A stretch of DNA of 64,000 bases from the NCBI RefSeq assembly GCF_030734285.1, contig NZ_CP132294.1, positions 2,232,001 to 2,296,000 of the forward strand. Reading direction: 5' to 3'. This document shows, in pieces, positions 1-64,000 of the stretch. Origin of the DNA: Natronococcus sp. AD-5 (lineage in GTDB: Archaea > Halobacteriota > Halobacteria > Halobacteriales > Natrialbaceae). Numbering within the stretch: the stretch's first letter is position 1; each line of letters begins with the position of its first letter. The notes under the pieces are model-generated. The model saw only the letters and a list, made by a program, of their open reading frames with translations, made no database searches and was not told the origin of the DNA. The translations under genes and the position numbers were made by a program.

Positions 1-83
1 TCACCTCGTCGTACAAACTTCCCGAGCCCGTCCGGCTGGCCGACAGCTACGCCGACGAGGCGAAACGGGGGATCGGAGAGTAG
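1..83 (+). CDS. C-terminal fragment of an unidentified protein
   Basis: An open frame enters from the left edge and ends at the TAG at 81-83. It encodes only about 26 residues (ending ADEAKRGIGE), with the acidic and GC-rich codon character of the neighbours. Too little is present to name the family. The next gene on the same strand starts about 200 bases later, and that gap shows no other gene. Confidence 0.5.
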   Translation, partial: TSSYKLPEPVRLADSYADEAKRGIGE

Positions 84-283
84 CACCCGGCCGCGTTCGA
101 TGGCCGGCCGCCACAGCGGGTGGGCTGAAAGGGCCGAATTATCGTCAACGGGAGCCCGTTTCGACGAGGATACGCCTCCGATTTCGCAATCAACTCTCGA
201 GCGGGCAGTTCTCTACGGGCTGAATTTACGAAGGGCGCGACAAACCGTCGCTACTTAGGTATCGTCGCTCGAAACGGTCACCC

Positions 284-1219
284 ATGGCCATCGCTGAGGA
301 AGCCGACGATGAGGCGGGGGACGACGGAACCGCCGCAGACGACGTCCGGCGGGAAACGGAGACGAGCACGACCGCCGACGACCGCTACACGCGAAAGCAG
401 TGCGTGCTGATCACCGGCTGCTCGTCGGGGATCGGACACGCGACCGCTCGATCCTTCCTCGAGCGGGACTGGCAGGTGATCGCGACCGCCCGGAACGTCG
501 ACGACATCGCCGACCTCGAGGAGGCGGGCTGTACGGCCCTCGAACTCGACGTCACCGACCCCGAGCAGGTCGCGGACGTCGTCGAGCGGACCGTCGAGAT
601 TGGCGGCGCGATCGACTGCCTCGTCAACAACGCCGGCTACGCCCAGATGGGGCCGCTGGAGGACGTCTCGACGGTCGACCTCCACCGCCAGTTCGACGTC
701 AACGTCTACGGCCCGCACCGACTCTCTCGCGCCGCGCTGCCGCACATGCGCGCCCAGGGCGCCGGACGGATCATCAACGTCTCGAGCGTCGCCGGCCGGG
801 TCTCGTTCCCGGGCTCGGGCGCCTACTCGGGATCGAAACACGCCCTCGAGGCGATGAGCGACTCGCTCCGCGCGGAGGTCGACGAGTTCGGCATCGACGT
901 CGTGCTGATCGAACCCGGGCCGGTCGAGACGGAGTTCACGGACCGCGTCGACGAGGAACTCCCCGAAGATCAGCGCACGCCGGCCTACGAGGCGCTGTAC
1001 GAACTCTACGACGAAGCGCAGCTGATCGGCGGCGGCCAGGGCGGTCCGTTCGCCTCCACCCCGGCGGAGGTCGCGACGGCGATCGTCGAGTCGGCCGTCC
1101 GGTCGGAGCCGCCAGCCCGGTACCCGGTCGGCCCGCTCGGCCAGGTCGGCGTGTACGCTCGGTTCCTCCCCGACCGGCTTCAGGACGCCGTCTACGGAAT
1201 CGTTCGAAAGCTCGTCTGA
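284..1219 (+). CDS. SDR family NAD(P)-dependent oxidoreductase
   Basis: A classical short-chain dehydrogenase/reductase of 311 residues. The cofactor motif TGCSSGIG lies at residues 44-51, NNAG at 115-118, and the catalytic Ser-Tyr-Lys at about S167/S168, Y181 and K185 (YSGSK). These show a Rossmann-fold oxidoreductase acting on an alcohol or ketone; the substrate cannot be told. The first 38 residues are an acidic, Thr-rich extension not needed for the fold, typical of haloarchaeal versions. An AT-richer stretch (about 251-258) lies roughly 30 nt before the ATG and could be a TATA box. The glycerate kinase gene follows 23 bases after the stop, so the two may be cotranscribed. Confidence 0.93.
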   Translation: MAIAEEADDEAGDDGTAADDVRRETETSTTADDRYTRKQCVLITGCSSGIGHATARSFLERDWQVIATARNVDDIADLEEAGCTALELDVTDPEQVADVVERTVEIGGAIDCLVNNAGYAQMGPLEDVSTVDLHRQFDVNVYGPHRLSRAALPHMRAQGAGRIINVSSVAGRVSFPGSGAYSGSKHALEAMSDSLRAEVDEFGIDVVLIEPGPVETEFTDRVDEELPEDQRTPAYEALYELYDEAQLIGGGQGGPFASTPAEVATAIVESAVRSEPPARYPVGPLGQVGVYARFLPDRLQDAVYGIVRKLV

Positions 1220-1242
1220 TCGCCCGTTCAATCATCGAAAAC

Positions 1243-2625
1243 ATGTTCCACCAACGCAGTCGACACGCGAAAACGCCAGCCCGCGAGACCGCCCTCGCCG
1301 CGCTCGATGCCGGCATCACCGCCGCCCTCCCGGAGACCGTCGTCGACTCGACGGTAGCGCTCGAGGGCGAGACGCTCCGCGTTCGGGACGGCGAGTACGA
1401 CCTCGAGCGGTTCGATCGGATCGTCGTCCTCGGCGGCGGGAAGGCGACCGGCGGCGTCGCGGCGGCGCTCGTCGACCTGCTCGAGTCCCGGATCGACGAC
1501 GGCGTCGTCGTCACGACCGCACCCGACGAGGAGGCGATCGGCCCGGTTACCGTCCGCGAGGGGGATCACCCGACGCCCTCGAGGCGAAACGTCGACGCGA
1601 CGCGGGAACTCCTCGAGCGGGCCGACGCGGCCGGCGAGCGAACGCTCGTGCTCGCGGCGATCACCGGCGGCGCGAGCGCGTTGTGCTGTGCGCCCGCAGA
1701 CGGGCTCTCGCTCGGTGCGCTCCAGGAGACGACCAACGCGCTGCTCGAGTCGGGCGCGTCGATCGACGAGATCAACGCCGTCCGGAAACACTGCTCGGCG
1801 ATCAAGGGAGGTCAGCTCGCCCATCGAGCGGCCCCCGCGACCGTCGTCACGCTGGCGATCAGCGACGTCGTCGGCGACGATCCCTCGGTGATCGGGAGCG
1901 GGCCGACGGTGCCCGACGCGAGTGCGTTCGACGACGCCGTCGCCGTGCTCGAGCGCTACGATCTTCGGGACGAGGTCCCGGCGACCGTCGCGGAGCGCCT
2001 CGAGCGCGGGGCGGCGGGCGAGATCGAGGAGACGCCCGCCGAGGGCGACCTGGCCGTCGCTAACGCCGACTGGTACGCGCTCGCGAACGGACGGACCGCC
2101 GTCGACGCCGCGCGCGACGTCGCTCGAGAGCGCGGCTACGAGCCGCTCGTTCTCTCGAGTCGCCTCACCGGCGAAGCCCGAGAGGTCGGCCGCGTTCACG
2201 CCGCGATCGGAACGGAAATCGCGGCGGACGGCGATCCGCTCGAGCCGCCCGCGGTCGCGCTCTCCGGCGGAGAAGTAACCGTTACCGTCGACGGAGACGG
2301 TGGCGACGGCAGCGTCGGAATCGGCGGCCCGAACCAGGAACTCGCGCTCGCGGCCGGTCTCGAGTTCGCCGCGAGCGGGACCGAGGCCGTCCTCGCGAGC
2401 GTCGACACCGACGGGATCGACGGCCCGACGGACGCCGCGGGCGCGATCGTCGACGGCGAAACGATCGACCCGGAGGACGAGGAGACGGCGAGACGAGCAC
2501 TCGCGGAGAACGACGTTTACGGCGCGCTCGAGGATCTCGATGCGCTGCTCGAGACGGGGTACACGGGGACGAACGTGAACGATCTCCGCGTGCTCGTCGT
2601 GGAGGGCGAGACGCCGCGGTCGTAA
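1243..2625 (+). CDS. Glycerate 2-kinase, type II (DUF4147/MOFRL)
   Basis: A 460-residue kinase of the DUF4147/MOFRL family, which phosphorylates D-glycerate to 2-phosphoglycerate in the semi-phosphorylative Entner-Doudoroff and serine/glyoxylate routes. The N-terminal domain has a glycine-rich nucleotide site (VVLGGGKATGG), the DHPTPS motif, TGGASAL and the conserved KHCSAIKGGQLA. The C-terminal MOFRL domain has GGPNQELALA, and TDGIDGPTDAAGA followed by TGTNVNDL near the end. The frame stays open far upstream (to about 400), but that part is the shadow of the SDR gene; the ATG at 1243 matches the family N-terminus. Downstream 2626-2718 shows nothing. Confidence 0.93.
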   Translation: MFHQRSRHAKTPARETALAALDAGITAALPETVVDSTVALEGETLRVRDGEYDLERFDRIVVLGGGKATGGVAAALVDLLESRIDDGVVVTTAPDEEAIGPVTVREGDHPTPSRRNVDATRELLERADAAGERTLVLAAITGGASALCCAPADGLSLGALQETTNALLESGASIDEINAVRKHCSAIKGGQLAHRAAPATVVTLAISDVVGDDPSVIGSGPTVPDASAFDDAVAVLERYDLRDEVPATVAERLERGAAGEIEETPAEGDLAVANADWYALANGRTAVDAARDVARERGYEPLVLSSRLTGEAREVGRVHAAIGTEIAADGDPLEPPAVALSGGEVTVTVDGDGGDGSVGIGGPNQELALAAGLEFAASGTEAVLASVDTDGIDGPTDAAGAIVDGETIDPEDEETARRALAENDVYGALEDLDALLETGYTGTNVNDLRVLVVEGETPRS

Positions 2626-2718
2626 GCTCGGGTCGGTCGACGAGGCTCGTACTGAGGGGTGCAGTCCGCCGGTCGGTCGACGCACCGTCGGCTGTAGGGA
2701 AGCGCAGTCGCGGTGCCG

Positions 2719-2985
2719 TTAGTCGCCGGCCACTCGACCGTTCCGACGCGTTCTATCGACGGTAAACGTTCCACCCGTGCACCGGCGAACGTATCCGGCC
2801 CGCTGGAGCTCGCGGCAACGCCGTTCGATCGTCACCGGATGCGCGGCGAGGCGGTCGGCCAGTTCCGGGATCGTGATCGGCCCGGACTCCGCGAGCGTCC
2901 GGAGGATCTCGCGTTCCGCCTGGCCGGGTAGCGGTTCGTCTATCGGCATTGGGACTGTCTCGATATTGTCGAGCTGCGGGATCAA
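2719..2985 (-). CDS. Small winged helix-turn-helix protein
   Basis: An 88-residue protein, almost entirely one winged HTH domain. The predicted recognition region runs from AEREILRTLAESGPI through PELADRLAAHPVTIERRCRE to the wing GYVRRCTGGTFTV. It resembles the ArsR/MarR-like or PadR-like single-domain regulators common in haloarchaea. No ligand domain is present. It sits convergently with glycerate kinase and upstream of, on the same strand as, the SLC13 permease, but there is no operon-like spacing. Target genes are unknown. Confidence 0.8.
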   Translation of the reverse strand: MIPQLDNIETVPMPIDEPLPGQAEREILRTLAESGPITIPELADRLAAHPVTIERRCRELQRAGYVRRCTGGTFTVDRTRRNGRVAGD

Positions 2986-3213
2986 CGGTCGACCCAGTTC
3001 CCAGTCGATGAGAACGGCTCCTTCGACCTCCGTTTCTCTGGGTATCGGTGTATTACCTGCTGCCGATCGAGACGGTCAGTTCGACGGTGAGATCGGGCGG
3101 GGTTACGCGATCACGAACGGCGCGAAAACGCGCGGCACGACCGTCATCGACGCCGAGACGAACCGATCGAATGACGATCCGAGGGGAACCCGAGGGGGAC
3201 CGGGACGTCCGAG

Positions 3214-5010
3214 CTAGCCGTCGAACGCTTCCACGAAGTCGGCCGGCAGCGTCGCGAGGTCGATCCCCCAGGCCATCGGGAGCCAGAGGAGCGCGACGAG
3301 CGTGATCAGCGCGATTCCGATGACGTTGAGCCCGACGCCGACGCGAGCCATCTGCGGCAGCGTGATGTAGCCGCTGCCGAAGACGATCGCGTTCGGCGGC
3401 GTCGCGACCGGAAGCATGAACGCGAACGAGGCGGCGGTCGCGCCCGCGATCATCAGGCCGTAGGGGTGGACCTGGATGCCCACCGCGACGCCGGCGAGGA
3501 TCGGCATGAGCATCGCGGTCGTCGCCGTGTTCGAGGTGACCTCCGTCAGGAAGATGGTCATCCCGACCACCGAGAGCAGGATGAGGACCATGGAGACGCC
3601 CTCGAGCATCGCGAGCTGTTCGCCGATCCACGCCGCGAGGCCGGTGTCGCCGAAGCCGGCGGCGATCGCGAGGCCGCCGCCGAACAGGAGGATGACGCCC
3701 CAGGGAATCTCGACGCCGCTGGTCCAGTCGAGCAGGAACGTGTGGTCGCCGTCCTCGGTCCTCGTCGGCAGCGTGAACAGGACCAGCGCGCCGCCGATGG
3801 CGACGACCGTGTCGACGTCTTCGGGGACGGGTGCGAGTTCGAACTGGTCGACCAGACTGGCGCCGATCCACGCGGCTGCCATCCCGACGAAGACGACGAG
3901 CACCATCCGCTCCTGGGTGCTCATCGGACCGAGTCGCTCGAGTTCGGTGTCGATCGCGTCGGCGCCGATCGGCAGCTGATCGAACTGGGGAGAGATCGCA
4001 ACGCGCGTGACGTAGAAGTAGACGGTCACGAGTCCGACGATCGAGATCGGAACGCCGTAGAGCATCCACTCGGCGAACCCGATCGTCTCGCCGAACAGTT
4101 CGCCCGCCTGGCCCGCGAAGAGGATGTTCGGCGGAGTGCCGATGAGGGTCGCGACGCCGCCGACGGACGCGCCGTAGGCGATGCAGAGCATCAGCGCGAC
4201 GCCGAACGAGAAGTTCCCCTCGCCGGTGTCGATGTCGAGTCCCGTCTCGTCGACCAGGTCCGCGGTCTGGTAGATGACCGCCAGCGCGATCGGGACCATC
4301 ATCATCACGGTCGCGCTGTTCGAGACCCACATCGAGAGAAACGCCGTCGCGAGCATGAACCCGAGGATGAGCCTCGAGGGTTCGGTTCCGACGGCCTTGA
4401 TCGTTCGGAGGGCGATGCGCCGGTGGAGTCCCCACCGCTGCATCGCCATCGCGAGGAAGAACCCGCCCATGAAGAGGAAGATCAGCGGATTGGCGTAGGA
4501 GGGCGTCGTCTCCCCGACCGGGAGCGCGCCGGTCAGCGGGAACAGCACGATCGGCAGCAGCGACGTCGCCGGGATCGGAATCGCCTCGGACATCCACCAG
4601 ACCGCGACCCACGCGGTGACGGCGGCGACGGCCTGTCCTTCCGGCGTCAGTCCCGCCGGCGTCGGCGACAGGTACAGCGCCGCGAACAGGAGCGGACCGA
4701 GGACGAATCCGATCTTCTGCCGGAGTTCGTAACTGCCGCCGACGTCGAACGGCGACTGGTCGTCGTCACCGGATCCCCCGCCGCCGTTCGCGGATTCCGC
4801 GGGTTTGCGTTCGTCGTTCGCCTGTCGACCGCCGTCGGTGAACGCCGCCCGAGCGACGCGTTTTTCCTCCTCGGAGAGCGTCTCCAGGTCCTCGGCGATC
4901 GCTCGTCCGTCGAGGCTGAGGTACGCTTTCGTCTGTTCGTTGAGGAGCCACAGATACGCCCAGACGCGTTGGATAATCGAGTGATATCTTTTGCGAGCGT
5001 TAGACGCCAT
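3214..5010 (-). CDS. SLC13 (DASS) family anion permease
   Basis: A 598-residue membrane transporter of the divalent anion:sodium symporter family, which moves dicarboxylates, sulfate or phosphate with Na+. Both family signatures are present: SNSATVMMMVPIALA followed by GTPPNILFAG in the first half, and TSNTATTAMLMPI followed by ATPPNAIVFGSGY in the second, as expected for the inverted repeat. About ten or more membrane helices follow a hydrophilic cytoplasmic N-terminus of about 115 residues containing a Gly/Ser/Asp linker. I chose the ATG at 5010 (MASNARKRYHS) because the longer frame up to 5469 is low-complexity, basic and unlike a haloarchaeal protein. Which anion is carried cannot be told. 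Confidence 0.92.
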   Translation of the reverse strand: MASNARKRYHSIIQRVWAYLWLLNEQTKAYLSLDGRAIAEDLETLSEEEKRVARAAFTDGGRQANDERKPAESANGGGGSGDDDQSPFDVGGSYELRQKIGFVLGPLLFAALYLSPTPAGLTPEGQAVAAVTAWVAVWWMSEAIPIPATSLLPIVLFPLTGALPVGETTPSYANPLIFLFMGGFFLAMAMQRWGLHRRIALRTIKAVGTEPSRLILGFMLATAFLSMWVSNSATVMMMVPIALAVIYQTADLVDETGLDIDTGEGNFSFGVALMLCIAYGASVGGVATLIGTPPNILFAGQAGELFGETIGFAEWMLYGVPISIVGLVTVYFYVTRVAISPQFDQLPIGADAIDTELERLGPMSTQERMVLVVFVGMAAAWIGASLVDQFELAPVPEDVDTVVAIGGALVLFTLPTRTEDGDHTFLLDWTSGVEIPWGVILLFGGGLAIAAGFGDTGLAAWIGEQLAMLEGVSMVLILLSVVGMTIFLTEVTSNTATTAMLMPILAGVAVGIQVHPYGLMIAGATAASFAFMLPVATPPNAIVFGSGYITLPQMARVGVGLNVIGIALITLVALLWLPMAWGIDLATLPADFVEAFDG

Positions 5011-5505
5011 CGTTGCGAGCGTTTCCGACGGAACACCAAAAAACGCCAAGATTCGGTTGCGAGAGGATGTCAATACTGGCGAACGTTGCCACGGGATCTC
5101 GACCCGAAAACGCGCCGGCGCTCGAGCGGTCCGCCGCGTCGGAGCGCACCTCTCGGTGCCGAGAGGACGGGCTACGCCGCCGGTAGAGTTCGATACGATC
5201 CTCTCCGTCGCGTCCCGACGAGCGTCCGTCGCAGATCGTGCGACGGAGCCGGAAGCGAGCGAGACGAACGCGTCCGCGGGCCGCGTCGCGGTGACGTCCG
5301 CCAGCGTGAGGCGCCGAAATCCGCCGCAAGCGGTCGTTCGAGCTCGCACGCGCATTTGCACAGCGTTCACCGACCGCCCGGAAGAAGCGGCAGCGAGCGT
5401 CGACCGCGGCGGCGGCGAGCGGAAAGCGTAATCGTCTTGAGTCGCCGCGCTCGCTTCCGGTTCCGCCATCGTAAAGCGCGTCCCCCGGAAAAGACACGTC
5501 GTTCG
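5011..5505. other. 495-base intergenic region between divergent transporters
   Basis: This stretch separates the SLC13 permease (minus strand) from the MFS carrier (plus strand) and must hold both promoters. Open frames cross it on both strands, but their products are Arg- and Ser-rich rather than acidic and contain no recognisable motif, so I do not call a gene. A moderately AT-rich part near 4980-5060 is the likeliest promoter for the SLC13 gene. Confidence 0.6.
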
Positions 5506-6702
5506 ATGGATCGGTCGTACTGGCGCACGGTCTCGCTCGTGACGACGTGGCAGGTCGCCGCGAGCATCTGCTACTACACCGTCTTCGCGGCGACGCCGTT
5601 CTTTCGCGGGGAGTTCGGCTTATCCCGGTTCCAGGTCGGGTTCGTCGTGACCGCGCTCACGCTCGGGTACGCGGTTTTCCTCCTGCCGGTCGGAGCGCTG
5701 GTCGATCGGTTCGGCGAGTACCGCACCCTCTCGCTCGGACTCGTCGGCCTCGCGACCGGCGCGGCCCTGGTGGCCGGCGCGCCGTCCGTCGCGCTCTTGC
5801 TCGCCGCCGCGTTCTTCCTCGGGTCGCTGTACGCCACGGCGATTCCCGGGACGAACAAGGCGGTCTACGACAACGTCGCCGCGGGCCGGCAGAACCTCGC
5901 GATGGGGATCAAACAGGTCGGCGTCACCGCCGGCAGCGGCATCAGCGCGCTGCTCGTGACGGGCCTCGCCGGCGTGCTCTTCTGGCAGGCCGGCTTTCTG
6001 ATCGCCACCATCGTCGGAATCGTCGTCGCCGCAGTCTTCGCGCTCTTCTACGCCGGGAGTCACGACGGCGGAACGGCGGCGTATCCGGACTTCCGGGCGC
6101 TGTCGCACAATCGTCCGTACCGTCGCCTGGTCGCGTCGGGGTTCTTCCTCGGCGCGGCGCTGTTCACCACGACCGGCTACACCGTCCTCTTCGTCGCGGA
6201 GGAGGTGGGCGCGTCGATCGCCTTCGGCGGCGTCGTGCTCGCGACCGTACAACTGTTCGGCAGCGTCGGCCGGGTGACGACGGGCTGGTTGAGCGACGCG
6301 CTCCCCGGCGAGCCGCGGGTTCGGATCGGCGCGATCCTGATCGTCCAGGCGCTCGCGGGGGCCGCGCTGTTCGCCGTCGTCGCCGCCGTATCGACGCCGG
6401 TCGGGGCCGCCGTCGCCTTCGCCGCGCTTGGGTTTTTCGTCCTGGGGAACACCGGCGTCTACTACTCCTGCATGGCGACGCTGGTCGGCGCCGACGAGAT
6501 GGGCGGTGCGACCGCCGGCGGACAGCTCTCGCTCGTCGCCGGATCGATCGTCGCGCCGCCCGCCTTCGGCTACCTCGCGGACGGCGTCGGCTACCGCGCC
6601 TCGTGGTGGCTCCTCGGCGGCGGCTGCGTCCTCGCCGCCGGCCTGCTCCTGTTCGCCGTTCGCGCGGAGCCGCCGACCGACGAGCCCGCGATGCGCGACT
6701 AA
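5506..6702 (+). CDS. MFS transporter
   Basis: A 398-residue major facilitator superfamily carrier with about twelve hydrophobic helices. The loop between helices 2 and 3 has the family motif A in the form GALVDRFGEYR, and the second half has the matching GWLSDALPGEPRVR. There is no long cytoplasmic tail. The ATG at 5506 (MDRSYWRTVS) starts just before the first helix; the frame remains open far upstream but that is antisense to the SLC13 gene. The substrate cannot be inferred. A UspA gene follows 61 bases after the stop. Confidence 0.9.
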   Translation: MDRSYWRTVSLVTTWQVAASICYYTVFAATPFFRGEFGLSRFQVGFVVTALTLGYAVFLLPVGALVDRFGEYRTLSLGLVGLATGAALVAGAPSVALLLAAAFFLGSLYATAIPGTNKAVYDNVAAGRQNLAMGIKQVGVTAGSGISALLVTGLAGVLFWQAGFLIATIVGIVVAAVFALFYAGSHDGGTAAYPDFRALSHNRPYRRLVASGFFLGAALFTTTGYTVLFVAEEVGASIAFGGVVLATVQLFGSVGRVTTGWLSDALPGEPRVRIGAILIVQALAGAALFAVVAAVSTPVGAAVAFAALGFFVLGNTGVYYSCMATLVGADEMGGATAGGQLSLVAGSIVAPPAFGYLADGVGYRASWWLLGGGCVLAAGLLLFAVRAEPPTDEPAMRD

Positions 6703-6763
6703 CTGACGGCGGCCTGCTAGCGAACTGTTAACCACTATGGCCTCTCGCTCCGAACGTCCGCGC

Positions 6764-7219
6764 ATGTATCGAATCCTGCTCCCGGTCGACGAGAACGAAG
6801 CCCGCGGCCGCGCACAGGTCGAGGCGATCCTCGAGCAACCGGGCGCCGACGACGTCTTCGTCGACGTCGTCCACGTTCACGAGGGAATGTCGGGGCCCGA
6901 CGCCGAGTGGGCAGCGGGCGGGTTCTCCGACGAGTACGCCGAGCAGATGGACGAGAGCGTCAGAAATCGCGCGGAGTTGCCGGCGGCCGTCGAGGTCGTC
7001 ACGGAGCGCCTCGAGTCGAGCGACGTCGAGTACGAAGTGCACGAGTCGGTCGGCGAGCCCGCGGAGACGATCCTCGCCGCCGCGTCAGAGCGCGACAGCG
7101 ACGCGATCGTTATCGGAATCCAGAAGCGATCGCCCGTCGGAAAGGTGCTCTTCGGGAGCGTCGCGCAGGCGGTGGTCCTCGACAGCGACCGGCCGGTGAC
7201 GGTCGTCCCGCCGAACTGA
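6764..7219 (+). CDS. Universal stress protein (UspA family)
   Basis: A single Usp domain of 151 residues (start MYRILLPVDEN). The C-terminus carries the ATP-binding signature of the family, seen as GIQKRSPVGKVLFGS followed by DRPVTVVPP, so this is probably an ATP-binding Usp. The usual role is stress tolerance or regulation, with no defined reaction. An in-frame ATG 27 bases upstream (6737) would add nine residues, but it lies close to an AT-rich TTAACCACTATGG stretch that looks like the promoter, so I prefer 6764. A second Usp gene lies at 54721. Confidence 0.9.
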   Translation: MYRILLPVDENEARGRAQVEAILEQPGADDVFVDVVHVHEGMSGPDAEWAAGGFSDEYAEQMDESVRNRAELPAAVEVVTERLESSDVEYEVHESVGEPAETILAAASERDSDAIVIGIQKRSPVGKVLFGSVAQAVVLDSDRPVTVVPPN

Positions 7220-7274
7220 CGCGAGTCAATCACGCGGTCGATCCACCCCGTTCGGGCGCGTCGGAATGACGGTT

Positions 7275-8021
7275 CTACCAGTGAACGCCTTCGGACTCAC
7301 TTCGCGATCCGCCGTCCGTCGACTCCCACGAGTCGTCGCGTCGATCGCCGGCGGTCGAGGCCGAGTCCGAATCGGGTCGGTTCTCGAGGTAGACGCGGGC
7401 GTACGCGAACTGAACGATCGGACTGACAACTGCGGTCAGGACCGCCGTGACCGCGAGAAACGCGAGATAGAACTCGTCGCTGACACCGGTAAACAACACC
7501 GTGACGATACCCGCTCCGGCGACGACGAGAAACGACGCCAGAGAGATGCCGAGCAGTTTGAACAGGTTTCCTTTCGCGACGGACCAACTCGTGCTGAGGC
7601 TCTCGAAGGTGTTCTGTTCGTCGATTACGCACGCGGGGAACGCGAGCGAGAGACGAACGGCGAGGTAGACCCCCGGGAGAATAAGGAAGACGAACCCGAC
7701 GACGACCGCTAGTCCGTAGACGATCGCGATGCCGATCAGCGAGAGGAACCGTCCGAGGACGGTACTCGATGCCCGACCGAGGTCGACGGTTTCACCGGTC
7801 GCCTCGCGCTTACCGACCACGTGGACGAGTCCGTCGATATAGAGGAGAACGAAAAAACCGAGCAGACCGAGGAGGCTGCCGACCGAACCCAGCAACTCAC
7901 CGAGTAGCTCGAGCAACCCGTGGAGGAAGAAAATGACGATCAGCACCGGATTCCGTCGAAGCCACGCGATCGCGTCGCCGAGCGTGCCGACGACGCCTTT
8001 TCGCCGAAGCGTTTCGCTCAT
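7275..8021 (-). CDS. Multi-pass membrane protein, DUF7847-like
   Basis: A 248-residue integral membrane protein with about six hydrophobic segments: residues 20-45 (NPVLIVIFFLHGLLELLG), about 50-65, 95-125, 150-175 and 180-205. It ends in a hydrophilic Asp/Ser/Gly-rich cytoplasmic tail of about 40 residues. It resembles the haloarchaeal DUF7847 group, related to the membrane domain next to glycerophosphodiester phosphodiesterases. No catalytic residues can be pointed to. I chose MSETLRRKG (8021) rather than the upstream ATG at 8045 because the extra residues (MIDSVTCC) do not fit a cytoplasmic N-terminus. Function is unknown. Confidence 0.8.
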   Translation of the reverse strand: MSETLRRKGVVGTLGDAIAWLRRNPVLIVIFFLHGLLELLGELLGSVGSLLGLLGFFVLLYIDGLVHVVGKREATGETVDLGRASSTVLGRFLSLIGIAIVYGLAVVVGFVFLILPGVYLAVRLSLAFPACVIDEQNTFESLSTSWSVAKGNLFKLLGISLASFLVVAGAGIVTVLFTGVSDEFYLAFLAVTAVLTAVVSPIVQFAYARVYLENRPDSDSASTAGDRRDDSWESTDGGSRSESEGVHW

Positions 8022-8091
8022 ACAACAAGTCACCGAATCAATCATATAAGAATGGCTATCGCCCCGTACGATCGGGACGGCTCCCCGGCAA

Positions 8092-9234
8092 CTACCGCAG
8101 ACAGGCCGCGACGACCTCGAGCATTCCTTCTCCCTGCACCTCCTCGGCGAACAGCGGCACCCGGCGGACGTCGGTGCCCCGGAACAGCTCCTGCGCTTCC
8201 GCGAGCGCCGACTGCTGGACGTCCCAGCGGCGCTGGCAGAATTCGCAGTCGTCGAGGTTCGGCTGCAAAAAGTCGCCCTCGACGTCGTCGGTGACGTCCG
8301 AAAGGGGTTCCATGACGCGGTTGACGACGACGGTGCCGACGGGGATGTCGAACTCTCGGAGCTGCTGACGCAGCCGCTTGGATTCGAGCACGCTCATCTC
8401 CTCCGGCACGAGGACGATTCGGAAGTCCGTCCGGGCCGGATCGCGCAGCGCGGCCCGAAGTCGCTCGATCCGCTCGCGAAGCACCTCCAGATCCTGGAGG
8501 TCGGCTTCCTGGTCGGGGACCTCCTGGTCGCCGAACATCCCCTTGATGCCGTCGATCATGCCGCCGATCCGCTGGCGGAACTGCACGATCCGGCCCATCA
8601 TCGTGTCCATGATCTCGGGCAGCTGGAGCAGCCGGAGGGTGTGGCCCGTCGGCGCCGTGTCGACGACGACGCGCTCGAACCGGTCGTCGTCCATGTACTC
8701 GAGCAGGAGCTGCATCGCGGCGGCCTCGTCGGAGCCCGGCATCGGCCCGCCGAACAGCGAGTCCATCGGCGACTCCTCGCCGAACATCCCCTCGAGGCCG
8801 CCGAACATCTCGCCGCCCTGGCCCGCGAAGGCGGCCTGTCCCTCCTCGACGGCGGCTTCGGGATCGATCTCCGCGGCGTACAGCGGGATGTCCTCGCGAA
8901 TCCTGTCGGGTTCCGACGGGACGTCGGTCTCGAACGTGTCCGAGAGCGAGTGGGCGGGGTCAGTCGAGACGACGAGCGTCGGGACGCCCCCGCGGGCGCT
9001 GTCGAGCGCGGTCGCGGCCGCCATCGTCGTCTTTCCGACGCCGCCTTTCCCCCCGTAGAGCACGTAGTCGGGTCCCGGGATGTCCTCGTCGGAGGGGTCG
9101 ACTTCGATGGTCTGTCGCTCCTCTTCCTCGGTCACCGAGTCGGTCGGCGTCACCTCGATCGTCTGGCCCCCGTCGTCGATTCCGGCGAGCTCCTCGTCCG
9201 CTTCGTCGACCGGCTCGATGTCGATTCCGCTCAT
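8092..9234 (-). CDS. ArsA/Get3-like ATPase
   Basis: A 380-residue P-loop ATPase of the ArsA/TRC40 (Get3) family. The deviant Walker A motif GGKGGVGKTT is at residues 61-70, followed by STDPAHSLSD, the switch motif DTAPTGHTLRLL, and NRV. A Cys-x-x-Cys pair (CEFC) near residue 335 matches the zinc-binding dimer motif of Get3, so a tail-anchored-protein targeting chaperone is likelier than an arsenite pump; no ArsB or ArsR is nearby. The first 58 residues are an acidic extension holding two copies of QTIEV-x-P-x-D (at about 24 and 41). The frame extends to 9396, but the ATG at 9234 (MSGIDIEP) begins the acidic, haloarchaeal-like sequence. Confidence 0.9.
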   Translation of the reverse strand: MSGIDIEPVDEADEELAGIDDGGQTIEVTPTDSVTEEEERQTIEVDPSDEDIPGPDYVLYGGKGGVGKTTMAAATALDSARGGVPTLVVSTDPAHSLSDTFETDVPSEPDRIREDIPLYAAEIDPEAAVEEGQAAFAGQGGEMFGGLEGMFGEESPMDSLFGGPMPGSDEAAAMQLLLEYMDDDRFERVVVDTAPTGHTLRLLQLPEIMDTMMGRIVQFRQRIGGMIDGIKGMFGDQEVPDQEADLQDLEVLRERIERLRAALRDPARTDFRIVLVPEEMSVLESKRLRQQLREFDIPVGTVVVNRVMEPLSDVTDDVEGDFLQPNLDDCEFCQRRWDVQQSALAEAQELFRGTDVRRVPLFAEEVQGEGMLEVVAACLR

Positions 9235-9339
9235 ACGGTCCGGTTTCCGCGCGCACACGAGTATTCGTCGGTCTCGAGCGACCCCGCACCGCTCGGTCAT
9301 CGGATCCCGGTTCCGGATTCCATCCGGATCCTCACGAGA

Positions 9340-9420
9340 TATTATTCCCCTTAATGCCGGACTAGGTATATAGAACTCCCTTATCTGTATGCCCATATTA
9401 GTAGCGTAATTTAATTACGA
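9340..9420. promoter_or_regulatory. AT-rich island with a 15-base palindrome
   Basis: In an otherwise GC-rich region this stretch is AT-rich and contains TATA-like elements on both strands (GGTATATAG near 9366-9373) and a perfect palindrome at 9405-9419, CGTAATT-T-AATTACG. It lies between the ATPase gene (minus, start 9234) and the zinc ribbon gene (plus, start 9479), so it probably holds both promoters and an operator. If the ATPase promoter is here, its mRNA has an untranslated leader of around 100 bases. Confidence 0.55.
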
Positions 9421-9478
9421 GAGTCCCGTCAGTCCGGATGCGTCGAAGCAGGTGGTGGCGCTTCGACCCCCTCGATTT

Positions 9479-9730
9479 ATGACGGCGCGACTCACGAAAA
9501 CACGGCCGGACGAATCGACGACGGCAGATAGCACTCCCTTTCCGTACGGAGACGAAGGCGTCGGATCGACGCTCCCGGCGCGCTCTCGAGCCGTCCTTCG
9601 ATCGCGGGGTACGAGCGGTTCCGTCGGTGGCGTCGGATCAACGGATTGTCCGGCGTGTGATTCCGAGACGATTAACGGCGCCGGGCTGTTCGGCTGTACC
9701 AGTTGTTCCTGGAGCGGTTCCTTTCGATAG
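9479..9730 (+). CDS. Small zinc ribbon protein
   Basis: An 83-residue protein: a disordered Thr/Ser/Pro-rich N-terminus of about 55 residues, then a two-knuckle zinc ribbon, CPAC at about residue 61 and CTSC about 15 residues later, ending in WSGSFR. Such tiny C4 proteins are numerous in haloarchaea and few have known functions. The ATG at 9479 is preferred; GTG codons at 9452 and 9455 would extend it by nine residues. The gene ends 51 bases before the convergent aminotransferase. Confidence 0.7.
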   Translation: MTARLTKTRPDESTTADSTPFPYGDEGVGSTLPARSRAVLRSRGTSGSVGGVGSTDCPACDSETINGAGLFGCTSCSWSGSFR

Positions 9731-9781
9731 GCGCCGATCTAGCGGGTCCTCTTCGCCCCCTTGCGCTCTTTCTCTCCGCCG

Positions 9782-10888
9782 TCAGGTGTCGTCGAAGTAC
9801 GCCGCGAGCCGATCGGCCGCATCCTCGACCCGCGGCGTGACGAGCGCGAACCGAAGCCAATCGCGTCGCGAGTCGCCGAACGCTTCACCTGGCATGCCGG
9901 CGACGCCGGCCTCGTCGATCAGCCGCTCGACGTTCTCGAGCGTTCCCGGATAGCCCTCGAAGCGAGCCATCACGTAGAACGAGCCCTGCGGCGTGGTGTA
10001 CTCGGCGCCCGCGGCCTCGAGCGCGTCGGTGAACGTCGCGACGCGCTCGGCGAGGAGGTCGCGGTTGCGCTCGTAGTAGTCGGGGCCGGTCTCGCGCAGC
10101 GCCCGGAGAACCGCGTACTGGGACGGCCGGCTGCCGGCGACGTTGACGAGCATGTGGCGGCTCTTCGCGTTCGCGACGAGGTGCGGCGGGAAGATCGCGT
10201 AGCCCACGCGGAAGCCGGTGATCGCCATCGACTTCGAGAAGGCGTTGGTGACGATCCGGTGGTCGGAGTCGAACGCGAGCGCGCTGGCGAACTCCCCCGA
10301 GAGGTCGTAGTGGTCGTACACCTCGTCGCTGACCAGGATCGCGTCGTACTCCTCCGCGATGGCGACGAGTTCGCGGACCGTCTCCTCGGGGTAGACCGCC
10401 CCGGTCGGGTTGTTCGGCGAGTTGACCACGATCGCGGCCGTCTCCTCGCTCGCGGCTTCGCGGACGTCGGCCGGCTCGAGCTGTCCGGTTTCGTCGGCCG
10501 CGACGTACGACTGGGTCCCGCCGAGCATCGTCGTCTTGCCCGGGTAGTACGGGTAGACCGGATCCGTCAGCAGGATCTCGTCGCCGCGGTCGCGCTCGAG
10601 GGCTCGCGCCATCGCGAGGTAGTTCGCCTCGCCGGCGCCGTTGGTGACGACCACCTGCTCGACGTCGACGCCTCGCCGCGAGGCGATCTCCTCGCGGAGT
10701 TCGCGCAGTCCCTGGCTCGGCGGGTACTGGAACCGGTCGGGCTCGAAGTCGGCGTAGTCGTGCAGCCCCTCCCGGAGCGCCCCGGGCGGCTCCCAGTCGG
10801 GGTTTCCGCTCACCATGTCGATGACGTCACGATCCGCCCGGGTCGCGTACTGCATCACGTGGAAGAACAGCGGCGTCTCGTACTCCAT
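9782..10888 (-). CDS. Class I/II pyridoxal phosphate aminotransferase
   Basis: A fold-type I aminotransferase of 368 residues. The motif order is typical: NGAGEANYLA (cofactor phosphate region), NSPNNPTGAVYPEE (PLP ring and substrate), SDEVYDHY, and NAFSKSMAITGFRVGY with the Schiff-base lysine in FSKS, then RFALVTP near the end with the carboxylate-binding arginine. It transfers an amino group between an amino acid and a 2-oxoacid; an aspartate- or alanine-type substrate is plausible but not proven. A GTG six bases upstream (10894) is an alternative start. It is divergent from the cinA-like gene. Confidence 0.92.
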   Translation of the reverse strand: MEYETPLFFHVMQYATRADRDVIDMVSGNPDWEPPGALREGLHDYADFEPDRFQYPPSQGLRELREEIASRRGVDVEQVVVTNGAGEANYLAMARALERDRGDEILLTDPVYPYYPGKTTMLGGTQSYVAADETGQLEPADVREAASEETAAIVVNSPNNPTGAVYPEETVRELVAIAEEYDAILVSDEVYDHYDLSGEFASALAFDSDHRIVTNAFSKSMAITGFRVGYAIFPPHLVANAKSRHMLVNVAGSRPSQYAVLRALRETGPDYYERNRDLLAERVATFTDALEAAGAEYTTPQGSFYVMARFEGYPGTLENVERLIDEAGVAGMPGEAFGDSRRDWLRFALVTPRVEDAADRLAAYFDDT

Positions 10889-11013
10889 GCTCACTACTGG
10901 GAGCGCACCCCCCGTCGTTCTTTCGTCACGCCGCTCGAGTCAGTCCGCGGGGTAACTTCGTCCGCAGCCGGGAGACCCGGTCTTTGAAGCGCGCTCGCCT
11001 CCTCGAGACGACC

Positions 11014-11535
11014 ATGAACGACGACATCGACCGCGAACTCCCGATGCAGGTGGCCGACGCCCTGCGGGCGAACGAGGACACGCTCGCCGTCGCCGAATCC
11101 TGCACCGGCGGGCTGGTCGGGGCCGCCGTCACCGCCGTGCCCGGGGCGAGCGACTACTTCGATTCGGGGTTGACGACCTACTCGTACGACGCCAAGCGCC
11201 GCCACCTCGGCGTCAGCCGCGAGGCGCTCGACGAACACGGCGCCGTCTCCGAACCGGTCGCCCGCGAGATGGCCCAGGGAGTCCGCGACGCCGCAGATAC
11301 GACGTGGGGCGTCGCCGTGACCGGCGTCGCCGGGCCCACCGGCGGGACCGAGGAGAAACCCGTCGGGACGGTCTACGTCGCCGTCGCCTACGCCGGTCCG
11401 TGGGGTACCGCATCCTCGTTCGTCACCGCCTCCCGCTACGAGTTCGACGGCGACCGCGCCGCCATCCGCGCGAAGACCGTCGATCGGGCGCTCGAGGACC
11501 TGCTCGCCGCCGTCGAGGAGACGCCGCGGGAGTGA
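11014..11535 (+). CDS. CinA C-terminal domain amidohydrolase (PncC type)
   Basis: A 173-residue stand-alone CinA C-terminal domain, a family that hydrolyses nicotinamide mononucleotide to nicotinate mononucleotide in pyridine nucleotide salvage. Family motifs are clear: AESCTGGLVGAAVT with the conserved Ser and Cys, then YFDSGLTTYSYDAK, GAVSEPVAREMA and VTGVAGPTGGTEEKPVGTV. Length agrees with the PncC group rather than full CinA. The start MNDDIDREL at 11014 was chosen over the in-frame upstream start at 10984. The gene is divergent from the aminotransferase at 9782-10888. Confidence 0.92.
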   Translation: MNDDIDRELPMQVADALRANEDTLAVAESCTGGLVGAAVTAVPGASDYFDSGLTTYSYDAKRRHLGVSREALDEHGAVSEPVAREMAQGVRDAADTTWGVAVTGVAGPTGGTEEKPVGTVYVAVAYAGPWGTASSFVTASRYEFDGDRAAIRAKTVDRALEDLLAAVEETPRE

Positions 11536-11634
11536 GGCTTCGGCGAGCGGCCGATCCTCGCGCCGATCGGTTCGAAACTCTGACCGTCCTCGAGAGAAAG
11601 GTATTCGAGGGCTCCCCGTCGATTCACGCCTACC

Positions 11635-12120
11635 ATGAACAAACGGGGCCACGTGCTCAACGCGATCCTGCTGAGTATCGGGCTCGGCTACCTGCTCGAG
11701 CCGGCGGGCGACCTGCGGACGTTCGAGACGATCATCACGATCGGCGTTCCCGTCGCGCTCGGCGCCCTCTTCCCGGACGTTGACACGGCCTTCGGCAGAC
11801 ACCGGAAGACGCTGCACAACCTTCCGATCCTGGTCGGATTTCTCGCCTTTCCGGCGTTCTTCGGGAACCTCGAGTACGTCTGGATCGGCATCCTGACGCA
11901 CTACGCGCTCGACGTCGCGGGGAGCAAGCGCGGCATCGCGCTGTTTTACCCGGTCTGGAAGCGGGAGTTCGGGCTCCCGACCGGCGTCGCCGTGAGCAGC
12001 AAGCGGGCGGATCTGGTGACCGTCCTCGTGACCGCCCTCGAGCTGGCGCTCGCCGCGGTGATCATCTACGAGTTGCCCCGGCGGGGTTTCGAGGTGGGAC
12101 GACAGGCGGTCGGCATTTAA
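11635..12120 (+). CDS. DUF457/YdjM-like membrane-bound metal-dependent hydrolase
   Basis: A 161-residue membrane protein. The N-terminus MNKRGHVLNA carries the early His, and further on FPDVDTAFGRHRKTLHN and LTHYALDVAGS carry the His and Asp residues typical of the YdjM/DUF457 putative metal-dependent hydrolases. Four hydrophobic segments are interleaved, at about 10-24, 35-50, 60-90 and 125-148. The reaction is not known for this family. It converges with the DUF7139-like gene, with 39 bases between the two stops. Confidence 0.85.
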   Translation: MNKRGHVLNAILLSIGLGYLLEPAGDLRTFETIITIGVPVALGALFPDVDTAFGRHRKTLHNLPILVGFLAFPAFFGNLEYVWIGILTHYALDVAGSKRGIALFYPVWKREFGLPTGVAVSSKRADLVTVLVTALELALAAVIIYELPRRGFEVGRQAVGI

Positions 12121-12159
12121 CGGCAGCCCGGCGACACTCGAGGTACCGAAACCGGTGAA

Positions 12160-13035
12160 TTAGCGGCGGTTCGGCGTCCACTCCTCGCAGGCGTCCATGT
12201 TCTCCATCGTCTCGTCGTGGCGGGCGCAGTACGGAACCATTCCGGACGACGAGCGGACGTACTCGAAGTGGCTGCAGTTGCCGCAGTAGCGGTCGGCCGG
12301 CTTCGGCGGTTCGGCTGGCGAGTCGACGATCTCCGCGTCGTATCCGTCGTCGGCGTCCGTCTCGAGCGGCGAGGAGATCTCCGCCGTCGTCGACCCGCCG
12401 TCGCTCGTCGCCGTGCTCGAGTTCGTCTGCGTTTCCACGTCTCCGTCGGGCGTCTCGCCGAGGAGGCCGACGCCGCCGAGTCCGCCGGCGGTCTCCGAGT
12501 CGTCGACTTCGACGACGGTCTGGTTGTGTCGCGTGACGTTCATCTCGAGCATTCCGCCGGGGTCGTTTCGCGTCTTGAAGTTGACGACCCCGACGAACAG
12601 ACACCAGACGGCGATGAACAGGCCGAGGAGGTAGATCGCCGAGACCTCGAGCGTCAGGTCGGCGCCGTAGCCCCGCCAGTGGTAGGGGTAGGCCTCCCAG
12701 AAAAGCGCGACGCCGAGCAGACAGAGACCGGCGCCGATCGCACCCGCCGCCCGCACTCGCCGACTCGCCGGCAACACGATGAAGACGCCGACGAGCGCGG
12801 CCGGAACGCCGACGCCGGCGAGCACGCCGGCGACGCGCACCGTCGCGTAGTGGTCGGGCATCTCCCACGCGGTCGCGTCTGCCACGTAGCCGGCGAAGAG
12901 GTCGGTCGTCGGTACGAGGACGGCGAGCACGGAAAGCATCGCGCCCAGCAGGAGGAGCGACGTCCCCGCGTACAGCCGCCGGAGGCTCGTCACTTCCCGC
13001 GTGTTCCCCTCGTAGGCCTCCGTCAGACTCGTCAT
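12160..13035 (-). CDS. DUF7139-like four-helix membrane protein with zinc tail
   Basis: A 291-residue protein with three parts. Residues about 25-155 form four membrane helices with a basic loop between helices 2 and 3 (LPASRRVRAAG) and a conserved YPYHW motif. An acidic, Ser/Thr-rich linker follows. The C-terminal 45 residues carry four cysteines (CGNC, then C in YCARHD, then C in DACEEW), probably one zinc site. Positive loops put both termini in the cytoplasm. The membrane module aligns with the anchor of the DUF1508 repeat protein at 59927-62815 (shared RVAGV, LP, YP-x-x-W). The start MTSLTEAYEG at 13035 avoids a basic upstream extension. Function unknown. Confidence 0.82.
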   Translation of the reverse strand: MTSLTEAYEGNTREVTSLRRLYAGTSLLLLGAMLSVLAVLVPTTDLFAGYVADATAWEMPDHYATVRVAGVLAGVGVPAALVGVFIVLPASRRVRAAGAIGAGLCLLGVALFWEAYPYHWRGYGADLTLEVSAIYLLGLFIAVWCLFVGVVNFKTRNDPGGMLEMNVTRHNQTVVEVDDSETAGGLGGVGLLGETPDGDVETQTNSSTATSDGGSTTAEISSPLETDADDGYDAEIVDSPAEPPKPADRYCGNCSHFEYVRSSSGMVPYCARHDETMENMDACEEWTPNRR

Positions 13036-13160
13036 GCGGGTGCGTTCGGACCCACGACACAAAACGGTATGTCAGACACGTTTCAACTCTCAGAGAGGAA
13101 TCGAGATCGGGAGGTCGGTGAAACGAAAGCTTGAATCGCCGGGATCGAAAATCTTCGGTC

Positions 13161-13448
13161 ATGAGCGACGAGGACGAGGATTCGGAACCCGCGGTCTCGC
13201 TCGGTGAACGAACGGCCGTCGAGGGAGCGCCGCTCGCCCGCGTGAGCTCGCGACTCACCTGGCCGAAAGAGAAGAGCGAGATCGACCGCCTGGAAGGGGA
13301 GAGCGTCATCCGCACGCCGGACGGACCGCGGGAGCTCTCGGCCGTCCTCGAGGCGGTCGACGAGACGTACTTCCAGCGCCGCCAGGAGTTCGAGAGCGAG
13401 GTCCGCCAGGTCATCGGCACCGGGCCGGTTCCGACCGCGGACGAGTAG
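13161..13448 (+). CDS. DUF5789 family protein
   Basis: A 95-residue soluble, acidic protein. It matches the small haloarchaeal DUF5789 family in the pattern RLTWPKEKSEIDRLEGESVIRTPDGPRELS followed by a helix ending in ETYFQRRQEFESEVRQVIG (described here by its parts). No enzymatic motif is visible. The start ATG at 13161 is preferred over 13131. The CPBP protease gene begins six bases after the stop, so the two are almost certainly cotranscribed. Confidence 0.8.
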   Translation: MSDEDEDSEPAVSLGERTAVEGAPLARVSSRLTWPKEKSEIDRLEGESVIRTPDGPRELSAVLEAVDETYFQRRQEFESEVRQVIGTGPVPTADE

Positions 13449-13454
13449 CCGCCC

Positions 13455-14156
13455 GTGTCGACGGAAGAGGAGGACCGAAGCGGCGTCGGCCGGCTCTCCG
13501 ACCGGTTCGATCGACTCACCTGGGTCCAGAAGTCGCTACTGACCGGCGCCCTGTTGACGCTGCTGTGGACGCAGCTGGTCCCCGGCGAACTCGAGCGCCG
13601 GGCCGTCGTCGACGCGATCTTGCTGATCGGCGGCCCGCTGACGCTCGGACTCGCGCACGGCAACCGCGTCGGCTGGAACGTCAACCGGACCGCCGTCCGG
13701 AACGCGGCGTTGCTCTCGCTGTTCGTCCTCCCCTTCTACGTTGTGGGATCGACGCTTCCGACCATCCGCACGTTTTACCCGATGTGGGAAACCTCGGCCG
13801 CCCCCGCCGAGTTCGTTCCCCACGCCATCAAGCTCTTCACGCTGGCGCTGGCCGCCGAAACCTACTACCGCGGCCTGCTCTGCGTCGGCGTGCGGGAGAT
13901 CGGCTTCAAGGCGGTATTCATCAGCCCCGTCGTCTACATGATCCACCACTCCTCGAAGCCGCCGATCGAGTTTCTGCTGTCGGGACCGACCGACGTGCTC
14001 TTCGGCGCCGTCGACTACAAGTCCGACTCCATCCTCCCGTCGGTGATCGCCCACGGGGTCGGGCTCGTCCTGCTCGACTGGCTCGTGTTGCACGATCCGC
14101 TGTTCGACCCGACGGCGTTTCTGCGCTCCCTCGAGTGGATCCCGGTGCCGATCTGA
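13455..14156 (+). CDS. CPBP family intramembrane metalloprotease
   Basis: A 233-residue polytopic membrane protein with the three-part signature of the CPBP (CAAX protease and bacteriocin-processing, Abi) family. AETYYRGLL supplies the Glu and the ExxxR. VVYMIHHSS supplies the second motif's histidine, and SVIAHGVGLVLLDW supplies the third motif's His, with Asp in place of the usual Asn. These are the expected metal-binding and catalytic residues of an intramembrane glutamic/metalloprotease. It probably starts with GTG at 13455. It is coupled to the DUF5789 gene six bases upstream. The substrate is unknown. Confidence 0.83.
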   Translation: MSTEEEDRSGVGRLSDRFDRLTWVQKSLLTGALLTLLWTQLVPGELERRAVVDAILLIGGPLTLGLAHGNRVGWNVNRTAVRNAALLSLFVLPFYVVGSTLPTIRTFYPMWETSAAPAEFVPHAIKLFTLALAAETYYRGLLCVGVREIGFKAVFISPVVYMIHHSSKPPIEFLLSGPTDVLFGAVDYKSDSILPSVIAHGVGLVLLDWLVLHDPLFDPTAFLRSLEWIPVPI

Positions 14157-14211
14157 TCCCCGAATCAGCGCGACGGTGGGGCTTTAGTGGCTCCCGTTCG
14201 ATGGGGTAGAC

Positions 14212-14676
14212 ATGAGTCTGCCAATCGACCCGGCCGAGATCGACCCGGACGACGTCGGCGAGAAACAGGCCGTCCTCGAGATGGAACACGGGGAGGCGAT
14301 CGAACACGTCCGCGAGGTCTGCGAGGACGTCGGCTTCGGCATCCCCGTCGAGTTCTCCCCGTCGGAATTGCTCAACGAGAAGGTCGACGCCGACCGCGAC
14401 CCCTACTACGTGCTCGGCGCCTGCAACCCCGCGATCGCGAACGAGGCGCTCGACGAGACCTTGCGGATCGGCGGGCTCTTCCCCTGTAACATGATCGTCT
14501 GGGAGGAAGAACCGGGCCGACAGCGGGTGTACCACCTCTCGATCATGAAGATCGCCCGCCTGCTCGATATCGCCCCGAACGACGAGACGTGGGCGGAGAT
14601 CATCGACACCACCGGGGACCTCGCCGAGGAGGCGTTCGAGAAGTTCGACTCGGTCGACGAAGAGACGACGGACTGA
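14212..14676 (+). CDS. DUF302 domain protein
   Basis: A 154-residue soluble protein of the DUF302 superfamily. The family core is visible: an N-terminal helix-strand unit (HGEAIEHVREVCEDVGFGIPVEF) and the later GACNPAIANEALDETLRIGGLFPCNMIVWEE, given here only as landmarks. It then has a C-terminal helix rich in acidic residues. DUF302 proteins may bind ligands or metal; no activity is assigned. The start follows the CPBP stop by 55 bases, and the AI-2E-type permease follows on the same strand. Confidence 0.85.
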   Translation: MSLPIDPAEIDPDDVGEKQAVLEMEHGEAIEHVREVCEDVGFGIPVEFSPSELLNEKVDADRDPYYVLGACNPAIANEALDETLRIGGLFPCNMIVWEEEPGRQRVYHLSIMKIARLLDIAPNDETWAEIIDTTGDLAEEAFEKFDSVDEETTD

Positions 14677-14798
14677 CGAGGCCTCGAGATCGCCTCGATG
14701 ACCCGTTCCGACGCCGTCGCGCGTCGCGAACGGACGCCCCGATACGGTTAGTAATCCTGAATGTCAACACTTACATACGTTCCGTGGCATATCGGGAC

Positions 14799-15881
14799 AT
14801 GGACGTCCGAACCGCGTTCTTCGCCCTCCTGCTCGTCGTTCTCGCGGCGATCGCGACCCTGATCCTCGCGCCGCTGTTGCAGTACGTGCTGGCCGCCGGC
14901 CTCCTCGCGTTCGTGCTCTACCCCGCACACGAGCGACTCGAGTCGCGGCTCGGACCGCGGCCGTCGGCGCTCGCCCTCACGGGCGTCGCGATCCTCGCCG
15001 CGGTCGTGCCGGTCCTCTACCTCTCGATCGTGGTCCTCCAGACGGCGTTCTCGTTCCTGAACGATTTCGACGAGATGGCCGTCGTCGAGTCCGGAAGAGA
15101 ACTCGCCCTCGAGTTCGGTGCCGATCCCGAGGCGGTGGCGACCGCCGAAGCGCAACTCGTCTCCGGACTCGAAGGCTTCCTCGGAAACGCCGTCGACGTC
15201 GCGCTCGCGGAACTGATCGGGCTGCTGAACGCCAGCATCCGGATGAGCCTGGGACTGCTGGTGCTCGTCTTCTTGCTGTACTACCTGCTGGTCGACGGGC
15301 GGATGTTCGTCACCTGGTTGGCGGACGTCGCGCCCCTCGAGGACGGGGTTCGCGACGAACTGTTCGACGAGGTCGAGGTCGTCACCTGGGCGGTAATCAA
15401 GAGTCACGTGCTCGTCGCCGTCGTCGAGGGTCTGCTCGGGGGCCTCGGATTCTACCTGCTCGGCGTCCCGAACGTCGCGTTCTGGACGGTCATCATGATC
15501 GTCGTCTCGTTCCTGCCGGCGATCGGCGTCTGGCTCGTCTGGGGACCGGCGGTCGGCTACCTCGCGATGACGGCCGATCCGCTCGCCGCGGTCGCGTTGC
15601 TCCTGTACGGACTCGCGGTGCTCTCGGTCGTCGACAACTACCTGCGAGCGATCTTCGTCGACCGGAACTCCGGGCTGCACCCCGCGGTCGTCCTGGTCGG
15701 CGTCATCGGCGGCATCTACCTGCTCGGCATCATGGGGCTGTTCCTCGGCCCCGTGCTGCTGGCGGTGTTCAAAGCCGGATTGAACGTCCTCAACGAGACC
15801 GCACTGGCCGCCGGCGACGTTCGGTTCGGGACCGTGAACCCGACAGCGTCGGCGGCGGAGAAGGGAACGGCCGACGATTGA
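14799..15881 (+). CDS. AI-2E family transporter (PerM-like)
   Basis: A 360-residue membrane protein of the AI-2E transporter/PerM family. There are about eight helices, with the hydrophilic loop after helix 3 (residues about 80-145) and the conserved C-terminal pattern of FLPAIGVWLVWGPAV, SVVDNYLRAIFV and HPAVVLVGVIGG, each a family landmark. Members export small molecules or work as Na+/H+ antiporters; the name does not prove autoinducer transport. The ATG at 14799 follows an AT-rich stretch (GGTTAGTAATCCTG, about 14744-14760). The frame upstream of that ATG is not coding. Confidence 0.88.
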   Translation: MDVRTAFFALLLVVLAAIATLILAPLLQYVLAAGLLAFVLYPAHERLESRLGPRPSALALTGVAILAAVVPVLYLSIVVLQTAFSFLNDFDEMAVVESGRELALEFGADPEAVATAEAQLVSGLEGFLGNAVDVALAELIGLLNASIRMSLGLLVLVFLLYYLLVDGRMFVTWLADVAPLEDGVRDELFDEVEVVTWAVIKSHVLVAVVEGLLGGLGFYLLGVPNVAFWTVIMIVVSFLPAIGVWLVWGPAVGYLAMTADPLAAVALLLYGLAVLSVVDNYLRAIFVDRNSGLHPAVVLVGVIGGIYLLGIMGLFLGPVLLAVFKAGLNVLNETALAAGDVRFGTVNPTASAAEKGTADD

Positions 15882-15911
15882 GACGTCGACCTCGGCGACT
15901 CGAGCGGAGCG

Positions 15912-17348
15912 TCAGTCCGCGGCCTGTGCCGTCTCGGCGCGGCTCGTCGTCGGCACGCCGCGGCCGGTAGCCGCCATCGCGAACAGCACGAGCGGCGACA
16001 GCAGTCCGAACAGGTAGTACGGCGCGTACTCGAGCGTCGGCACGCCGGTCGCGCCGGCCATGAAGACGCCGCCGGCGTGCCACGGGATCAGCGCGCCGGT
16101 CGGCGTGCCGGCGGCCTCGACGGCCCGCGAGAGTTCGTCGCTGTCCAGGTCGAACTCCTCGTAGAGGTTCCGCAGCGTCATCCCCGGCAGGACGATGCTC
16201 ATGTACTGCTGGGCGGTGAGCGCGTTGACCGCCATCGCCGAAAGGCCGGTGCCGGCGATCAGGCTGCCCGAACTCGTCACGCTCTGCGAGAGTCGGTGCG
16301 CGAGCACCGCCAGCACGCCGAGCTTCTCGAGGAGGCCGCCGAGGGCCAGCGCCGCGACGACGACCGAGATCGTCCAGGCCGAGCCCGCGAGACCGCCGGT
16401 ATCGAGCAGGCCGTCGACGAGTTCCGAACTCGTTTCGGGTGCGGTGCCGTTCAGGAACACGTCCCAGGCGGGGACGAATCCCGTCCCTTGGACGAGTATC
16501 GACGTAACGACGCCGGCGAGCGTGCCGACGACGAGGGTCGGAAGCGCCGGGACGCCGCGGAGCGCGAGCCCGAAGGTCACGACGAGCGGGAGGAAGACCG
16601 CCGGCGAGACCGCGTAGCTTCCCTCGAGTGCGGTCTGGATCTCGGCGAGTTGATCCGCGGGAACGGCGCCGCTGGCCTGGAGCCCGAGCGCTGCGAAGCC
16701 GACCACCGCGATCCCGAACGCGATGGCGGTCCCCGTCCGCATGCGATTGATGTGCTCGTACAGCGGCGTGTTCGTCACCCCGGCGGCGAGGTTCGTCGTG
16801 TCCGAGAGCGGCGACTGCTTGTCACCAGCGTACGCGCCCGAGATGACCGCGCCGACGGTCATCGGCGCGGGAATGCCGAGCCCGGAGCCGATCCCGACGA
16901 ACGCGACGCCGAGGGTCGCGACCGTGGTCCACGACGAACCGATCGCGAACGCGACGACGCCCGCGAGGACGGCCGCCGCGGGCAGGAACACCGTCGGCGT
17001 CAGCACCTCGAGGCCGTAGTACATCATCGCCGGAATCGTTCCGGCGTCGACCCAGGTGGCGATGAGCGCGTAGATGGTGAAAAGGATCAGGATCGCCTGG
17101 AGCCCCATCAGGAGCCCGTTGGCGATCCCGTCGTAGAGGTCGTCCCACGAGTACCCGAGATAGTACCCGAAGGCCCCGACGAAGGCGATACTCCAGAGCA
17201 GCGGGGCGTGCGGATCGAGTCCGAGCAGCGCGGAGCCGATCCCGAGAAAGAGAACGACTGCGAGAACCGGAACGAGCGCGAGCGCGGCCGACGGCCGCCG
17301 CTCCGGATCCAGCTCGTCGATCGTCGTCGGTGTAAAGTCGCGTGGCAT
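15912..17348 (-). CDS. nhaC: NhaC family Na+/H+ antiporter
   Basis: A 478-residue membrane antiporter of the NhaC family, which exchanges internal Na+ for external H+. There are about eleven helices. Family landmarks include the early IGSSWTTVATLGVA, GAVISGAYAGDKQSPLSDTTNLAAG, and in the second half TGLSAMAVNALTAQQY and IPWHAGGVFMAG. A GTG directly before the ATG (17351) is an alternative start. NhaC fits an organism that manages high Na+. The TATA-like TTATTCC near 17355-17365 lies just upstream. Confidence 0.9.
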   Translation of the reverse strand: MPRDFTPTTIDELDPERRPSAALALVPVLAVVLFLGIGSALLGLDPHAPLLWSIAFVGAFGYYLGYSWDDLYDGIANGLLMGLQAILILFTIYALIATWVDAGTIPAMMYYGLEVLTPTVFLPAAAVLAGVVAFAIGSSWTTVATLGVAFVGIGSGLGIPAPMTVGAVISGAYAGDKQSPLSDTTNLAAGVTNTPLYEHINRMRTGTAIAFGIAVVGFAALGLQASGAVPADQLAEIQTALEGSYAVSPAVFLPLVVTFGLALRGVPALPTLVVGTLAGVVTSILVQGTGFVPAWDVFLNGTAPETSSELVDGLLDTGGLAGSAWTISVVVAALALGGLLEKLGVLAVLAHRLSQSVTSSGSLIAGTGLSAMAVNALTAQQYMSIVLPGMTLRNLYEEFDLDSDELSRAVEAAGTPTGALIPWHAGGVFMAGATGVPTLEYAPYYLFGLLSPLVLFAMAATGRGVPTTSRAETAQAAD

Positions 17349-17531
17349 CACCCGGATTATTCCCTCCAGGAATAAAAGTCGATCGAATGATTACTGAAGG
17401 GTATGCCACCCGGTACCAGAACCCACATTCAGCTCTCCCGACACGAACTTGACTAAATCGATTCGCGGTTACCCAGCCCAGAGCGCCGATAGACGGCCGT
17501 TGAACCGAACGGATCGGGCCGTCAGCTCCGG

Positions 17532-17747
17532 TTATCGGCTCTCGTCGTCTCGATCCTCCGGCGCGTTCGTTCCGTTCTCGGACTCCCGCGCTTCCGCCGC
17601 CAGCACGGCCAGGCGCTGCTCCGCGTCGTGCTGGATGTACCCCGCGGTGACCGCGAGTACGACGACGACGAAGGCGGGAACTCCGATCAGGAGAACGAGC
17701 GCCGCCAGAACCGAGAGAAGATCGGGGTTGCCGAGCGCGAACCACAT
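17532..17747 (-). CDS. Small single-span membrane protein
   Basis: A 71-residue protein. One long hydrophobic helix (LLSVLAALVLLIGVPAFVVVV, about residues 9-35) is followed by an amphipathic, acidic tail (AEQRLAVLAAEARESENGT). The start MWFALGNPDL at 17747 is preferred; the frame extends upstream but that part is basic. I recognise no family. It sits between nhaC and nreA on the same strand. Confidence 0.6.
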   Translation of the reverse strand: MWFALGNPDLLSVLAALVLLIGVPAFVVVVLAVTAGYIQHDAEQRLAVLAAEARESENGTNAPEDRDDESR

Positions 17748-17824
17748 ATCGACCGCGACGGGGCCGACCGAGTTAGTTCCCCGGTTCTCGTGACGGAACG
17801 AGCGAAGCGACGCGCGTGCTCGGC

Positions 17825-19189
17825 TCACTCCGCGTCGGAAGAGGCCGAGAAGGCGCTGAGATTCGACTGCACGCCGGCCGCGAGCTCCGACTTGCGCTGC
17901 AGACGCCGGTAGGAGATCGGAAGCTGTGCGGCGATCGCCGAAACCGCTCCGTGGAACGTCTCGGCCTCACCGAACTCGCCGGCGAGCGATTCCCGCTCGC
18001 CGAGCTCCCGGTCGCTCGCGCTCCCGGGAACGCCCTCGAAGGCGTTGCGCACGCTCTCGCGGACCTGCCAGACGCCGACCGGCGCCCAGTAGTCGTCGCT
18101 CACCTCCCGGAGGACGAGACACTTCGCCTGACGGCCGATCGACTCGAGGTACTCCAGAACGCCGAGTCGGGCGGCGTAGTACGCGCCGGCGGTCTCCTCG
18201 ACGTAGCTCGAGCGCCCCTCGTACCCCTCCGAGGCGCTCTGGAGCCAGATGTCGTCGTCCGGGTTGGGGTTCCAGATGCTGCCCGGCGCCTTCATCTCGA
18301 CGAGTTCGAACTCCCAGTTACCGGGCGCGAGCACGATCCAGTACCGGTTGCCCACGTACTCGTTCTCCCAGACCTGCACCTCGTCGATGCTGGGCGCGTT
18401 CCGGATGCGGCCGCGCAGGAACTGGCCGACCGTGTCGTCGACCGCCGTGATCGACCAGCGCGTCGGGACCAGCCGTCGCTGGTCGCTCTCGCCGAGCGCG
18501 CCGGCCGAGAGGATCGAGTTGATGTCGTAGACGTCGAAGCCGCGCCGGTAGAGGTAGGTCATCGCGCCCTGGGCCTGCCAGTCGTCGTCCTCCAGGGTCT
18601 TCTTCACCGGCCGGGGAACGTACGGGTTCTCCCGGAGTTCGGCGTTCCGGGCGTGCGCTCGCGGCCCTCGCGGGGTGGCGACGTCCGTTCCCGGGTCCAG
18701 TCCGAGGTCCGGTTTGTCGTCGAGACCGATTTCGAGGTCGACCGGCCGATCCGCGATGGCGACCTCGCGCTGGACGCCGACGAACCCGTCCCAGCTGTCG
18801 TGGACGTTCGGCGCCAGTCGGCTCGCGATGCTCGGCGAGTCGACGTTCGCGCGCTTGTTCGAGTTCAGCAGTCCGGTCCGGCGCTGGAGCACGTCGTCGA
18901 TAGCGTACCCCTGTCGGTACCAGTTCCCGTCGGTGACGTACGACTCGGCGTCGTCCTCGTCGCCGACCGGCGAGAGCACCCCGATCGGGATGTCGGGATA
19001 GTTCGACCGCCCGACGAAGATCGAGGGCGCCGTCGAGCCCACGAGCGTGTCGCCCGACAACGCCCGCTCGAAGTTGCGCTCGAACTCCTCGAGGTGGTCC
19101 GTGATCGCGTAGGACTTCTCCTTCGCGAGACGCCGTCGCTCGGCCTCCTCGTCGGGCTCGAGGCTCTCGATGTAGTCGTCGAGGCGCAT
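17825..19189 (-). CDS. nreA: DNA repair protein NreA
   Basis: A 454-residue archaeal Nre family protein, implicated in repair of DNA damage through the sliding clamp. Core motifs include the early [17 protein letters not shown], then [24 protein letters not shown] and the later [21 protein letters not shown]. The C-terminus has a PCNA-interacting peptide, QSNLSAF at residues 441-447, where Q, L and F fit the QxxLxxF consensus. Such proteins occur in most archaea. It starts with ATG at 19189 and is divergent from the zinc finger gene at 19348. Confidence 0.93.
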
Positions 19190-19347
19190 TCAGTGGGTGT
19201 AGGAACGGCCCGAATTTGAATGTTGAGTTGCTGGCGAAGCGGCGGTCGGGGCGGCCGTGCGCCGGTTCCATTCCACGACTGACGCGCCGCCGACGGCCCG
19301 AGTATCGAAAGACAACGGTTAAAAGCGACGGGCAAAAAGGGAGGTGT
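19190..19347. promoter_or_regulatory. Divergent promoter region between nreA and the zinc finger gene
   Basis: The sequence CGGTTAAAAG at about 19316-19325 is a good TATA candidate, 25-30 nt before the ATG at 19348, which suggests a leaderless or very short leader. A Shine-Dalgarno-like GGAGGTG (19340-19346) stands only one base before the ATG, too close for normal initiation, so I suspect it is coincidental. Confidence 0.5.
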
Positions 19348-19527
19348 ATGAGTACGACGGACGAGCAGGACACGCGATCCTGCGTTTCCTGTGGGATCAA
19401 CATCGCGGGCACGAACGCCGCCGCGTTCAAGTGTCCCGACTGCGGAACGCGCATCTTCCGCTGTGCCAAGTGCCGAAAACAGAGCAACCTCTACGAGTGC
19501 CCCGACTGCGGGTTCACCGGACCCTGA
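19348..19527 (+). CDS. HVO_2753-like double zinc finger protein
   Basis: A 59-residue protein with four CxxC pairs: CVSC, CPDC, CAKC and CPDC. It strongly resembles the haloarchaeal two-zinc-finger protein known as HVO_2753 in Haloferax volcanii, whose loss affects swarming and biofilm formation. The ending [14 protein letters not shown] is characteristic. It lies eight bases before the aEF-1beta gene on the same strand, a linkage that fits cotranscription and a link with translation. Confidence 0.9.
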
Positions 19528-19534
19528 TACGACT

Positions 19535-19801
19535 ATGGGAAAAGTAGCAGCCAAGATCAAGGTCATGCCGGATAGCCCCGAAATCGACCTGGACGCGCTC
19601 CAGGAACGACTCGAGAGTAGCCTCCCCGAGGGCGCCAAGATCAACGGCGTCGAGCGCGAGGAAGTCGCGTTCGGCCTCGTCGCCCTCTACCCGACCGTCA
19701 TCGTCCCCGACGGCGCGGGCGGCACGGAAGCCGTCGAGGAGACGTTCACGGACGTCGACGGCGTCGAGAGCGTCGGCGTCGAGAACGTCGGCCGTATCTA
19801 A
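19535..19801 (+). CDS. ef1b: Translation elongation factor 1-beta (aEF-1beta)
   Basis: An 88-residue archaeal guanine nucleotide exchange factor for EF-1alpha, which recycles GDP to GTP during elongation. It begins with the conserved [12 protein letters not shown] and has the strand [13 protein letters not shown] and the acidic C-terminus [16 protein letters not shown]. Length fits the archaeal family. It is the second gene of a two-gene unit with the zinc finger gene. The run of six T at 19813-19818 just after the stop is a likely terminator. Confidence 0.95.
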
Positions 19802-19805
19802 CAGC

Positions 19806-19820
19806 CGAGCCGTTTTTTCA
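19806..19820 (+). terminator. T-tract terminator after ef1b
   Basis: Six consecutive T residues (19813-19818) follow a short GC-rich stretch twelve bases past the stop of the elongation factor gene. Archaeal transcription often ends at such oligo(T) tracts. Confidence 0.5.
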
Positions 19821-19886
19821 CCGTTTCGCCGCCCGTGACGAGCGGCGGGTATCGGCTGAACTGTCGGTAGCGATCGGTGCGGAGAC

Positions 19887-21083
19887 TCACGATCCGGACT
19901 CGGCGACCGCCGGAAGCGTGAACGAGAACGTCGAACCCTCGCCGGGTTCGGAGTCGACCCGGATCTCGCCGCCGTGGCGCTCGACGATCCGCTTGCAGAG
20001 CGCCAGTCCGATTCCGGTCCCCGACTCCTCGTCGTGGTCGTGGAGCCGCTGAAACATCTCGAAGATCCGGTCGGCGTCGGCCGGATCGATGCCGACGCCC
20101 TCGTCGCGAACCGAAATCCGCCACTCTTCCCCCCGTTGTTGGGCCGTGACGTAAACGCGAGGCGGCTCGTCGCCGCTGTACGTGATCGCGTTACCGAGCA
20201 GGTTCTGGAAGAGCTGTCGCAGTTGACTGACGTCGCCTTCGACGCGGGGAAGCGATTCCGCGGTGATCTCGGCGTCCGCCTCCTCGATCCGTATCAGAAG
20301 GTCCGACCGCGCGTCCTCGAGAACGTCGTCCAGGTCGACGGGTTCGAACGGTTCGCCGCGCGTATCGACGCGAGAGTACGCGAGCAGGCCGTCGATCATG
20401 TCGCTCATTCGGTCGGCGCCGTCGACGGCGAACTCGAGGAACTCCTCGCCGTCCTCGTCGAACGCGTCCCCGTACCGATTCTCGATGAGCGTGAGGTAAC
20501 TCCTGATCATCCGCAGCGGCTCCTGCAGGTCGTGGGAGGCGGCGTACGCGAACTGCTCTAACCGTTCGTTCGACGCGGCGAGCTCGTCGTTGAGCTCCTC
20601 GAGCCGGTTCACCGTTTTCTCGAGTTCCGCTTCCGTCTGCTGCAGCTTCCGGTTGCGCAGTTCGATCTCGAGCGCTCGCGTTTTGGCCTGTCCGCCGTAC
20701 AGCCCGATGCCGAATCCCGCGGCGCTACCGAACGCGGTGAACACCAGAGCGGCTCGAGACGGGTCGCTGATGCTTTCGCCGGGCTCGAACTGGTAGAGCG
20801 CGAGGCTGCCGAGCATCAGTCCGAGGCCGGCGAAGCACCAGCCGACGACCATCGGATAGAACTCGGGGCGGACGTCGGTGCGGGGTAACCGATACCCCCC
20901 GTAAAGGAGCACGACGCCGGGAACGCCGATGAAGAGCGAAACGACGAGGATACTCGAAAGCAATTTATCCTCGGAGAGCTGTACGAACGCCCAGCCGACC
21001 GCGAGCGCGACGTACAGCCCGCCGAGAACGGCGACGATTCGCCACCCCTCGATCGCTGATGCGAGGCGATCCCAGCGAACCAT
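19887..21083 (-). CDS. Membrane-bound sensor histidine kinase
   Basis: A 398-residue kinase. Four membrane helices (about 14-34, 41-63, 75-97, 111-131) lead into a coiled coil (about 135-175). A HisKA domain follows with the phospho-accepting H184 in ASHDLQEPLR, then a HATPase domain with N box QNLLGNAITYS, G1 box RDEGVGIDPAD and G2 box GTGIGLAL. No PAS or receiver domain is present, so the membrane part itself is the likely sensor. No response regulator gene is adjacent. A TATA-like CTAAAATAG (minus strand; about 21108-21116) lies about 30 nt upstream. Confidence 0.92.
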   Translation of the reverse strand: MVRWDRLASAIEGWRIVAVLGGLYVALAVGWAFVQLSEDKLLSSILVVSLFIGVPGVVLLYGGYRLPRTDVRPEFYPMVVGWCFAGLGLMLGSLALYQFEPGESISDPSRAALVFTAFGSAAGFGIGLYGGQAKTRALEIELRNRKLQQTEAELEKTVNRLEELNDELAASNERLEQFAYAASHDLQEPLRMIRSYLTLIENRYGDAFDEDGEEFLEFAVDGADRMSDMIDGLLAYSRVDTRGEPFEPVDLDDVLEDARSDLLIRIEEADAEITAESLPRVEGDVSQLRQLFQNLLGNAITYSGDEPPRVYVTAQQRGEEWRISVRDEGVGIDPADADRIFEMFQRLHDHDEESGTGIGLALCKRIVERHGGEIRVDSEPGEGSTFSFTLPAVAESGS

Positions 21084-21252
21084 TGTCGATATTCGGAGGA
21101 GCGTCTATTTTAGCGTTTTGTTAGGGAACATGTACGGTCGTATTTCAGTATTTTTGCCACGTACGTTCGCCTCGAATGCGCCGCCCGCCCGCGGTTTCTC
21201 GTATCGGCCGCCCCGTCGCGCTCCTCCCGAAGTCCGCGTTCGAGTCGTCCGA

Positions 21253-21927
21253 TCAGTCGATCGTTCGCTTCGACTCGGGATCGACGGCGGTGAGGTACTG
21301 CTCGAGCAGGTCCGGGAACTCCCGCCCCCGGATGTACCGGAGCCCGAAGTCTTCGGTCCAGTCGATGATCCCGCGGTCTTCGGTGACGACGCCCGCGTTG
21401 AGTTCGCGAGCGAGAATTAGGAGGTCGAAGTCCTCCCGAGAGTCGAGGACGCCGGTCCGCATCGCGCCGCGGTACTTGTCGCGGAGCTCCGAGATCACCG
21501 CGTCGACTTCGGTCTTGTAGTCGTGGTCTTCGATCGTTTCGTCGCCGCGCGCTTCGGCCCGGCGGACCGCCTTCTCGGAGACGCGAAGACCGCGGTCGAC
21601 CCGGTCGCTCATCTCGTCGACGAAGCTGTAGACGACGTTCGCGGGAATCGACACCTCGTACCGGTCGGGGTGTTTGCGGATGACCCAGGTGTTGAGCTTC
21701 GAGAACACCTCGTCGCCGACGTCGCGGTGCTCGAGCATGGCGGTGAGTTCGTCGTGGATCGTCGGCGGCACGTAACAGGAGATGCCGAGGTTGAGGCGGG
21801 CGTTCGCGATTAACTCGAGCAGTCTGAGCACGGCCTCCTCGAGCGACTCGTCGTCGCGGCGGATTTCCTCGGTGATGAACAGCGACGTGTCGAGGACGAA
21901 CCGCTGTTTGAACGCCTCGGTGGACAT
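21253..21927 (-). CDS. PIN-domain RNA ligase partner protein
   Basis: A 224-residue PIN-like nuclease-fold protein of the family found beside archaeal ATP-dependent RNA ligases. It has the first acidic residue in VLDTSLFI (about residue 13), a middle acidic helix, and the late pair in [11 protein letters not shown] and [11 protein letters not shown]. The RNA ligase gene itself lies about 1.1 kb away on the opposite strand (23058-24176). It may process RNA ends for or with the ligase, but the role is inferred from linkage rather than from the sequence. Confidence 0.88.
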
Positions 21928-22037
21928 GAGCGAACGTAGGACGCCGAGAAGGAAATAAGTGGGTTCGCGACCCGGTGTGACCGATTCTCGAGTCGGCTCC
22001 GGTCCCCGTCGTCCGCCGCCGATTCGGCGGTGGAAGG

Positions 22038-22478
22038 TTACTGCCCGTCCGCGTTCGGCCCCCGGGCGCCGAGGTCGGCGTCGGAGATCATCTGCGCGCC
22101 GGTCGGCGAGAGGTCGACGGTGACGTCCTCGTGGACGGCCTTGCTGATCTCGTCGACGTTACCCGCGAGCACCGTCAGGACGTCCTGCGGTTCGACGTAG
22201 ATGAGCATGTTCCCGTCCGGCCCCTCCGTCACGAGTTGCAGGTCGTTGAGGACGATCTGGTCGTTCTGGATCGTCGCCGAGACGACGGGCAGCGCCTCGG
22301 GCTTCCCCGGGTCGTTCTCCGTGACTCGCCGGATGACGACGTCGTCGAGGTCGATGATCTCCTTGTACTCCTTGATCCGTTCGGCGCAGTTGACCATGTC
22401 GTTGATGACCTGCGTCCGCTGCTCGTTGCCGTGATCGCCCTCGAGACAGTGCTGACAGACGCGGAGTTCGATTCGCAT
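22038..22478 (-). CDS. Uncharacterised haloarchaeal protein with N-terminal CxxC
   Basis: A 146-residue soluble acidic protein. A Cys-x-x-Cys-x-x-x-x-His pattern (CQHCLEGDH) sits at residues 8-16 and another Cys near residue 31 ([10 protein letters not shown]), so it may bind a metal. The rest is alternating strands and helices with no motif I know. It lies between the ligase partner gene and the damaged zinc ribbon gene. Confidence 0.75.
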
Positions 22479-22604
22479 GCCCCCGAGTATTCGCTGGACG
22501 CCGATGAGAATTCCGCTTCGGCACCCGCGCTCACCGGTCGTTCCGTTTCGACGTCGGATTGTCAGGTAGAAAGGATCACCCGGTTCGTCCGGTTGGTTCC
22601 TGAC

Positions 22605-23001
22605 ATGACCGTTCGAGCCGGCTTGCAGACGATCGGACTTCTCACCCTCGTTTATCTACTGGTCTGGACGTTCGTCGCGCTGGGCCCCGTCGGCTGGCTG
22701 GTCTTCGGAACGCTGCTCGCGATCGGTCTCGCGCAGGCGTATCGCGGCCGAACTCGAGGGGCCGCGGAGAGGACGGGGCCGACTACTGCGCCGACTGCGG
22801 AGCGGCCGTCGATTTTGAGCCTTCGAAGCCGTCGGCGACGCACGGCCGGAGTGGGTGGTCCGTTACTGTACCGCGTGTGGAGCGCCAGTTGCACCGGACG
22901 TGGACCGCGATCGCGGCGACGAATCGGAGAACTGTGAAGCGTGCGGCGCGCCGAACGATCCGAGACGAACGACGTGCAAGCACTGCGACGCGGGGTTTTA
23001 G
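22605..23001 (+). pseudogene. Frameshifted membrane-anchored double zinc ribbon gene
   Basis: Three pieces in three frames make one plausible protein. Frame one, from ATG at 22605, gives a membrane helix pair (TIGLLTLVYLLVWTFVALGP then GWLVFGTLLAIG). A second frame, from about 22755-22850, gives GADYCADCGAAVDFEPSKP. A third, from about 22831 to the TAG at 22999-23001, gives RYCTACGAPVAP, then CEACGAPND and CKHCDAGF. Each ribbon has normal CxxC knuckles. So two small indels separate an anchor from a double zinc ribbon. Either the gene is inactivated or the assembly has two base errors. The family is a common haloarchaeal one with unknown function. Confidence 0.72.
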
Positions 23002-23057
23002 CCGTCCCTTCCGCTCGAACCCGGTGATTATACCCCTCGTCGTGGTAGCCGCCCACG

Positions 23058-24176
23058 ATGGATGATACCGAGTACCACAGACGGCTCGGGATCGGGGAGT
23101 CGGCGTTCGACGCTCTCGAAGAGCACCTCGAGCACCGCACCTACGAGGGCCGGGAGTACCGCCACGTGCCGGACTACCGCTACGGCGTCGAACGCGGGAC
23201 CGCCCTGATCGGGGGCGAAGTCGTCCGCGGATTCCCGAAGATCGCGCGAACGCTCGTGCTCGAAACCGGAGTTCCGAACCAGTTCGACGATCGGATCGCC
23301 GTCGAGGAGAAGCTCAACGGCTACAACGTCCGCGTCGCCCGCGTCGAGGGCGACCAGCTGGCGTTCACGCGGAGCGGCATGGTCTGTCCGTTCACGACGC
23401 GGATGATCGAGCGGCTGGTCGACCTCGAGGCCCTGTTCGACGAGCACCCGGAGGCGATGGTCTGCGGCGAGATGATCGGGCCGGAGAACCCCTATACGGC
23501 GCACGACTATCCGGGCGTGGACTCGCTGGCCTTTCGGGCGTTCGACTGGCGGGACCGCCGGTCGGGGGAGCCGCTCGACGTCGAGAAACGCCGCGAGCGG
23601 TACGAGCGCTTCGGCGTCTCGCAGACGCAACTACTCGGGATCTACGACGTCGACGAGACGGCGAGCGAACTCCGTCCGACCGTCGAGGAACTCGACGCCG
23701 AGGGACGCGAGGGCGTCGTGATGCAGTCTCTCGACGGGTCGACGCAACTCAAGTACACGACGTCGGCCTCGAGCCGAAGCGACCTCGCCTACGCGTTCTC
23801 GTTGCCGTTCGACTACGGCCAGGAATTCATGTTCCGGCGGCTGCTCAGGGAGGGGTTCCAGACCGTCGAGTGGGACGAATCAGACGACGTCGCTCGCGGG
23901 CGAGCGCGCGACCTGGGCGAGGCGATCCTGCTCTCGATGCGGGACGCCATCGAAACCGTCGACGACGGCGGCGCCGTCGGCGAACGCCACACCGTTCGTG
24001 CCGGTCCGGAGACCGTCGACGTCTTGCTCGAGCACCTCCGCGAGCAGGGGCTGCGACTCGAGATCGAAGACGACCGGCGCGAGGACGGCGACCGGGTGGT
24101 CACCTTCTGTAAGCGGGTCCAGTCCAGCAACGACAGGATCCGGAACTACCTCGAGGGGTACATCGTCAAGGAGTGA
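23058..24176 (+). CDS. ATP-dependent RNA ligase (Pab1020/Rnl3 family)
   Basis: A 372-residue archaeal RNA ligase that seals RNA ends using ATP. The adenylation motif is EEKLNGYNV with lysine at residue 85; downstream motifs include MVCGEMIGPENPY, SLAFRAFDW, and EGVVMQSLDGSTQLKYTT, the last with the paired lysine of motif V. A C-terminal domain of about 110 residues completes the dimer-forming Pab1020 architecture. Its PIN partner gene lies at 21253-21927 on the other strand. Biological substrates in archaea are not settled. Confidence 0.93.
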   Translation: MDDTEYHRRLGIGESAFDALEEHLEHRTYEGREYRHVPDYRYGVERGTALIGGEVVRGFPKIARTLVLETGVPNQFDDRIAVEEKLNGYNVRVARVEGDQLAFTRSGMVCPFTTRMIERLVDLEALFDEHPEAMVCGEMIGPENPYTAHDYPGVDSLAFRAFDWRDRRSGEPLDVEKRRERYERFGVSQTQLLGIYDVDETASELRPTVEELDAEGREGVVMQSLDGSTQLKYTTSASSRSDLAYAFSLPFDYGQEFMFRRLLREGFQTVEWDESDDVARGRARDLGEAILLSMRDAIETVDDGGAVGERHTVRAGPETVDVLLEHLREQGLRLEIEDDRREDGDRVVTFCKRVQSSNDRIRNYLEGYIVKE

Positions 24177-24272
24177 GCGGGCGCGGCGGGACGAATCGAA
24201 CGGAAGTCGGCTCGATACTTCCCGGCTCCCTCGAACCGACGATCAGAACCGACGTGCGTGCGCCGTTCCTGG

Positions 24273-24626
24273 TTACACCGCTGCCCGCGAAAGACGCGGT
24301 TCCAGGTGAGCGAGTTTTTCCGTCGGATCTACGAGGTGCCGTTTTTCGTCGTACTCGACGAGGCCCGCGTCGACCAGCTTCGGAATGTGAGCGTGATGAA
24401 GTGAAATAGCGATCCGAGCCAGTACGTCGCCCGGAACGTCCGTTATGGATTCGTCCCGTTCTCGGACGGCGATTTCCTTCGTCAGATCGTTCGTCGTCAG
24501 CGTCCGATCGTACGCGGTGAGCAGAGCGAGCAGGGTTCGACGACGGGAACTCCGAAGGATAGCAACCTCGTCGTCTCTCGGGAGTGACTCGGCGGTCGAA
24601 GGTGCGTTCTCTCGCTTTTTCATCAT
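24273..24626 (-). CDS. DUF7344-like winged helix protein
   Basis: A 117-residue protein with a basic N-terminus (MMKKRENAP) and one winged-helix domain of the haloarchaeal DUF7344 type: RRRTLLALLTAYDRTL, TNDLTKEIAVRE, VLARIAISLHHAHIPKLVDAGLVEYD and a C-terminal strand. It is probably a DNA-binding regulator without a sensor domain. The ATG at 24626 was chosen over an overlong frame extending to 25259. TATA-like ATATAAATAC (minus strand) at 24677-24686 lies about 55 nt upstream, implying a short 5' leader. Confidence 0.8.
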   Translation of the reverse strand: MMKKRENAPSTAESLPRDDEVAILRSSRRRTLLALLTAYDRTLTTNDLTKEIAVRERDESITDVPGDVLARIAISLHHAHIPKLVDAGLVEYDEKRHLVDPTEKLAHLEPRLSRAAV

Positions 24627-24703
24627 CGTTGAATACGATACCGAGAGGGAAGCGGTCCCTGTTTTGATCTCGAGAGTATTTATATGGGGGGCGATACGGG
24701 GAG

Positions 24704-25375
24704 TTAGCCCACGTCGGAAACTCCGCCTGACGGGGAGACGGTCAGCGTGTTTCTGGTGAGGTTTCGAGTCGCGCGACGCAACCGCTGCGACACCGCGTTC
24801 GTCGAAATATCGAGTTCCGCCGCTAACTCCTCGATTTGCGCCTCCCGGGGGACGTCGAAGTACCCCATCTCCAGCGCGGTCACCAGCGCCTCGCGCTGGT
24901 CGGCCGTCAGGTCGTACTCCCGCTCTTTCGGCGCCGTTCCATCGGAGAGGCGCTGTAACTCGAACGAGCGGTCCTGTTCGCGGAAGTACCTCTGAAACGC
25001 GGTGACGGCTTCTTGGTCGAGAAACTTCAGTTTGAGATACCAGATCCCGTCGGTCGCCTCGACGTCCTGCATGATTCCGTGTCGATCGACGATCCGATCG
25101 ACGAGCGTCTGGACGGCTTCGCTCCAGTGGACGGTAACGTAACTGACGCCGGCCGTTCTGTCGAGTACCCGAATCTCGTCGACGGTCGGATCGTTCCGGA
25201 GCGCGTTCTCTATCTCCTCGAGGTCGTCGCCGATCACCCAGCAGAACGGCATGACCCACTCGCGGCTGTGACTCGCGAGGCGTTCGACTTCGATCGTCGC
25301 GTTCGGGACGGTATCGAACGTATACTCCAGTGCGAACGCCTCCGCCGGAATCGTGAACTCGGTGATGATACTCAT
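24704..25375 (-). CDS. HTH-10 (bacterio-opsin activator type) regulator
   Basis: A 223-residue transcription regulator of the haloarchaeal Bat group. The N-terminal half, from about residue 1 to 155 (MSIITEFTIPAEAF...), is the family's ligand or signal domain. The C-terminal HTH-10 domain has the conserved LTADQREALVTALEMGYFD and FDVPREAQIEELAAELDIS, then the recognition helix region NAVSQRLRRATRNL, given as landmarks. The start ATG at 25375 fits the family. The frame runs open to 27931, but that part is shadow. Its target is unknown. Confidence 0.88.
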   Translation of the reverse strand: MSIITEFTIPAEAFALEYTFDTVPNATIEVERLASHSREWVMPFCWVIGDDLEEIENALRNDPTVDEIRVLDRTAGVSYVTVHWSEAVQTLVDRIVDRHGIMQDVEATDGIWYLKLKFLDQEAVTAFQRYFREQDRSFELQRLSDGTAPKEREYDLTADQREALVTALEMGYFDVPREAQIEELAAELDISTNAVSQRLRRATRNLTRNTLTVSPSGGVSDVG

Positions 25376-25503
25376 AGGTGATAGTGGGTGTGACATCGGA
25401 TAACCTGCGGGCTGGCGGATAGCGACCGCTGCGGAGCCCCGCCCGGTGGAGTTCCCCTCGAGCCCGGTCTGGGCGGGTGGAGCGACCGCCGGCACCCTCC
25501 TGA

Positions 25504-26187
25504 TCACTCGCGCGAGTCCGCGTAGATCTCCTCGATTCTGTCGGTCCCTTCCTCGACGTAGCCGCCGTGATAACACAGCGTCCCGTCGACGTCCAGTTCG
25601 GCGAGTCGACCGACGGATTCGGTCGCGCGTTCCATGTCCGGCGTGAACTCCGGTTTCGGTCCCGAGAGCGGTTCGTCGCCGTCCGCGACGAGCGCGTCCC
25701 CGGCGATCAGCAGGTCGCGCTCGGGGAAGGTCAGCGAGACGTGGCCCGGCGTGTGCCCGGGGGTCTCGAGCACCGCCATCGGCCCCGCGATCGTCGAGAA
25801 ACGAACGCCGTCGGCGAGTTCTAGCTCGACCGGTGCCGGCCGGTAGCGGTCGCCGTCGCCCTTGATCGGCTCCCGCTCGCCGGTGACGTGCGGCGCCTCG
25901 TCGCGGTGGGCGGCGACGATCGGATCGACGCGCTCGAGCAGCTCCGCGAGCCCGCCGACGTGATCGCCGTCGTGGTGGGTCGCGAGCACGAGCCAGACGT
26001 CCTCGAGCTCGAATCCGAGCTCGCGGAGGTGGGTTCGGATCCCGCCGACGGCGCCCGGCGGCCCGACGTCGATCAGGATCAGCCCGCGGTCGGTCTCGAC
26101 GGCCGCCGGGTTGATCGTGAGCTCGCGGCCGCCGTATTCGACGGTTATCGGCAGGGCGTAGACGCCGGGATCCTCGTCGGTGCTCAT
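25504..26187 (-). CDS. Metallo-beta-lactamase fold hydrolase
   Basis: A 227-residue MBL-fold enzyme. The metal-binding signature is LATHHDGDHVGG (HxHxDH variant written THHDGDH), followed by later metal ligands: His in ETPGHTPGH, Asp in IAGDALV, and His near the C-terminus in CYHGGYV. It probably binds two zinc or iron ions and hydrolyses a thioester, lactone or similar bond; the substrate is not shown. It has the same strand as the cystathionine gamma-synthase-type gene upstream, 45 bases away. Confidence 0.9.
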   Translation of the reverse strand: MSTDEDPGVYALPITVEYGGRELTINPAAVETDRGLILIDVGPPGAVGGIRTHLRELGFELEDVWLVLATHHDGDHVGGLAELLERVDPIVAAHRDEAPHVTGEREPIKGDGDRYRPAPVELELADGVRFSTIAGPMAVLETPGHTPGHVSLTFPERDLLIAGDALVADGDEPLSGPKPEFTPDMERATESVGRLAELDVDGTLCYHGGYVEEGTDRIEEIYADSRE

Positions 26188-26232
26188 GGCTCGCGGTTCG
26201 ACGAGACGGTAGGAAAGGATTGCGCCCCCGGC

Positions 26233-27411
26233 TCAGTGCAGCCCCGACTCGATCGCACCGTCGAGGTCGGCGAGCAGGTCGTCGACGTGCTCGATGCCGA
26301 CGCTCACACGGATGAGGCTGTCGGAGAGCCCCGCCTCGAGTCGCTCCTCGCGCGGGATCGCAGCGTGGGTCATCGGGGCGGGCTGTTCGATCAGGCTCTC
26401 GACGCCGCCCAGGCTCTCGGCGAGCGTGAAGACGTCGGTGTTCGAGACGACCGCGCTGGCCTCCTCCAGGCTGGCGTCGAGTTCGAAGCTGAGCATGCCG
26501 CCGAAGTCGTCCATCTGTTCGCGGGCGATCTCGTGGCCGGGGTGGGACTCGAGGCCCGGGTAGTGAACCCGGTCGACGTCCGGGTGATCGTCGAGCCAGT
26601 CGGCGATCTGCCGGGCGTTCTCGCAGTGGCGATCCATCCGGACGGGAAGGGTCTTCGTGCCGCGGAGCACCAGGAAGGACTCGAAGGGGCCGGGGGTCGC
26701 GCCGACCGCGTTCTGGTAGAAGCCGAAGCGCTCGTCCAGTTCCTCGTCGTTCGTCACCAGCGCGCCGCCGACGGCGTCCGAGTGGCCGCCGAGGTACTTC
26801 GTCAGCGAGTGCGAGACGATATCGGCGCCGAGATCGAGCGGTCGCTGGAGGTACGGCGTCGCGAAGGTGTTGTCGATCGCACAGAGCGCGTCGTTGGCGT
26901 GTGCGATCTCGGCCGCGCCCTCGATATCGACGATCGACATGAGCGGGTTGGTCGGCGTCTCGAGCCAGAGCAGTTCCGTGTTCTCCCGAAACGCCGCCTC
27001 GATGGCCTCGAGGTCGGTCATGTCGACGAAGGAGAACTCGACGTCGTAGTCCTCGTAGACCTGCGTGAAGATGCGGTGGGTGCCGCCGTAGACGTCGTTG
27101 CCCGTGACGACGTGGTCGCCGGCCTCGAGCAGGTTGAGTACGGTGTTGATCGACCCCATGCCGCTCGAGAAACAGCGGCCGTAGTCGCCGTTCTCGAGGC
27201 TCGCGAGGTTCCTCTCGAGGTCGGTTCGGGTCGGATTGCCGGTCCGCGAGTACTCGTAGCCGCGGTGCTCGCCGGGAGCGTCCTGCTCGTACGTGGAGTT
27301 CGCGAAGATCGGCGTCATCAGCGCGCCGGTCTCCTCGTCGGGCTCCTGTCCGGCGTGGATCGATCTGGTCTCGAACCGGAACCGGTCGTCGTCGCTGCCG
27401 CTGTCGTCCAT
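26233..27411 (-). CDS. Cystathionine gamma-synthase/O-acetylhomoserine-type PLP enzyme
   Basis: A 392-residue Cys/Met metabolism PLP enzyme. It has the start region FETRSIHAGQEPDEETGA, then YEYSRTGNPTR, SSGMGSINTVL, ETPTNPLMSIVDI, the lysine of the Schiff base in SHSLTKYLGGHSD and the C-terminal SVGIEHVDDL. The family makes cystathionine from activated homoserine, or breaks it. The sequence cannot decide between synthase, lyase and sulfhydrylase. With the split MetE pair at 34 kb it would fit methionine/cysteine metabolism. I chose the start MDDSGSDDD at 27411; the frame extends to 27549 but that part overlaps the L21e promoter. Confidence 0.9.
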   Translation of the reverse strand: MDDSGSDDDRFRFETRSIHAGQEPDEETGALMTPIFANSTYEQDAPGEHRGYEYSRTGNPTRTDLERNLASLENGDYGRCFSSGMGSINTVLNLLEAGDHVVTGNDVYGGTHRIFTQVYEDYDVEFSFVDMTDLEAIEAAFRENTELLWLETPTNPLMSIVDIEGAAEIAHANDALCAIDNTFATPYLQRPLDLGADIVSHSLTKYLGGHSDAVGGALVTNDEELDERFGFYQNAVGATPGPFESFLVLRGTKTLPVRMDRHCENARQIADWLDDHPDVDRVHYPGLESHPGHEIAREQMDDFGGMLSFELDASLEEASAVVSNTDVFTLAESLGGVESLIEQPAPMTHAAIPREERLEAGLSDSLIRVSVGIEHVDDLLADLDGAIESGLH

Positions 27412-27504
27412 GCGTGCGACAATGAGACCGAGCAGGGTTACTCTTACCGTTCGTTCGGATCCGGTTTCCGACCGAGTACGGGAACGGTCGCGGACAAACG
27501 TGCG

Positions 27505-27512
27505 TTTTATAA
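27505..27512 (+). promoter_or_regulatory. TATA box of the rpl21e operon
   Basis: TTTTATAA at 27505-27512 is the strongest archaeal TATA candidate in the neighbourhood, centred about 33 nt before the ATG of rpl21e at 27542. It would give a transcript start about five to ten nt before the ATG. Confidence 0.65.
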
Positions 27513-27541
27513 CCGTCACAGAGTAAGAGGGCCGTACGACT

Positions 27542-27850
27542 ATGCCCAACTCTAAAGGACCTCGTCAAGGGACCCGGGACAAGCTTTCGAACAATCCACG
27601 AGACCGCGGCGCCTCCCCGCCGCAGCGAGCGATTCAGCAGTACGACGACGGACAGAAAGTCCACCTGAAGATCGACCCGAGCATCCAGAACGGACGCTTC
27701 CACCCGCGCTTCGACGGCCGTACCGGCGAAGTCGTCGGGAAGCAGGGCAACGCGTTCAAGGTGCTGATCAACGACGGCGGCAAGGAGAAGACGCTGATCG
27801 TCACCGCCGCTCACCTCCGCGCACAGGACCAGGACGAAGTCAGCGTCTGA
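27542..27850 (+). CDS. rpl21e: 50S ribosomal protein L21e
   Basis: A 102-residue large-subunit ribosomal protein specific to archaea and eukaryotes. It starts with the family's [17 protein letters not shown] and has [32 protein letters not shown] and the C-terminal strand region. Length and order match. It begins the operon rpl21e-rpoF; the rpoF gene follows seven bases after its stop. Confidence 0.97.
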
Positions 27851-27857
27851 GACCACG

Positions 27858-28214
27858 ATGACGATCTTCAAAGAGATCGTCGACGAGGAGTTCCTGACGG
27901 TTTCGGAAACGAAGGAACTGCTCGCCGACATCGAGGCCGAGCGCGCGCTGGACGAGGACCGGGAGCTGCGCTACGAACTCGCGCGAGCGATCGAACACGC
28001 CAACCGATTCGCGGTCCTCGATCCCGAGGAGGCCCAGACGCTCGTCGACGACCTTCAGGAACTCGAGAAGGTCGACGAGCCGACGGCGTACAAGATCGCC
28101 GACCTCCTGCCGCGTGACCGGGACGAACTTCGGTCCGTGTACGCCCAGCAGCGCTACTCGCTGTCCGGAGACGAACTCGACGAGATTCTCGACGTCGTCG
28201 CGCAGTACGCCTGA
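27858..28214 (+). CDS. rpoF: RNA polymerase subunit F (Rpb4 family)
   Basis: A 118-residue archaeal RpoF, the Rpb4 homologue that forms the polymerase stalk with RpoE. The N-terminus reads IFKEIVDEEFLTVSETKELL. The helical middle and HRDC-like C-terminus (EPTAYKIADLLPRDRDELRSV, then DELDEILDVVAQY) fit. It is cotranscribed with rpl21e, a conserved archaeal arrangement. Confidence 0.93.
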   Translation: MTIFKEIVDEEFLTVSETKELLADIEAERALDEDRELRYELARAIEHANRFAVLDPEEAQTLVDDLQELEKVDEPTAYKIADLLPRDRDELRSVYAQQRYSLSGDELDEILDVVAQYA

Positions 28215-28259
28215 CAGCGGGCCGATTCTTTAAGTACGCCGTCGCCGTAGCGGGGAGTA

Positions 28260-28844
28260 ATGAGCGAAGTCGATAGCGACGAGACGGACGATCGACGTGC
28301 GGTCGTGTTGGACTACCTCGCACACGGACTGTCCGACGGCAGTCGACCCCAGTACGAGCGGTCACCGGCAGGATACGCACTCGACGCCGAAGACTTTCAG
28401 CTTTATCAGGTCGCCTTCGACGACGAGGCGCGGCTCACCATCGGCACCGAGATCGTCATCGAACCGTCAGCCGAGCGGGACGTCGTCGTCGAGTGCCGAC
28501 AGGTCGAGTACGAGGAACTCTCCTCGGGCGCCCAGTCGGAGCTCGAGTACGTCGTCCAGGACCTCGTCGAGGAGGACGAAGAACGGTTCGTCGACTTCTA
28601 CAACGACGCCCAGCCGATCACGCTGCGACTCCACCAGCTGAACCTCCTGCCCGGGATCGGAAAGAAACTGCGCAACAGCATCCTCGAGGAGCGAAAGCGC
28701 AAGCCCTTCGAGAGCTTCGAGGAGCTCTCCGAACGGGTTTCGGGACTGCACGATCCCGCCGACGTGCTCGCCCAGCGCATCCTCGAGGAGCTTCGCGACG
28801 ACGACCTGAAGTACCGGACGTTCGTCGGCCGACGGGACGAATAG
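28260..28844 (+). CDS. DUF655 family helix-hairpin-helix protein
   Basis: A 194-residue archaeal DUF655 protein. The N-terminal part is an RNA- or nucleic-acid-binding beta domain (VVLDYLAHGLSDGSRP onward). The C-terminal part has a helix-hairpin-helix (LNLLPGIGKKLRNSILEERK) and a second hairpin near PFESFEELSERVSGLHDP. It always sits near rpoF and ksgA in archaea, implying a ribosome or RNA role. A TATA-like CTTTAAGTA at about 28228-28236 is 28 nt upstream, so it may also have its own promoter. Confidence 0.9.
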   Translation: MSEVDSDETDDRRAVVLDYLAHGLSDGSRPQYERSPAGYALDAEDFQLYQVAFDDEARLTIGTEIVIEPSAERDVVVECRQVEYEELSSGAQSELEYVVQDLVEEDEERFVDFYNDAQPITLRLHQLNLLPGIGKKLRNSILEERKRKPFESFEELSERVSGLHDPADVLAQRILEELRDDDLKYRTFVGRRDE

Positions 28845-28908
28845 TGAACGGTAGCGGACTGTCGAACGAACGCCACCGAGCACGAAGGTAACCCGGTCGC
28901 GCGCTGCT

Positions 28909-28929
28909 GGCCGTCTGCAGCAGACGGCC
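28909..28929. repeat. 21-base near-perfect palindrome downstream of the DUF655 gene
   Basis: Arms GGCCGTCTGC and GCAGACGGCC flank a single central A. The element sits 65 bases after the DUF655 stop and 94 bases before ksgA. It has no following T-run, so it may be a protein-binding operator or a processing hairpin rather than a classical terminator. Confidence 0.6.
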
Positions 28930-29022
28930 GACGAGTTGGATCGGCTGTGAACCGTGTTATTCGACGGTATCCGCTCGCGCCGAGACGGTGCGTTTACACG
29001 GTCCCCGCCGCTAGCGCCGGTA

Positions 29023-29859
29023 ATGAGAGATCCAGACGGCCTGATCGCCCGCGCCGGCGTTCGCGGCGATCCGAACCGCGACCAGCACTTTCTCGTCGAC
29101 GATCGCGTCTTGGATAGACTGCCGACCTACCTCGAGGAGATCGACGCGGACGCGAGCCACGTCCTCGAGATCGGCGGCGGGACGGGCGCGCTGACGGATC
29201 GACTGCTCGCGCTCGCCGACCACGTGACCGTCGTCGAGCGCGACCGCGACCTCGCCGCCTTTCTCCGCGAGGAGTTCGCCGACGAGATCGACGCCGGCCG
29301 GCTGACGGTGATCGAGGGCGACGCCCTCGAGGTCGACCTGCCGAAGTTCTCGGCGTCGGTATCGAACCTCCCCTACGGCGTCTCGAGCGAGATTACCTTC
29401 CGCTTACTGCCGGAGCAGCGACCGCTCGTCCTGATGTTCCAACAGGAGTTCGCCGAGCGGATGGTCGCCGAATCCGGGACGTCGGAGTACGGGCGCCTCT
29501 CGGTGTCGACCCAGCACTACGCGGACGCCGAACTGGTCGAATCGATTCCGAAGGAGGCGTTTTCCCCGCCCCCGGCGGTCCGGAGCGCGGTCGTACGACT
29601 GGTGCCACGGGAACCCGACTACGAGGTCGACGACGAGGAGTTCTTCCTGCGGTTCGTCAAGGCGCTGTTCACCCAGCGCCGGAAGACGATCCGGAACGCG
29701 ATCCGGAACACGGCTCACATCACCGGTCTCGAGGCCCCGGACGCGGTGGTCGAGGCAGCCGACGAAGATCTGCTCCGGAAGCGCGCCGACGCGATGCCGC
29801 CCGCCGAGTTCGCCGAACTGGCGCGGCTCGCAACTGAAGTCGGACGGCCTGAAAGGTAA
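29023..29859 (+). CDS. ksgA: 16S rRNA adenine dimethyltransferase KsgA/RsmA
   Basis: A 278-residue SAM-dependent methyltransferase that dimethylates two adjacent adenines at the 3' end of 16S rRNA. It has DQHFLVDDRVLD, the SAM motif VLEIGGGTGALT, ERD motif, GDALEVD, the catalytic NLPYGVS, and FSPPPAVRSAVVRLVP plus LFTQRRKTIRNA. The start ATG at 29023 avoids an upstream extension into the intergenic palindrome region. It is a core translation gene and its context with rpoF and hemK2-like genes is conserved. Confidence 0.96.
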   Translation: MRDPDGLIARAGVRGDPNRDQHFLVDDRVLDRLPTYLEEIDADASHVLEIGGGTGALTDRLLALADHVTVVERDRDLAAFLREEFADEIDAGRLTVIEGDALEVDLPKFSASVSNLPYGVSSEITFRLLPEQRPLVLMFQQEFAERMVAESGTSEYGRLSVSTQHYADAELVESIPKEAFSPPPAVRSAVVRLVPREPDYEVDDEEFFLRFVKALFTQRRKTIRNAIRNTAHITGLEAPDAVVEAADEDLLRKRADAMPPAEFAELARLATEVGRPER

Positions 29860-29942
29860 TCTCGTCCGATAGGAACGTGCGTGCAACGAACTGACCGACG
29901 GATACACATAGCTGGGCCGTCGATACGCTCGAGAACGAATCA

Positions 29943-31103
29943 ATGACCGACACGGTGGCGCTCGATTGGCTCTCGGAGATTTTCCGGACGACGCCGCTTC
30001 GACTCGCGGTGACGGTCGTCGCCGTCAGCGCACTGCTCGGCGTCCTCCTCTCGTTCGGTCGGCTCCAGAACTGCCTCAACCAGCGGATGCGGCCGCTGTA
30101 CAGCGATATCGTCTCGACGACCGTACTGGTCGGAACCTGTCTGGTTAGTCTGGCGGTGATCGTCGGCGTCTGGGGACAGACCGACCAGCTCCGGTACATC
30201 TCCACCGAGTACGACGTCGGCGGTGACGCCGTCGCGCGCGGAGTCTTTACCTTCGTACTCGGCATCGCGACGCTCATCGTCATGCGCGTCGTCCACCGGG
30301 TGACCGACGAGATTCTGGGCTCCGCGTCGGCGGTGACGGCCCACCAGCGCGAGGTCACCCACCGGCTCTCGCAGGTGATCATCCTGACCGTCTCGGTAAT
30401 CGTCATTCTCGCGCTTTGGGTCGACGACTTGGGCGGCATCCTCATCGGCGCCGGATTCCTCGGTATCGTCGTCGGTATGGCCGCCCAGCAGGTCCTCGGA
30501 ACCGTCCTCGCCGGCTTCGTCCTGATGTTCGCCCGACCGTTCGAGATCGGCGACTGGATCGAGGTCGAGGACGATCAGGGAATCGTCACCGACATCTCGA
30601 TCGTCAACACGCGCATTCGCTCGTTCGACGGCGAGTACATCATGATCCCGAACGACGTCATCTCCTCGAGCGTCGTCACCAACCGCTCGAGGCGCGGCCG
30701 CATCAGGGTCGAAGTCGACGTCGGCGTCGACTACGCGGCCGACGTCGAACGCGCCAGCGAGCTGGCGAAATCGGCGGTGTCGGAACTCGAGAAGTCCCTC
30801 GAGGCGCCCTCGGCGCAGATCGTCACCAAGTCGCTCGAGGACTCCGCGGTCCTGCTCGGGGTGCGGTTCTGGATCGACAAGCCGAGCGCCAGACGGGAGG
30901 CGGAGGCCCGAACCGCGGCGATCCACGCGATCAAACGCGAGTTCGAGGACGCGGGAATCAAGATCCCGTACCCGCAGCGCGAACTCGCCGGCCGCGAGGA
31001 GACCGGCGGGTTCCGGGTTGCCGACGGCCACGAAACGGGAACGACCGATCCGCAGGAATCGGACGGACGAGAAGAACGGATGCGACCACGAGAGGGAGAA
31101 TAA
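29943..31103 (+). CDS. Small-conductance mechanosensitive channel (MscS family)
   Basis: A 386-residue MscS channel that releases osmolytes on membrane stretch. Four membrane helices occupy the first 190 residues; the pore helix and beta domain junction is visible in GIVVGMAAQQVLGTVLAGF, then ARPFEIGDWIEVEDDQGIV and EYIMIPNDVISSSVVTN. The C-terminal domain ends in a charged tail after residue 345. Stop and the next ATG are one base apart, so it is translationally linked to the methyltransferase. Osmotic control fits a halophile. Confidence 0.92.
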   Translation: MTDTVALDWLSEIFRTTPLRLAVTVVAVSALLGVLLSFGRLQNCLNQRMRPLYSDIVSTTVLVGTCLVSLAVIVGVWGQTDQLRYISTEYDVGGDAVARGVFTFVLGIATLIVMRVVHRVTDEILGSASAVTAHQREVTHRLSQVIILTVSVIVILALWVDDLGGILIGAGFLGIVVGMAAQQVLGTVLAGFVLMFARPFEIGDWIEVEDDQGIVTDISIVNTRIRSFDGEYIMIPNDVISSSVVTNRSRRGRIRVEVDVGVDYAADVERASELAKSAVSELEKSLEAPSAQIVTKSLEDSAVLLGVRFWIDKPSARREAEARTAAIHAIKREFEDAGIKIPYPQRELAGREETGGFRVADGHETGTTDPQESDGREERMRPREGE

Positions 31104-31104
31104 C

Positions 31105-31701
31105 ATGGACCTACGCGACCGACGCGGCGTCGAAACGGACGTCTACCAGCCGGCGGAGGACTCGCAGCTGCTCGCCGAAGCCGTTTGCGAGCGGCTCTCA
31201 AGGGGAGAGAACGACGAGAGCGAAGACGATCGGCTCGTCCTCGAGGTCGGGACGGGCTCGGGGTACGTCGCCTCCCGGATCGCGGACGAGACCGACGTCC
31301 GCGTGATCGCGTCGGATCTGAACCCCCACGCCGCCCGTCAGGCTCGCGAGGAGGGGCTCGAGGCGGTCCGTGCCGATCTGGTCTCGCCGTTCGCCGACGG
31401 CGCGTTCGACGCGGTCGCGTTCAACCCGCCGTACCTGCCGACCGACCCGAACAACGAGTGGGACGACTGGATGGAACGGGCGCTGTCGGGGGGCGAGGAC
31501 GGCCGGGCGATCATCGATCCCTTCCTCGCGAGCATTGACCGCGTGCTCGCCCCCGGCGGCGTCATCTACCTGCTCGTCAGCAGCCTCACCGACGTCGACG
31601 CGGTGGTCGAGCGAGCGGGCGAGGAAGGATTCAGCGCTGCCGCCGTCGCCGACGAGTCGTTCCCGTTCGAGACGTTAACGGTGCTCGAGTTGTTCCGCTG
31701 A
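31105..31701 (+). CDS. HemK2/MTQ2-type protein methyltransferase
   Basis: A 198-residue class I methyltransferase of the HemK2/Mtq2 family, which methylates the glutamine of the GGQ loop in the release factor. It has DVYQPAEDSQLL at the start, VLEVGTGSGYVA for SAM, and the catalytic NPPY motif in FNPPYLPTD (about residue 107), then GGEDGRAIIDPF. Length matches the archaeal enzyme, which works with Trm112. It starts one base after the mscS stop. Confidence 0.92.
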   Translation: MDLRDRRGVETDVYQPAEDSQLLAEAVCERLSRGENDESEDDRLVLEVGTGSGYVASRIADETDVRVIASDLNPHAARQAREEGLEAVRADLVSPFADGAFDAVAFNPPYLPTDPNNEWDDWMERALSGGEDGRAIIDPFLASIDRVLAPGGVIYLLVSSLTDVDAVVERAGEEGFSAAAVADESFPFETLTVLELFR

Positions 31702-31727
31702 CGGTCGTCTTTGACGGCATCGCCGAG

Positions 31728-32546
31728 TCAGGACCCGGTCGTGATCTCGACGAGCACCTCCTCGCCATCTTCGAGGTCGTACGCCGCTGGATTGACCAGT
31801 TCCCCGTCGACGAAGAACGCGAGTTCCGTCCCGGCCGTTCGCTCGTCGTACGCCGTCTCGTCGATAGCGAGGACGTGGCGGCCCTCCGTTCGAGCGTACG
31901 AGACGTGCGGTAGCAGGTCGAGCCCGCCGCCCAGCGTTACTCGCTCCCAGTCTTCCACGTACCACCGCTCGGAGATCTCGTGTAAGTGAAACGCCATCGC
32001 GTGATCCTCGGCGTGCTCGGCCTGGAACCGGTCCCGCGTGAGATCGAACGGCTCCCCGTCGACGAGCACGTCGATCTCTCCCGACGCGTCGATGAACGAC
32101 GAATCTTCCTCGTAGCTCACGGCGCCGTCGGTCGTGATCTCAACCACGATCGAGTCGCCGTCCTCGAGTTCGTACGCGTCCGGATCGACGAGCGAGTCGT
32201 CGACGAAGAACGCGAGTTCGGTGGCGACGTCCGTTTCGTCGTACGACGTCTCCCCGACGGTGAGCGCGCGCCAGTCGTTTCGGCGATAGCCGTGCCCCGG
32301 TAGCGCGTCGACGGCCTCGGCGACGGTTAGCCGTTCGCGATCGGCCGCCGACCACTCGTCTCGCGGGTGGTCGAGCGGGTCGCCGTCGACGACGACGTCG
32401 ATACTGCCCGTTACGCTCGAGTCCCCCATTTTCTCGTCTTCCTCCGCGGCGGAAGCGGACTCCACCCCTGCCGACGGCTCGGATCCGATGCAGCCGGCCA
32501 CGGAGCAGGTGCCGGCGATCACAGCGAGGACGGCTCGACGTTGCAT
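31728..32546 (-). CDS. Lipoprotein with two tandem repeats
   Basis: A 272-residue exported lipoprotein. The signal MQRRAVLAVIAGTCSVAGC ends in a lipobox with C19. After an acidic linker come two copies of one domain, at about residues 48-140 and 157-272. Both start with ID-x-x-VDG-x-P and end with TELAFFVD-x-x-LV-x-P-x-AY-x-LEDG and VVEITT or VLVEITT. The strand-rich pattern and the LEDGD turn recall a ubiquitin-like beta-grasp fold. The second copy carries extra His residues (FHLHEISERWY). Ligand and role unknown. I chose the ATG at 32546 over one at 32558. Confidence 0.78.
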   Translation of the reverse strand: MQRRAVLAVIAGTCSVAGCIGSEPSAGVESASAAEEDEKMGDSSVTGSIDVVVDGDPLDHPRDEWSAADRERLTVAEAVDALPGHGYRRNDWRALTVGETSYDETDVATELAFFVDDSLVDPDAYELEDGDSIVVEITTDGAVSYEEDSSFIDASGEIDVLVDGEPFDLTRDRFQAEHAEDHAMAFHLHEISERWYVEDWERVTLGGGLDLLPHVSYARTEGRHVLAIDETAYDERTAGTELAFFVDGELVNPAAYDLEDGEEVLVEITTGS

Positions 32547-32669
32547 ATCGTCTTTCAAGGAGCCTACGTCCGGTAAATGCTTTCTGCCCGTCGTGGCGAC
32601 CGCGTCCGATCCGCCGAAATCCCGGGCCGATCAGAAGATACTTGCGGTCTACGTCAGCAGAAAAACACA

Positions 32670-33890
32670 ATGCAATCCTCGCGACGGGCCCTCCTGGCGA
32701 GCGTCGGTTCCGGGACCGTGCTGCTCTCGGGCTGTTCGCGGTTCTCGAGCGCGCAGTCTCGAGAAGCGCCCGAGCCCGACGAACTCCCGGAATCCGGCGT
32801 CGACGAACTCCCCGGATCCGAGCAGCCACGTCCACGGCGCGAACGGCGAGTGGTCGAGTTTCGGCTGTAACGCTGCCAACACTCGCGCCGTCGCCGACGG
32901 GGAGGCGCCCGCCGACGGAGTTTCGGAGCGCTGGCGTGTCGAGGTGACGTCGATGACGCGGCAGGAACCGGTGGCCGCCGGCGGTCGCGTCTATCTTCCC
33001 GACGGCCGCGAACTGTCCGTCTTCGACGCCGACGACGGACGGAGCTGTGGTCGCTCGAGGACGCGCGGGAACCGCCGCTGGTCTGGGAGGACGCCGTCTA
33101 CGTTTCGACTATCGACGGCGTCCGCGCGCTCGAGGCCGAAACCGGCGACGAACTGTGGGAACGGGCGGTCGACGTGCCGGGCAGCGCAACGACGCCGGTG
33201 GTGATCGGCGGATGGCAATTGATCTGCGCGTTCGGCGAACGCGTCGTCGCGCTCGATCCGGAGGACGGCTCGGTTCGCTGGCACCGCGACGTCTTCGGAC
33301 AGGTGCTCGACCACGCCGCGACCCTCGGACAGCGCTTGGTCGTCGTCGCCACCGAGGCGGGGATGGTCTACACCCTGGCAGAGAACGGGGTCGCGTACGA
33401 CCGGTGGCAGTTGCCCGAGTCGCCGACGGCTCCGCCCAGCACCGACGACGAGAGGATCTACGTGAACTGCGAGGACGGAAACACGTACGCGCTGTCGGAC
33501 GAGAACGAATCGACGACGGAGTTCGACTAGACGGCGGAGACCGGGTGGGCCAGAGAGGGAATCGCCGTCGTGGACGATATCGATCTCACTGCGGGTGGCC
33601 GACCCCTTCGTGCCATCGACGCCGAGTCAGGCCTGCGATACTGGGATCTTCAGATCGGCGACTGGGACCACACCGCCCCCGCGTACGGCCGCGAAACGGT
33701 GTTCGTCGGCGGCGACCGCCTCCGGGCGCTGGACCCGGCTCCGGAAGACGATCCGGCGAACGGGTCCGCGATCCGTTTCGAACGGGAGTTCGCCGGCCGC
33801 GTCGGGCCCGGACCGGCGCTCGACGACGGCACGCTCTACGTCGTTGCGGAGGTCGAAGACGAGGAACTCGCGCTGTTGGCGCTCGAGTAG
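32670..33890 (+). pseudogene. Decayed PQQ-type beta-propeller lipoprotein gene
   Basis: The gene begins with ATG at 32670 and a lipoprotein signal (MQSSRRALL... LLSGC, C at residue 22). The frame then shifts near 32800-32830 to a second frame with HGANGEWSSFGCNAANTR and RVYLPDGRELSVFDADDG. It shifts back near 33040 (ELWSLEDAREPPL onward), then reads VRALEAETGDELWERA and RVVALDPEDGSVRWH, clear PQQ-propeller blades. A TAG interrupts it at 33528-33530 before DIDLTAGGRPLRAIDAESG and the end at 33890. So two frameshifts and one stop disable a pyrroloquinoline-type outer-surface protein. Possible sequencing errors should be excluded. Confidence 0.8.
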
Positions 33891-34017
33891 GACGAGCAGG
33901 CCAGTCGCACGGGCGCGGCCCGCAGGGGCCGTATTTTGATCGGCTTTCAGCCCGGTACCGCGAGCGATCACCGCCGCGAAAATACCCGCAAAAATTACTA
34001 CCATGTATCCGGTGGTA

Positions 34018-34034
34018 TGGAAAATATTAAGCGT
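34018..34034 (+). promoter_or_regulatory. Promoter of the metE pair
   Basis: GGAAAATATTAAGCG gives an AT-rich TATA candidate (about 34019-34032) centred about 32 nt before the ATG of the first metE gene at 34060. The 169-base gap upstream is AT-richer than its surroundings. Confidence 0.5.
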
Positions 34035-34059
34035 CGGCATAGCTTAGCCGCGTTTACGC

Positions 34060-35061
34060 ATGACCGAATACGTCTCGACCACGCCGGGGCTCTTTCCGCT
34101 CCCGGACTGGGCGAAAGACGACCTCTCGGATCTGAAGGGCCACCAGAAACACGACCTCGTCAGCGGCGACGAGGGCGAGGAGATCACCGCCGCGTACGAG
34201 GACGCGCGCGAAGAAGTGATCGGAGTACAGCAGGACGCCGGTCTCGACCGCGTCGTCGAGGGGCAGCTGCGCTGGGACGACATGCTCGCGCACCCGCTCG
34301 CGGTCCACGACGCCGTCGAAACCCGGGGCATCGTCCGCTACTACGACAACAACAACTTCTACCGGGAGCCGGTCGTGGGCGGCGACCTCGGCTTCTCGGG
34401 CGACGTCGCCTCGGAGCTCGAGGCCGCGAGCGAACTGACCGACGGCGACCTGCAGGCCGTCCTCCCCGGCCCCTACTCGCTGGCCGACCTTGCGACAGAC
34501 GAACACTACGGCGACGAGGCCGAGTTCCTCTCGGCGATCGCCGACTTCCTCACGGGCGAGGTCGACGCCTTCCCCGAGCACGAGACGCTGTTCCTGCTCG
34601 AGCCCTCGCTGGTCGAGAACGCGCCCGAAGACGGGCTCGACAAGCGCGCCAGCGAGGCGATCGACCGGGTCGCGAGCGCGACCGACGCCGACGTCGTCGT
34701 CCAGCCCTACTGGGGCGCGCTCGAGGAGAAGGTCTACGCCCACCTGCTCGACGCCGACGTCGACGCGGTCGGCTTCGACTTCGTGGCGAGCCGGGAGGAC
34801 AACGTCTACAACCTCCAGGAGTACGGCGCGACCGACGACGTCTCGCTCGGCCTCGCCGACGGCCAGAACACGCTCGTCGAGGACCCCGAAGCGATCCGCG
34901 ATCGCGTCGACTGGGTCTACGAGCAGATCCCCGTCACAGATTTCGAAACGGTCTACCTGACGACCAACACCGAGACGTTCTATCTCCCCTACGGAAAGTT
35001 CGAGGAGAAACTCGCCGTCCTCGCCGAAGCCGCGGACCTCGCGGAGGTGAAAGCAGCATGA
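34060..35061 (+). CDS. MetE-like protein, N-terminal-half homologue
   Basis: A 333-residue TIM-barrel protein of the cobalamin-independent methionine synthase superfamily. It has the early EVIGVQQDAGLDRVVEGQLRWDDMLAH and LPGPYSLADLAT, and the later QPYWGALEEKVYAHLLDADVDAVGFDFV. The zinc ligands seen in the second gene are absent, as in the N-terminal barrel of full-length MetE. Its stop overlaps the next start by four bases (ATGA), so the pair is translationally coupled and probably forms one complex, giving a split enzyme. Confidence 0.88.
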   Translation: MTEYVSTTPGLFPLPDWAKDDLSDLKGHQKHDLVSGDEGEEITAAYEDAREEVIGVQQDAGLDRVVEGQLRWDDMLAHPLAVHDAVETRGIVRYYDNNNFYREPVVGGDLGFSGDVASELEAASELTDGDLQAVLPGPYSLADLATDEHYGDEAEFLSAIADFLTGEVDAFPEHETLFLLEPSLVENAPEDGLDKRASEAIDRVASATDADVVVQPYWGALEEKVYAHLLDADVDAVGFDFVASREDNVYNLQEYGATDDVSLGLADGQNTLVEDPEAIRDRVDWVYEQIPVTDFETVYLTTNTETFYLPYGKFEEKLAVLAEAADLAEVKAA

Positions 35062-36134
35062 GCGCGAACGAGAACAAAGACCAGTTCCGACCGGAGAACC
35101 ACGAGAACGACCACTTCCTGCTGACGACCGTCGTCGGCTCCTACCCGAAGCCCAAGTGGCTCAACCGCGCGAAGGAGCTCTACCAGGACCCCGACCACGA
35201 GTTCGACGCCGACGACTGGCAGGAAGCGAAGGACGACGCCGCCCGACTCATCACCCACGAACACGAACGCGCGGGGCTCGACGTCGTCGTCGACGGCGAG
35301 ATGCGGCGCAACGAGATGGTCGAGTTCTTCGCCCACCGCATCGAGGGCTACGAGTTCAACGGCCCCGTCAAGGTGTGGGGCCACAACTACTTCGACAAGC
35401 CCTCCGTCGTGTCGGAGGTCGAGTACGACGAGAGCTGGCTGGTCGACGAGTACGAGTTCACCGCAGCCGCCTCCGAACGGCCGGTCAAAGTGCCGATCAC
35501 GGGGCCCTATACGCTCGCGAACTGGTCGTTCAACGAGGCCTACGACGACGACGAGGAGCTCGCCTACGACCTCGCCGACCTCGTCAACGAGGAGATCGAG
35601 AAGCTCGTCGAGGCCGGCGCCCGTTACATCCAGATCGACGAACCCGCCCTCGCGACGACCCCCGACGACCACGCCATCGTCGGCGAGTGTCTCGAGCGCA
35701 TCGTCGCCGACATCCCCGAGGAGGTCCGCATCGGCCTCCACGTCTGTTACGGCGACTACTCCCGGATCTACCCCGAGATCCTCGAGTTCCCCGTCGACGA
35801 GTTCGACCTGGAACTCGCCAACGGCGACTACGAGCAACTCGACGTCTTCAAGGATCCCGAGTTCACGAAGGACCTCGCGCTCGGCGTCACCGACGCCCAC
35901 GTCGCCGAGGTCGAGTCCGTCGAGCAGATCGAGGAGAACATCACGAAGGGGCTCGAGGTCGTCCCGCCGGAACAGCTGGTCGTCTCGCCGGACTGCGGCG
36001 TGAAGCTGCTGCCCCGCGAGGTCGCCTACGGCAAGATGGCGAACATGGTCGAGGCCGCTCGCAACGTCGAGGCCGACCTGGACGAGGGCAACGTCGACGT
36101 CGAACGCGGTGCGCCCGCGCCCGCCGACGACTGA
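35058..36134 (+). CDS. metE: Methionine synthase, catalytic (MetE C-terminal-like)
   Basis: A 358-residue protein equivalent to the catalytic half of MetE, which methylates homocysteine to methionine. It has TTVVGSYPKPKW, the homocysteine-binding DGEMRRNEMVEFF, PITGPYTLANWS, IQIDEPALA, and the zinc site in LHVCYGDY and SPDCGVKLL (His, Cys and Cys, with the Glu between). The methyl donor cannot be told from sequence; archaeal short MetE proteins may not use polyglutamylated folate. It is coupled to the upstream gene. Confidence 0.92.
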   Translation: MSANENKDQFRPENHENDHFLLTTVVGSYPKPKWLNRAKELYQDPDHEFDADDWQEAKDDAARLITHEHERAGLDVVVDGEMRRNEMVEFFAHRIEGYEFNGPVKVWGHNYFDKPSVVSEVEYDESWLVDEYEFTAAASERPVKVPITGPYTLANWSFNEAYDDDEELAYDLADLVNEEIEKLVEAGARYIQIDEPALATTPDDHAIVGECLERIVADIPEEVRIGLHVCYGDYSRIYPEILEFPVDEFDLELANGDYEQLDVFKDPEFTKDLALGVTDAHVAEVESVEQIEENITKGLEVVPPEQLVVSPDCGVKLLPREVAYGKMANMVEAARNVEADLDEGNVDVERGAPAPADD

Positions 36135-36138
36135 CGAT

Positions 36139-36152
36139 CGCCCCCGGGGGCG
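36139..36152 (+). terminator. GC palindrome after the metE operon
   Basis: CGCCCCCGGGGGCG is a perfect 14-base palindrome five bases after the metE stop. A T-run (TTTTT, about 36184-36188) follows 30 bases later. Together they are a likely end of the operon transcript. Confidence 0.5.
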
Positions 36153-36323
36153 GATGCGGCGTTCACTCGAGAACCAGCGTCCGTTTTTCTCCGGCCGAGT
36201 CCGGTCCCGTAGCGTCGCTCTCCGCCGCCGATCTCGAATCGCGCGATCGCACGGGATCGAGTACCACATTCGTTTCAAAAAGACGAGGTGTGCGGGACGA
36301 AAACACGAGACGACGACGCGACT

Positions 36324-36336
36324 GTTACCTGGTAAC
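36324..36336. promoter_or_regulatory. Palindromic operator upstream of the nitroreductase
   Basis: GTTACC-T-GGTAAC is a perfect 13-base palindrome. About 20 bases further on, ACGTATACGT (36351-36360) is a second palindrome that may serve as the TATA box; it is about 27 nt before the ATG at 36385. A similar GTTAC-N3-GTAAC element stands before the second UspA gene (54706-54718). Confidence 0.5.
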
Positions 36337-36384
36337 CGCTGTATCAGGAAACGTATACGTATGATCGGTTCTAAAGAACGAGTG

Positions 36385-37005
36385 ATGCAAGAATCTATTT
36401 CGACTGTCCGCGAACTCGACGAGAAAGTCGCCGACCACCGCGAGCCCGACCACGAGCTCGATCCGCTGTTCGTCAACCGCTGGTCGCCGCGCGCGATGAC
36501 CGGCGAACCCCTCGAGAAGGAGGAGTTCCTCCCGCTGTTCGAGGCCGCCCGGTGGGCGCCCTCCGCGTTCAACAACCAGCACTGGCGATTTATCTACGCG
36601 ACCCGCGAGGACGAGGAGTGGGAGACCTTCGTCGACCTGCTCGTCGAAGGCAATCGGACGTGGGCGACCGACGCGGCCGTCCTCGCGGTGATCGTCTCGA
36701 AGACGACGCTCGACCACAACGACGAACCGGCGCCAACGCACTCGTTCGACACCGGTGCGGCCTGGCAGAACCTCGCGCTCGAGGGCGCGCGCCGCGGCCT
36801 GGCCGTCCACGGGATGGCCGGGTTCGACTACGAGCGCGCCGCCGAGGAACTCGACGTCCCGGAGGAGTTCGCGGTCGAAGCGATGGTCGCGGTCGGCGAG
36901 CGCGCACCGCCCGAGACGCTGTCCGACGACCTCCGGGAACGCGAACAGCCGAGCGACCGCAAGCCCCTCGCGGAGATTCTCCACCGCGGCGGCTTCGAAG
37001 GGTAG
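36385..37005 (+). CDS. Nitroreductase family protein
   Basis: A 206-residue FMN-dependent nitroreductase-fold protein. It has the typical RWSPRAMTGEPLEKEEFLPLFEAARWAPSAFNNQHWRF at residues about 33-70, where Arg-Trp/Ser and the SxxNxQ residues bind FMN, then the DTGAAWQNLALEGARRGLAVH motif and VGERAPPETL. It reduces a quinone, enone or nitro group with NAD(P)H. The ATG at 36385 is 27 nt after a TATA-like palindrome, which favours it over the ATG at 36361 eight codons upstream. Confidence 0.88.
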   Translation: MQESISTVRELDEKVADHREPDHELDPLFVNRWSPRAMTGEPLEKEEFLPLFEAARWAPSAFNNQHWRFIYATREDEEWETFVDLLVEGNRTWATDAAVLAVIVSKTTLDHNDEPAPTHSFDTGAAWQNLALEGARRGLAVHGMAGFDYERAAEELDVPEEFAVEAMVAVGERAPPETLSDDLREREQPSDRKPLAEILHRGGFEG

Positions 37006-37096
37006 CGTCCCGCGCCGAGCGGTCGACGCCCGCTCTGCGATTCGAATCGCCGATATCAGGCCGGCGTTTTTTACCCGTGGGTACAATTGTTGGCGG

Positions 37097-37189
37097 ATGG
37101 AAATGATAGTGCGAGACACTGTCACGTCTCCACGCCGTATTCTGGGGCGGTGGGTCGGTGATCGCGGACCGAACCGAGGTGAACCATGA
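37097..37189 (+). CDS. Short upstream ORF coupled to the AtoE-type gene
   Basis: A 30-codon open frame (MEMIVRDTVTS... ending GPNRGEP) whose TGA overlaps the ATG of the transporter by three bases in ATGA. A T-rich promoter-like stretch (TTTTTTACCC, about 37065-37080) lies just upstream. It could be a translated leader controlling the transporter or a chance frame. I found no similarity to a known protein. Confidence 0.3.
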   Translation: MEMIVRDTVTSPRRILGRWVGDRGPNRGEP

Positions 37190-38613
37190 GCTCGACCGGC
37201 TCGAGCGAACGGGGTGCGATACGCGCCTTTTTCACCGCGCTCGGCGACGCCTCGAGCAGGCTGGTACAGCGCTACCTTCCGGACGCGTTCATCTTCGCGC
37301 TCCTGCTGACGTTTCTCACGATGATCATCGCGGTGCTGGTCACCGACGAGGGGCCGGCCAGCGTCGCGACGCACTGGGGGGCCGGGTTCTGGGAGGTCAT
37401 CGAGTTCTCAATGCAGGCGTCGCTCGCGTTGCTCACCGGCTGGGCGCTCGCCGACTCGCCGCCGATAAAGCGGGCGCTCAGACGGATCGCCGACGTGCCC
37501 GACAGCCAGACGCAGGCGATATTCGTGGTCGCGCTCTGCGGACAGCTTCTCGGGCTGTTCCACTGGGGCGTCGTGCTTATCGCCGGCGCGATCCTCGCGC
37601 GCGAGGTCGGGATCGCGATGGCCGAGAAGGATATCGACGTCCACTACCCGTTGCTCGTCGCGGCCGCCTACGCGGGGCTGCTCCCCTGGCACCAGGGGCT
37701 CTCCGGCGCGGCGCTGTTGCTCGTCGCAACTGAGGGGCACTTCGCCGAGGACGCCACGGGCGTGATCCCCGTTTCGGAGACGATCTTCCACCCGTTCAAC
37801 CTCGCGGTGATCGCCGGGGTCGTCGCAGTCGTCGTGGTCCTCATGCCGCTGATGGCTCCCGAGGAGGAAAACGCCACGGCGGTCCCCGAGGGAACGCTGC
37901 GAGCCGCGCGCGGGGAGAGTACGATGACGGACGGCGGCGAGGTCGAGAAGCCGCATCGAGTCCGGGAATCGTGGCTGAAGGGGCGCCTCCTCGATAGCAA
38001 GCTGATCTGTATCGGGGCCGGCGCGATCATCTGGGCGTACCTCCTCTACCTGTTCGCGACGGAGCCGTTCATGCAGGTGCTGAACATCAACATCCTCATC
38101 TCCGCGATGTTCGGACTGGGCTTTTTCGCGCACGCGTCGCTTCGCAGTTACGTCGACGTCTTCCACGAGGCGATCGAGGGCGCCAGCCAGATCATCATCC
38201 AGTTCCAGTTCTACGGCGGGATCATGGGCATCATGGTCTTCTCGGGGCTGGTCGAGCTGATCGCCGAAACCGCCGCGGCGTACGCGACCGACACGACGTG
38301 GTACCTGTTCGTGTTCGTCTCCGGCGGGATCGTCAACTTCTTCGTTCCCTCGGGCGGCGGCCAGTGGGTCGTCATGGGCGAGATCTACGCGTCGGCGACT
38401 CAGGAGATCGCGGGCACGCAGATGAACCACATGCTGATCGCCTTCGCGATGGGCGATCAATGGACGAACATGATCCAGCCGTTCTGGGCGCTTCCCGTGC
38501 TCGGGATCGCGGGCCTCTCGATCCGCGACATGATGGGCTACGTCGCCGTGCTGTTCGTCTTCAGCGGAATCGTCATGGGAACCGGGACGATCCTCATCGG
38601 GGTGATCGGGTGA
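37186..38613 (+). CDS. Short-chain fatty acid transporter, AtoE/TIGR00366 family (first copy)
   Basis: A 475-residue membrane protein of the AtoE short-chain fatty acid transporter family, thought to carry butyrate or acetoacetate. About ten helices are visible. Family landmarks are the early LPDAFIFALLLTFLTMI, GWALADSPPIKRALR, the middle HYPLLVAAAYAGLLPWHQGLSG, and VSGGIVNFFVPSGGGQWVVMGEIY and QMNHMLIAFAMGDQWTNMIQPFWALPVL in the second half. The second copy follows six bases after its stop. Confidence 0.9.
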   Translation: MSSTGSSERGAIRAFFTALGDASSRLVQRYLPDAFIFALLLTFLTMIIAVLVTDEGPASVATHWGAGFWEVIEFSMQASLALLTGWALADSPPIKRALRRIADVPDSQTQAIFVVALCGQLLGLFHWGVVLIAGAILAREVGIAMAEKDIDVHYPLLVAAAYAGLLPWHQGLSGAALLLVATEGHFAEDATGVIPVSETIFHPFNLAVIAGVVAVVVVLMPLMAPEEENATAVPEGTLRAARGESTMTDGGEVEKPHRVRESWLKGRLLDSKLICIGAGAIIWAYLLYLFATEPFMQVLNINILISAMFGLGFFAHASLRSYVDVFHEAIEGASQIIIQFQFYGGIMGIMVFSGLVELIAETAAAYATDTTWYLFVFVSGGIVNFFVPSGGGQWVVMGEIYASATQEIAGTQMNHMLIAFAMGDQWTNMIQPFWALPVLGIAGLSIRDMMGYVAVLFVFSGIVMGTGTILIGVIG

Positions 38614-38619
38614 TCGACG

Positions 38620-39984
38620 ATGTCGAGTGAAACGTCGACCCCGGTGGAAACCCGGCGAGATCCGTTCGTCCCGGCACTCGGCCAGTACTTTCCGGAGTCG
38701 CTGGTGAGCGCGCTCCTGCTCGCGCTGCTGGCGCTCGTCGCGACCGTTCCGTTCCTCGATCCGATCACCCAGCTCGAGCTGTTCGGCACCGGTTTCTTCG
38801 AGCTCTTCGCCGTCCAGATGCTCCTGATCCTCTTCTGGGTCGTCAGCGCGTCGGTCGTCGAGTCGCCGCGCTTCGGGGCCGTCCTCGACCGGATCGCCGG
38901 CGTCCTGCCCGCGAGTCAGCGGGGGATCATCTTCGCGACCGGCTTCGTCTCCTTGCTGTTCGGCTGGATCAACTGGGCGTTCGGGCTGATCGGCGGCGTC
39001 CTCGTCGGTCAACGGCTCTGTCGGCGCGCTCGAGAGAGCGGAACCGCGGTCCACTACCCGCTCGTCCTGACGGGCGGCCTGCTGGCGCTCGTCCTCACGA
39101 ACCAGGGGCTGTCCAGCCCGGGGGCGCTGATCGTGGCCGACGGGAGCGGACTGGCGAACGTCCTGGTCGACGACGCGGGCGCGATCGCGATGACGGAGTT
39201 CGTGCTCCACCCCGCGAACCTCGTCTCGAGCGCCGTCCTCCTCGTCACGCTCCCGCTGCTCCTCGCCGCGCTCGCGCCGGACGACGAGCGCGAGATCGCG
39301 CCGCTCGACGAGCGAAACGAGATCCTCGAGGGGTCGATCGCCCGGACGCTCGATCACTACTCGCCGAAGGTTCCGCCCGAAGACTGGACGGTCGGCGATC
39401 GCCTCGAGAACTCCCGGCTCATCACCGCGGTCGTGGTCGTCGTCGGCCTCGCCTCCGCCGGCTGGCACTTCGCGACGGGCGGCGCGCTGACGCTCCCGTG
39501 GCTGGCGTTTACGCTGATCGTCCTCGGGATGGCCGCGCAGGGGCCGCCGATGGCCTTCCGGGAGAAAACGGAAGACGCGACGAAGTGGGCGAACCACGTG
39601 GTGATCCCGTTCCTGCTCTACGCGGCCGTCTTCGCGCTGCTCGGCGAGTCGGGGCTGTACGGCGCGATCGGCGACGCGCTCGCCGGCACCGGCCTTCCCT
39701 ACGTGGGTTCGTACGCCGTCGCGTTCGTCCTCGGCCTCCTGATTCCCGACCCGGGATCGCTCTGGGTGCTCCACGGGCCGGTCGTCGCCGCCGCGGAGCT
39801 CGACGTCGTCGTCTCGCTGATCGCGGTGATGTACGGCGCGGGGCTCTCGAACCTCTGGCTCGGGTTCCTGTTCGCGGGCATCCTCTCGATTCCCGGCTTC
39901 GAGTGGCGGGAGTTCGTCCGGTACGCCGCCGTCGTGACCGTCTACGTGACGGGCCTCGTGCTGGGGCTCCTGCTGCTCCTCTAG
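38620..39984 (+). CDS. Short-chain fatty acid transporter, AtoE family (second copy)
   Basis: A 454-residue homologue of the first AtoE gene, with the same start YFPESLVSALLLALLAL and a shared middle HYPLVLTGGLLALVLTNQGLSSPG. It lacks the conserved NFFVPSGGGQW and GDQWTNMIQPFWA segment of the first, having instead IPDPGSLWVLHGPVV and MYGAGLSNLWLGFLFAG. It may transport a different acid or form a heteromer with the first copy. They almost certainly share one transcript. Confidence 0.85.
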   Translation: MSSETSTPVETRRDPFVPALGQYFPESLVSALLLALLALVATVPFLDPITQLELFGTGFFELFAVQMLLILFWVVSASVVESPRFGAVLDRIAGVLPASQRGIIFATGFVSLLFGWINWAFGLIGGVLVGQRLCRRARESGTAVHYPLVLTGGLLALVLTNQGLSSPGALIVADGSGLANVLVDDAGAIAMTEFVLHPANLVSSAVLLVTLPLLLAALAPDDEREIAPLDERNEILEGSIARTLDHYSPKVPPEDWTVGDRLENSRLITAVVVVVGLASAGWHFATGGALTLPWLAFTLIVLGMAAQGPPMAFREKTEDATKWANHVVIPFLLYAAVFALLGESGLYGAIGDALAGTGLPYVGSYAVAFVLGLLIPDPGSLWVLHGPVVAAAELDVVVSLIAVMYGAGLSNLWLGFLFAGILSIPGFEWREFVRYAAVVTVYVTGLVLGLLLLL

Positions 39985-40069
39985 CCCGTCGCGGGTTCGC
40001 GTCGTCGCGAACGCGTTCCGGCCGTGAGACTTCGCAACACATTATCGCCGGGAGGGCGAACGAGGGGCC

Positions 40070-41029
40070 ATGACTCGCGAGATTCTGGTCGCCGGCGAGA
40101 CGCTGATCGACTTCCTCCCCGAGCGACCCGGACCGATCTCGAGCGTCGAGCAATTCGACCGACGGCCGGGCGGCGCGCCCGCGAACGTCGCCGTCGCGCT
40201 CGCCCGCCTCGAGCAAACGCCGCTGTTCTGGACCCGCGTCGGCGACGACCCGTTCGGCCGCTACCTCCGGAAGACGCTCGACGAGCACGGCCTCCCGGAC
40301 CGGTTCGTCGAACGCGATCCGGACGCGAAGACGACGCTCGCGTTCGTCACCCACGACGAGACGGGCGACCGCGAGTTCTCCTTCTACCGCGACGCGACGG
40401 CGGACACCCGCTTCCAGCCCGGTCGGGTCGACGGCACGACGCTCGAGGACCTCGAGTGGGTCCACGCCGGCGGCGTCGCCCTCTCGAGCGGCTCCTCGCG
40501 GGAGGCCACGCTGGACCTGCTCGAGCGCGCCGCCAGCCGGGACTGTACGGTCTCGTTCGATCCGAACGCCAGGCCGGAGCTGTGGCCCGACGAGGGCGTC
40601 TTCCGAGAAGGCGTTCGAGAGGCGCTCGAGCACGTCGACGTCCTGAAGGCGGCCGAGGAGGAACTCGAGGCGCTCGGATTCGAGGGCGACGGCGTCGAGG
40701 AACTGGCTCGAGGCGTCCTCGACGTAGACGGCGGGCCGTCGACGGTCTTCGCCACCCGCGGCGGCGAGGGCGCGATCGCCGTCGCCGGCGGCGACGCGGC
40801 CTGGTCGGGGACCGCCAGCCACCCCGGCTACGAGGCCGACGTCGTCGACACGACCGGCGCGGGCGACGCGTTCGTCGCCGGGACGATCGCCGCCCTCTCC
40901 GAAGGGCGGGACGTAGAGGAGACGCTCGCGTTCGCCAACGCCGTCGGGGCGGCCGCGACGACGGCCGCGGGTGCGATGGCGGCGCTTCCGGATCGGGAAG
41001 CCGTGCGGGCGATCAGACGGACCGAGTGA
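40070..41029 (+). CDS. PfkB family carbohydrate kinase
   Basis: A 319-residue PfkB (ribokinase-fold) sugar kinase. The first signature is RPGGAPANVAVALARL (about residues 36-50) and the second, with the catalytic Asp, is DTTGAGDAFVAGTIAALS. Fructokinase- and 2-keto-3-deoxygluconate kinase-like members look alike. A TATA-like ATTATC lies 28 nt before the ATG. It precedes the sugar ABC cluster by 1.3 kb, with a minus-strand gene between, so it may phosphorylate the imported sugar or its product. Confidence 0.9.
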   Translation: MTREILVAGETLIDFLPERPGPISSVEQFDRRPGGAPANVAVALARLEQTPLFWTRVGDDPFGRYLRKTLDEHGLPDRFVERDPDAKTTLAFVTHDETGDREFSFYRDATADTRFQPGRVDGTTLEDLEWVHAGGVALSSGSSREATLDLLERAASRDCTVSFDPNARPELWPDEGVFREGVREALEHVDVLKAAEEELEALGFEGDGVEELARGVLDVDGGPSTVFATRGGEGAIAVAGGDAAWSGTASHPGYEADVVDTTGAGDAFVAGTIAALSEGRDVEETLAFANAVGAAATTAAGAMAALPDREAVRAIRRTE

Positions 41030-41086
41030 GCGGCGCACCCGCTCGAGTCGGCGAGGCTCCGACAACGCCCGCCGGGAGACCGAGCG

Positions 41087-41920
41087 CTATTCGAAGAGGG
41101 CGAATTGGACCCGACAGGAAGGACAGCGGAGGACGGTCCGGGGGGCGCGCGTCGCCGACCGGGGCGTCCCGCAGCAGCCGTGTTCCGCCCCTTCGACGAG
41201 TTCCTCCTCGCACTCGGGACACGTCTCGAGGAACGTACACAGCGGCTCCGCGGCGAGCCGACGGACCTCCTGCGGGACGCCGGCGTCGGTCAGGGCGCGG
41301 ACGGCGGCGACTTCCGCGACGGCGACCGGGCGCTGGAGCCACGTCTCGTCGGTCGCGGCGCCCGACTCCCCCTCGAGAACGACGTGCGTGCGTCCGCGCG
41401 AGGTGACGATCGAGCGGTCGGCCGCTTCCGTCACGACGGCGGCGGTGGCGTCCGCGAGGTCGCGGTCGCTCGCGGCGGCGAGGTCGGCCATCTCCTCGTG
41501 CCACCGCCGTTCGAACGGCCGCGAGAGGAACAGCTGATCCGCCTCCTCGTCGACCTCGACGATCCCGGTCTCGACCAGCGTCGCGAGGACCGCCTCGCCG
41601 TCGACGGACCGGTCGATCGCCGCGTCGTCCGCGAGGCCGTCGGCGAGCGATCCCGCCTCGGCTCTCGGCTCGTCGTGGAACGGATCCCGGGGGAGGACCG
41701 CGACCAGACGCGGCGCGAACTCGGGCGTGTACGGGACGAGGTACCCCCGGAGCCAGATTCCGGCCGCGCCCAGCGCCGCCACGGCGACCGCCACCGGCGG
41801 GGAGACGACCGCGACCGCGATCGACGCGATCCCGAGAAGGAGGACGTTTACGACCGTGCAGAGCCAGCAGCGGTTCTCGCCCGTGTACTCGGGCCGTTTG
41901 ATCGTGCGAAACGTCGACAT
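41087..41920 (-). CDS. Membrane protein with C-terminal zinc ribbon, unknown
   Basis: A 277-residue protein. The N-terminus has Cys-x-x-Cys (RCWLCTVVN), then two hydrophobic helices (VNVLLLGIASIAVAVVS and VAVAVAALGAAGIWLRGYLV). The middle is acidic with a winged-helix-like segment (DGEAVLATLVETGIVEVDEEADQLFLSRPF). The C-terminus carries several cysteines (ETCPECEEEL, HGCCGTP, LRCPSCRVQF), two probable zinc sites. It faces away from the binding protein gene. I recognise no family. Confidence 0.75.
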   Translation of the reverse strand: MSTFRTIKRPEYTGENRCWLCTVVNVLLLGIASIAVAVVSPPVAVAVAALGAAGIWLRGYLVPYTPEFAPRLVAVLPRDPFHDEPRAEAGSLADGLADDAAIDRSVDGEAVLATLVETGIVEVDEEADQLFLSRPFERRWHEEMADLAAASDRDLADATAAVVTEAADRSIVTSRGRTHVVLEGESGAATDETWLQRPVAVAEVAAVRALTDAGVPQEVRRLAAEPLCTFLETCPECEEELVEGAEHGCCGTPRSATRAPRTVLRCPSCRVQFALFE

Positions 41921-42352
41921 TGCACCCCCGTTTCGGAGGCGGCGACTTGAGCGTTCCGTCCGCGCGGGCCGCTATCGGGAGGTCGCGCGAATCGTAGAGC
42001 GACCCGTGAGAGCGCTGGTACACCGGTATTACCGATCGTCGAGCGACTGGCCGACGGCGTCCCTCCGCGGTCTCGGACCGCGGCCGTTCTCGAACGGAAC
42101 GGCGGCGTCGAGGTAATACGTAATTGTCTGTGCCGTAGCATTCGACGGGCGGTGCCGGCCGTCGACGGTCACGACGACCGTCCGAAGCCTCACGGCAGCT
42201 TACCGAGATATCACCGATTACCGCACGCGCGAATCGAAAGAAACGCTTCGGACGCCGCCGGCGCCTGGCGATCTTTCGAATGATGCGTTTAGTCACAACG
42301 AATGTAGTAAACATCCGTAATTATAAATAGTAAAAGTACGTTATTCCGGCCA
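41921..42352. other. 432-base intergenic region before the sugar ABC cluster
   Basis: This stretch shows no gene I can support. Its right part (about 42280-42350) is AT-rich and holds the binding-protein promoter, with TTATAAATA at 42321-42329 about 27 nt before the ATG at 42353. The left part (41921-42280) is GC-rich and may contain an operator. Confidence 0.6.
42320..42330 (+). promoter_or_regulatory. TATA box of the sugar ABC operon
   Basis: ATTATAAATAG at 42320-42330 is a strong archaeal TATA match. Its centre is about 28 nt before ATG 42353, suggesting a leaderless mRNA starting at that ATG and not at the ATG at 42368. Confidence 0.7.
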
Positions 42353-43885
42353 ATGCCAGGGGTTAACATGCAAGGTACGGATTCACAACGCACCGGTGTG
42401 TCACGACGGCGCTTCGTAAGGGGGGTCGGCGCAACCGGTGCGGCAGCCGGTTCGATCGCGGCGGCCGGCTGTGCGGCCGCTCCGTGGGGAGGGAGCGACG
42501 ACGACGTTCCCGAGGGTGCCGAGGACTACGATACGGTCATCAGCTGGCACGGCGGCTTCGCCGACGACGAGTCCGACGACGTCAAAGACGACGTTCGCGA
42601 GGCGCTGTGGGACGCGGGGCTGTCCAAGGAGATCTACGTCGACATCCAGCAGTCGTCCGATTCGACCGACGACGTGCTGGACCAGTACACCACCTGGCTG
42701 TCGGCGGGTCGATCGGATCCGGACATCCTCAACATGGACTCGGGGTGGACGATTCCGTTCATCGAGCGCGGCCAGCTCGGGCGCATCGACGAGTACATGT
42801 CCGAAGACCGGATCGCGGAGATCGAAGAGGATTACTTCCCGGCGAGCGTCGACTCCGTGCGCGACGAGGACGGCAATCTCCACGGCCTTCCTGTGTTCGT
42901 CGACCTCGGCCTGATGCACTACCGGAAGGACCTCGTCGAGGCGGCGGGCTACGATCCCGACGGCGAGGGGTGGGCCACGGAGCCGCCGACCTGGCAGGAG
43001 TTCTCGGAGGCCGTCGGCGCCGCGATGGAGGAAGACGACGGGATCGAGAACGGCTTCACCTTTCAGGCGGACAACTACGAGGGGCTGTCCTGCTGTAACT
43101 TCAACGAGTGGATCACCACGTGGGGCGGCGCGTACTTCGGCGACCACGAGAACCTCCACGCCAACGTCGGCGACCGGCCGATCACCGTCGAGGACGAGCC
43201 GGTACTCGACGCGATTCGAATGATCCGCACCTTCATTCACGGCAGCGACGCCGACGACACGCTCGACGACTTCGAGGGCGGCATCTCGACGGAGGCCGTC
43301 CTGGGGTGGAACGAGGACCCCTCGCTCGGTCCGTACGGCGACGGCCGGGTGATCGCGAACCGCAACTGGTCGTACGCGGCCGCGATGCACGCGCAGGACG
43401 ACGACGAGGATGGCGCCGGCTTCGGCGAGGACCACGGCGTGATGCCGATCCCGTACGCGGTGACCGAGGACGAAGCCGAGTACGAGGGCACCGGCGGCAC
43501 CGCCGCGGCGCTCGGGGGCTGGAACGCCGTTCCGAACCCGAACTCCGAGAACCTCGACGCCGTCGCCGAGGTCCTCGAGGCGCTGATGGACCCCGAGTTC
43601 CAGCTGTTCGTCTTCGAACACCCCCTGATCGGGAACATCCCGCCGCGCTCGGAGGCTCTCGAGGACGACGACGCCGAGGACATCCCCGTCATGGGTCGGT
43701 ACGTCGACTCGATCCGGGTGGCCGGCGAGACCGCGACGGCGCGCCCCGTCACGTCGCTTTGGCCCGACCAGTCGAGCGCGACTGCCAGCCGCGTCCACTC
43801 GGCGCTGCAGGGTGACGAGACGCCCGAGGACGCGATGAGCGACCTCGCCGACGACCTCGAGCAACTCGAGCAAGAGGCGGACTGA
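42353..43885 (+). CDS. Sugar ABC transporter substrate-binding lipoprotein
   Basis: A 510-residue extracellular solute-binding protein. The signal has a twin-arginine motif (SRRRFVRGVG, residues 17-26) and a lipobox ending in C40 (AAAGC), so it is exported folded and anchored to the membrane. The mature part has the family features GGFADDES, WTIPFIERGQL, GLPVFVDLGLMHYRKDL and GNIPPRSEAL. The ligand is a sugar or polyol but is not identified. The start ATG at 42353 is supported by the TATA box; an ATG at 42368 is the alternative. Confidence 0.9.
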   Translation: MPGVNMQGTDSQRTGVSRRRFVRGVGATGAAAGSIAAAGCAAAPWGGSDDDVPEGAEDYDTVISWHGGFADDESDDVKDDVREALWDAGLSKEIYVDIQQSSDSTDDVLDQYTTWLSAGRSDPDILNMDSGWTIPFIERGQLGRIDEYMSEDRIAEIEEDYFPASVDSVRDEDGNLHGLPVFVDLGLMHYRKDLVEAAGYDPDGEGWATEPPTWQEFSEAVGAAMEEDDGIENGFTFQADNYEGLSCCNFNEWITTWGGAYFGDHENLHANVGDRPITVEDEPVLDAIRMIRTFIHGSDADDTLDDFEGGISTEAVLGWNEDPSLGPYGDGRVIANRNWSYAAAMHAQDDDEDGAGFGEDHGVMPIPYAVTEDEAEYEGTGGTAAALGGWNAVPNPNSENLDAVAEVLEALMDPEFQLFVFEHPLIGNIPPRSEALEDDDAEDIPVMGRYVDSIRVAGETATARPVTSLWPDQSSATASRVHSALQGDETPEDAMSDLADDLEQLEQEAD

Positions 43886-43916
43886 CGACTCCAACCCGGT
43901 TCACCAGACTACTATC

Positions 43917-44888
43917 ATGGCAACAGATAATCGGAGTGCATCGGGCGCATCGACTGTTACGCGTCCGCACGTAGCCGTCGCTAACAAACTCGAGACCGTC
44001 AGCGAGGACGCGTTCGCGTACGTCCTGCTGGTACCGACGTTCCTGCTGATTACGGTCGTCGCCATCTACCCGCTGCTCGAGACGTTCCGGCTGTCGCTGT
44101 ACACGGACCAGCTCGGAAGCGTGGGCGTCGGCGATTTCGTCGGCCACGCGAACTACGTCGACGTGCTCGCCGGCGCACGGGACGTCGTACTGCTGTCGGG
44201 GTTCTGGTACGGCGTCGCGATCACGCTCGGGTTCGCGCTCGTGAGCGTGTTCTTCGAGACGCTTCTCGGGCTCGGGATGGCGCTCGTCCTCGACAAGGAG
44301 TTCCGCGGGCGGGCGTTCGTTCGCATGGCGATCCTCATCCCGTGGGCCGTTCCGGTCGTCATCCAGGGAATGATCTTCTACCTGCTGTTCGAGCCCTCGA
44401 TCGGCTTCGCGGTGCGGCCGCTCCAGGAGCTCGGGGTGATGTCCTCGACGCCGCTGACGACGACTCGAGACGCGTTCGTCCTGCTGATCACCGCCGACGT
44501 CTGGAAGACGACGGCGTTCATGGCGCTGATCATCCTCGCCGGCCTCCAGAGCATCGATCGGAGCCTCTACGAGGTCGGTCGGGTCGCGGGCGCGACGCGC
44601 TGGCAGCGGTTCGTGATGATCACGTTCCCGCTCGTCCTGCCCGCGGTCCTCGTCGCGATGCTGTTCCGGACGCTGCAAGCGATGCAGGTGTACGGTATCG
44701 TCGTGACGATGTCGGGGTGTTCGACGGTGCCGTCGCTCACCTGCATGGTCGTCGAGTCGTTCCGGGCCAATCGGTTCGCGACCTCGGCGACCATCGCGTT
44801 CCTCACGGCGGGAATCATCTCCATCATTATCGGCGTCTACCTGGTGAAGTTCGTCGACAGCCTCAGGGAGATCGGAGGTGACGTCTGA
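43917..44888 (+). CDS. Sugar ABC transporter permease 1
   Basis: A 323-residue inner-membrane permease with six helices. The EAA loop that contacts the ATPase is visible as LYEVGRVAGATRWQRFVMITFPL near residue 220. A soluble N-terminus of about 35 residues precedes helix 1. Its TGA overlaps the next ATG by four bases, so the second permease is coupled to it. It imports the ligand of the upstream binding protein. Confidence 0.93.
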   Translation: MATDNRSASGASTVTRPHVAVANKLETVSEDAFAYVLLVPTFLLITVVAIYPLLETFRLSLYTDQLGSVGVGDFVGHANYVDVLAGARDVVLLSGFWYGVAITLGFALVSVFFETLLGLGMALVLDKEFRGRAFVRMAILIPWAVPVVIQGMIFYLLFEPSIGFAVRPLQELGVMSSTPLTTTRDAFVLLITADVWKTTAFMALIILAGLQSIDRSLYEVGRVAGATRWQRFVMITFPLVLPAVLVAMLFRTLQAMQVYGIVVTMSGCSTVPSLTCMVVESFRANRFATSATIAFLTAGIISIIIGVYLVKFVDSLREIGGDV

Positions 44889-45823
44889 TGGCGGCCGAAA
44901 CCGGCCCCGTGACCCAGTCGGAGGACGATCTCAGTACGCTTCAGCGATGGGTCCAGCGCAGCATCCGCGATCCGCAGCTGGCCTACCGCGCGATGTTCTA
45001 CACGGCGATGATCTTCTTCCTCGTCTTCACGCTGTTCCCGTTCTACTGGCTGCTGGTGCTCGCGCTCACGCCGAACCGCCTCATCTTCAATATGGGGATC
45101 CTTCCCGAGGGATTCAATATCAGCGTGTTCTGGGACGTGTTTCAGCAGGTGCCGATACACCTGTACATCCTCAACAGCTTCGTCATCGCCATCACGACGA
45201 CGATCATCGTCCTGCTCGTCGCGAGCCTGGCCGGCTACGTCTTCGGGCGACTCCGGTTCCGCGGGAAGGGGCCGCTGATGTTGCTCATCCTGGTCATCTC
45301 GTTCTTCCCGCCGGCGGCGTTCATCCTGCCGCTGTTCCGCATCTTCACCGGCAACGTCGTGGTGATGGGACGGACGACTCCCGACCTGTTCAACACGGCG
45401 GGAGCGATGATAATTCCCTTCAGCGCGCTCATGCTGCCGCTGTCGATTTTCATCCTCACGACGTTCTACGCGCAGATCCCGGACGGCCTCGAGGACGCCG
45501 CCCGGGTCGAGGGGACGACCAGAATCGGGGCGCTGATCCGGGTGATCGTGCCCCTCTCGATGCCCGGGATATCGACCGCCGGCATCCTCACGTTCATCGC
45601 CGTCTACCAGGAGTTCTTCTTCTCGTTCCTGATGACCGACGGCCGGGTGGAGAACTGGGCGCCGCTGGTCTGGGGCATCCTCAACTTCCAGGGGCGGTAC
45701 TCGGATCTCTACAACTACATGGCGGCGGCGAGCATCATCGGCGTCGTCCCGGTCGCGCTGCTCGTCGTCATCGCACAGGAGAAAATCGTCAGCGGACTCA
45801 CGCAAGGAGCGCTCAAGGAGTGA
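44888..45823 (+). CDS. Sugar ABC transporter permease 2
   Basis: A 311-residue six-helix permease with the EAA loop GLEDAARVEGTTRIGALIRVIVPLSMPG near residue 200 and the typical WYWLLVLALTP-like early segment (FYWLLVLALTPNR). It pairs with permease 1 to form the channel. The ATPase gene follows five bases after the stop. Confidence 0.93.
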   Translation: MAAETGPVTQSEDDLSTLQRWVQRSIRDPQLAYRAMFYTAMIFFLVFTLFPFYWLLVLALTPNRLIFNMGILPEGFNISVFWDVFQQVPIHLYILNSFVIAITTTIIVLLVASLAGYVFGRLRFRGKGPLMLLILVISFFPPAAFILPLFRIFTGNVVVMGRTTPDLFNTAGAMIIPFSALMLPLSIFILTTFYAQIPDGLEDAARVEGTTRIGALIRVIVPLSMPGISTAGILTFIAVYQEFFFSFLMTDGRVENWAPLVWGILNFQGRYSDLYNYMAAASIIGVVPVALLVVIAQEKIVSGLTQGALKE

Positions 45824-45828
45824 TCGAC

Positions 45829-47016
45829 ATGGGTAAGGTAACACTCGAACACGTCACGAAACGCTACGAAGACGTCGTCGCGGTCGACGATATGAACCTC
45901 GAGATCGAGGACGGCGAGTTCGTCTGTCTCGTCGGCCCCTCGGGCTGCGGGAAGTCGACCACGCTCGAATCGATCGCGGGACTGACCACGCCGACGGAGG
46001 GTCGCATCGAAATCGCCGACCGGGAGGTGACGAACCTGCCGCCGAAGGACCGGGACATCGCGATGGTGTTCCAGAACATCGCGCTGTTCCCGCACATGGA
46101 CGTCTACGACAACATCAGCTTCGGCCTCCGGCTTCGCGACTACGAGCAGGAGGAGATCGACCGGGCGGTCGAGGAAGCGGCGAACATCGTCCAGCTCGAG
46201 GAGATGGAACGCCGCCAGCCGAGCGAACTCTCCGGCGGGCAGCGCCAGCGCGTCGCCATCGCCCGCGCGATCGTTCGCGATCCGGAGGTGTTCCTGATGG
46301 ACGAGCCGCTGGCGAACTTGGACGCGAAGCTGCGCGTCCACATGCGGACCGAACTCCAGCGCCTGCACAAGGAGCTGGACGTGACGACGATCTACGTCAC
46401 CCACGACCAGGCCGAGGCGATGACGATGTCCGACCGGATCGCCGTCATCGACGGCGGGGAGCTCCAGCAGATCGCGCCGCCGCTGGTCTGCTACAACGAG
46501 CCCGCCAACCGGTTCGTCGCGGGCTTCATCGGCTCGCCCTCGATGAACTTCGTCGAGGGCGAACTCGTCGGCGGCGGCCTCGAGACGCCGAACTTCACGG
46601 TCGCGGTCGATCCGAGCCGGATCGACGGCGCCTCGGTCGGCGACGCGGTCACGCTCGGCGTCCGGCCCGAGGACGTCTACCTCGCGGAGAACGAACGGTA
46701 CGTGTCGGCGCCGGGCGACCCCATCGAGGCCACGACGGACGTCCTCGAGCCGATGGGCGACGAAGTGTTCGTCTACCTGTTGTTTGAAGAGAGCGGCGGT
46801 CGGACGATGGACCAGCAGGGCTCGCGCGGGTCGGGGGAACTGCTGATGAGCGTCGATCCCGACACGGACCTCGAGGAGGAGGAGACGATCGAGGTCGTCC
46901 TCGACCACTCCAGGCTCCACCTCTTCGACGCCGAGACGGGAGCGGCGATCACCCACGGCGTCGAGGACCTCTCGGACGCACGCGTCGCCGTCGCGGACGC
47001 GGAGGGCGACAGCTAA
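45829..47016 (+). CDS. Sugar ABC transporter ATP-binding protein
   Basis: A 395-residue MalK/UgpC-type ATPase. It has Walker A GPSGCGKSTTLE, Q-loop VFQNIALFPHM, signature LSGGQRQRVAIARA, Walker B EVFLMDEPLANLD and H-loop VTHDQAEAM. A regulatory TOBE-like C-terminal domain of about 150 residues follows, with an insertion rich in Gly/Ser (GRTMDQQGSRGSGELLMS). It powers import by the two permeases. The ATG at 45829 is five bases after the permease 2 stop. Confidence 0.95.
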   Translation: MGKVTLEHVTKRYEDVVAVDDMNLEIEDGEFVCLVGPSGCGKSTTLESIAGLTTPTEGRIEIADREVTNLPPKDRDIAMVFQNIALFPHMDVYDNISFGLRLRDYEQEEIDRAVEEAANIVQLEEMERRQPSELSGGQRQRVAIARAIVRDPEVFLMDEPLANLDAKLRVHMRTELQRLHKELDVTTIYVTHDQAEAMTMSDRIAVIDGGELQQIAPPLVCYNEPANRFVAGFIGSPSMNFVEGELVGGGLETPNFTVAVDPSRIDGASVGDAVTLGVRPEDVYLAENERYVSAPGDPIEATTDVLEPMGDEVFVYLLFEESGGRTMDQQGSRGSGELLMSVDPDTDLEEEETIEVVLDHSRLHLFDAETGAAITHGVEDLSDARVAVADAEGDS

Positions 47017-47053
47017 TCGCGACCAGCCTTACACCACGCACACCCCACTACAC

Positions 47054-47257
47054 ATGGTAGAACCGATCGCAATCGCGTACGTCACCGCCGTGACCGTCCT
47101 GTTTTTCTTCTGGGTCTACGGCATCGTATCGTTCGTCCTCGACCTGAAGAACAAGATCGTCCCGGCCGCCGTCCGGTACGTGCGGGGCCGACGCAAACAG
47201 AAGGAGAAACGGGAACGCGAACGGGAGCGCGAAGAGCGCGAACGACAGCTCCACTGA
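47054..47257 (+). CDS. Small membrane protein with charged tail
   Basis: A 67-residue protein. Residues about 5-32 are hydrophobic (AIAYVTAVTVLFFFWVYGIV and on), then a Lys/Arg/Glu-rich tail (RGRRKQKEKRERERERE and on) likely to be a cytoplasmic helix or coil. It lies 37 bases after the ATPase stop on the same strand, so it may belong to the sugar operon. I do not recognise a family. Confidence 0.6.
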   Translation: MVEPIAIAYVTAVTVLFFFWVYGIVSFVLDLKNKIVPAAVRYVRGRRKQKEKREREREREERERQLH

Positions 47258-47500
47258 CGAGAACCGAGTCTCCGGCGTCGACGCCGTCTGGACGATCGGC
47301 TTCGACGACCGGGTCCAGAACGCACCCTCGTTTTGCCCCTCTCAGAATTCGTCGGCCCTCTCGGCCAGCGAACCGTTCCGAACGCAGTCGAAGGAAATTC
47401 GGAGCGACGGGAAAAGCGGGGCGAGCAGCCGCGCAGTCACCGGAATTCGACGAACGGTGACACCCGGATTTATGACCCTCGCGGCCGTCGTTCCGGCCGT

Positions 47501-48469
47501 ATGGATATCGGTGTTCACACCCCACCGCTGGCAGACGAATCGCTCGAGGGCGCGCTCGCGTACCTCTCCGATCTCGGCGTCGACGCGATCGAACCCGGCG
47601 TCGGCGGCTTCCCCGGCGACGACCACCTCGTCCGAGCGGAGTACTTAGACGACGAGGACGCCCAGGTCGAACTCGAGGAGCTGCTCGGGGAGTTCGACAT
47701 GCGGATCAGCGCGCTCGCGACGCACAATAATCCGCTCCACCCCGACGAAGCGCAGGCCGAGGAGGCCGACACCGAGCTCCGGGAGGCGATCCAGCTCGCC
47801 GACCAACTGGACGTGAACACGGTGACCTGCTTCTCCGGGCTCCCGGCCGGCGGCCCCGACGACGAGGTGCCCAACTGGATCACGGCCCCCTGGCCGACCG
47901 AACACGCCGACGCCCACGAGTACCAGTGGGAGGTCGCCGTCGAGTACTGGTCCGACCTCGCGGGGTTCGCGGACGACCGCGGCGTCGACCTCGCGGTCGA
48001 GATGCACCCGAACATGCTGGTCTACGAGCCCCACGGGATGGCCCGCCTGCGCGAGGAGACGAACGACCGCGTCGGCGCGAACTTCGACCCCTCGCACCTC
48101 TACTGGCAGAACATCTCGATCACCGACGCGGTCCGCTACCTCGGCGAGCGCGACGCGATCCACCACTTCCACGCCAAGGACACGAAGATCTACGAGGAGC
48201 AGGCCCGCGAGAAGGGCGTCCTCGATACGACCGCCTACGACGACGAGCCGAACCGCTCGTGGCTGTTCCGCTCGGTCGGGTACGGCCACGGCGAGGCCCA
48301 CTGGAAGGACATCGTCTCGGCGCTGCGGATGGTCGACTACGACGGCGCGCTCTCGATCGAGCACGAGGACTCGCTGACGAGTTCCCGCGAGGGGCTCGAG
48401 AAGGCGATCGAACTCCTCCAGCGGGCGGTCTTCCGGGAACAGCCCGGGGAGGCGTACTGGGCCGAATAA
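47501..48469 (+). CDS. Sugar phosphate isomerase/epimerase (xylose isomerase-like TIM barrel)
   Basis: A 322-residue TIM-barrel enzyme of the AP endonuclease 2/xylose isomerase-like fold. It has the early MDIGVHTPPL, AIEPGVGGFPGD, ALATHNNPLHPD, and the metal ligands Glu/Asp/His in AVEMHPNMLVY, GANFDPSHLYWQ, HHFHAKDTKIYE and LSIEHEDSL. It is likely an isomerase, epimerase or IolE/IolI-like dehydratase with a divalent metal. It follows the ABC cluster. Confidence 0.88.
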   Translation: MDIGVHTPPLADESLEGALAYLSDLGVDAIEPGVGGFPGDDHLVRAEYLDDEDAQVELEELLGEFDMRISALATHNNPLHPDEAQAEEADTELREAIQLADQLDVNTVTCFSGLPAGGPDDEVPNWITAPWPTEHADAHEYQWEVAVEYWSDLAGFADDRGVDLAVEMHPNMLVYEPHGMARLREETNDRVGANFDPSHLYWQNISITDAVRYLGERDAIHHFHAKDTKIYEEQAREKGVLDTTAYDDEPNRSWLFRSVGYGHGEAHWKDIVSALRMVDYDGALSIEHEDSLTSSREGLEKAIELLQRAVFREQPGEAYWAE

Positions 48470-48572
48470 CGCGCGCCAGCCGCACACCCGGAACGCCGGG
48501 CTGACCCGCCGTCAATCCGGCGAGATCCTCGAGACGGAAACTTCTAACTACATCTCTCGTGAACCTTCGGTC

Positions 48573-49694
48573 ATGACGCTCGAAGTCGGCGTACTCGGCT
48601 ATCGATTCATGGGGAAAGCCCACGCGAACGCACTGGCGCGGCTGCCGATGTTCTTCCCGGACGCCCCGGACGTCGAGCGCAGCGTCCTCGTCGGTCGCGA
48701 CGAGGAGGCGCTCGGCGAGGCGGCCGACCGGCTCGGCTTCGCGGAGATCGCGACTGACTGGCGCGACGTCGTCGACGACGTCGACGTCTTCTACAACCTC
48801 GGTCCGAACCACGTCCACGCCGAACCCTCGATCGGCGCGCTCGAGGCCGGCACGCCCGTCTTCTGTGAGAAACCCCTCGCGCCGACCCTCGAGGAAGCCG
48901 AAGAGATGGCCGACGCGGCCCGCGAGTCCGGCGTCCCCCACGGCTGCGCGTTCAACTACCGGTTCGTCCCGGCGATCCGGTACGCGAAGCGCCTGCTCGA
49001 GGACGGCGAACTCGGCGAGATCCGCCACGTCCGCGGGCGTTACCTCCAGGACTGGCTGGTCGATCCCGAGGCGCCGTGGGCCTGGCGGCTCGACGAGGAC
49101 ATGGCCGGATCGGGCGTGCTGGGCGACCTGGGCGCGCACACGGTCGATCTCGTGCGCTTCCTGGTCGGCGACGACGACCTCGCGGGCGACGTCGAGCGCC
49201 TCAGCGGCCACCTCCGGACGTTCGTCGACGAGCGTCCCGTCGAGGGGGGCGACGAGACTCGACCCGTAACCGTCGACGACGCCTACTCGGCTCAACTCGA
49301 GTTCGAAAACGGTGCGATGGGGACGCTCGAGGCCTCCCGCTTCGCAACGGGACACAAGAACGACCACACGATCGAGATCCACGGCTCCGACGGGAGCCTG
49401 CGGTTCTCGCTCGAGCGCCTGAACGAGCTCGAACTGCTCCGGAAGGACGAGAATCGCGGCTACGAGACGATCCTCGTCACCGACGAAGACGATCCGTACG
49501 TCGACCACTGGTGGCCGCCGGGCCACGTGATCGGCTGGGAGCACACCTTCGTCCACGAGAACTACGAGTTCCTCTCCGCGGTCGACGAGGGCGGCGCGTT
49601 CGCCCCGAGCTTCGAGGACGGACTGGCCGCCCAGCGCGTGCTCGCGGCGATCGAAGACAGCGACGAGCGCGGCGAGTGGATCGCGCTCGAGTGA
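48573..49694 (+). CDS. Gfo/Idh/MocA family oxidoreductase
   Basis: A 373-residue NAD(P)-dependent dehydrogenase of the Gfo/Idh/MocA family, which oxidises sugars, inositols or their amino or acid derivatives. It has the Rossmann start VLGYRFMGKAHANAL, the EKP motif (FCEKPLAPTLEEAEE), NYRFVPAIRYAK, and GDLGAHTVDLVRFLVGDDD with the catalytic His. It belongs with the TIM-barrel enzyme and the next gene in one cluster. Confidence 0.92.
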   Translation: MTLEVGVLGYRFMGKAHANALARLPMFFPDAPDVERSVLVGRDEEALGEAADRLGFAEIATDWRDVVDDVDVFYNLGPNHVHAEPSIGALEAGTPVFCEKPLAPTLEEAEEMADAARESGVPHGCAFNYRFVPAIRYAKRLLEDGELGEIRHVRGRYLQDWLVDPEAPWAWRLDEDMAGSGVLGDLGAHTVDLVRFLVGDDDLAGDVERLSGHLRTFVDERPVEGGDETRPVTVDDAYSAQLEFENGAMGTLEASRFATGHKNDHTIEIHGSDGSLRFSLERLNELELLRKDENRGYETILVTDEDDPYVDHWWPPGHVIGWEHTFVHENYEFLSAVDEGGAFAPSFEDGLAAQRVLAAIEDSDERGEWIALE

Positions 49695-49788
49695 TTTCGG
49701 CTCGGTTTCCACCCCTCGCTTTCGATCGCGAGCGCCGTCGCGGACGATACTACTATCGGCGAGATCCGCGAACGAACCGACCGGACTG

Positions 49789-50760
49789 ATGACGGACACC
49801 ATTCTCGTTACCGATTTCGACTTCCCGGGTCTCGACGTCGAGCGCCGCGTCGTCGGCGGACGGGACGCGGAGATCGTCGACGCGCAGGCGGAAACGGCCG
49901 CCGAGGTTATCGAGGCCGCCCGCGAGGCCGACGCCGACGCGTTACTCGTCCAGTACGCACCCATCGACGAGCGGGTGCTCGACGAACTCGACGTCCGGGC
50001 CGTCGGCCGGTACGGAATCGGCGTCGACACGGTCGACCTCGAGGCCGCCACCGACAACGGCGTCGTCGTGGTCAACGTTCCCTCCTACTGCGAGGACGAG
50101 GTCGCGACGCACGCGATCGCGCTGCTGTTCGCCTGCGTTCGGAAGACGGCGCTGTACGATCGGGCGATCGACGACGGCACCTGGGACTGGACGATCGGCG
50201 CGCCGATCCACCGACTGCCGGGAAAGACGCTCGGCTTCGCCGCGTTCGGAAAGATCCCGCGGCGGATCGCCGACCGGCTCGCGGGCTTCGAGTTCGAACT
50301 CGTCGCGTACGATCCCTACCAGTCCGCGTCCGATCTCGCCGAGTACGGCGTCGAGAAGGTCTCGTTCGACGGCCTGCTCGAGCGAGCGGATATCGTCTCG
50401 ACCCACGCGCCGCTGACCGAGGAGACCCGGGAGCTGTTCGACGCCGAGGCGTTCGCGGCGATGAACGACGACGCGATCCTGCTCAACACCGCTCGAGGCG
50501 AAGTCGTCGACGTCGACGCGCTGGCGGCGGCGCTCGAGGAGGACGAACTCGCTGCTGCGGGCCTGGACGTGCTGCCGAACGAACCGCCGGAGGACTCGCC
50601 GCTGGTCGGTCGCGACGACGTCGTCCTCACCCCGCACGTCGCGTGGTACTCCGAAGAATCGTACGTCGACCTCCGCGAAACCGTAACTCGAGACGTCCTG
50701 TCCGTACTGAACGGCGAGCGACCCGAGAACCCGGTCAACGAGGACGTCCTCCCGGACTGA
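49789..50760 (+). CDS. D-2-hydroxyacid dehydrogenase (CtBP-like)
   Basis: A 323-residue NAD-dependent dehydrogenase of the D-isomer 2-hydroxyacid family. It has GRYGIGVDTVDLEAAT, the nucleotide site GFAAFGKIPRR, the catalytic Arg in LLNTARGEVVDV, Glu in LPNEPPEDS and His in LTPHVAWYSEES. The nucleotide motif departs from the usual GxxGxGxxG: the fourth Gly is Ala and the ninth is Pro. It probably reduces or oxidises an acid such as a sugar-derived keto acid. It shares strand with the two genes before it. Confidence 0.88.
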   Translation: MTDTILVTDFDFPGLDVERRVVGGRDAEIVDAQAETAAEVIEAAREADADALLVQYAPIDERVLDELDVRAVGRYGIGVDTVDLEAATDNGVVVVNVPSYCEDEVATHAIALLFACVRKTALYDRAIDDGTWDWTIGAPIHRLPGKTLGFAAFGKIPRRIADRLAGFEFELVAYDPYQSASDLAEYGVEKVSFDGLLERADIVSTHAPLTEETRELFDAEAFAAMNDDAILLNTARGEVVDVDALAAALEEDELAAAGLDVLPNEPPEDSPLVGRDDVVLTPHVAWYSEESYVDLRETVTRDVLSVLNGERPENPVNEDVLPD

Positions 50761-50799
50761 GTTCTCGGCACACTCCCCGCGAGGCAGACGCCGACTCGC

Positions 50800-51048
50800 T
50801 TACTTCGACTCGATCTTCGTGATCGTGTGGATTTCGTCGTAGCGGACGCTTCCCTCGGTCGGCGGTTTTTCGTCGAGTTCGAGGTAGCCGGGCTCGACGC
50901 TCGTCACCGTACCCTTGACGTCGAACGCGTCCTCCTCGGTCCGTTTCTCGTTGCGGATCTCGACGACGTCGCCGATCTCGACGTGCTCCCGGACGAGTTC
51001 CGACGCGCGTTCCTCGCCGGCGTCCGGCGGAATGGTGAGCTGTGACAT
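50800..51048 (-). CDS. Small uncharacterised haloarchaeal protein
   Basis: An 82-residue acidic protein, all predicted strands: HVEIGDVVEIRNEKRTEEDAF, VKGTVTSVEPGYLELDEKP and the end SVRYDEIHTITKI. This looks like a small SH3- or KOW-like beta barrel, possibly nucleic-acid or protein binding. I do not know a family name. The start MSQLTIPPDAGEE at 51048 is preferred; the divergent HD gene starts at 51170. Confidence 0.65.
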   Translation of the reverse strand: MSQLTIPPDAGEERASELVREHVEIGDVVEIRNEKRTEEDAFDVKGTVTSVEPGYLELDEKPPTEGSVRYDEIHTITKIESK

Positions 51049-51169
51049 CGTACGTACCGTAGACGGTATCCACGGCCAAAGTCTTGCTGTCGTCATATCC
51101 AACGCGAACGCCGGCTCGAGGGGGTCAGCTGTACGACGGTTTTTGTATCGACCCGCCAAACTACCGGCA

Positions 51170-52402
51170 ATGAAGATCATCAAAGACAGCGTCCACGATC
51201 ACATTCAGATCGACGGCGTTGCCCGAGCGCTGATCGACGCGCCGGAAGTACAGCGGCTTCGCCGAATCAAACAACTCGGCACGGTCTCGCTGGTCTACCC
51301 CTCTGCGAACCACACCCGGTTCGAGCACAGTCTCGGCGTGTACCACCTCGCGTGCGAGGCGCTCGAGCAACTCGGCGTCGAGGGCCGGCGGGCCGAACGC
51401 GTTCACGCGGCGGCGATCCTCCACGACGTCGGTCACGGACCCTTCAGTCACAACCTCGAGTCGCTAACCCACCGGCGGACGGGTCGATATCACGACGACG
51501 TCCACGACCTGTTGGAGAACGGTACGGTCGGCGAGGTGCTGCGCGACCGCGACCTCGATCCCGAAACGGTCGCGGACCTGGTCGCCGGCGAGGGCCGGTT
51601 CGGCCAGCTGGTATCGGGCGAACTCGACGTCGACCGAATGGACTACCTGGTGCGGGACGCCCACCACACGGGAGTTCCCTACGGCACGATCGACCACGGT
51701 CGGCTGGTGCGGGAACTCACGTTCACCGACGGCGAACTCGTCCTCGGCGAGGGGAACGTCCAGACCGCGGAGAGCCTGCTCGTCGCGCGGGCGCTGATGA
51801 ACCCGACGGTCTACAGCCACAGCGTCGCCCGGATCAGCAAGGCCATGCTCCGTCGCGCGGCCGAACGGCTGCTCGAGTCGCCCGAGGCCGGCGTCGACGC
51901 GGAAACCCTCCAGCGGATGGACGACTACGACCTGATCGTGGCGCTGCGCTCGTGCGAGGCGACGAGCGCGTTCTCCCGGCGGCTGGACCAGCGCGACCTC
52001 TTCAAGCGCGCCGTGTGGGCGGAGATCGACGACGTCCCGGGCGGGATCATCGAGGCCGACCACGAGACGATCCGAGAGTTCGAGGGCGAGATCGCCGACA
52101 GGGCCGAGGTCGATCCGGCGCACGTCATCGTCGACGCCCCGGGCCGTCCCTCGATGACGGAATCGACGAGCCGCGTGATGGTCAACGGCGAGGTTCGACG
52201 GCTCGGCCAGCAGTCGCCGCTCGTCGAGGCCCTGCGAGCCGCCCAGTACTCCCAGTGGCGACTGGGCGTCTACTCCCCGGCCGAACTCCGCGAGCGGGTC
52301 GGCCGGGCCGCCGTCGACGTGCTCGGGCTCGACATCGACGGCGCGCTGGTCACGGAGGTTCGCGACGGGCTGGACGCGACGCTGGACCAGTTCGTCGACT
52401 GA
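51170..52402 (+). CDS. HD-domain phosphohydrolase (dNTPase/SAMHD1-like)
   Basis: A 410-residue HD superfamily enzyme. It starts with KIIKDSVHDHIQIDG and has RLRRIKQLGTVSLVYPSANHTRFEHSLGVYHLA, with the metal His in RFEHS, and then ILHDVGHGPFSHNLE with HD and another His; a later Asp sits in LDVDRMDYLVRDA. Such proteins hydrolyse dNTPs or related nucleotides. A C-terminal helical domain of about 150 residues follows. The substrate is unproven. Confidence 0.9.
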   Translation: MKIIKDSVHDHIQIDGVARALIDAPEVQRLRRIKQLGTVSLVYPSANHTRFEHSLGVYHLACEALEQLGVEGRRAERVHAAAILHDVGHGPFSHNLESLTHRRTGRYHDDVHDLLENGTVGEVLRDRDLDPETVADLVAGEGRFGQLVSGELDVDRMDYLVRDAHHTGVPYGTIDHGRLVRELTFTDGELVLGEGNVQTAESLLVARALMNPTVYSHSVARISKAMLRRAAERLLESPEAGVDAETLQRMDDYDLIVALRSCEATSAFSRRLDQRDLFKRAVWAEIDDVPGGIIEADHETIREFEGEIADRAEVDPAHVIVDAPGRPSMTESTSRVMVNGEVRRLGQQSPLVEALRAAQYSQWRLGVYSPAELRERVGRAAVDVLGLDIDGALVTEVRDGLDATLDQFVD

Positions 52403-52453
52403 CCGCTCGTCCGAACGCGAACCGTTGAAGGTCCGGCTCGCGAAGGGACGAGT

Positions 52454-53476
52454 ATGGAACGAACGGGGACGATTCTCCGCGGGCGGCAGCTCGAGCCCGT
52501 CGAGGGACGGATCGTGATCGACGAGACCGGACGGATCGAAGCTATCGAAGAGGAGTCGGTCGAGAGTTCGGACGTCGTTCTGCCGGCGTTCGTCAACGCC
52601 CACACGCACGTCGGCGACTCGATCGCGAAGGAGGCCGGCGGCGGCCTCTCGCTCGAGGAGCTTGTCGCCCCGCCGGACGGACTGAAGCACCGACTCCTGC
52701 GCGAAGCCTCGCGCGAGGAGCTCGTGAGCGCGATGCACCGCTCCCTCCAGTTCATGCAGCGAGGGGGGGCCGCCGCCTGCCTCGACTTCCGCGAGGGCGA
52801 CGTCGAGGGCGTTCGCACCCTCGAGGCGGCGGCCGACGGGCTCGAGATCGACGCGCTGTCGTTCGCTCGCGGATCGGTCGACGCGATGGAAGCCGGCGAC
52901 GGCTTCGGCGCCAGCGGCGCCAACGACGCCGACTTCGACAGGGAGCGAACCGCGACGCGGAAGGCCGGAAAGCCGTTCGGCATCCACGCCGGCGAGGCCG
53001 ATCCGAGCGACCTCAACGGGGCGCTCGACCTCGAGCCCGACTTTCTCGTCCACGTCGTCCACCCCAAGCCGATTCACCTCGATCGGATCGCGGACAGCGA
53101 GGTTCCGATCGTGGTCTGTCCGCGCTCGAACCTCGTGACGGGCGTCGGCTTCCCGCCCGTTTCCGAACTGGCCGAGCGGACGACGCTCGCGCTGGGAACG
53201 GACAACGTGATGCTCAACTCGCCGTCGATGTTCCGGGAGATGGAATTCCTCGCGAAGTGTTCCGATCTCCCGGCGGAGACGATCCTCCGGATGGCGACGA
53301 TCAACGGCGCCGAAATAGCCGGCCTCGAGTACGGCTCGCTCGAGCCGGGACGACCCGCCCGGCTCCTGGTGCTGGACGGCGACTCGGACAACCTCGCCGG
53401 CGCACGGGATCCCGTGCGAGCCGTCGTTCGACGGGCCGGCGTCGACGACGTTCGCGACGTCATACTCGATCCCTGA
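52454..53476 (+). CDS. Amidohydrolase family enzyme
   Basis: A 340-residue metal-dependent TIM-barrel amidohydrolase. The HxH motif is VNAHTHVGDS (about residue 52), then His in GIHAGEADPSD and HVVHPKPIHLD, and Asp in LGTDNVMLNSPSMFREMEF. An N-terminal and C-terminal composite beta domain brackets the barrel (ending GRPARLLVLDGDSDN). The residues suit a deaminase or hydrolase of the TRZ/ATZ and cytosine deaminase kind. It is 52 bases after the HD gene. Confidence 0.9.
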   Translation: MERTGTILRGRQLEPVEGRIVIDETGRIEAIEEESVESSDVVLPAFVNAHTHVGDSIAKEAGGGLSLEELVAPPDGLKHRLLREASREELVSAMHRSLQFMQRGGAAACLDFREGDVEGVRTLEAAADGLEIDALSFARGSVDAMEAGDGFGASGANDADFDRERTATRKAGKPFGIHAGEADPSDLNGALDLEPDFLVHVVHPKPIHLDRIADSEVPIVVCPRSNLVTGVGFPPVSELAERTTLALGTDNVMLNSPSMFREMEFLAKCSDLPAETILRMATINGAEIAGLEYGSLEPGRPARLLVLDGDSDNLAGARDPVRAVVRRAGVDDVRDVILDP

Positions 53477-53638
53477 CGTTCGCGGCGGAACGGTTTCGGT
53501 CGAGCGTCGACAAAAGCGCCGGGGAGACCGCACCGTCAGTCTCCGCGAACATAGAAACTGAGTGAAATAGATTAGCCACCGTCTAAACCGCCGATTATCA
53601 CCTTCGTAGTAATCTGGGGTCTCGAGAACGGTACGGGT

Positions 53639-54478
53639 ATGACGAAACGCGAACGAACGAGACGACGGATGCTACAGGTTGGCGGTGGGGCAGCGTTCGT
53701 GGGACTGTCCGGTTGTACCGGATTGCTGTCCGATTCGTCGGAGGCCGACGAGGCCGCGCCGACCTCGACGAACGAGACGGCCGCGAACGCGGCGGACGAC
53801 GAGAACGAATCGAACGGCGATACCGGCTCGAACGAGATCGAACCCGACGAACTCGAGGAACCCGAGGAGTACGACCTCGAGGAACCGCCGGGTGCGCTCG
53901 CGGAGATCCCGATTCCGGAGGAGCCGGACGCCGCGTATCCGCTCGCGGGAAGCGGCGACGCGCCGGTGACGGTTCGCCTGTTCGGAAACTGGAAGTGCCC
54001 GTACACCAGGTGGTTCCTGTTCGAGGAGTTCGACGCGTTCGTCGACGAGTACGTCCGCTCCGGCACGGTCGACCTCGAGGTTCACGCCGTCGCCTACCGC
54101 GACGGGCGGCCGTTCTACGGCGAGGACGGGCCGCGGATGGCCCGCGCCGGCCTGGCCGTCTGGGAGCGCGATCCCGAGCAGTTCTGGTCGTTCCTCGAGT
54201 ACGTCGCCGTCAACGTGAAAGGGAGCGACTGGGCGACGCCCGGCCGCATCGAGACCGTCGCGCTCGAGGCGGGCGTCGACGATCCCGAACCGATCGGGGA
54301 AGCTACCGAGGGCGATGCGTACGAAGACCGCCTCGAGGAGACGATGGAACGCGTCCACGAACTACCGGTATCCGGCGTTCCGCGAATCAGCGTCGAGGGT
54401 GAATCCTACTCGCCGATCGTACACCAGGAGGAACTCGACGAGGCGATCGAAGCGGCCGTCGAGAACGCAACCGAGTAG
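53639..54478 (+). CDS. DsbA-like thioredoxin-fold lipoprotein lacking one Cys
   Basis: A 279-residue exported protein. The signal RRRMLQVGGGAAFVGLSGC ends in a lipobox at C26 with a twin-arginine-like start. A Glu/Asp-rich linker of about 70 residues precedes a DsbA/thioredoxin domain with WKCPYTRW (C120-x-x-T), where the usual second Cys is Thr, and the cis-proline loop SGVPRISVEG. It cannot form the active-site disulfide itself, so it may be a single-Cys oxidoreductase or a non-redox binder. Confidence 0.85.
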   Translation: MTKRERTRRRMLQVGGGAAFVGLSGCTGLLSDSSEADEAAPTSTNETAANAADDENESNGDTGSNEIEPDELEEPEEYDLEEPPGALAEIPIPEEPDAAYPLAGSGDAPVTVRLFGNWKCPYTRWFLFEEFDAFVDEYVRSGTVDLEVHAVAYRDGRPFYGEDGPRMARAGLAVWERDPEQFWSFLEYVAVNVKGSDWATPGRIETVALEAGVDDPEPIGEATEGDAYEDRLEETMERVHELPVSGVPRISVEGESYSPIVHQEELDEAIEAAVENATE

Positions 54479-54705
54479 CGCAGCGTCACCCCTTCGCGAC
54501 ATCGCGAAGACGAGCAGCGGCGAACTCCTGCCGACGGGACGGCTTAGCGTCTTCCGTCCGCACGCTCGAGCGTACGACGGCGACCGCGACGGTCGCCGAC
54601 GTCCACCGGATAACCCCGGCGCGAAGCAGTTTCGACTCGTCGTCTCCGAATAGTCGGTTCATAATCCGTCGCTGATACCACAAGGTTATTAGGGGCCACG
54701 ACCGT

Positions 54706-54718
54706 GTTACGTGGTAAC
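54706..54718. promoter_or_regulatory. Palindrome over the second UspA start
   Basis: GTTAC-GTG-GTAAC, 5-base arms, three bases before the ATG at 54721. A TATA-like AGGTTATTAGG at about 54683-54693 lies 30 nt upstream, so the palindrome covers the likely transcription start and would suit a repressor. Compare the same arms at 36324-36336. Confidence 0.5.
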
Positions 54719-54720
54719 AG

Positions 54721-55236
54721 ATGTACGATCGCATTCTCGTTCCGACGGATGGGTCGCCGGAGGGCGAGCACGCACTCGAGTACGCGTTCGACCTCGCCCG
54801 CGCTCACGACGCGAGGATTCGCGCGATTTACGTCGCCAACGTCGCCAGTTACGGGGGACTGCCGATGGAGACCGCGTGGGAGGGGATCGGCGACGCGCTT
54901 CGCTCGGAGGGCCAGGAGGCGGTCGGCCGGGTCGAAGAGCTCGCGCCCGACGACGTCGAGGTCGAGACGGCGGTGCTCGAGGGATCGCCGAGCCGCGTCA
55001 TCGTCGACGAGGCCACTCCCGAAAGCTGCGACCTCGTCGTCATGGGCACGCACGGTCGCGGCGGGATCGACCGGCTCCTCCTCGGAAGCGTCGCGGAACG
55101 GGTCGTCAGGCGCGCGTCCGTGCCGGTGCTGACGGTTCGACTCGGCGAGGACGAGTTCGGAGACAATTCGGAACGACACCCTGCGGCAGCCGGCGACGGC
55201 GCGACGGGACCGTCCGACGCGGAACCCGTCAAATAG
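54721..55236 (+). CDS. Universal stress protein (UspA family, second)
   Basis: A 171-residue Usp domain protein, start MYDRILVPTDGSPEGEHALEYAF and the ATP-binding signature MGTHGRGGIDRLLLGSVAERVVRRASVPVLTV, given in part. A Pro/Gly/Ser-rich tail of about 30 residues follows. Its end overlaps the convergent birA gene by eight bases. A palindrome over the promoter suggests regulated expression. Confidence 0.92.
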   Translation: MYDRILVPTDGSPEGEHALEYAFDLARAHDARIRAIYVANVASYGGLPMETAWEGIGDALRSEGQEAVGRVEELAPDDVEVETAVLEGSPSRVIVDEATPESCDLVVMGTHGRGGIDRLLLGSVAERVVRRASVPVLTVRLGEDEFGDNSERHPAAAGDGATGPSDAEPVK

Positions 55237-56167
55237 GACGCAGGTGCTCGCAGTCGCCGGCTGACACCGTCACTCGCTCGCCGCCGGTGTCGACGACGAG
55301 CGCCCCCGAATCGGTGACGTCGACCGCCTCGCCGACGATCTCGCCCGACGGCCGATCGACCCGGACGCGCTGGCCGAGCGTCAGCGCGAGGTCGCGCCAG
55401 GCCGGCACGACCGCCTCGAGGTCGCCCTGGTAGCGGTCGAACTCCTCGAGCAGGCGCTGGACGAACGCGCGACGGTCGACGTCCCCGGTCTCGGCGCGAA
55501 CGGAGGTCGCCTCCGGGGGGAGCGCATCGGCGTCGACGTTCGCGTTGAGGCCGACTCCGACGACGAGCCACTCGATCCGGTCGGTTTCGCCCTCCATCTC
55601 CGTGAGGATGCCCGCGAGCTTCCGGTAGGAACCGTCGTCGCCGACCGGAACCACGACGTCGTTCGGCCACTTAATCCGGGCGTCGACCCCGGCCTCCCGC
55701 GCCGCGCGCGCCGTCGCGACCGACGCTGCGAGCGTGTACAGGGGCGCGCGGGCCGGCGCGACCGCGGGACGCGAGACGACGCTCAGCCAGACGCCGCCGG
55801 GCGGCGAGGACCACTTGCGCTCGAGGCGACCCCGGCCGCCGGTCTGCTCGTCCGCGAGGACGACGACGTCGGCCGCGCCGTCGGTCGCCAGTTCGCGAGC
55901 GCGGTCGTTGGTGCTCCCGAGCGAATCGTGGTAGTCGACCGAAAACGGCGCCTCGAGCCCGTACTCGACGGCCGGCCCGTTGTACGCCGCGACACCCGTC
56001 AATTCGTAGCCGGTCGGCCCGCTCTCGATCTCGAAGCCGGCCTCGCGGAGCGCCTCGATGTGCTTCCAGACGGCCGCCCGCGAGACCTCGAGCGAGTCGG
56101 CCACGTCGGGGCCGGACACCGGCCCGTCCGCGATTCGCTCGAGGATCGCTCGTCGCGTCTCGTTCAT
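55229..56167 (-). CDS. birA: Biotin--protein ligase with HTH (BirA)
   Basis: A 312-residue bifunctional protein. Residues about 1-58 form a winged HTH (RRAILERIADGPVSGPDVADSLEVSRAAVWKHIEALR). The ligase part has DYHDSLGSTNDRARELA, the biotin loop GGRGRLERKWSSPPGGVWLS and KWPNDVVV, with GVGLNANVD. The C-terminal beta domain ends [14 protein letters not shown] onwards. It attaches biotin to carboxylase subunits and may repress genes by its HTH. The overlap with the second UspA is at the 3' end. Confidence 0.94.
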   Translation of the reverse strand: MNETRRAILERIADGPVSGPDVADSLEVSRAAVWKHIEALREAGFEIESGPTGYELTGVAAYNGPAVEYGLEAPFSVDYHDSLGSTNDRARELATDGAADVVVLADEQTGGRGRLERKWSSPPGGVWLSVVSRPAVAPARAPLYTLAASVATARAAREAGVDARIKWPNDVVVPVGDDGSYRKLAGILTEMEGETDRIEWLVVGVGLNANVDADALPPEATSVRAETGDVDRRAFVQRLLEEFDRYQGDLEAVVPAWRDLALTLGQRVRVDRPSGEIVGEAVDVTDSGALVVDTGGERVTVSAGDCEHLRPI

Positions 56168-56398
56168 ACCCTCGAGAGGGGAGTCCTCGTACTTGAATCG
56201 GCGGGATCGGGTCGGGGGATCGTTTCGAGTTCCGGCGAGGCCGATCGACGAGCCTCGAGATCGCGGTTCCGAAGTCTCGTTTCGGGGAGATACTGACGGG
56301 GTCGGACAGGTCTCCGCCGCGGAACCAACCGTTTTCCCCGTCCCCGTGGACGAATCGCTGACGGACCGTCGACGAACCGGCGCGTCCGTCGACTAACC

Positions 56399-56830
56399 AT
56401 GACTACCGAAGATCCTACGGCCGCCAAAGACCTCGCTCGCCGCGTGCAAGAAGACGTCTGGAACGACGGCGACCTGGACGCCGTCGACGACCTCTTCGCG
56501 GAGGACTTCGTCCAGCATTCCCCGTGGAAACCGTCCGAGCTACACGGGCGAGACGAGTTCAAAGAGCAGGTCCGGACGTTCCACGCCGCGTTCCCCGACC
56601 TTCACGGAACGGTGGACGACGTGATCGCCGAAGGCGACACCGTCGCGAACCGGTTCACCATGCGCGCGACCCACGAGGGGGAGTTCATGGGCGTCGAGCC
56701 GACGGGCGGGGAAGTCGAACTGGTAGGCACCATCTTCGCCCGCGTCGAAGACGGAAAAATCGCCGAGCGGTGGGTCGTCGACCACGTGCTCGGCTTCCTG
56801 GAGGACCTCGGGACGGTTGAAGAACCGTGA
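56399..56830 (+). CDS. SnoaL-like ester cyclase family protein
   Basis: A 143-residue SnoaL-like polyketide-cyclase-fold protein. It has VWNDGDLDAVDDLFAEDFVQHSP, the middle FHAAFPDLHGTVDDVIAEGDTVANRFTMRATHEG and EVELVGTIFARVEDGKIAERWVVDHVLG, which are the family landmarks. The fold binds small hydrophobic molecules; the reaction is unknown here. Confidence 0.88.
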   Translation: MTTEDPTAAKDLARRVQEDVWNDGDLDAVDDLFAEDFVQHSPWKPSELHGRDEFKEQVRTFHAAFPDLHGTVDDVIAEGDTVANRFTMRATHEGEFMGVEPTGGEVELVGTIFARVEDGKIAERWVVDHVLGFLEDLGTVEEP

Positions 56831-56899
56831 GATCTGGGCGCTTAGAACGGCCGTGCCGTCGCGCAAAATCAGAAAATGCGGTCGTCGGCGTCCGGACGC

Positions 56900-57880
56900 T
56901 CAGCGTCGCAGTTCGCGCAGCTTCTCGCGACCCGGCGCGATCAGCTCGTCGAGGTAGGACGCGAGCGTCCCCTTCGCGTCCGCCGGGTGGAGTTCGCCGG
57001 ACTCGAGATCCTCGGCCAGGCTCTCGTAGTCCTCGTAGGTGAGGTCGCCGCCGTACTTCTCGGGTCGCTCGACGACGATTTCCTCGAATCGCGGGAAGAC
57101 GTGGTACTCGAACAGCTCGAGCACTGGGTTCTCGAGGTCGCCTTCCGGATCCCGCGTCGGCGGACAGAACGCCGAGTTGACCTTCTCCTCGAGTTCTTCG
57201 GTCGAGTCCTCCATCGAGATCGTCACGCCTTCGCTCGAGGACATCTTCCCCTCGCCGCTTGTGAGGTCGGCGACGATCGGCGTGTGGAGACACGGGCGGG
57301 CCTCGTAGCCCAGTTCGGGAACCTCCTCGCGGTGGAGCATGTGGACCTTGCGCTGGTCGAGCCCGCCGACGGCGAGGTCGAGGTCGAGGTACTCGATGTC
57401 GAGCGCCTGCATCAGCGGGTAGACGAGGTGGCTGACCTTGGCCGTCTCGCCCGACTGCAGTTCGGCCATCGCGCGCTGGGCGCGGTTCATCGTCGTCGAG
57501 AGCTCGAGTTCGTGGAGGTCGAGCGTGTACTCCTCGTCGAGCTGGAACGACGAGCCGTAGACGAACTCCGTGTTCGACTCGTCGAGGCCGTACGCGACGA
57601 ACTGCGCCTGCATTCGTTCGGCGGTCTCGCCGATCTCCTCGAACGTTCCCTTCCCGTTGAGGTAGGCGTGGACGTCCGCGAGCAGGACGACGACCTCCAT
57701 GCCGGCGTCCTGGAGGTCGATGAGCTTGTTGGCCGTCAGCAGGTGTCCCAGGTGGAGCACGCCGGAGGGCTCGTAGCCGACGTAGACGCGCTTGCCCTCG
57801 GGCTCTTCCGCGAGCTCGCGCACCTCCTCGTCGGTCACGATTTCCTCGGCGTTTCGCGTGATCAACTCGTAGGCGTCCAT
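56900..57880 (-). CDS. tyrS: Tyrosyl-tRNA synthetase
   Basis: A 326-residue archaeal-type TyrRS that charges tRNA-Tyr. It has the HIGH motif as HLGH (residues 43-46) and the KMSKS motif as KMSSS, plus YVGYEPSGVLHLGH, ADVHAYLNGKG, DLAVGGLDQRKVH and HTPIVADLTSGEGKMS. Length fits the short archaeal enzyme without a C-terminal S4 domain. The minus-strand TATA box lies 28-36 nt upstream (TTACTATAAAA complement at about 57907-57917). Confidence 0.97.
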   Translation of the reverse strand: MDAYELITRNAEEIVTDEEVRELAEEPEGKRVYVGYEPSGVLHLGHLLTANKLIDLQDAGMEVVVLLADVHAYLNGKGTFEEIGETAERMQAQFVAYGLDESNTEFVYGSSFQLDEEYTLDLHELELSTTMNRAQRAMAELQSGETAKVSHLVYPLMQALDIEYLDLDLAVGGLDQRKVHMLHREEVPELGYEARPCLHTPIVADLTSGEGKMSSSEGVTISMEDSTEELEEKVNSAFCPPTRDPEGDLENPVLELFEYHVFPRFEEIVVERPEKYGGDLTYEDYESLAEDLESGELHPADAKGTLASYLDELIAPGREKLRELRR

Positions 57881-57906
57881 CTCTGTCTAATCGCACCCGT
57901 CGAACG

Positions 57907-57917
57907 GTTTTATAGTA
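57907..57917 (-). promoter_or_regulatory. TATA box of tyrS
   Basis: Read on the minus strand, TTACTATAAAA lies about 27-37 nt before the ATG at 57880, which predicts a leaderless or near-leaderless transcript. Confidence 0.65.
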
Positions 57918-57985
57918 ACCGACCGACGCCGAGCGCGGGCGCTCGACCGCGGACCCGAATCATCGCCGGCGACACCCGTCTTCGG

Positions 57986-58276
57986 CTACCCGGGCGCCGG
58001 TCGCGTCTGGTTCGAAACGGTCGTCACGCCGTTTTGCTTGACGCGAAACTGGTACCCCTCGTAGGTGAACTCGAGCGACGCCTCGGCCTCCGCTCTCGGC
58101 GGCGACGAGAAGAGATCCGCGATCAGTTCGTCGACGTTGTAGTAGATCGGCGGCAGGTCCGTCGGCTCCCGGCCCTCGAGATCAGCGACGAGTTCGACGA
58201 TCTGAGACGCCGGTGCGTCCTGGTCGGTGTCGAGCGTTCGTCGGATAATGACGTCATCGCTGTCAGTTGTGTTCAT
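57986..58276 (-). CDS. HalOD1-domain protein
   Basis: A 96-residue protein of the haloarchaeal HalOD1 output domain kind. It has SQIVELVADLEGREPTDLPPIYYNVDELIADLF and the end ASLEFTYEGYQFRVKQNGVTTV. HalOD1 domains are small alpha/beta outputs often at the end of signalling proteins; alone they may be regulators. The ATG at 58276 was chosen over an in-frame upstream start at 58396. Confidence 0.85.
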   Translation of the reverse strand: MNTTDSDDVIIRRTLDTDQDAPASQIVELVADLEGREPTDLPPIYYNVDELIADLFSSPPRAEAEASLEFTYEGYQFRVKQNGVTTVSNQTRPAPG

Positions 58277-58425
58277 CTGAGTGTACGGATTGACAACCAG
58301 TACCCACGTAATCGTTCTACCGGCGTATTCACGCATCCCGCCCGCGCGCGATTTCGCCGCGTTCGACGGCGTGGCTGTTGCTTGCCGAACGTTCATACTG
58401 TTGCTCGCGGCTATTCTCCAGCCGT

Positions 58426-59084
58426 ATGGGCTACAGCGAGGACGCGATCAACGCCGCTCGGCGGACGTCTACCCGCAGATTCACTACCTCCTGCGGGGAA
58501 CGTTCGGCGGCTACACCGTTACTCACACCACCGCCGACGAGTACGCGCTGACCGCCCACTGTTCGGAGGACGCGATCGAATCGGTGCTCGACGGACTGGG
58601 GTTCTCGCGCAATCCGATCTCCGCGGTGAAGGTCCGGATGGACGGCAACACCGCCGAAGGATCGTGGGTGTGGCGTCCGTCGCCGCTCGTGTCGTACCAG
58701 CTTCACATCGTGCTGCACGAACTCGAGGACGCCGAAGGCGTCGACGTCTACGCCCACTGGGAGCGTTCCTGGATCCGCCACCCCTACAAACACTACGTCG
58801 CCCGGGGCTACGACGCCGAGAAAGGCGTCGAACTGGCCCGACGCTGGCTCGTCGACGACGGAGCGACGCTCCGGGGTGAGGACTGCGATATCGGCTACGA
58901 GATCGACACCTCGATCAGCCGCCGGGCGAGCGAGTACCTCTCGCTGTCGTACTATCGGGTAAAAGAGACCGTCGCCTCGGCCCGATCCCGTCTGCCGATC
59001 GTCGCCGGCGACGATGGAAGCCTCGTCGTCGACCGCGAGGACGGGCGCGACGCCGTCTCGCCGAGGATCACGGACGAGTTCTAG
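58426..59084 (+). pseudogene. Uncharacterised haloarchaeal protein with probable frameshift near the N-terminus
   Basis: The main body, from about 58465 to the TAG at 59082-59084, reads DVYPQIHYLLRGTFGGY, then HCSEDAIESVLDGLGFSRN, DAEGVDVYAHWERSWIRHP and the end. It has normal acidic codon use but no in-frame ATG near its start; the frame runs open to 58281 with atypical codons. A good start, MGYSEDAINAA (ATG 58426), exists in another frame. A one-base indel near 58460 probably separates the two. I do not know the family or function. The stop shares its CTAG with the convergent phosphopantothenate synthetase stop. Confidence 0.65.
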
Positions 59085-59860
59085 AGGTCGCCGGATCGAA
59101 TTCGAGTTTCGGCCGCCTCGAGCGCCGCTTCCCGGTCGAATTCCTCGACGAGCGCGCGCAGTTCCGCCTCGTCAGTATCCGCCAGGTCCCGCGCGTGGGC
59201 GGTCATGTTCGGCACCGCGCGGATGATGTTGTCGACGACGGGAACCTCCGCGACCCGGGGCGACCGCGAGAGCGGGTTGAGGTCGATCACGATCTCGGTC
59301 TTGCCCATCGCCTCGAGCGCCTCCGCGCGGTCGCCGTCCTCGAGGGGAACGAGCACGACGTCGGCCGCGTGAATGCCGTCTGCGTCGACCTTCGCGCGCT
59401 GGTGATCGAGATTCGGAATCCGGGCGTCGGCCTCGAGCCCCTTGACCTCCTCGGCGCCGTGGTCGCGCAGGTGGTCGGCGATCGCCTCGATCCGCTCGGG
59501 CGTGCGGTTGAAGAGGTTGACCTCCAGGTCGGCGCCGGTCGTTTCGGCGAGATCGACCATCTCGCCGGGGACGAGCGCCGCGACGTTGCCGTTGATCGAG
59601 AGCACGGGTCGCTCCGCGAGCAGGAGGTGGGCGGCGGCGACGCGCTCGGCCTCGTCGGCGCTCGCGATGGTCTCCTCGCCGAGGAGGTAGTCGAAGGCGC
59701 TGCCCCGACCCTCCGCGTGCATCCCCTGCAGGTGGGTGATCCCCTTCTCGATACCCCGCTCGATCCGGTGGCGGGTGAGCAGGTCCTGGTACCTGGGGTG
59801 GTCCGTCGGGATCTCCTCTTCGTGCTCGACGTCGGCGGAGACGGTGTCGTAGTCGGTCAC
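59081..59860 (-). CDS. 4-phosphopantoate--beta-alanine ligase (phosphopantothenate synthetase)
   Basis: A 259-residue enzyme of the archaeal coenzyme A route that joins 4-phosphopantoate and beta-alanine using ATP to give 4-phosphopantothenate. It has HPRYQDLLTRHRIERGIEKGITHLQGM, GEETIASADEAERVAAAHLLLAERPVLSINGNVAAL, FNRTPERIEAI, and VDNIIRAVPNMTAHARDL, each a landmark given in part. It works with the pantoate kinase at 63086; the two are normally adjacent, here separated by the DUF1508 repeat gene. Confidence 0.93.
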   Translation of the reverse strand: MTDYDTVSADVEHEEEIPTDHPRYQDLLTRHRIERGIEKGITHLQGMHAEGRGSAFDYLLGEETIASADEAERVAAAHLLLAERPVLSINGNVAALVPGEMVDLAETTGADLEVNLFNRTPERIEAIADHLRDHGAEEVKGLEADARIPNLDHQRAKVDADGIHAADVVLVPLEDGDRAEALEAMGKTEIVIDLNPLSRSPRVAEVPVVDNIIRAVPNMTAHARDLADTDEAELRALVEEFDREAALEAAETRIRSGDL

Positions 59861-59926
59861 GATCGACGACTCGAGACCGCAGATAAAAAGCCGACCGATC
59901 CGTCGGATCGTCGCGGGATCGAGCGG

Positions 59927-62815
59927 TTACTCGGTGAACGTGATCCAGCCGTCGGGCGCGTGCGCTTTCACGTCGTTCATCGCCTCGCGGGCGTCGGTGC
60001 GAGTCTCGTACGTCCGGGTGCTCTCGGCCATCGTCGAACCGTACTCGTCGACCAGCTGCCAGACCCAGCCGCCCTCGGCGGTGTGTAACTCGAAGGAGAC
60101 GCTGTCGATCTCGAGGATGCTCGCTCGCTCGATCAGTTCGCGGACGTCCGCGAGCGCGTCGCGAGCCGCCGCGCGCGTGGCGTAGTTCTCCGACCCGCTC
60201 GCGACGGTCCGGCCGTCCTCGTCGATCAGCCGCCAGCGCCAGCGGTCCTCCTCGGTCGCTGCGAGTTCGAACGACGCGACGTCGAAGTCGACCGTACCGG
60301 CCATCGGTGCGAGCTGGCGCACGTCGTCGATCGTCGAGAGAACGTCCTCTCTCGTATCGACGGGGTCGGCCGCACCGGCCAGCACCTCGCGGTCGCGGTC
60401 GACGAGTTCCCAGCTCCAGTCGTCGCCGCCGTCGACGCGGATCGCAGCCTCCTCGATCGAGAAGATCGGCGCGTCCGTGACGTTCGCCGTGAGCGCCCGG
60501 ACGGCGTTCTGTGCACCCCGTTGGTCGGGATACGAGTCGTCGGTATCGGCGATTTCCTCGCGGTCGCGATCGAGCAGTCGCCAGTGCCACTCGCCGCTGT
60601 CGTAGAGCTGCACCGTGACGTCGCCGATCGTGTAGCCTTGAGCGACGTCCGCTGCCGTGCGAACGTCCCCGAGGCTCTCGACGAGTTCGTCCCGGGTGGA
60701 GTAGGAGCCGTCGTCGATCGCGACGGTTTCGCCCGTCGGAAGCACGAACCGCCAGTGCCACTCCTCGGCCGCGTACGTCTGGAAGACCGCTCGCTCCATC
60801 GTACGAACGCCGGACTCCAGGTGCTCGAGCAGCCGGTTCATCGCCTGGCGCGCGGCGCCGCGAGTCGGGTGGGTCGCCGGGTCCTCGGCGACGAGTTTGC
60901 CGGCCTCGTCGATCAGCCGCCAGCCCCACTCGTCGTGCTCGTTGACGAACAGTTCGAACGCCGCCGTCTCGATCTCGAGCAGTTCGGCGTCGGGCGCCTG
61001 CTCTTTCAGCGTCATCATCGCTTCCGCCGCGTCGCCGCGGGAGGTGTGTTCCTCGCCGCTGTCGGCGAGCACGTTCCCGTCCTCGTCGATCAGCCGCCAG
61101 CGCCACTCGCCGGAGTCGGCCTCGTAAACCTGGAACGCGGCCTCCTCGAACTCGATGAGGTCGGCCTCGCTCGCCTGGTCGCGAACTCGCCGGATCGCTT
61201 CCGACGCCGCCTCCGCGTTGGCGTGCGCTTCCGTGCTCGCGGCGACGATGTCCCGATCCTCGGTGACGAGTCGCCAGTGCCAGTCGGTCGCGTCGTCCGC
61301 GGCGGTCTCGTCGCCGCCGCTCCCCGTCGCTCCCGTCTCCCGCGCGGCTGTCACGGGGAGGCTATCGTTCGTCCCGTCGGTCTCGCCGGCCGGATAGACC
61401 TCGTACTCCGCGTCCTCGATCTCGACGACGTCCGCCTCAAGAGCGCGCTCGCTGAACCGTTCGCTCTCCAGTTCGACGTCGGTCCGATTCGAGCTTCCCT
61501 CGGGCGTTCGGCCGATGACGTGTTCGTTCTCGTCGACGAGCCGCCAGCGACACTCCTCGCCCGACCGGTAGTGTTCGTAGGTCGGCTCGCCGGCGACGGT
61601 GATCGAGGCCGACTCGAGTTCCGAGAGCAGCGCTTCGACCGCTTCCTCGGCCTCGCGACGGGAGTCGAACTCGTCCGTACAAGTGGTGACGACGTCGTCT
61701 CCGTCGTCGATGAGCCGCCACGCCCAGCCGTCCTCGCGTTCGTACAGTTCGACGCCGACGTGTTCGATGTCGAGTAATCGCGCCCGATCGAACCGCTCGG
61801 CGAACGTCCGGGCGGCCTCCTCGGCGCCGTCCCGACTCGGGTAGTCGGACTCGCTCGAGGCGAGCGGGGTCCGATCGTCGTCGACCAGTCGCCACCGCCA
61901 CCGATCGCGGTGCTCCGTGTACGTGAACGCGGCCGTTTCGATCTCGATGACGTCGGCTTCCGGACCCCGATCCTTCAGGAAGCTCACGGATTTCTCGGCC
62001 GCGTCGCGCTCGTCGAACTCCCGAGCGCAGGCGCCGACGACGCTGCCGTCGTCCCGCGCCAGCGTCCACTGCCAGCTTCCGTCGCGGTCCTCGTAGAGCC
62101 GGAACGCCGACGTCGTCAGCTCCATCAGGCCCGCGGAGCTGATCTTGGACCGGACGCGCTCGATTTGTTCCCTCGTCTCCGGTTGTGTTACGGCGCTGTC
62201 AGTACCCTCCGCGAGCGCCGTGAGGTGAAGGACGTGCCACTTCCAGTCGCCGTTTTCGTCGCGGAAGACGGCGAACTGGGCGCCTTCCGCGGTATCTCCG
62301 GTCAGGATAGCGGGGTCCTCGGACGAGCCTTCCTCTTCGACGAACATACCCTTCCGCCCGGTCACCACCGGAACGAGCGCGGTTACGCCCGCGATGATCG
62401 CGATCCCGGTCGTGTAGACGGCGATCACTTCGGCGTCCATTCCCATCCCGCGCTCCCGCCAGTTCGCCGGGTACAGCGCGCCGTACGATGCGACGCCCGC
62501 GAGCGAGATGAACAGGCCGACGACGCTGGCCTGGATCCCTCGCTTTCGTACCGGAAGCATCAATCCGATGCCGAACAGACAGAGCGCGAGTCCCGTCGCC
62601 GCGGCGACGCCGGCGACCCTGATTAGCGTGTCTTCCGTCGTCGAGCCGTCTACGACCGCGTATCCGACGACGAACGTAAAGACGCCGGCGGAGCCGACGA
62701 TGTAGCCGAGAATGAACAGCCAGTAGCCGTACACGTCCTTTCTCGAGTCCGGTTCGCCGACGTAGTGTTCGTAGAGCCGATACAAGTTTCGGTGAAAGTC
62801 ACTTATTGAAGACAT
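59927..62815 (-). CDS. Four-helix membrane protein with about thirteen YegP/DUF1508-like repeats
   Basis: A 962-residue protein. Helices at about residues 31-55, 63-88, 95-115 and 129-152 form a DUF7139-like anchor; the basic loop LPVRKRG and the GRKGM after helix 4 put both ends inside. From about residue 180 to the end, around thirteen units of 57-60 residues follow, each with a W-x-W-x-L core (such as WRWRLIDEDG), then a Ser/Thr-rich turn and an amphipathic helix with repeated Ala. The first is degenerate (DWKWHVLH) and the fifth has a Gly/Thr-rich insertion of about 35 residues. DUF1508 units normally occur once or twice. Role unknown. A TATA-like CTTTATTAGG lies 35 nt upstream. Confidence 0.88.
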   Translation of the reverse strand: MSSISDFHRNLYRLYEHYVGEPDSRKDVYGYWLFILGYIVGSAGVFTFVVGYAVVDGSTTEDTLIRVAGVAAATGLALCLFGIGLMLPVRKRGIQASVVGLFISLAGVASYGALYPANWRERGMGMDAEVIAVYTTGIAIIAGVTALVPVVTGRKGMFVEEEGSSEDPAILTGDTAEGAQFAVFRDENGDWKWHVLHLTALAEGTDSAVTQPETREQIERVRSKISSAGLMELTTSAFRLYEDRDGSWQWTLARDDGSVVGACAREFDERDAAEKSVSFLKDRGPEADVIEIETAAFTYTEHRDRWRWRLVDDDRTPLASSESDYPSRDGAEEAARTFAERFDRARLLDIEHVGVELYEREDGWAWRLIDDGDDVVTTCTDEFDSRREAEEAVEALLSELESASITVAGEPTYEHYRSGEECRWRLVDENEHVIGRTPEGSSNRTDVELESERFSERALEADVVEIEDAEYEVYPAGETDGTNDSLPVTAARETGATGSGGDETAADDATDWHWRLVTEDRDIVAASTEAHANAEAASEAIRRVRDQASEADLIEFEEAAFQVYEADSGEWRWRLIDEDGNVLADSGEEHTSRGDAAEAMMTLKEQAPDAELLEIETAAFELFVNEHDEWGWRLIDEAGKLVAEDPATHPTRGAARQAMNRLLEHLESGVRTMERAVFQTYAAEEWHWRFVLPTGETVAIDDGSYSTRDELVESLGDVRTAADVAQGYTIGDVTVQLYDSGEWHWRLLDRDREEIADTDDSYPDQRGAQNAVRALTANVTDAPIFSIEEAAIRVDGGDDWSWELVDRDREVLAGAADPVDTREDVLSTIDDVRQLAPMAGTVDFDVASFELAATEEDRWRWRLIDEDGRTVASGSENYATRAAARDALADVRELIERASILEIDSVSFELHTAEGGWVWQLVDEYGSTMAESTRTYETRTDAREAMNDVKAHAPDGWITFTE

Positions 62816-62844
62816 TCCAGACTTACTCGATAACTGAAACGGGT

Positions 62845-62854
62845 CCTAATAAAG
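62845..62854 (-). promoter_or_regulatory. TATA box of the DUF1508 repeat gene
   Basis: The plus strand CCTAATAAAG reads CTTTATTAGG on the minus strand, about 35 nt before the ATG at 62815. It shows that the gene has its own promoter. Confidence 0.55.
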
Positions 62855-63085
62855 ATCGGGATCTCGTGTATTTATCTAGCGTCTCCGATCTCGGACGGCG
62901 TCGAGACGGCTCGAGCGAGGCGACGCGCCGATCGAGACCGGAGGCCCTGTCAGCGAGTTCGCTCGAGAGGCGATACGGAGCGCTACCGATGAACGGAGAG
63001 AGCCACGGCTTCCGGACGCGAAACCAGCTCTCTCACACACGGGTACGAAAACGATACCGACGCGGACGGCGGAGCGGAACCCGAC

Positions 63086-63913
63086 TCACTTGAGCACCGC
63101 GCCGGCCGGATGGGTCGCACAGACCGACGGGTCGTAGCCGGCCTCGGACAGCCCGGTTCCCAGGGCGAAGACGGTCTCGCCGAGCATGGCCATCGACGCC
63201 TGGCCGTCGACGGCCGCGACGTCCTCGATCGCCGCCTCGACGTCGGGAGTCAACAGCTCCGCCTCGCGGGCGAACTGCCGCGAGGCGTACAGCAAGGAGA
63301 GCAGCGTCGGCTCGTCGACGATCCGCGACAGCGCCGTTTTGCCGGCCGCCGAGAGCGCCTCGGTGTCGCCCGCGAGCACGTCCGCCGTCGAGAGTTCGCC
63401 GAAGGTGACGTACTCGACGCGCGCTCGAGCGGGAATCGCGTCGAGCTCGTTGACCTGCGGACCGCCCGGCTCGAGCCGGATCGGTACGCCGCCCTGCGCC
63501 TGGGCGACGACGTCGCCGAGACCGGTCCCGGCCTGCACTTCGGCGCCGTGGGCGATGGTCACCAGCTCGTTTCGCGAGAGCTTTCGCTCGAAGACGTGGT
63601 TCGCCGCGAATGCGGTGCCGAGCGCCGTCGCGCCCGAGACGCCGAAGCCGGCGCCCAGCGGGAGATCGGACTCGGCTTCGACGCGGGCCGGCGCGTCGAG
63701 CGTCTCGAGGACGGTCGTTACCGGATCGATTTCGATCGGGTCGCCGTCGAGCACGACCGTCGGTTCGGTCGCGGGTTCGACGGTGACCTCGACGCCGTCG
63801 GTGAGCGTCAGTCCTGCACCGCGTGAGCCGGCCTTCGTCGGGTCGTCGTCCGGATGAGCGCTGAAAAAGCCCGTGATGTGTCCCGGAACGAACGCCGTCG
63901 CCTCCTCGCGCAT
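63086..63913 (-). CDS. Pantoate kinase (archaeal, GHMP family)
   Basis: A 275-residue GHMP kinase that phosphorylates pantoate to 4-phosphopantoate, the first step of the archaeal coenzyme A route. It begins with ATAFVPGHITGFFSAHPDDDPTKAGSRGAGLTL, has the ATP loop SDLPLGAGFGVSGATALGTAFAAN, and ends with AQAQGGVPIRLEPGG and the C-terminal domain, given in part. It pairs functionally with phosphopantothenate synthetase at 59081. A TATA-like element (GATATAACG on plus, 63939-63947) lies about 28 nt upstream. Confidence 0.93.
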   Translation of the reverse strand: MREEATAFVPGHITGFFSAHPDDDPTKAGSRGAGLTLTDGVEVTVEPATEPTVVLDGDPIEIDPVTTVLETLDAPARVEAESDLPLGAGFGVSGATALGTAFAANHVFERKLSRNELVTIAHGAEVQAGTGLGDVVAQAQGGVPIRLEPGGPQVNELDAIPARARVEYVTFGELSTADVLAGDTEALSAAGKTALSRIVDEPTLLSLLYASRQFAREAELLTPDVEAAIEDVAAVDGQASMAMLGETVFALGTGLSEAGYDPSVCATHPAGAVLK

Positions 63914-63938
63914 TACGCACAGGGTTGCCGCTCGCCCG

Positions 63939-63947
63939 ATATAACGT
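63939..63947 (-). promoter_or_regulatory. TATA box of pantoate kinase
   Basis: The plus strand GATATAACG reads CGTTATATC on the minus strand, about 26-34 nt before the ATG at 63913. It is the only AT-rich element nearby and predicts a leaderless start. Positions 63948 to the window end hold no gene I can support; a run of five T at about 63990 may be a terminator. Confidence 0.55.
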
Positions 63948-64000
63948 TGCAGGTTCCGTCCGGAATCGGTGGCACAGACAGGGTCGTGGTTTTTCCCTTC

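Follow-up and report, generated by a model that had tools for sequence, protein, structure and literature searches.

A Gene Cluster of Natronococcus sp. AD-5 Proposed to Import a Glycoside and Cleave It via a 3-Keto Intermediate

Genes of the Locus

Positions 40070-50760 of the window (the whole 64,000-nucleotide stretch of Natronococcus sp. AD-5 DNA that was analysed) encode, by Pfam and NCBIfam profiles, a PfkB kinase, a binding protein, two permeases, a MalK-type ATPase, an AP_endonuc_2 barrel (here TIM), a Gfo/Idh/MocA dehydrogenase (GFO1) and a D-2-hydroxyacid dehydrogenase (D2H). All of these had been named in an earlier note, and each lies in the family given there, with one gene on the opposite strand; the list had overlooked a plus-strand open reading frame of 67 amino acids (Table 1). 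From the binding protein onward the genes are separated, in window coordinates, by 31 bp, a 1-bp overlap, and 5, 37, 243, 103 and 94 bp. Relatives were drawn from a sample of 55 haloarchaeal and 25 bacterial loci, the best 80 of at least 564 relatives (hereafter the best-80 sample), some of which end at contig edges. Within it, the 67-residue protein has a counterpart in 10 of the 55 haloarchaeal neighbourhoods, a cluster of 11 with the window's own, and homologues of the opposite-strand protein, scoring 130 bits or more, occur in 16 of the 55. Among the NCBIfam matches listed for nine window proteins (for the ATPase, 25 of 187), none reached its cut-off.

Table 1. Features of the locus in window coordinates.
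Feature	Position	Strand	Evidence
PfkB-family kinase, fructokinase-like	40070..41029	+	PF00294, 220 bits
Conserved haloarchaeal protein, function unknown, opposite strand	41087..41920	-	No Pfam or NCBIfam match
Solute-binding protein, Tat-type signal and lipobox-like motif	42353..43885	+	PF01547
ABC permease 1, MalF/UgpA type	43917..44888	+	PF00528
ABC permease 2, MalG type	44888..45823	+	PF00528
MalK-type ABC ATPase, CUT1 family	45829..47016	+	PF00005 and OB_MalK
Small 67-aa protein, one hydrophobic stretch, charged tail	47054..47257	+	ORF call
TIM barrel, proposed Mn-dependent 3-keto-glycoside lyase / 2-hydroxy-3-keto-glucal hydratase	47501..48469	+	PF01261
GFO1, Gfo/Idh/MocA, levoglucosan-dehydrogenase-like, proposed glycoside 3-dehydrogenase	48573..49694	+	NCBIfam, 333.5 bits
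D2H, D-2-hydroxyacid dehydrogenase, PGDH/glyoxylate-reductase-like, accessory	49789..50760	+	PF02826 and PF00389

The Importer and the Kinase

The binding protein carries RRRFV at 18 and AAGC at 37, and its best PDB sequence match is the trehalose/maltose-binding protein 1eu8 of Thermococcus (E 5.6e-28), followed by MalE3 6dtq; its trehalose-type label refers to sequence resemblance to these PDB entries. A GGW motif, invariant in all six aligned haloarchaeal binding proteins, aligns with a Trp of 1eu8 that we assume to be Trp295, granting an offset of one from alignment index 294. Trp295 is a ligand-site residue of the 1eu8-type protein (PMC13311272, excerpt). The permeases gave NCBIfam scores below cut-off, of 72 bits for UgpA and 66 for MalF in permease 1 and 86 for MalG in permease 2. 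The ATPase has Walker A, LSGGQ and, at 277, GVRPED, which agrees with the CUT1 ATPase motif G[IV]RPE[DH] (PMC11519228, excerpt); such an ATPase, together with PF00528 in both permeases, places the importer in CUT1. The kinase, with GGAPAN and DTTGAGDAF motifs, matches fructokinase best both in the PDB (5ey7, E 1.5e-44) and in NCBIfam (206 bits, with the cut-off at 450).

The TIM Barrel

The start of TIM was placed at 47501, since a Met stands there in 42 of 42 aligned relatives; a longer frame is open from 47333. The predicted structure (pLDDT 94.8) lies closest to SCO6571 (2zds, Z 34.6) and AtHYD (8ro4, Z 32.7 over 294 residues at 2.1 Å), with the next family at 27.6 and the YcjR epimerase at 25.4. 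AtHYD is only 22% identical to TIM across the fold alignment. Residues E167, H169, D196, H224 and E287, which do not vary among 42 sequences from archaea and bacteria, align with those of AtHYD, and TIM has both the fold and the metal and catalytic residues of an AtHYD-like hydratase. In AtOGE, Mn is bound by His132, Asp163, His189 and Glu233 and the catalytic residue is His134, while the CGEs have Glu at the first metal-ligand place (PMC10628242, excerpt). As judged by alignment, TIM keeps the probable metal site and catalytic His of the 3-keto-glycoside eliminases. The levoglucosan route includes a barrel, LgdB2, that performs both elimination and hydration, the latter aided by Mn (PMC7676230, excerpt), and one barrel can therefore suffice. 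SCO6571, listed without an enzyme function, has Asp in place of H224, and a rhizobial relative was seen by eye to have no catalytic His. The 50 fold matches listed for TIM include no OGE- or CGE-type barrel, an absence that carries no weight against such barrels. The source genome has six further PF01261 matches outside the cluster, one of them carrying a stop, and a TIM-type barrel is present in 293 of 391 sampled members of the class.

The Dehydrogenases and the ThuA/ThuB-like Pair

GFO1 (EKP at 99, LQDW at 158 and GVLGDLGAHTVD from 181) is matched best in NCBIfam by levoglucosan dehydrogenase, at 333.5 bits, where the cut-off is 650 and the runner-up scores 115. Its PDB sequence matches are 4h3v (E 2.5e-102) and 6a3f (E 2.5e-85), the latter a record that reads putative dehydrogenase and that we take to be the levoglucosan dehydrogenase structure. 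Another such enzyme, the DgpA/YcjS-like GFO2, is encoded at C1:998619-999662 in a second importer operon of the source genome (C1:990-1008 kb), and is found neither in the window locus nor in the nearest TIM loci (L037-L039 and L146). DgpA is its best PDB match (E 1.1e-44), and it has an RRxGxPG stretch in common with E. coli YcjS. One GFO2 and a pair of TrmB proteins, used as queries against the window, matched only GFO1, a distant match to GFO2, and no remnants were seen. At about C1:748.9-751.1 kb, the source genome also has a ThuA/ThuB-like pair, in which its sole ThuA match (C1:750409-751050, some 1.5 Mb from the window) adjoins a GFO2-like gene; the ThuB-like paralogue, ThuB being presumably a Gfo/Idh family member, scores 380 bits in the GFO2 search of this genome. 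Thus, where the earlier note had seen a complete sugar import and oxidation cluster, import and oxidation hold and completeness does not, GFO2 and the ThuA/ThuB-like pair being elsewhere. A 3-keto-disaccharide hydrolase of the BT2157 type was set aside, as PF06439 had no match in the source genome at E 0.001, the control matching in 4 of 14 named genomes.

D2H scores 231 bits with the PGDH model, below cut-off, and has the motifs NTARG, DVLPNEP and TPHV, which presumably supply the R, E and H roles. It lies within 0.7 kb of GFO1 in seven of nine genomes of the window's genus, and away from it in the other two. Two of those seven have an internal TGA in D2H, and in a further genome (G264) a 52-residue remnant follows GFO1, so that D2H, to go by its reading frames, appears to be decaying in the genus. 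Its position beside GFO1 was seen only there, and D2H is present in just one of the 55 haloarchaeal TIM loci of the best-80 sample. With no specific family at cut-off, and broken or reduced in three relatives, it was rejected as a pathway enzyme, and it has no place in the scheme proposed below. Besides the window, a single one of the 55 haloarchaeal loci of that sample has the full gene set of the earlier note. This is the locus of N. pandeyae (L037), where genes for an MFS protein and a TrmB regulator are added and the importer is a different one: between the two, the importer block has been swapped in place, while TIM, GFO1 and D2H are at least 90% identical.

Linkage and Co-Occurrence among Genomes

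The codon-position caller used for the relatives' genes misses some genes, for example TIM in L050, L052, L053, L058 and L079 and GFO1 in L137 and L145, and the locus gene counts therefore use frame searches. A complete importer of the same families lies within 10 kb on either side of the barrel in 22 of the 55 haloarchaeal loci (best-80 sample), which argues for an association of importer and barrel beyond chance. Among these 22, GFO2 is present in 18, GFO1 in 11 and PfkB in 8, and PfkB is found in only 8 of all 55. GFO1 and TIM are no more than 10 kb apart in 38 of the 55, including Haloferax, Haloarcula and Halorubrum, and a GFO2-type gene of at least 100 bits is present in 18 of the 25 bacterial loci of the same sample. 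The recurring unit is a CUT1 importer, TIM and two Gfo/Idh/MocA dehydrogenases, GFO1 and GFO2; the set seen in the window is not fixed. In relatives a TrmB regulator adjoins the importer, and a Listeria relative of TIM directly follows ThuA and is flanked by Gfo genes. The plasmid records listed name these genes simply "sugar phosphate isomerase/epimerase" and "Gfo/Idh/MocA family oxidoreductase".

Co-occurrence was counted in 20 TIM-positive haloarchaeal genomes, hand-picked outside the window's family, and in 20 listed of the 98 genomes with no TIM match; the genomes are phylogenetically non-independent and the counts ignore kinship. GFO2-type genes were found in 19 of 20 TIM-positive and 0 of 20 TIM-negative genomes (E 1e-90). 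Eighteen of the positives reach at least 450 bits; G069, at 393 bits, is doubtful because the cut-off fails to separate the ThuB-like paralogue, which its match may be. ThuA, which Haloferax volcanii also has, was present in 15 of 20 against 0 of 20 (E 1e-12), and GFO1 in 20 of 20 against 9 of 20 (E 1e-90). Since those nine have GFO1 with neither TIM nor GFO2, GFO1 must have another role there or everywhere. The earlier note had held that its reading would be refuted if each gene were found alone in relatives, and this is partly so, for GFO1 in these nine and for D2H in the two genomes of the genus where it is parted from GFO1. KDG kinase, run as a control, showed a weak association with TIM (19 of 20 against 13 of 20 at E 1e-80; 18 of 20 against 11 of 20 over its curated cut-off), and TIM-negative genomes are poorer in sugar genes generally.

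Proposed Pathway and Alternatives

On what was observed, namely the genes and their families, a predicted fold, residues that are conserved, and the linkage and co-occurrence of the genes, the locus probably serves the import and the oxidative, non-hydrolytic cleavage of a disaccharide-sized glycoside via a 3-keto intermediate, most likely an alpha-glucoside (trehalose, sucrose or a sucrose isomer). We infer the catalytic steps, the metal ligands, the directions of the dehydrogenases, an elimination by the barrel besides hydration, and the substrate as follows. The intact glycoside would enter by way of the Tat-exported lipoprotein and the CUT1 importer, and its glucosyl C3 hydroxyl would be oxidised by NAD-dependent GFO1, or by GFO2 from the second operon, so that the C2 proton of the ring would become acidic. 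In TIM, a divalent metal would be held by E167, D196, H224 and E287 and H169 would act as the base; the barrel would expel the partner sugar by beta-elimination, hydrate 2-hydroxy-3-keto-glucal to 3-keto-glucose, or do both. The other Gfo/Idh enzyme would turn 3-keto-glucose into glucose with the NADH gained at C3, and the cleavage would therefore be net redox-neutral; a ketose product, if any, would be phosphorylated by PfkB. The 1eu8-like binding protein, TrmB beside the importers of relatives and the adjacency of ThuA and TIM in Listeria are hints of an alpha-glucosyl disaccharide.

The same chemistry could serve another substrate, such as levoglucosan, a beta-glucoside or a compatible-solute glycoside (glucosylglycerol or glucosylglycerate), which is unlikely but has a real chance. 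Levoglucosan dehydrogenase is the nearest model of GFO1, GFO1 of one relative (G197) follows a gene that by eye resembles a GH3 glycosidase, D2H would suit a glycerate aglycone, and the importer block varies among relatives while the enzymes stay, so that a single set of enzymes may serve several substrates. Set against this are the trehalose/maltose-type best matches of the binding protein, the co-occurrence of ThuA with TIM, a GFO1 score far below the levoglucosan equivalog cut-off, and the single barrel at a locus where the levoglucosan route would need two. It is rather unlikely that GFO1 and D2H form a two-gene unit of their own, brought beside the importer and barrel by chance in this lineage: the barrel is on another contig or far off in four of the seven genomes of the genus where the two are neighbours, and GFO1 occurs without TIM in nine TIM-negative genomes, but GFO1 was present in every TIM-positive genome, lies near TIM in most haloarchaeal loci of the best-80 sample (38 of 55), and is kept where D2H has a stop (two genomes) or is a remnant (a third).

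An epimerisation like that of E. coli ycjQRS, in which C3 oxidation, C4 epimerisation by the barrel and re-reduction proceed without cleavage, shares the same gene grammar of ABC importer, dehydrogenase, AP_endonuc_2-like barrel and Gfo/Idh dehydrogenase, and YcjS resembles GFO2. This was judged improbable and was rejected on residues and fold, as TIM is nearer to AtHYD than to YcjR, it has a His two residues past the first Glu ligand (Glu-Met-His where YcjR, placed by eye, has Glu-Pro-Leu), and YcjQ matches zinc-type dehydrogenases, not Gfo/Idh. The earlier note had thought of an inositol, amino sugar or sugar acid pathway. The inositol reading is highly improbable: IolG, IolE and IolC do match GFO1, TIM and PfkB, and IolE is the top NCBIfam match of TIM, but at 115, 35 and 186 bits against cut-offs of 355, 290 and 300 all fall far short, GFO1 and PfkB score higher with levoglucosan dehydrogenase and fructokinase, the nearest structures of TIM are AtHYD and SCO6571, and none of the nine proteins matched any other inositol-pathway Pfam family. 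The amino sugar and sugar acid readings found no support among the family matches, with none at cut-off in the NCBIfam matches listed, and the best matches are glycoside C3-oxidation enzymes.

Relation to Known Systems

Ampomah 2013 reportedly treats the rhizobial thuEFGKAB trehalose system. That system, by a secondary description, is a trehalose 3-keto route (PMC6683767, excerpt), and it resembles the present case in an ABC importer with a trehalose-type binding protein, found here by sequence, and in its degradation genes thuA and thuB: the source genome has ThuA with an adjoining Gfo/Idh gene, and ThuA co-occurs with TIM. It differs in that the window locus has neither ThuA nor a ThuB-like gene, and has instead an AtHYD-like barrel and a levoglucosan-dehydrogenase-like enzyme. 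LgdA-LgdB1-LgdB2-LgdC of Bacillus smithii S-2701M (PMC7676230, excerpt) likewise combine a C3 dehydrogenase, barrel-type "sugar phosphate isomerases" and a reductase with nearby ABC importer genes; in contrast, the window has one barrel, not two, its second dehydrogenase is in another operon, GFO1 misses the 650-bit equivalog cut-off, and the binding protein is of the trehalose/maltose type. The deglycosylation of 3-keto-glucosides in Agrobacterium by AtOGE, AtHYD and a Gfo enzyme offers the AtHYD fold and residues and the metal and His pattern of AtOGE and the CGEs, whereas its first oxidation is by a flavoenzyme (PMC10628242, excerpt) and its AtHYD has the low identity to TIM noted above. 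E. coli ycjMNOPQRSTUV has the same order of importer, dehydrogenase, barrel and Gfo/Idh, but there the barrel, a 4-epimerase, lacks the catalytic His, and phosphorylases and a phosphoglucomutase are included. In the mannitol/sorbitol route of Haloarcula hispanica, a CUT1 importer also feeds a fructose-phosphorylating ketohexokinase, but the oxidising enzymes are MDR-superfamily polyol dehydrogenases, and the excerpt describes no barrel with Gfo/Idh (PMC11519228).

The haloarchaeal papers found, as excerpted, treat fructose, polyols and pentoses and do not cover the breakdown of imported disaccharides, and no description of an oxidative disaccharide cleavage route in haloarchaea was found in the open-access literature. 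Single-protein GH4 enzymes, of related chemistry, are annotated in haloarchaea (PMC3102087, excerpt). The earlier statement that no known haloarchaeal pathway has this gene set thus agrees with these papers, but bacteria do have known pathways of this kind, namely the levoglucosan, thuEFGKAB and 3-keto-glucoside routes. Cleavage of disaccharides by oxidation first, already known from soil and gut bacteria, appears, as far as found, to be new for haloarchaea.

Conclusions

Beyond the single locus, we tentatively suggest, at somewhat less than even confidence, that most haloarchaea share an enzyme core of TIM and two C3 dehydrogenases, often with ThuA, which would stand in for a glycosidase and cleave disaccharides through oxidation, elimination/hydration and reduction, each by a separate protein, and around which the importer would be exchanged. 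The importer, and not the enzymes, would then set the diet, and shifts of diet without new enzymes would be explained. The prevalence of TIM in the class and the tie between the presence or absence of TIM and of GFO2 point to a main route masked by family-level annotation. If true, this would be the first multi-enzyme 3-keto-glycoside route in Archaea, and a haloarchaeal disaccharide route is now open to direct genetic test.

Gene Content of the Locus

The PfkB sugar kinase, four-part ABC importer, xylose-isomerase-like TIM barrel (AP_endonuc_2, PF01261), Gfo/Idh/MocA dehydrogenase (GFO1) and D-2-hydroxyacid dehydrogenase (D2H) described in the earlier note were all borne out, positions included, by gene calls and by Pfam and NCBIfam searches; a 67-amino-acid reading frame had been overlooked. 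The barrel frame is open from 47333, and its start was placed at the position in the table, where 42 of 42 aligned relatives have a methionine. The window spans C1:2232001-2296000 of a 5.17 Mb genome that holds a single copy of the barrel at E 1e-20. Among the matches listed, the closest barrels in named records are those of Natronococcus pandeyae, at 93%, and N. amylolyticus, at 90%. Two short-chain fatty acid transporter genes (PF02667) stand in tandem just upstream of the PfkB gene. The opposite-strand protein, which has cysteine pairs in its C-terminal part and is present in 16 of 55 haloarchaeal barrel loci (from the best 80 of 564 relatives), matched no Pfam or NCBIfam family.

Features of the window, of its genome (C1) and of compared loci
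Feature	Sequence	Position	Strand
Fatty acid transporters	window	37186-39984	
PfkB kinase	window	40070-41029	+
Opposite-strand protein	window	41087-41920	opposite
Exchanged block	window	41087-47257	
67-aa reading frame	window	47054-47257	
TIM barrel	window	47501-48469	+
GFO1	window	48573-49694	
D2H	window	49789-50760	+
ThuA	C1	750409-751050	
ThuA locus (L154)	C1	742001-760000	
ThuA and divergent Gfo/Idh	L154	6886-9092	
GFO2 operon (L130)	C1	990000-1008000	
Best GFO2 match	C1	998619-999662	
MFS transporter	L131	10260-11426	
Gene judged MFS	L146	12155	
GH3-like gene and GFO1	L139	6278-8830	

The Barrel and Its Dehydrogenases

PDB sequence searches matched the barrel to SCO6571, to the 2-hydroxy-3-keto-glucal hydratase AtHYD and, weakly, to a psicose epimerase, and its confident AlphaFold model (94.8) was closest in fold to SCO6571 (Z 34.6) and AtHYD (Z 32.7; 2.1 Å over 294 residues), with the next at 27.6. 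Residues E167, H169, D196, H224 and E287 are invariant in 42 archaeal and bacterial relatives, and four of them would be metal ligands, judging from the alignment and from what is known of the family. One study lists the Mn ligands of AtOGE, with the first position occupied by Glu in CGEs, and places a catalytic His two residues on (PMC10628242). By eye, E. coli YcjR has Glu-Pro-Leu where the window barrel has Glu-Met-His, which speaks against an epimerase reading. The family is not uniform, since SCO6571 carries an Asp in the H224 position and a rhizobial relative, again by eye, is without the catalytic His.

The top NCBIfam model for GFO1 was levoglucosan dehydrogenase, at 333.5 bits nearly three times the runner-up and half of the 650 cut-off, and its best solved relatives, 4h3v and 6a3f in a PDB sequence search, have an LQDW stretch in common with it. 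A second Gfo/Idh/MocA dehydrogenase, GFO2, is closest to DgpA in the same type of search and shares an RRxGxPG stretch with YcjS. Its best match in the window's genome belongs to a second operon, which has a TrmB regulator, binding protein, permeases and ATPase, lacks a barrel and complements the window locus. Elsewhere the genome also encodes ThuA, a protein familiar from the trehalose operon of rhizobia; its gene is divergent from one for a Gfo/Idh protein with a score of 380 bits against GFO2, and the two are a possible archaeal ThuA/ThuB pair.

Linkage and Co-Occurrence

Among 55 haloarchaeal loci from the best 80 of 564 relatives of the barrel, GFO1 was near the barrel in 38, a complete importer in 22, GFO2 in 19 and PfkB in 8; the 22 complete-importer loci held GFO2 in 18, GFO1 in 11 and PfkB in 8. 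As 18 of the 25 bacterial loci in the same sample have a GFO2-type gene (at least 100 bits), the GFO2–barrel neighbourhood is common to haloarchaea and Bacillota. A recurrent Natrialbaceae order, taken from L042, L047 and L090, runs PfkB, opposite-strand gene, TrmB (identified by a separate family search), binding protein, two permeases, ATPase, small protein, GFO2, barrel and GFO1; compared with it, the window is without TrmB and GFO2 and has D2H in addition.

Other genes were seen beside GFO1. Between it and the barrel lies an MFS transporter gene (PF07690) in L131 and one judged to be MFS by length in L146, with none there in the window, and in L139 (G197) GFO1 comes after a gene that looks by eye like a GH3 glycosidase. 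For no evident reason, an M24-peptidase-like gene, assigned by Pfam from the copy in L137 alone, adjoins GFO1 in one genus (L134, L136, L137) and, in the form of cluster 58, in three Haloarcula/Halomicrobium loci (L053, L063, L073).

The barrel is present in 293 of 391 sampled Halobacteria genomes. When 20 barrel-positive and 20 barrel-negative genomes were compared, with Fisher p values uncorrected for kinship, GFO2-type genes, at a cut-off that also lets in a ThuB-like paralogue, were found in 19 and 0 (p = 3e-10), ThuA in 15 and 0 (p = 8e-7), GFO1 in 20 and 9 (p = 1e-4), and KDG kinase, the control for general sugar catabolism, in 19 and 13 (p = 0.04). GFO2 matches of at least 450 bits occurred in 18 of the 20 positives, with G069 reaching only 393 bits. 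Family-wide, GFO2-type genes were present in 105 of 111 genomes and GFO1 in 107; the three barrel-less members, all of one genus (G204, G214, G215), keep GFO1 and lack GFO2, and the remaining three GFO2 misses (G391, G394, G395) are assemblies 53–70% complete.

Exchange of the Importer and Status of D2H

Against the N. pandeyae locus (L037), the flanks of the window are close in identity (PfkB 86%, barrel 93%, GFO1 94%, D2H 90%), whereas the opposite-strand gene through to the small protein are far (42, 40, 51, 61, 70 and 57%); the same stretch is 82–93% identical to that of G264 (L146), with the small protein aligned across 45 of 67 residues. A far block between close flanks indicates that some 6 kb, comprising the importer, the opposite-strand gene and the small reading frame, was swapped in place, either on the branch shared by the window and G264 or on that of the other loci, with the barrel and GFO1 unchanged alongside. 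No TrmB gene was called in L146, and an aldo/keto reductase gene occupies its position.

D2H, part of the cluster in the earlier note, lies at most 0.7 kb from GFO1 in seven of nine genomes of the window's genus, whether the barrel is elsewhere or not; two of these seven have an in-frame TGA, which may be a sequencing error, and G264 retains a 52-amino-acid remnant. At E 1e-60, 34 of the 111 family genomes encode a D2H-like protein, with identities of 42–60% outside the close set. Being rare near the barrel (1 of 55 loci from the best 80 of 564 relatives, L037) and decayed in relatives, D2H is not in the conserved pathway, and NAD recycling or action on a glycerate aglycone would be a guess at its role.

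Substrate and Proposed Route

The best solved relative of the binding protein is the Thermococcus litoralis trehalose/maltose-binding protein 1eu8; MalE3 ranks next, ahead of a set of ABC sugar-binding entries (6jar, 6j9w and others) that represent a Thermus alpha-glycoside binder. The Trp of a GGW motif common to six haloarchaeal binding proteins aligned onto a Trp of 1eu8 that is taken to be ligand-site Trp295, assuming a numbering offset of one. PfkB is closest to fructokinases in NCBIfam and PDB sequence searches, a match that would be in keeping with a disaccharide containing fructose, but only 8 of the 22 complete-importer loci (best 80 of 564 relatives) carry the gene. A Listeria plasmid record places a barrel of 42% identity immediately behind ThuA, with Gfo/Idh genes flanking the group on both sides. 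Together, the binding-protein, PfkB and Listeria evidence favours an alpha-glucosyl disaccharide as the predicted substrate.

The chemistry is probably of a class in which the glycoside, here an alpha-glucosyl disaccharide, would be oxidized at C3, undergo elimination and hydration, and then be re-reduced. The window barrel alone might perform both middle steps, because LgdB2 is a precedent for a single barrel that does so (PMC7676230); elimination may instead fall to ThuA or to another PF01261 barrel of the genome. Strongest against the C3-oxidation route are the occurrence of GFO1 in genomes without the remaining genes, the lack of any equivalog match among the NCBIfam rows listed and the dispersed gene layout in the window's own genome. 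The lgd, thu, AtOGE/AtHYD and ycj systems are bacterial precedents for this kind of chemistry, and no haloarchaeal description of the route was found in the open-access literature searched. The kind of pathway is thus already known in bacteria, and what would be new, as far as the open-access literature goes, is its haloarchaeal version.
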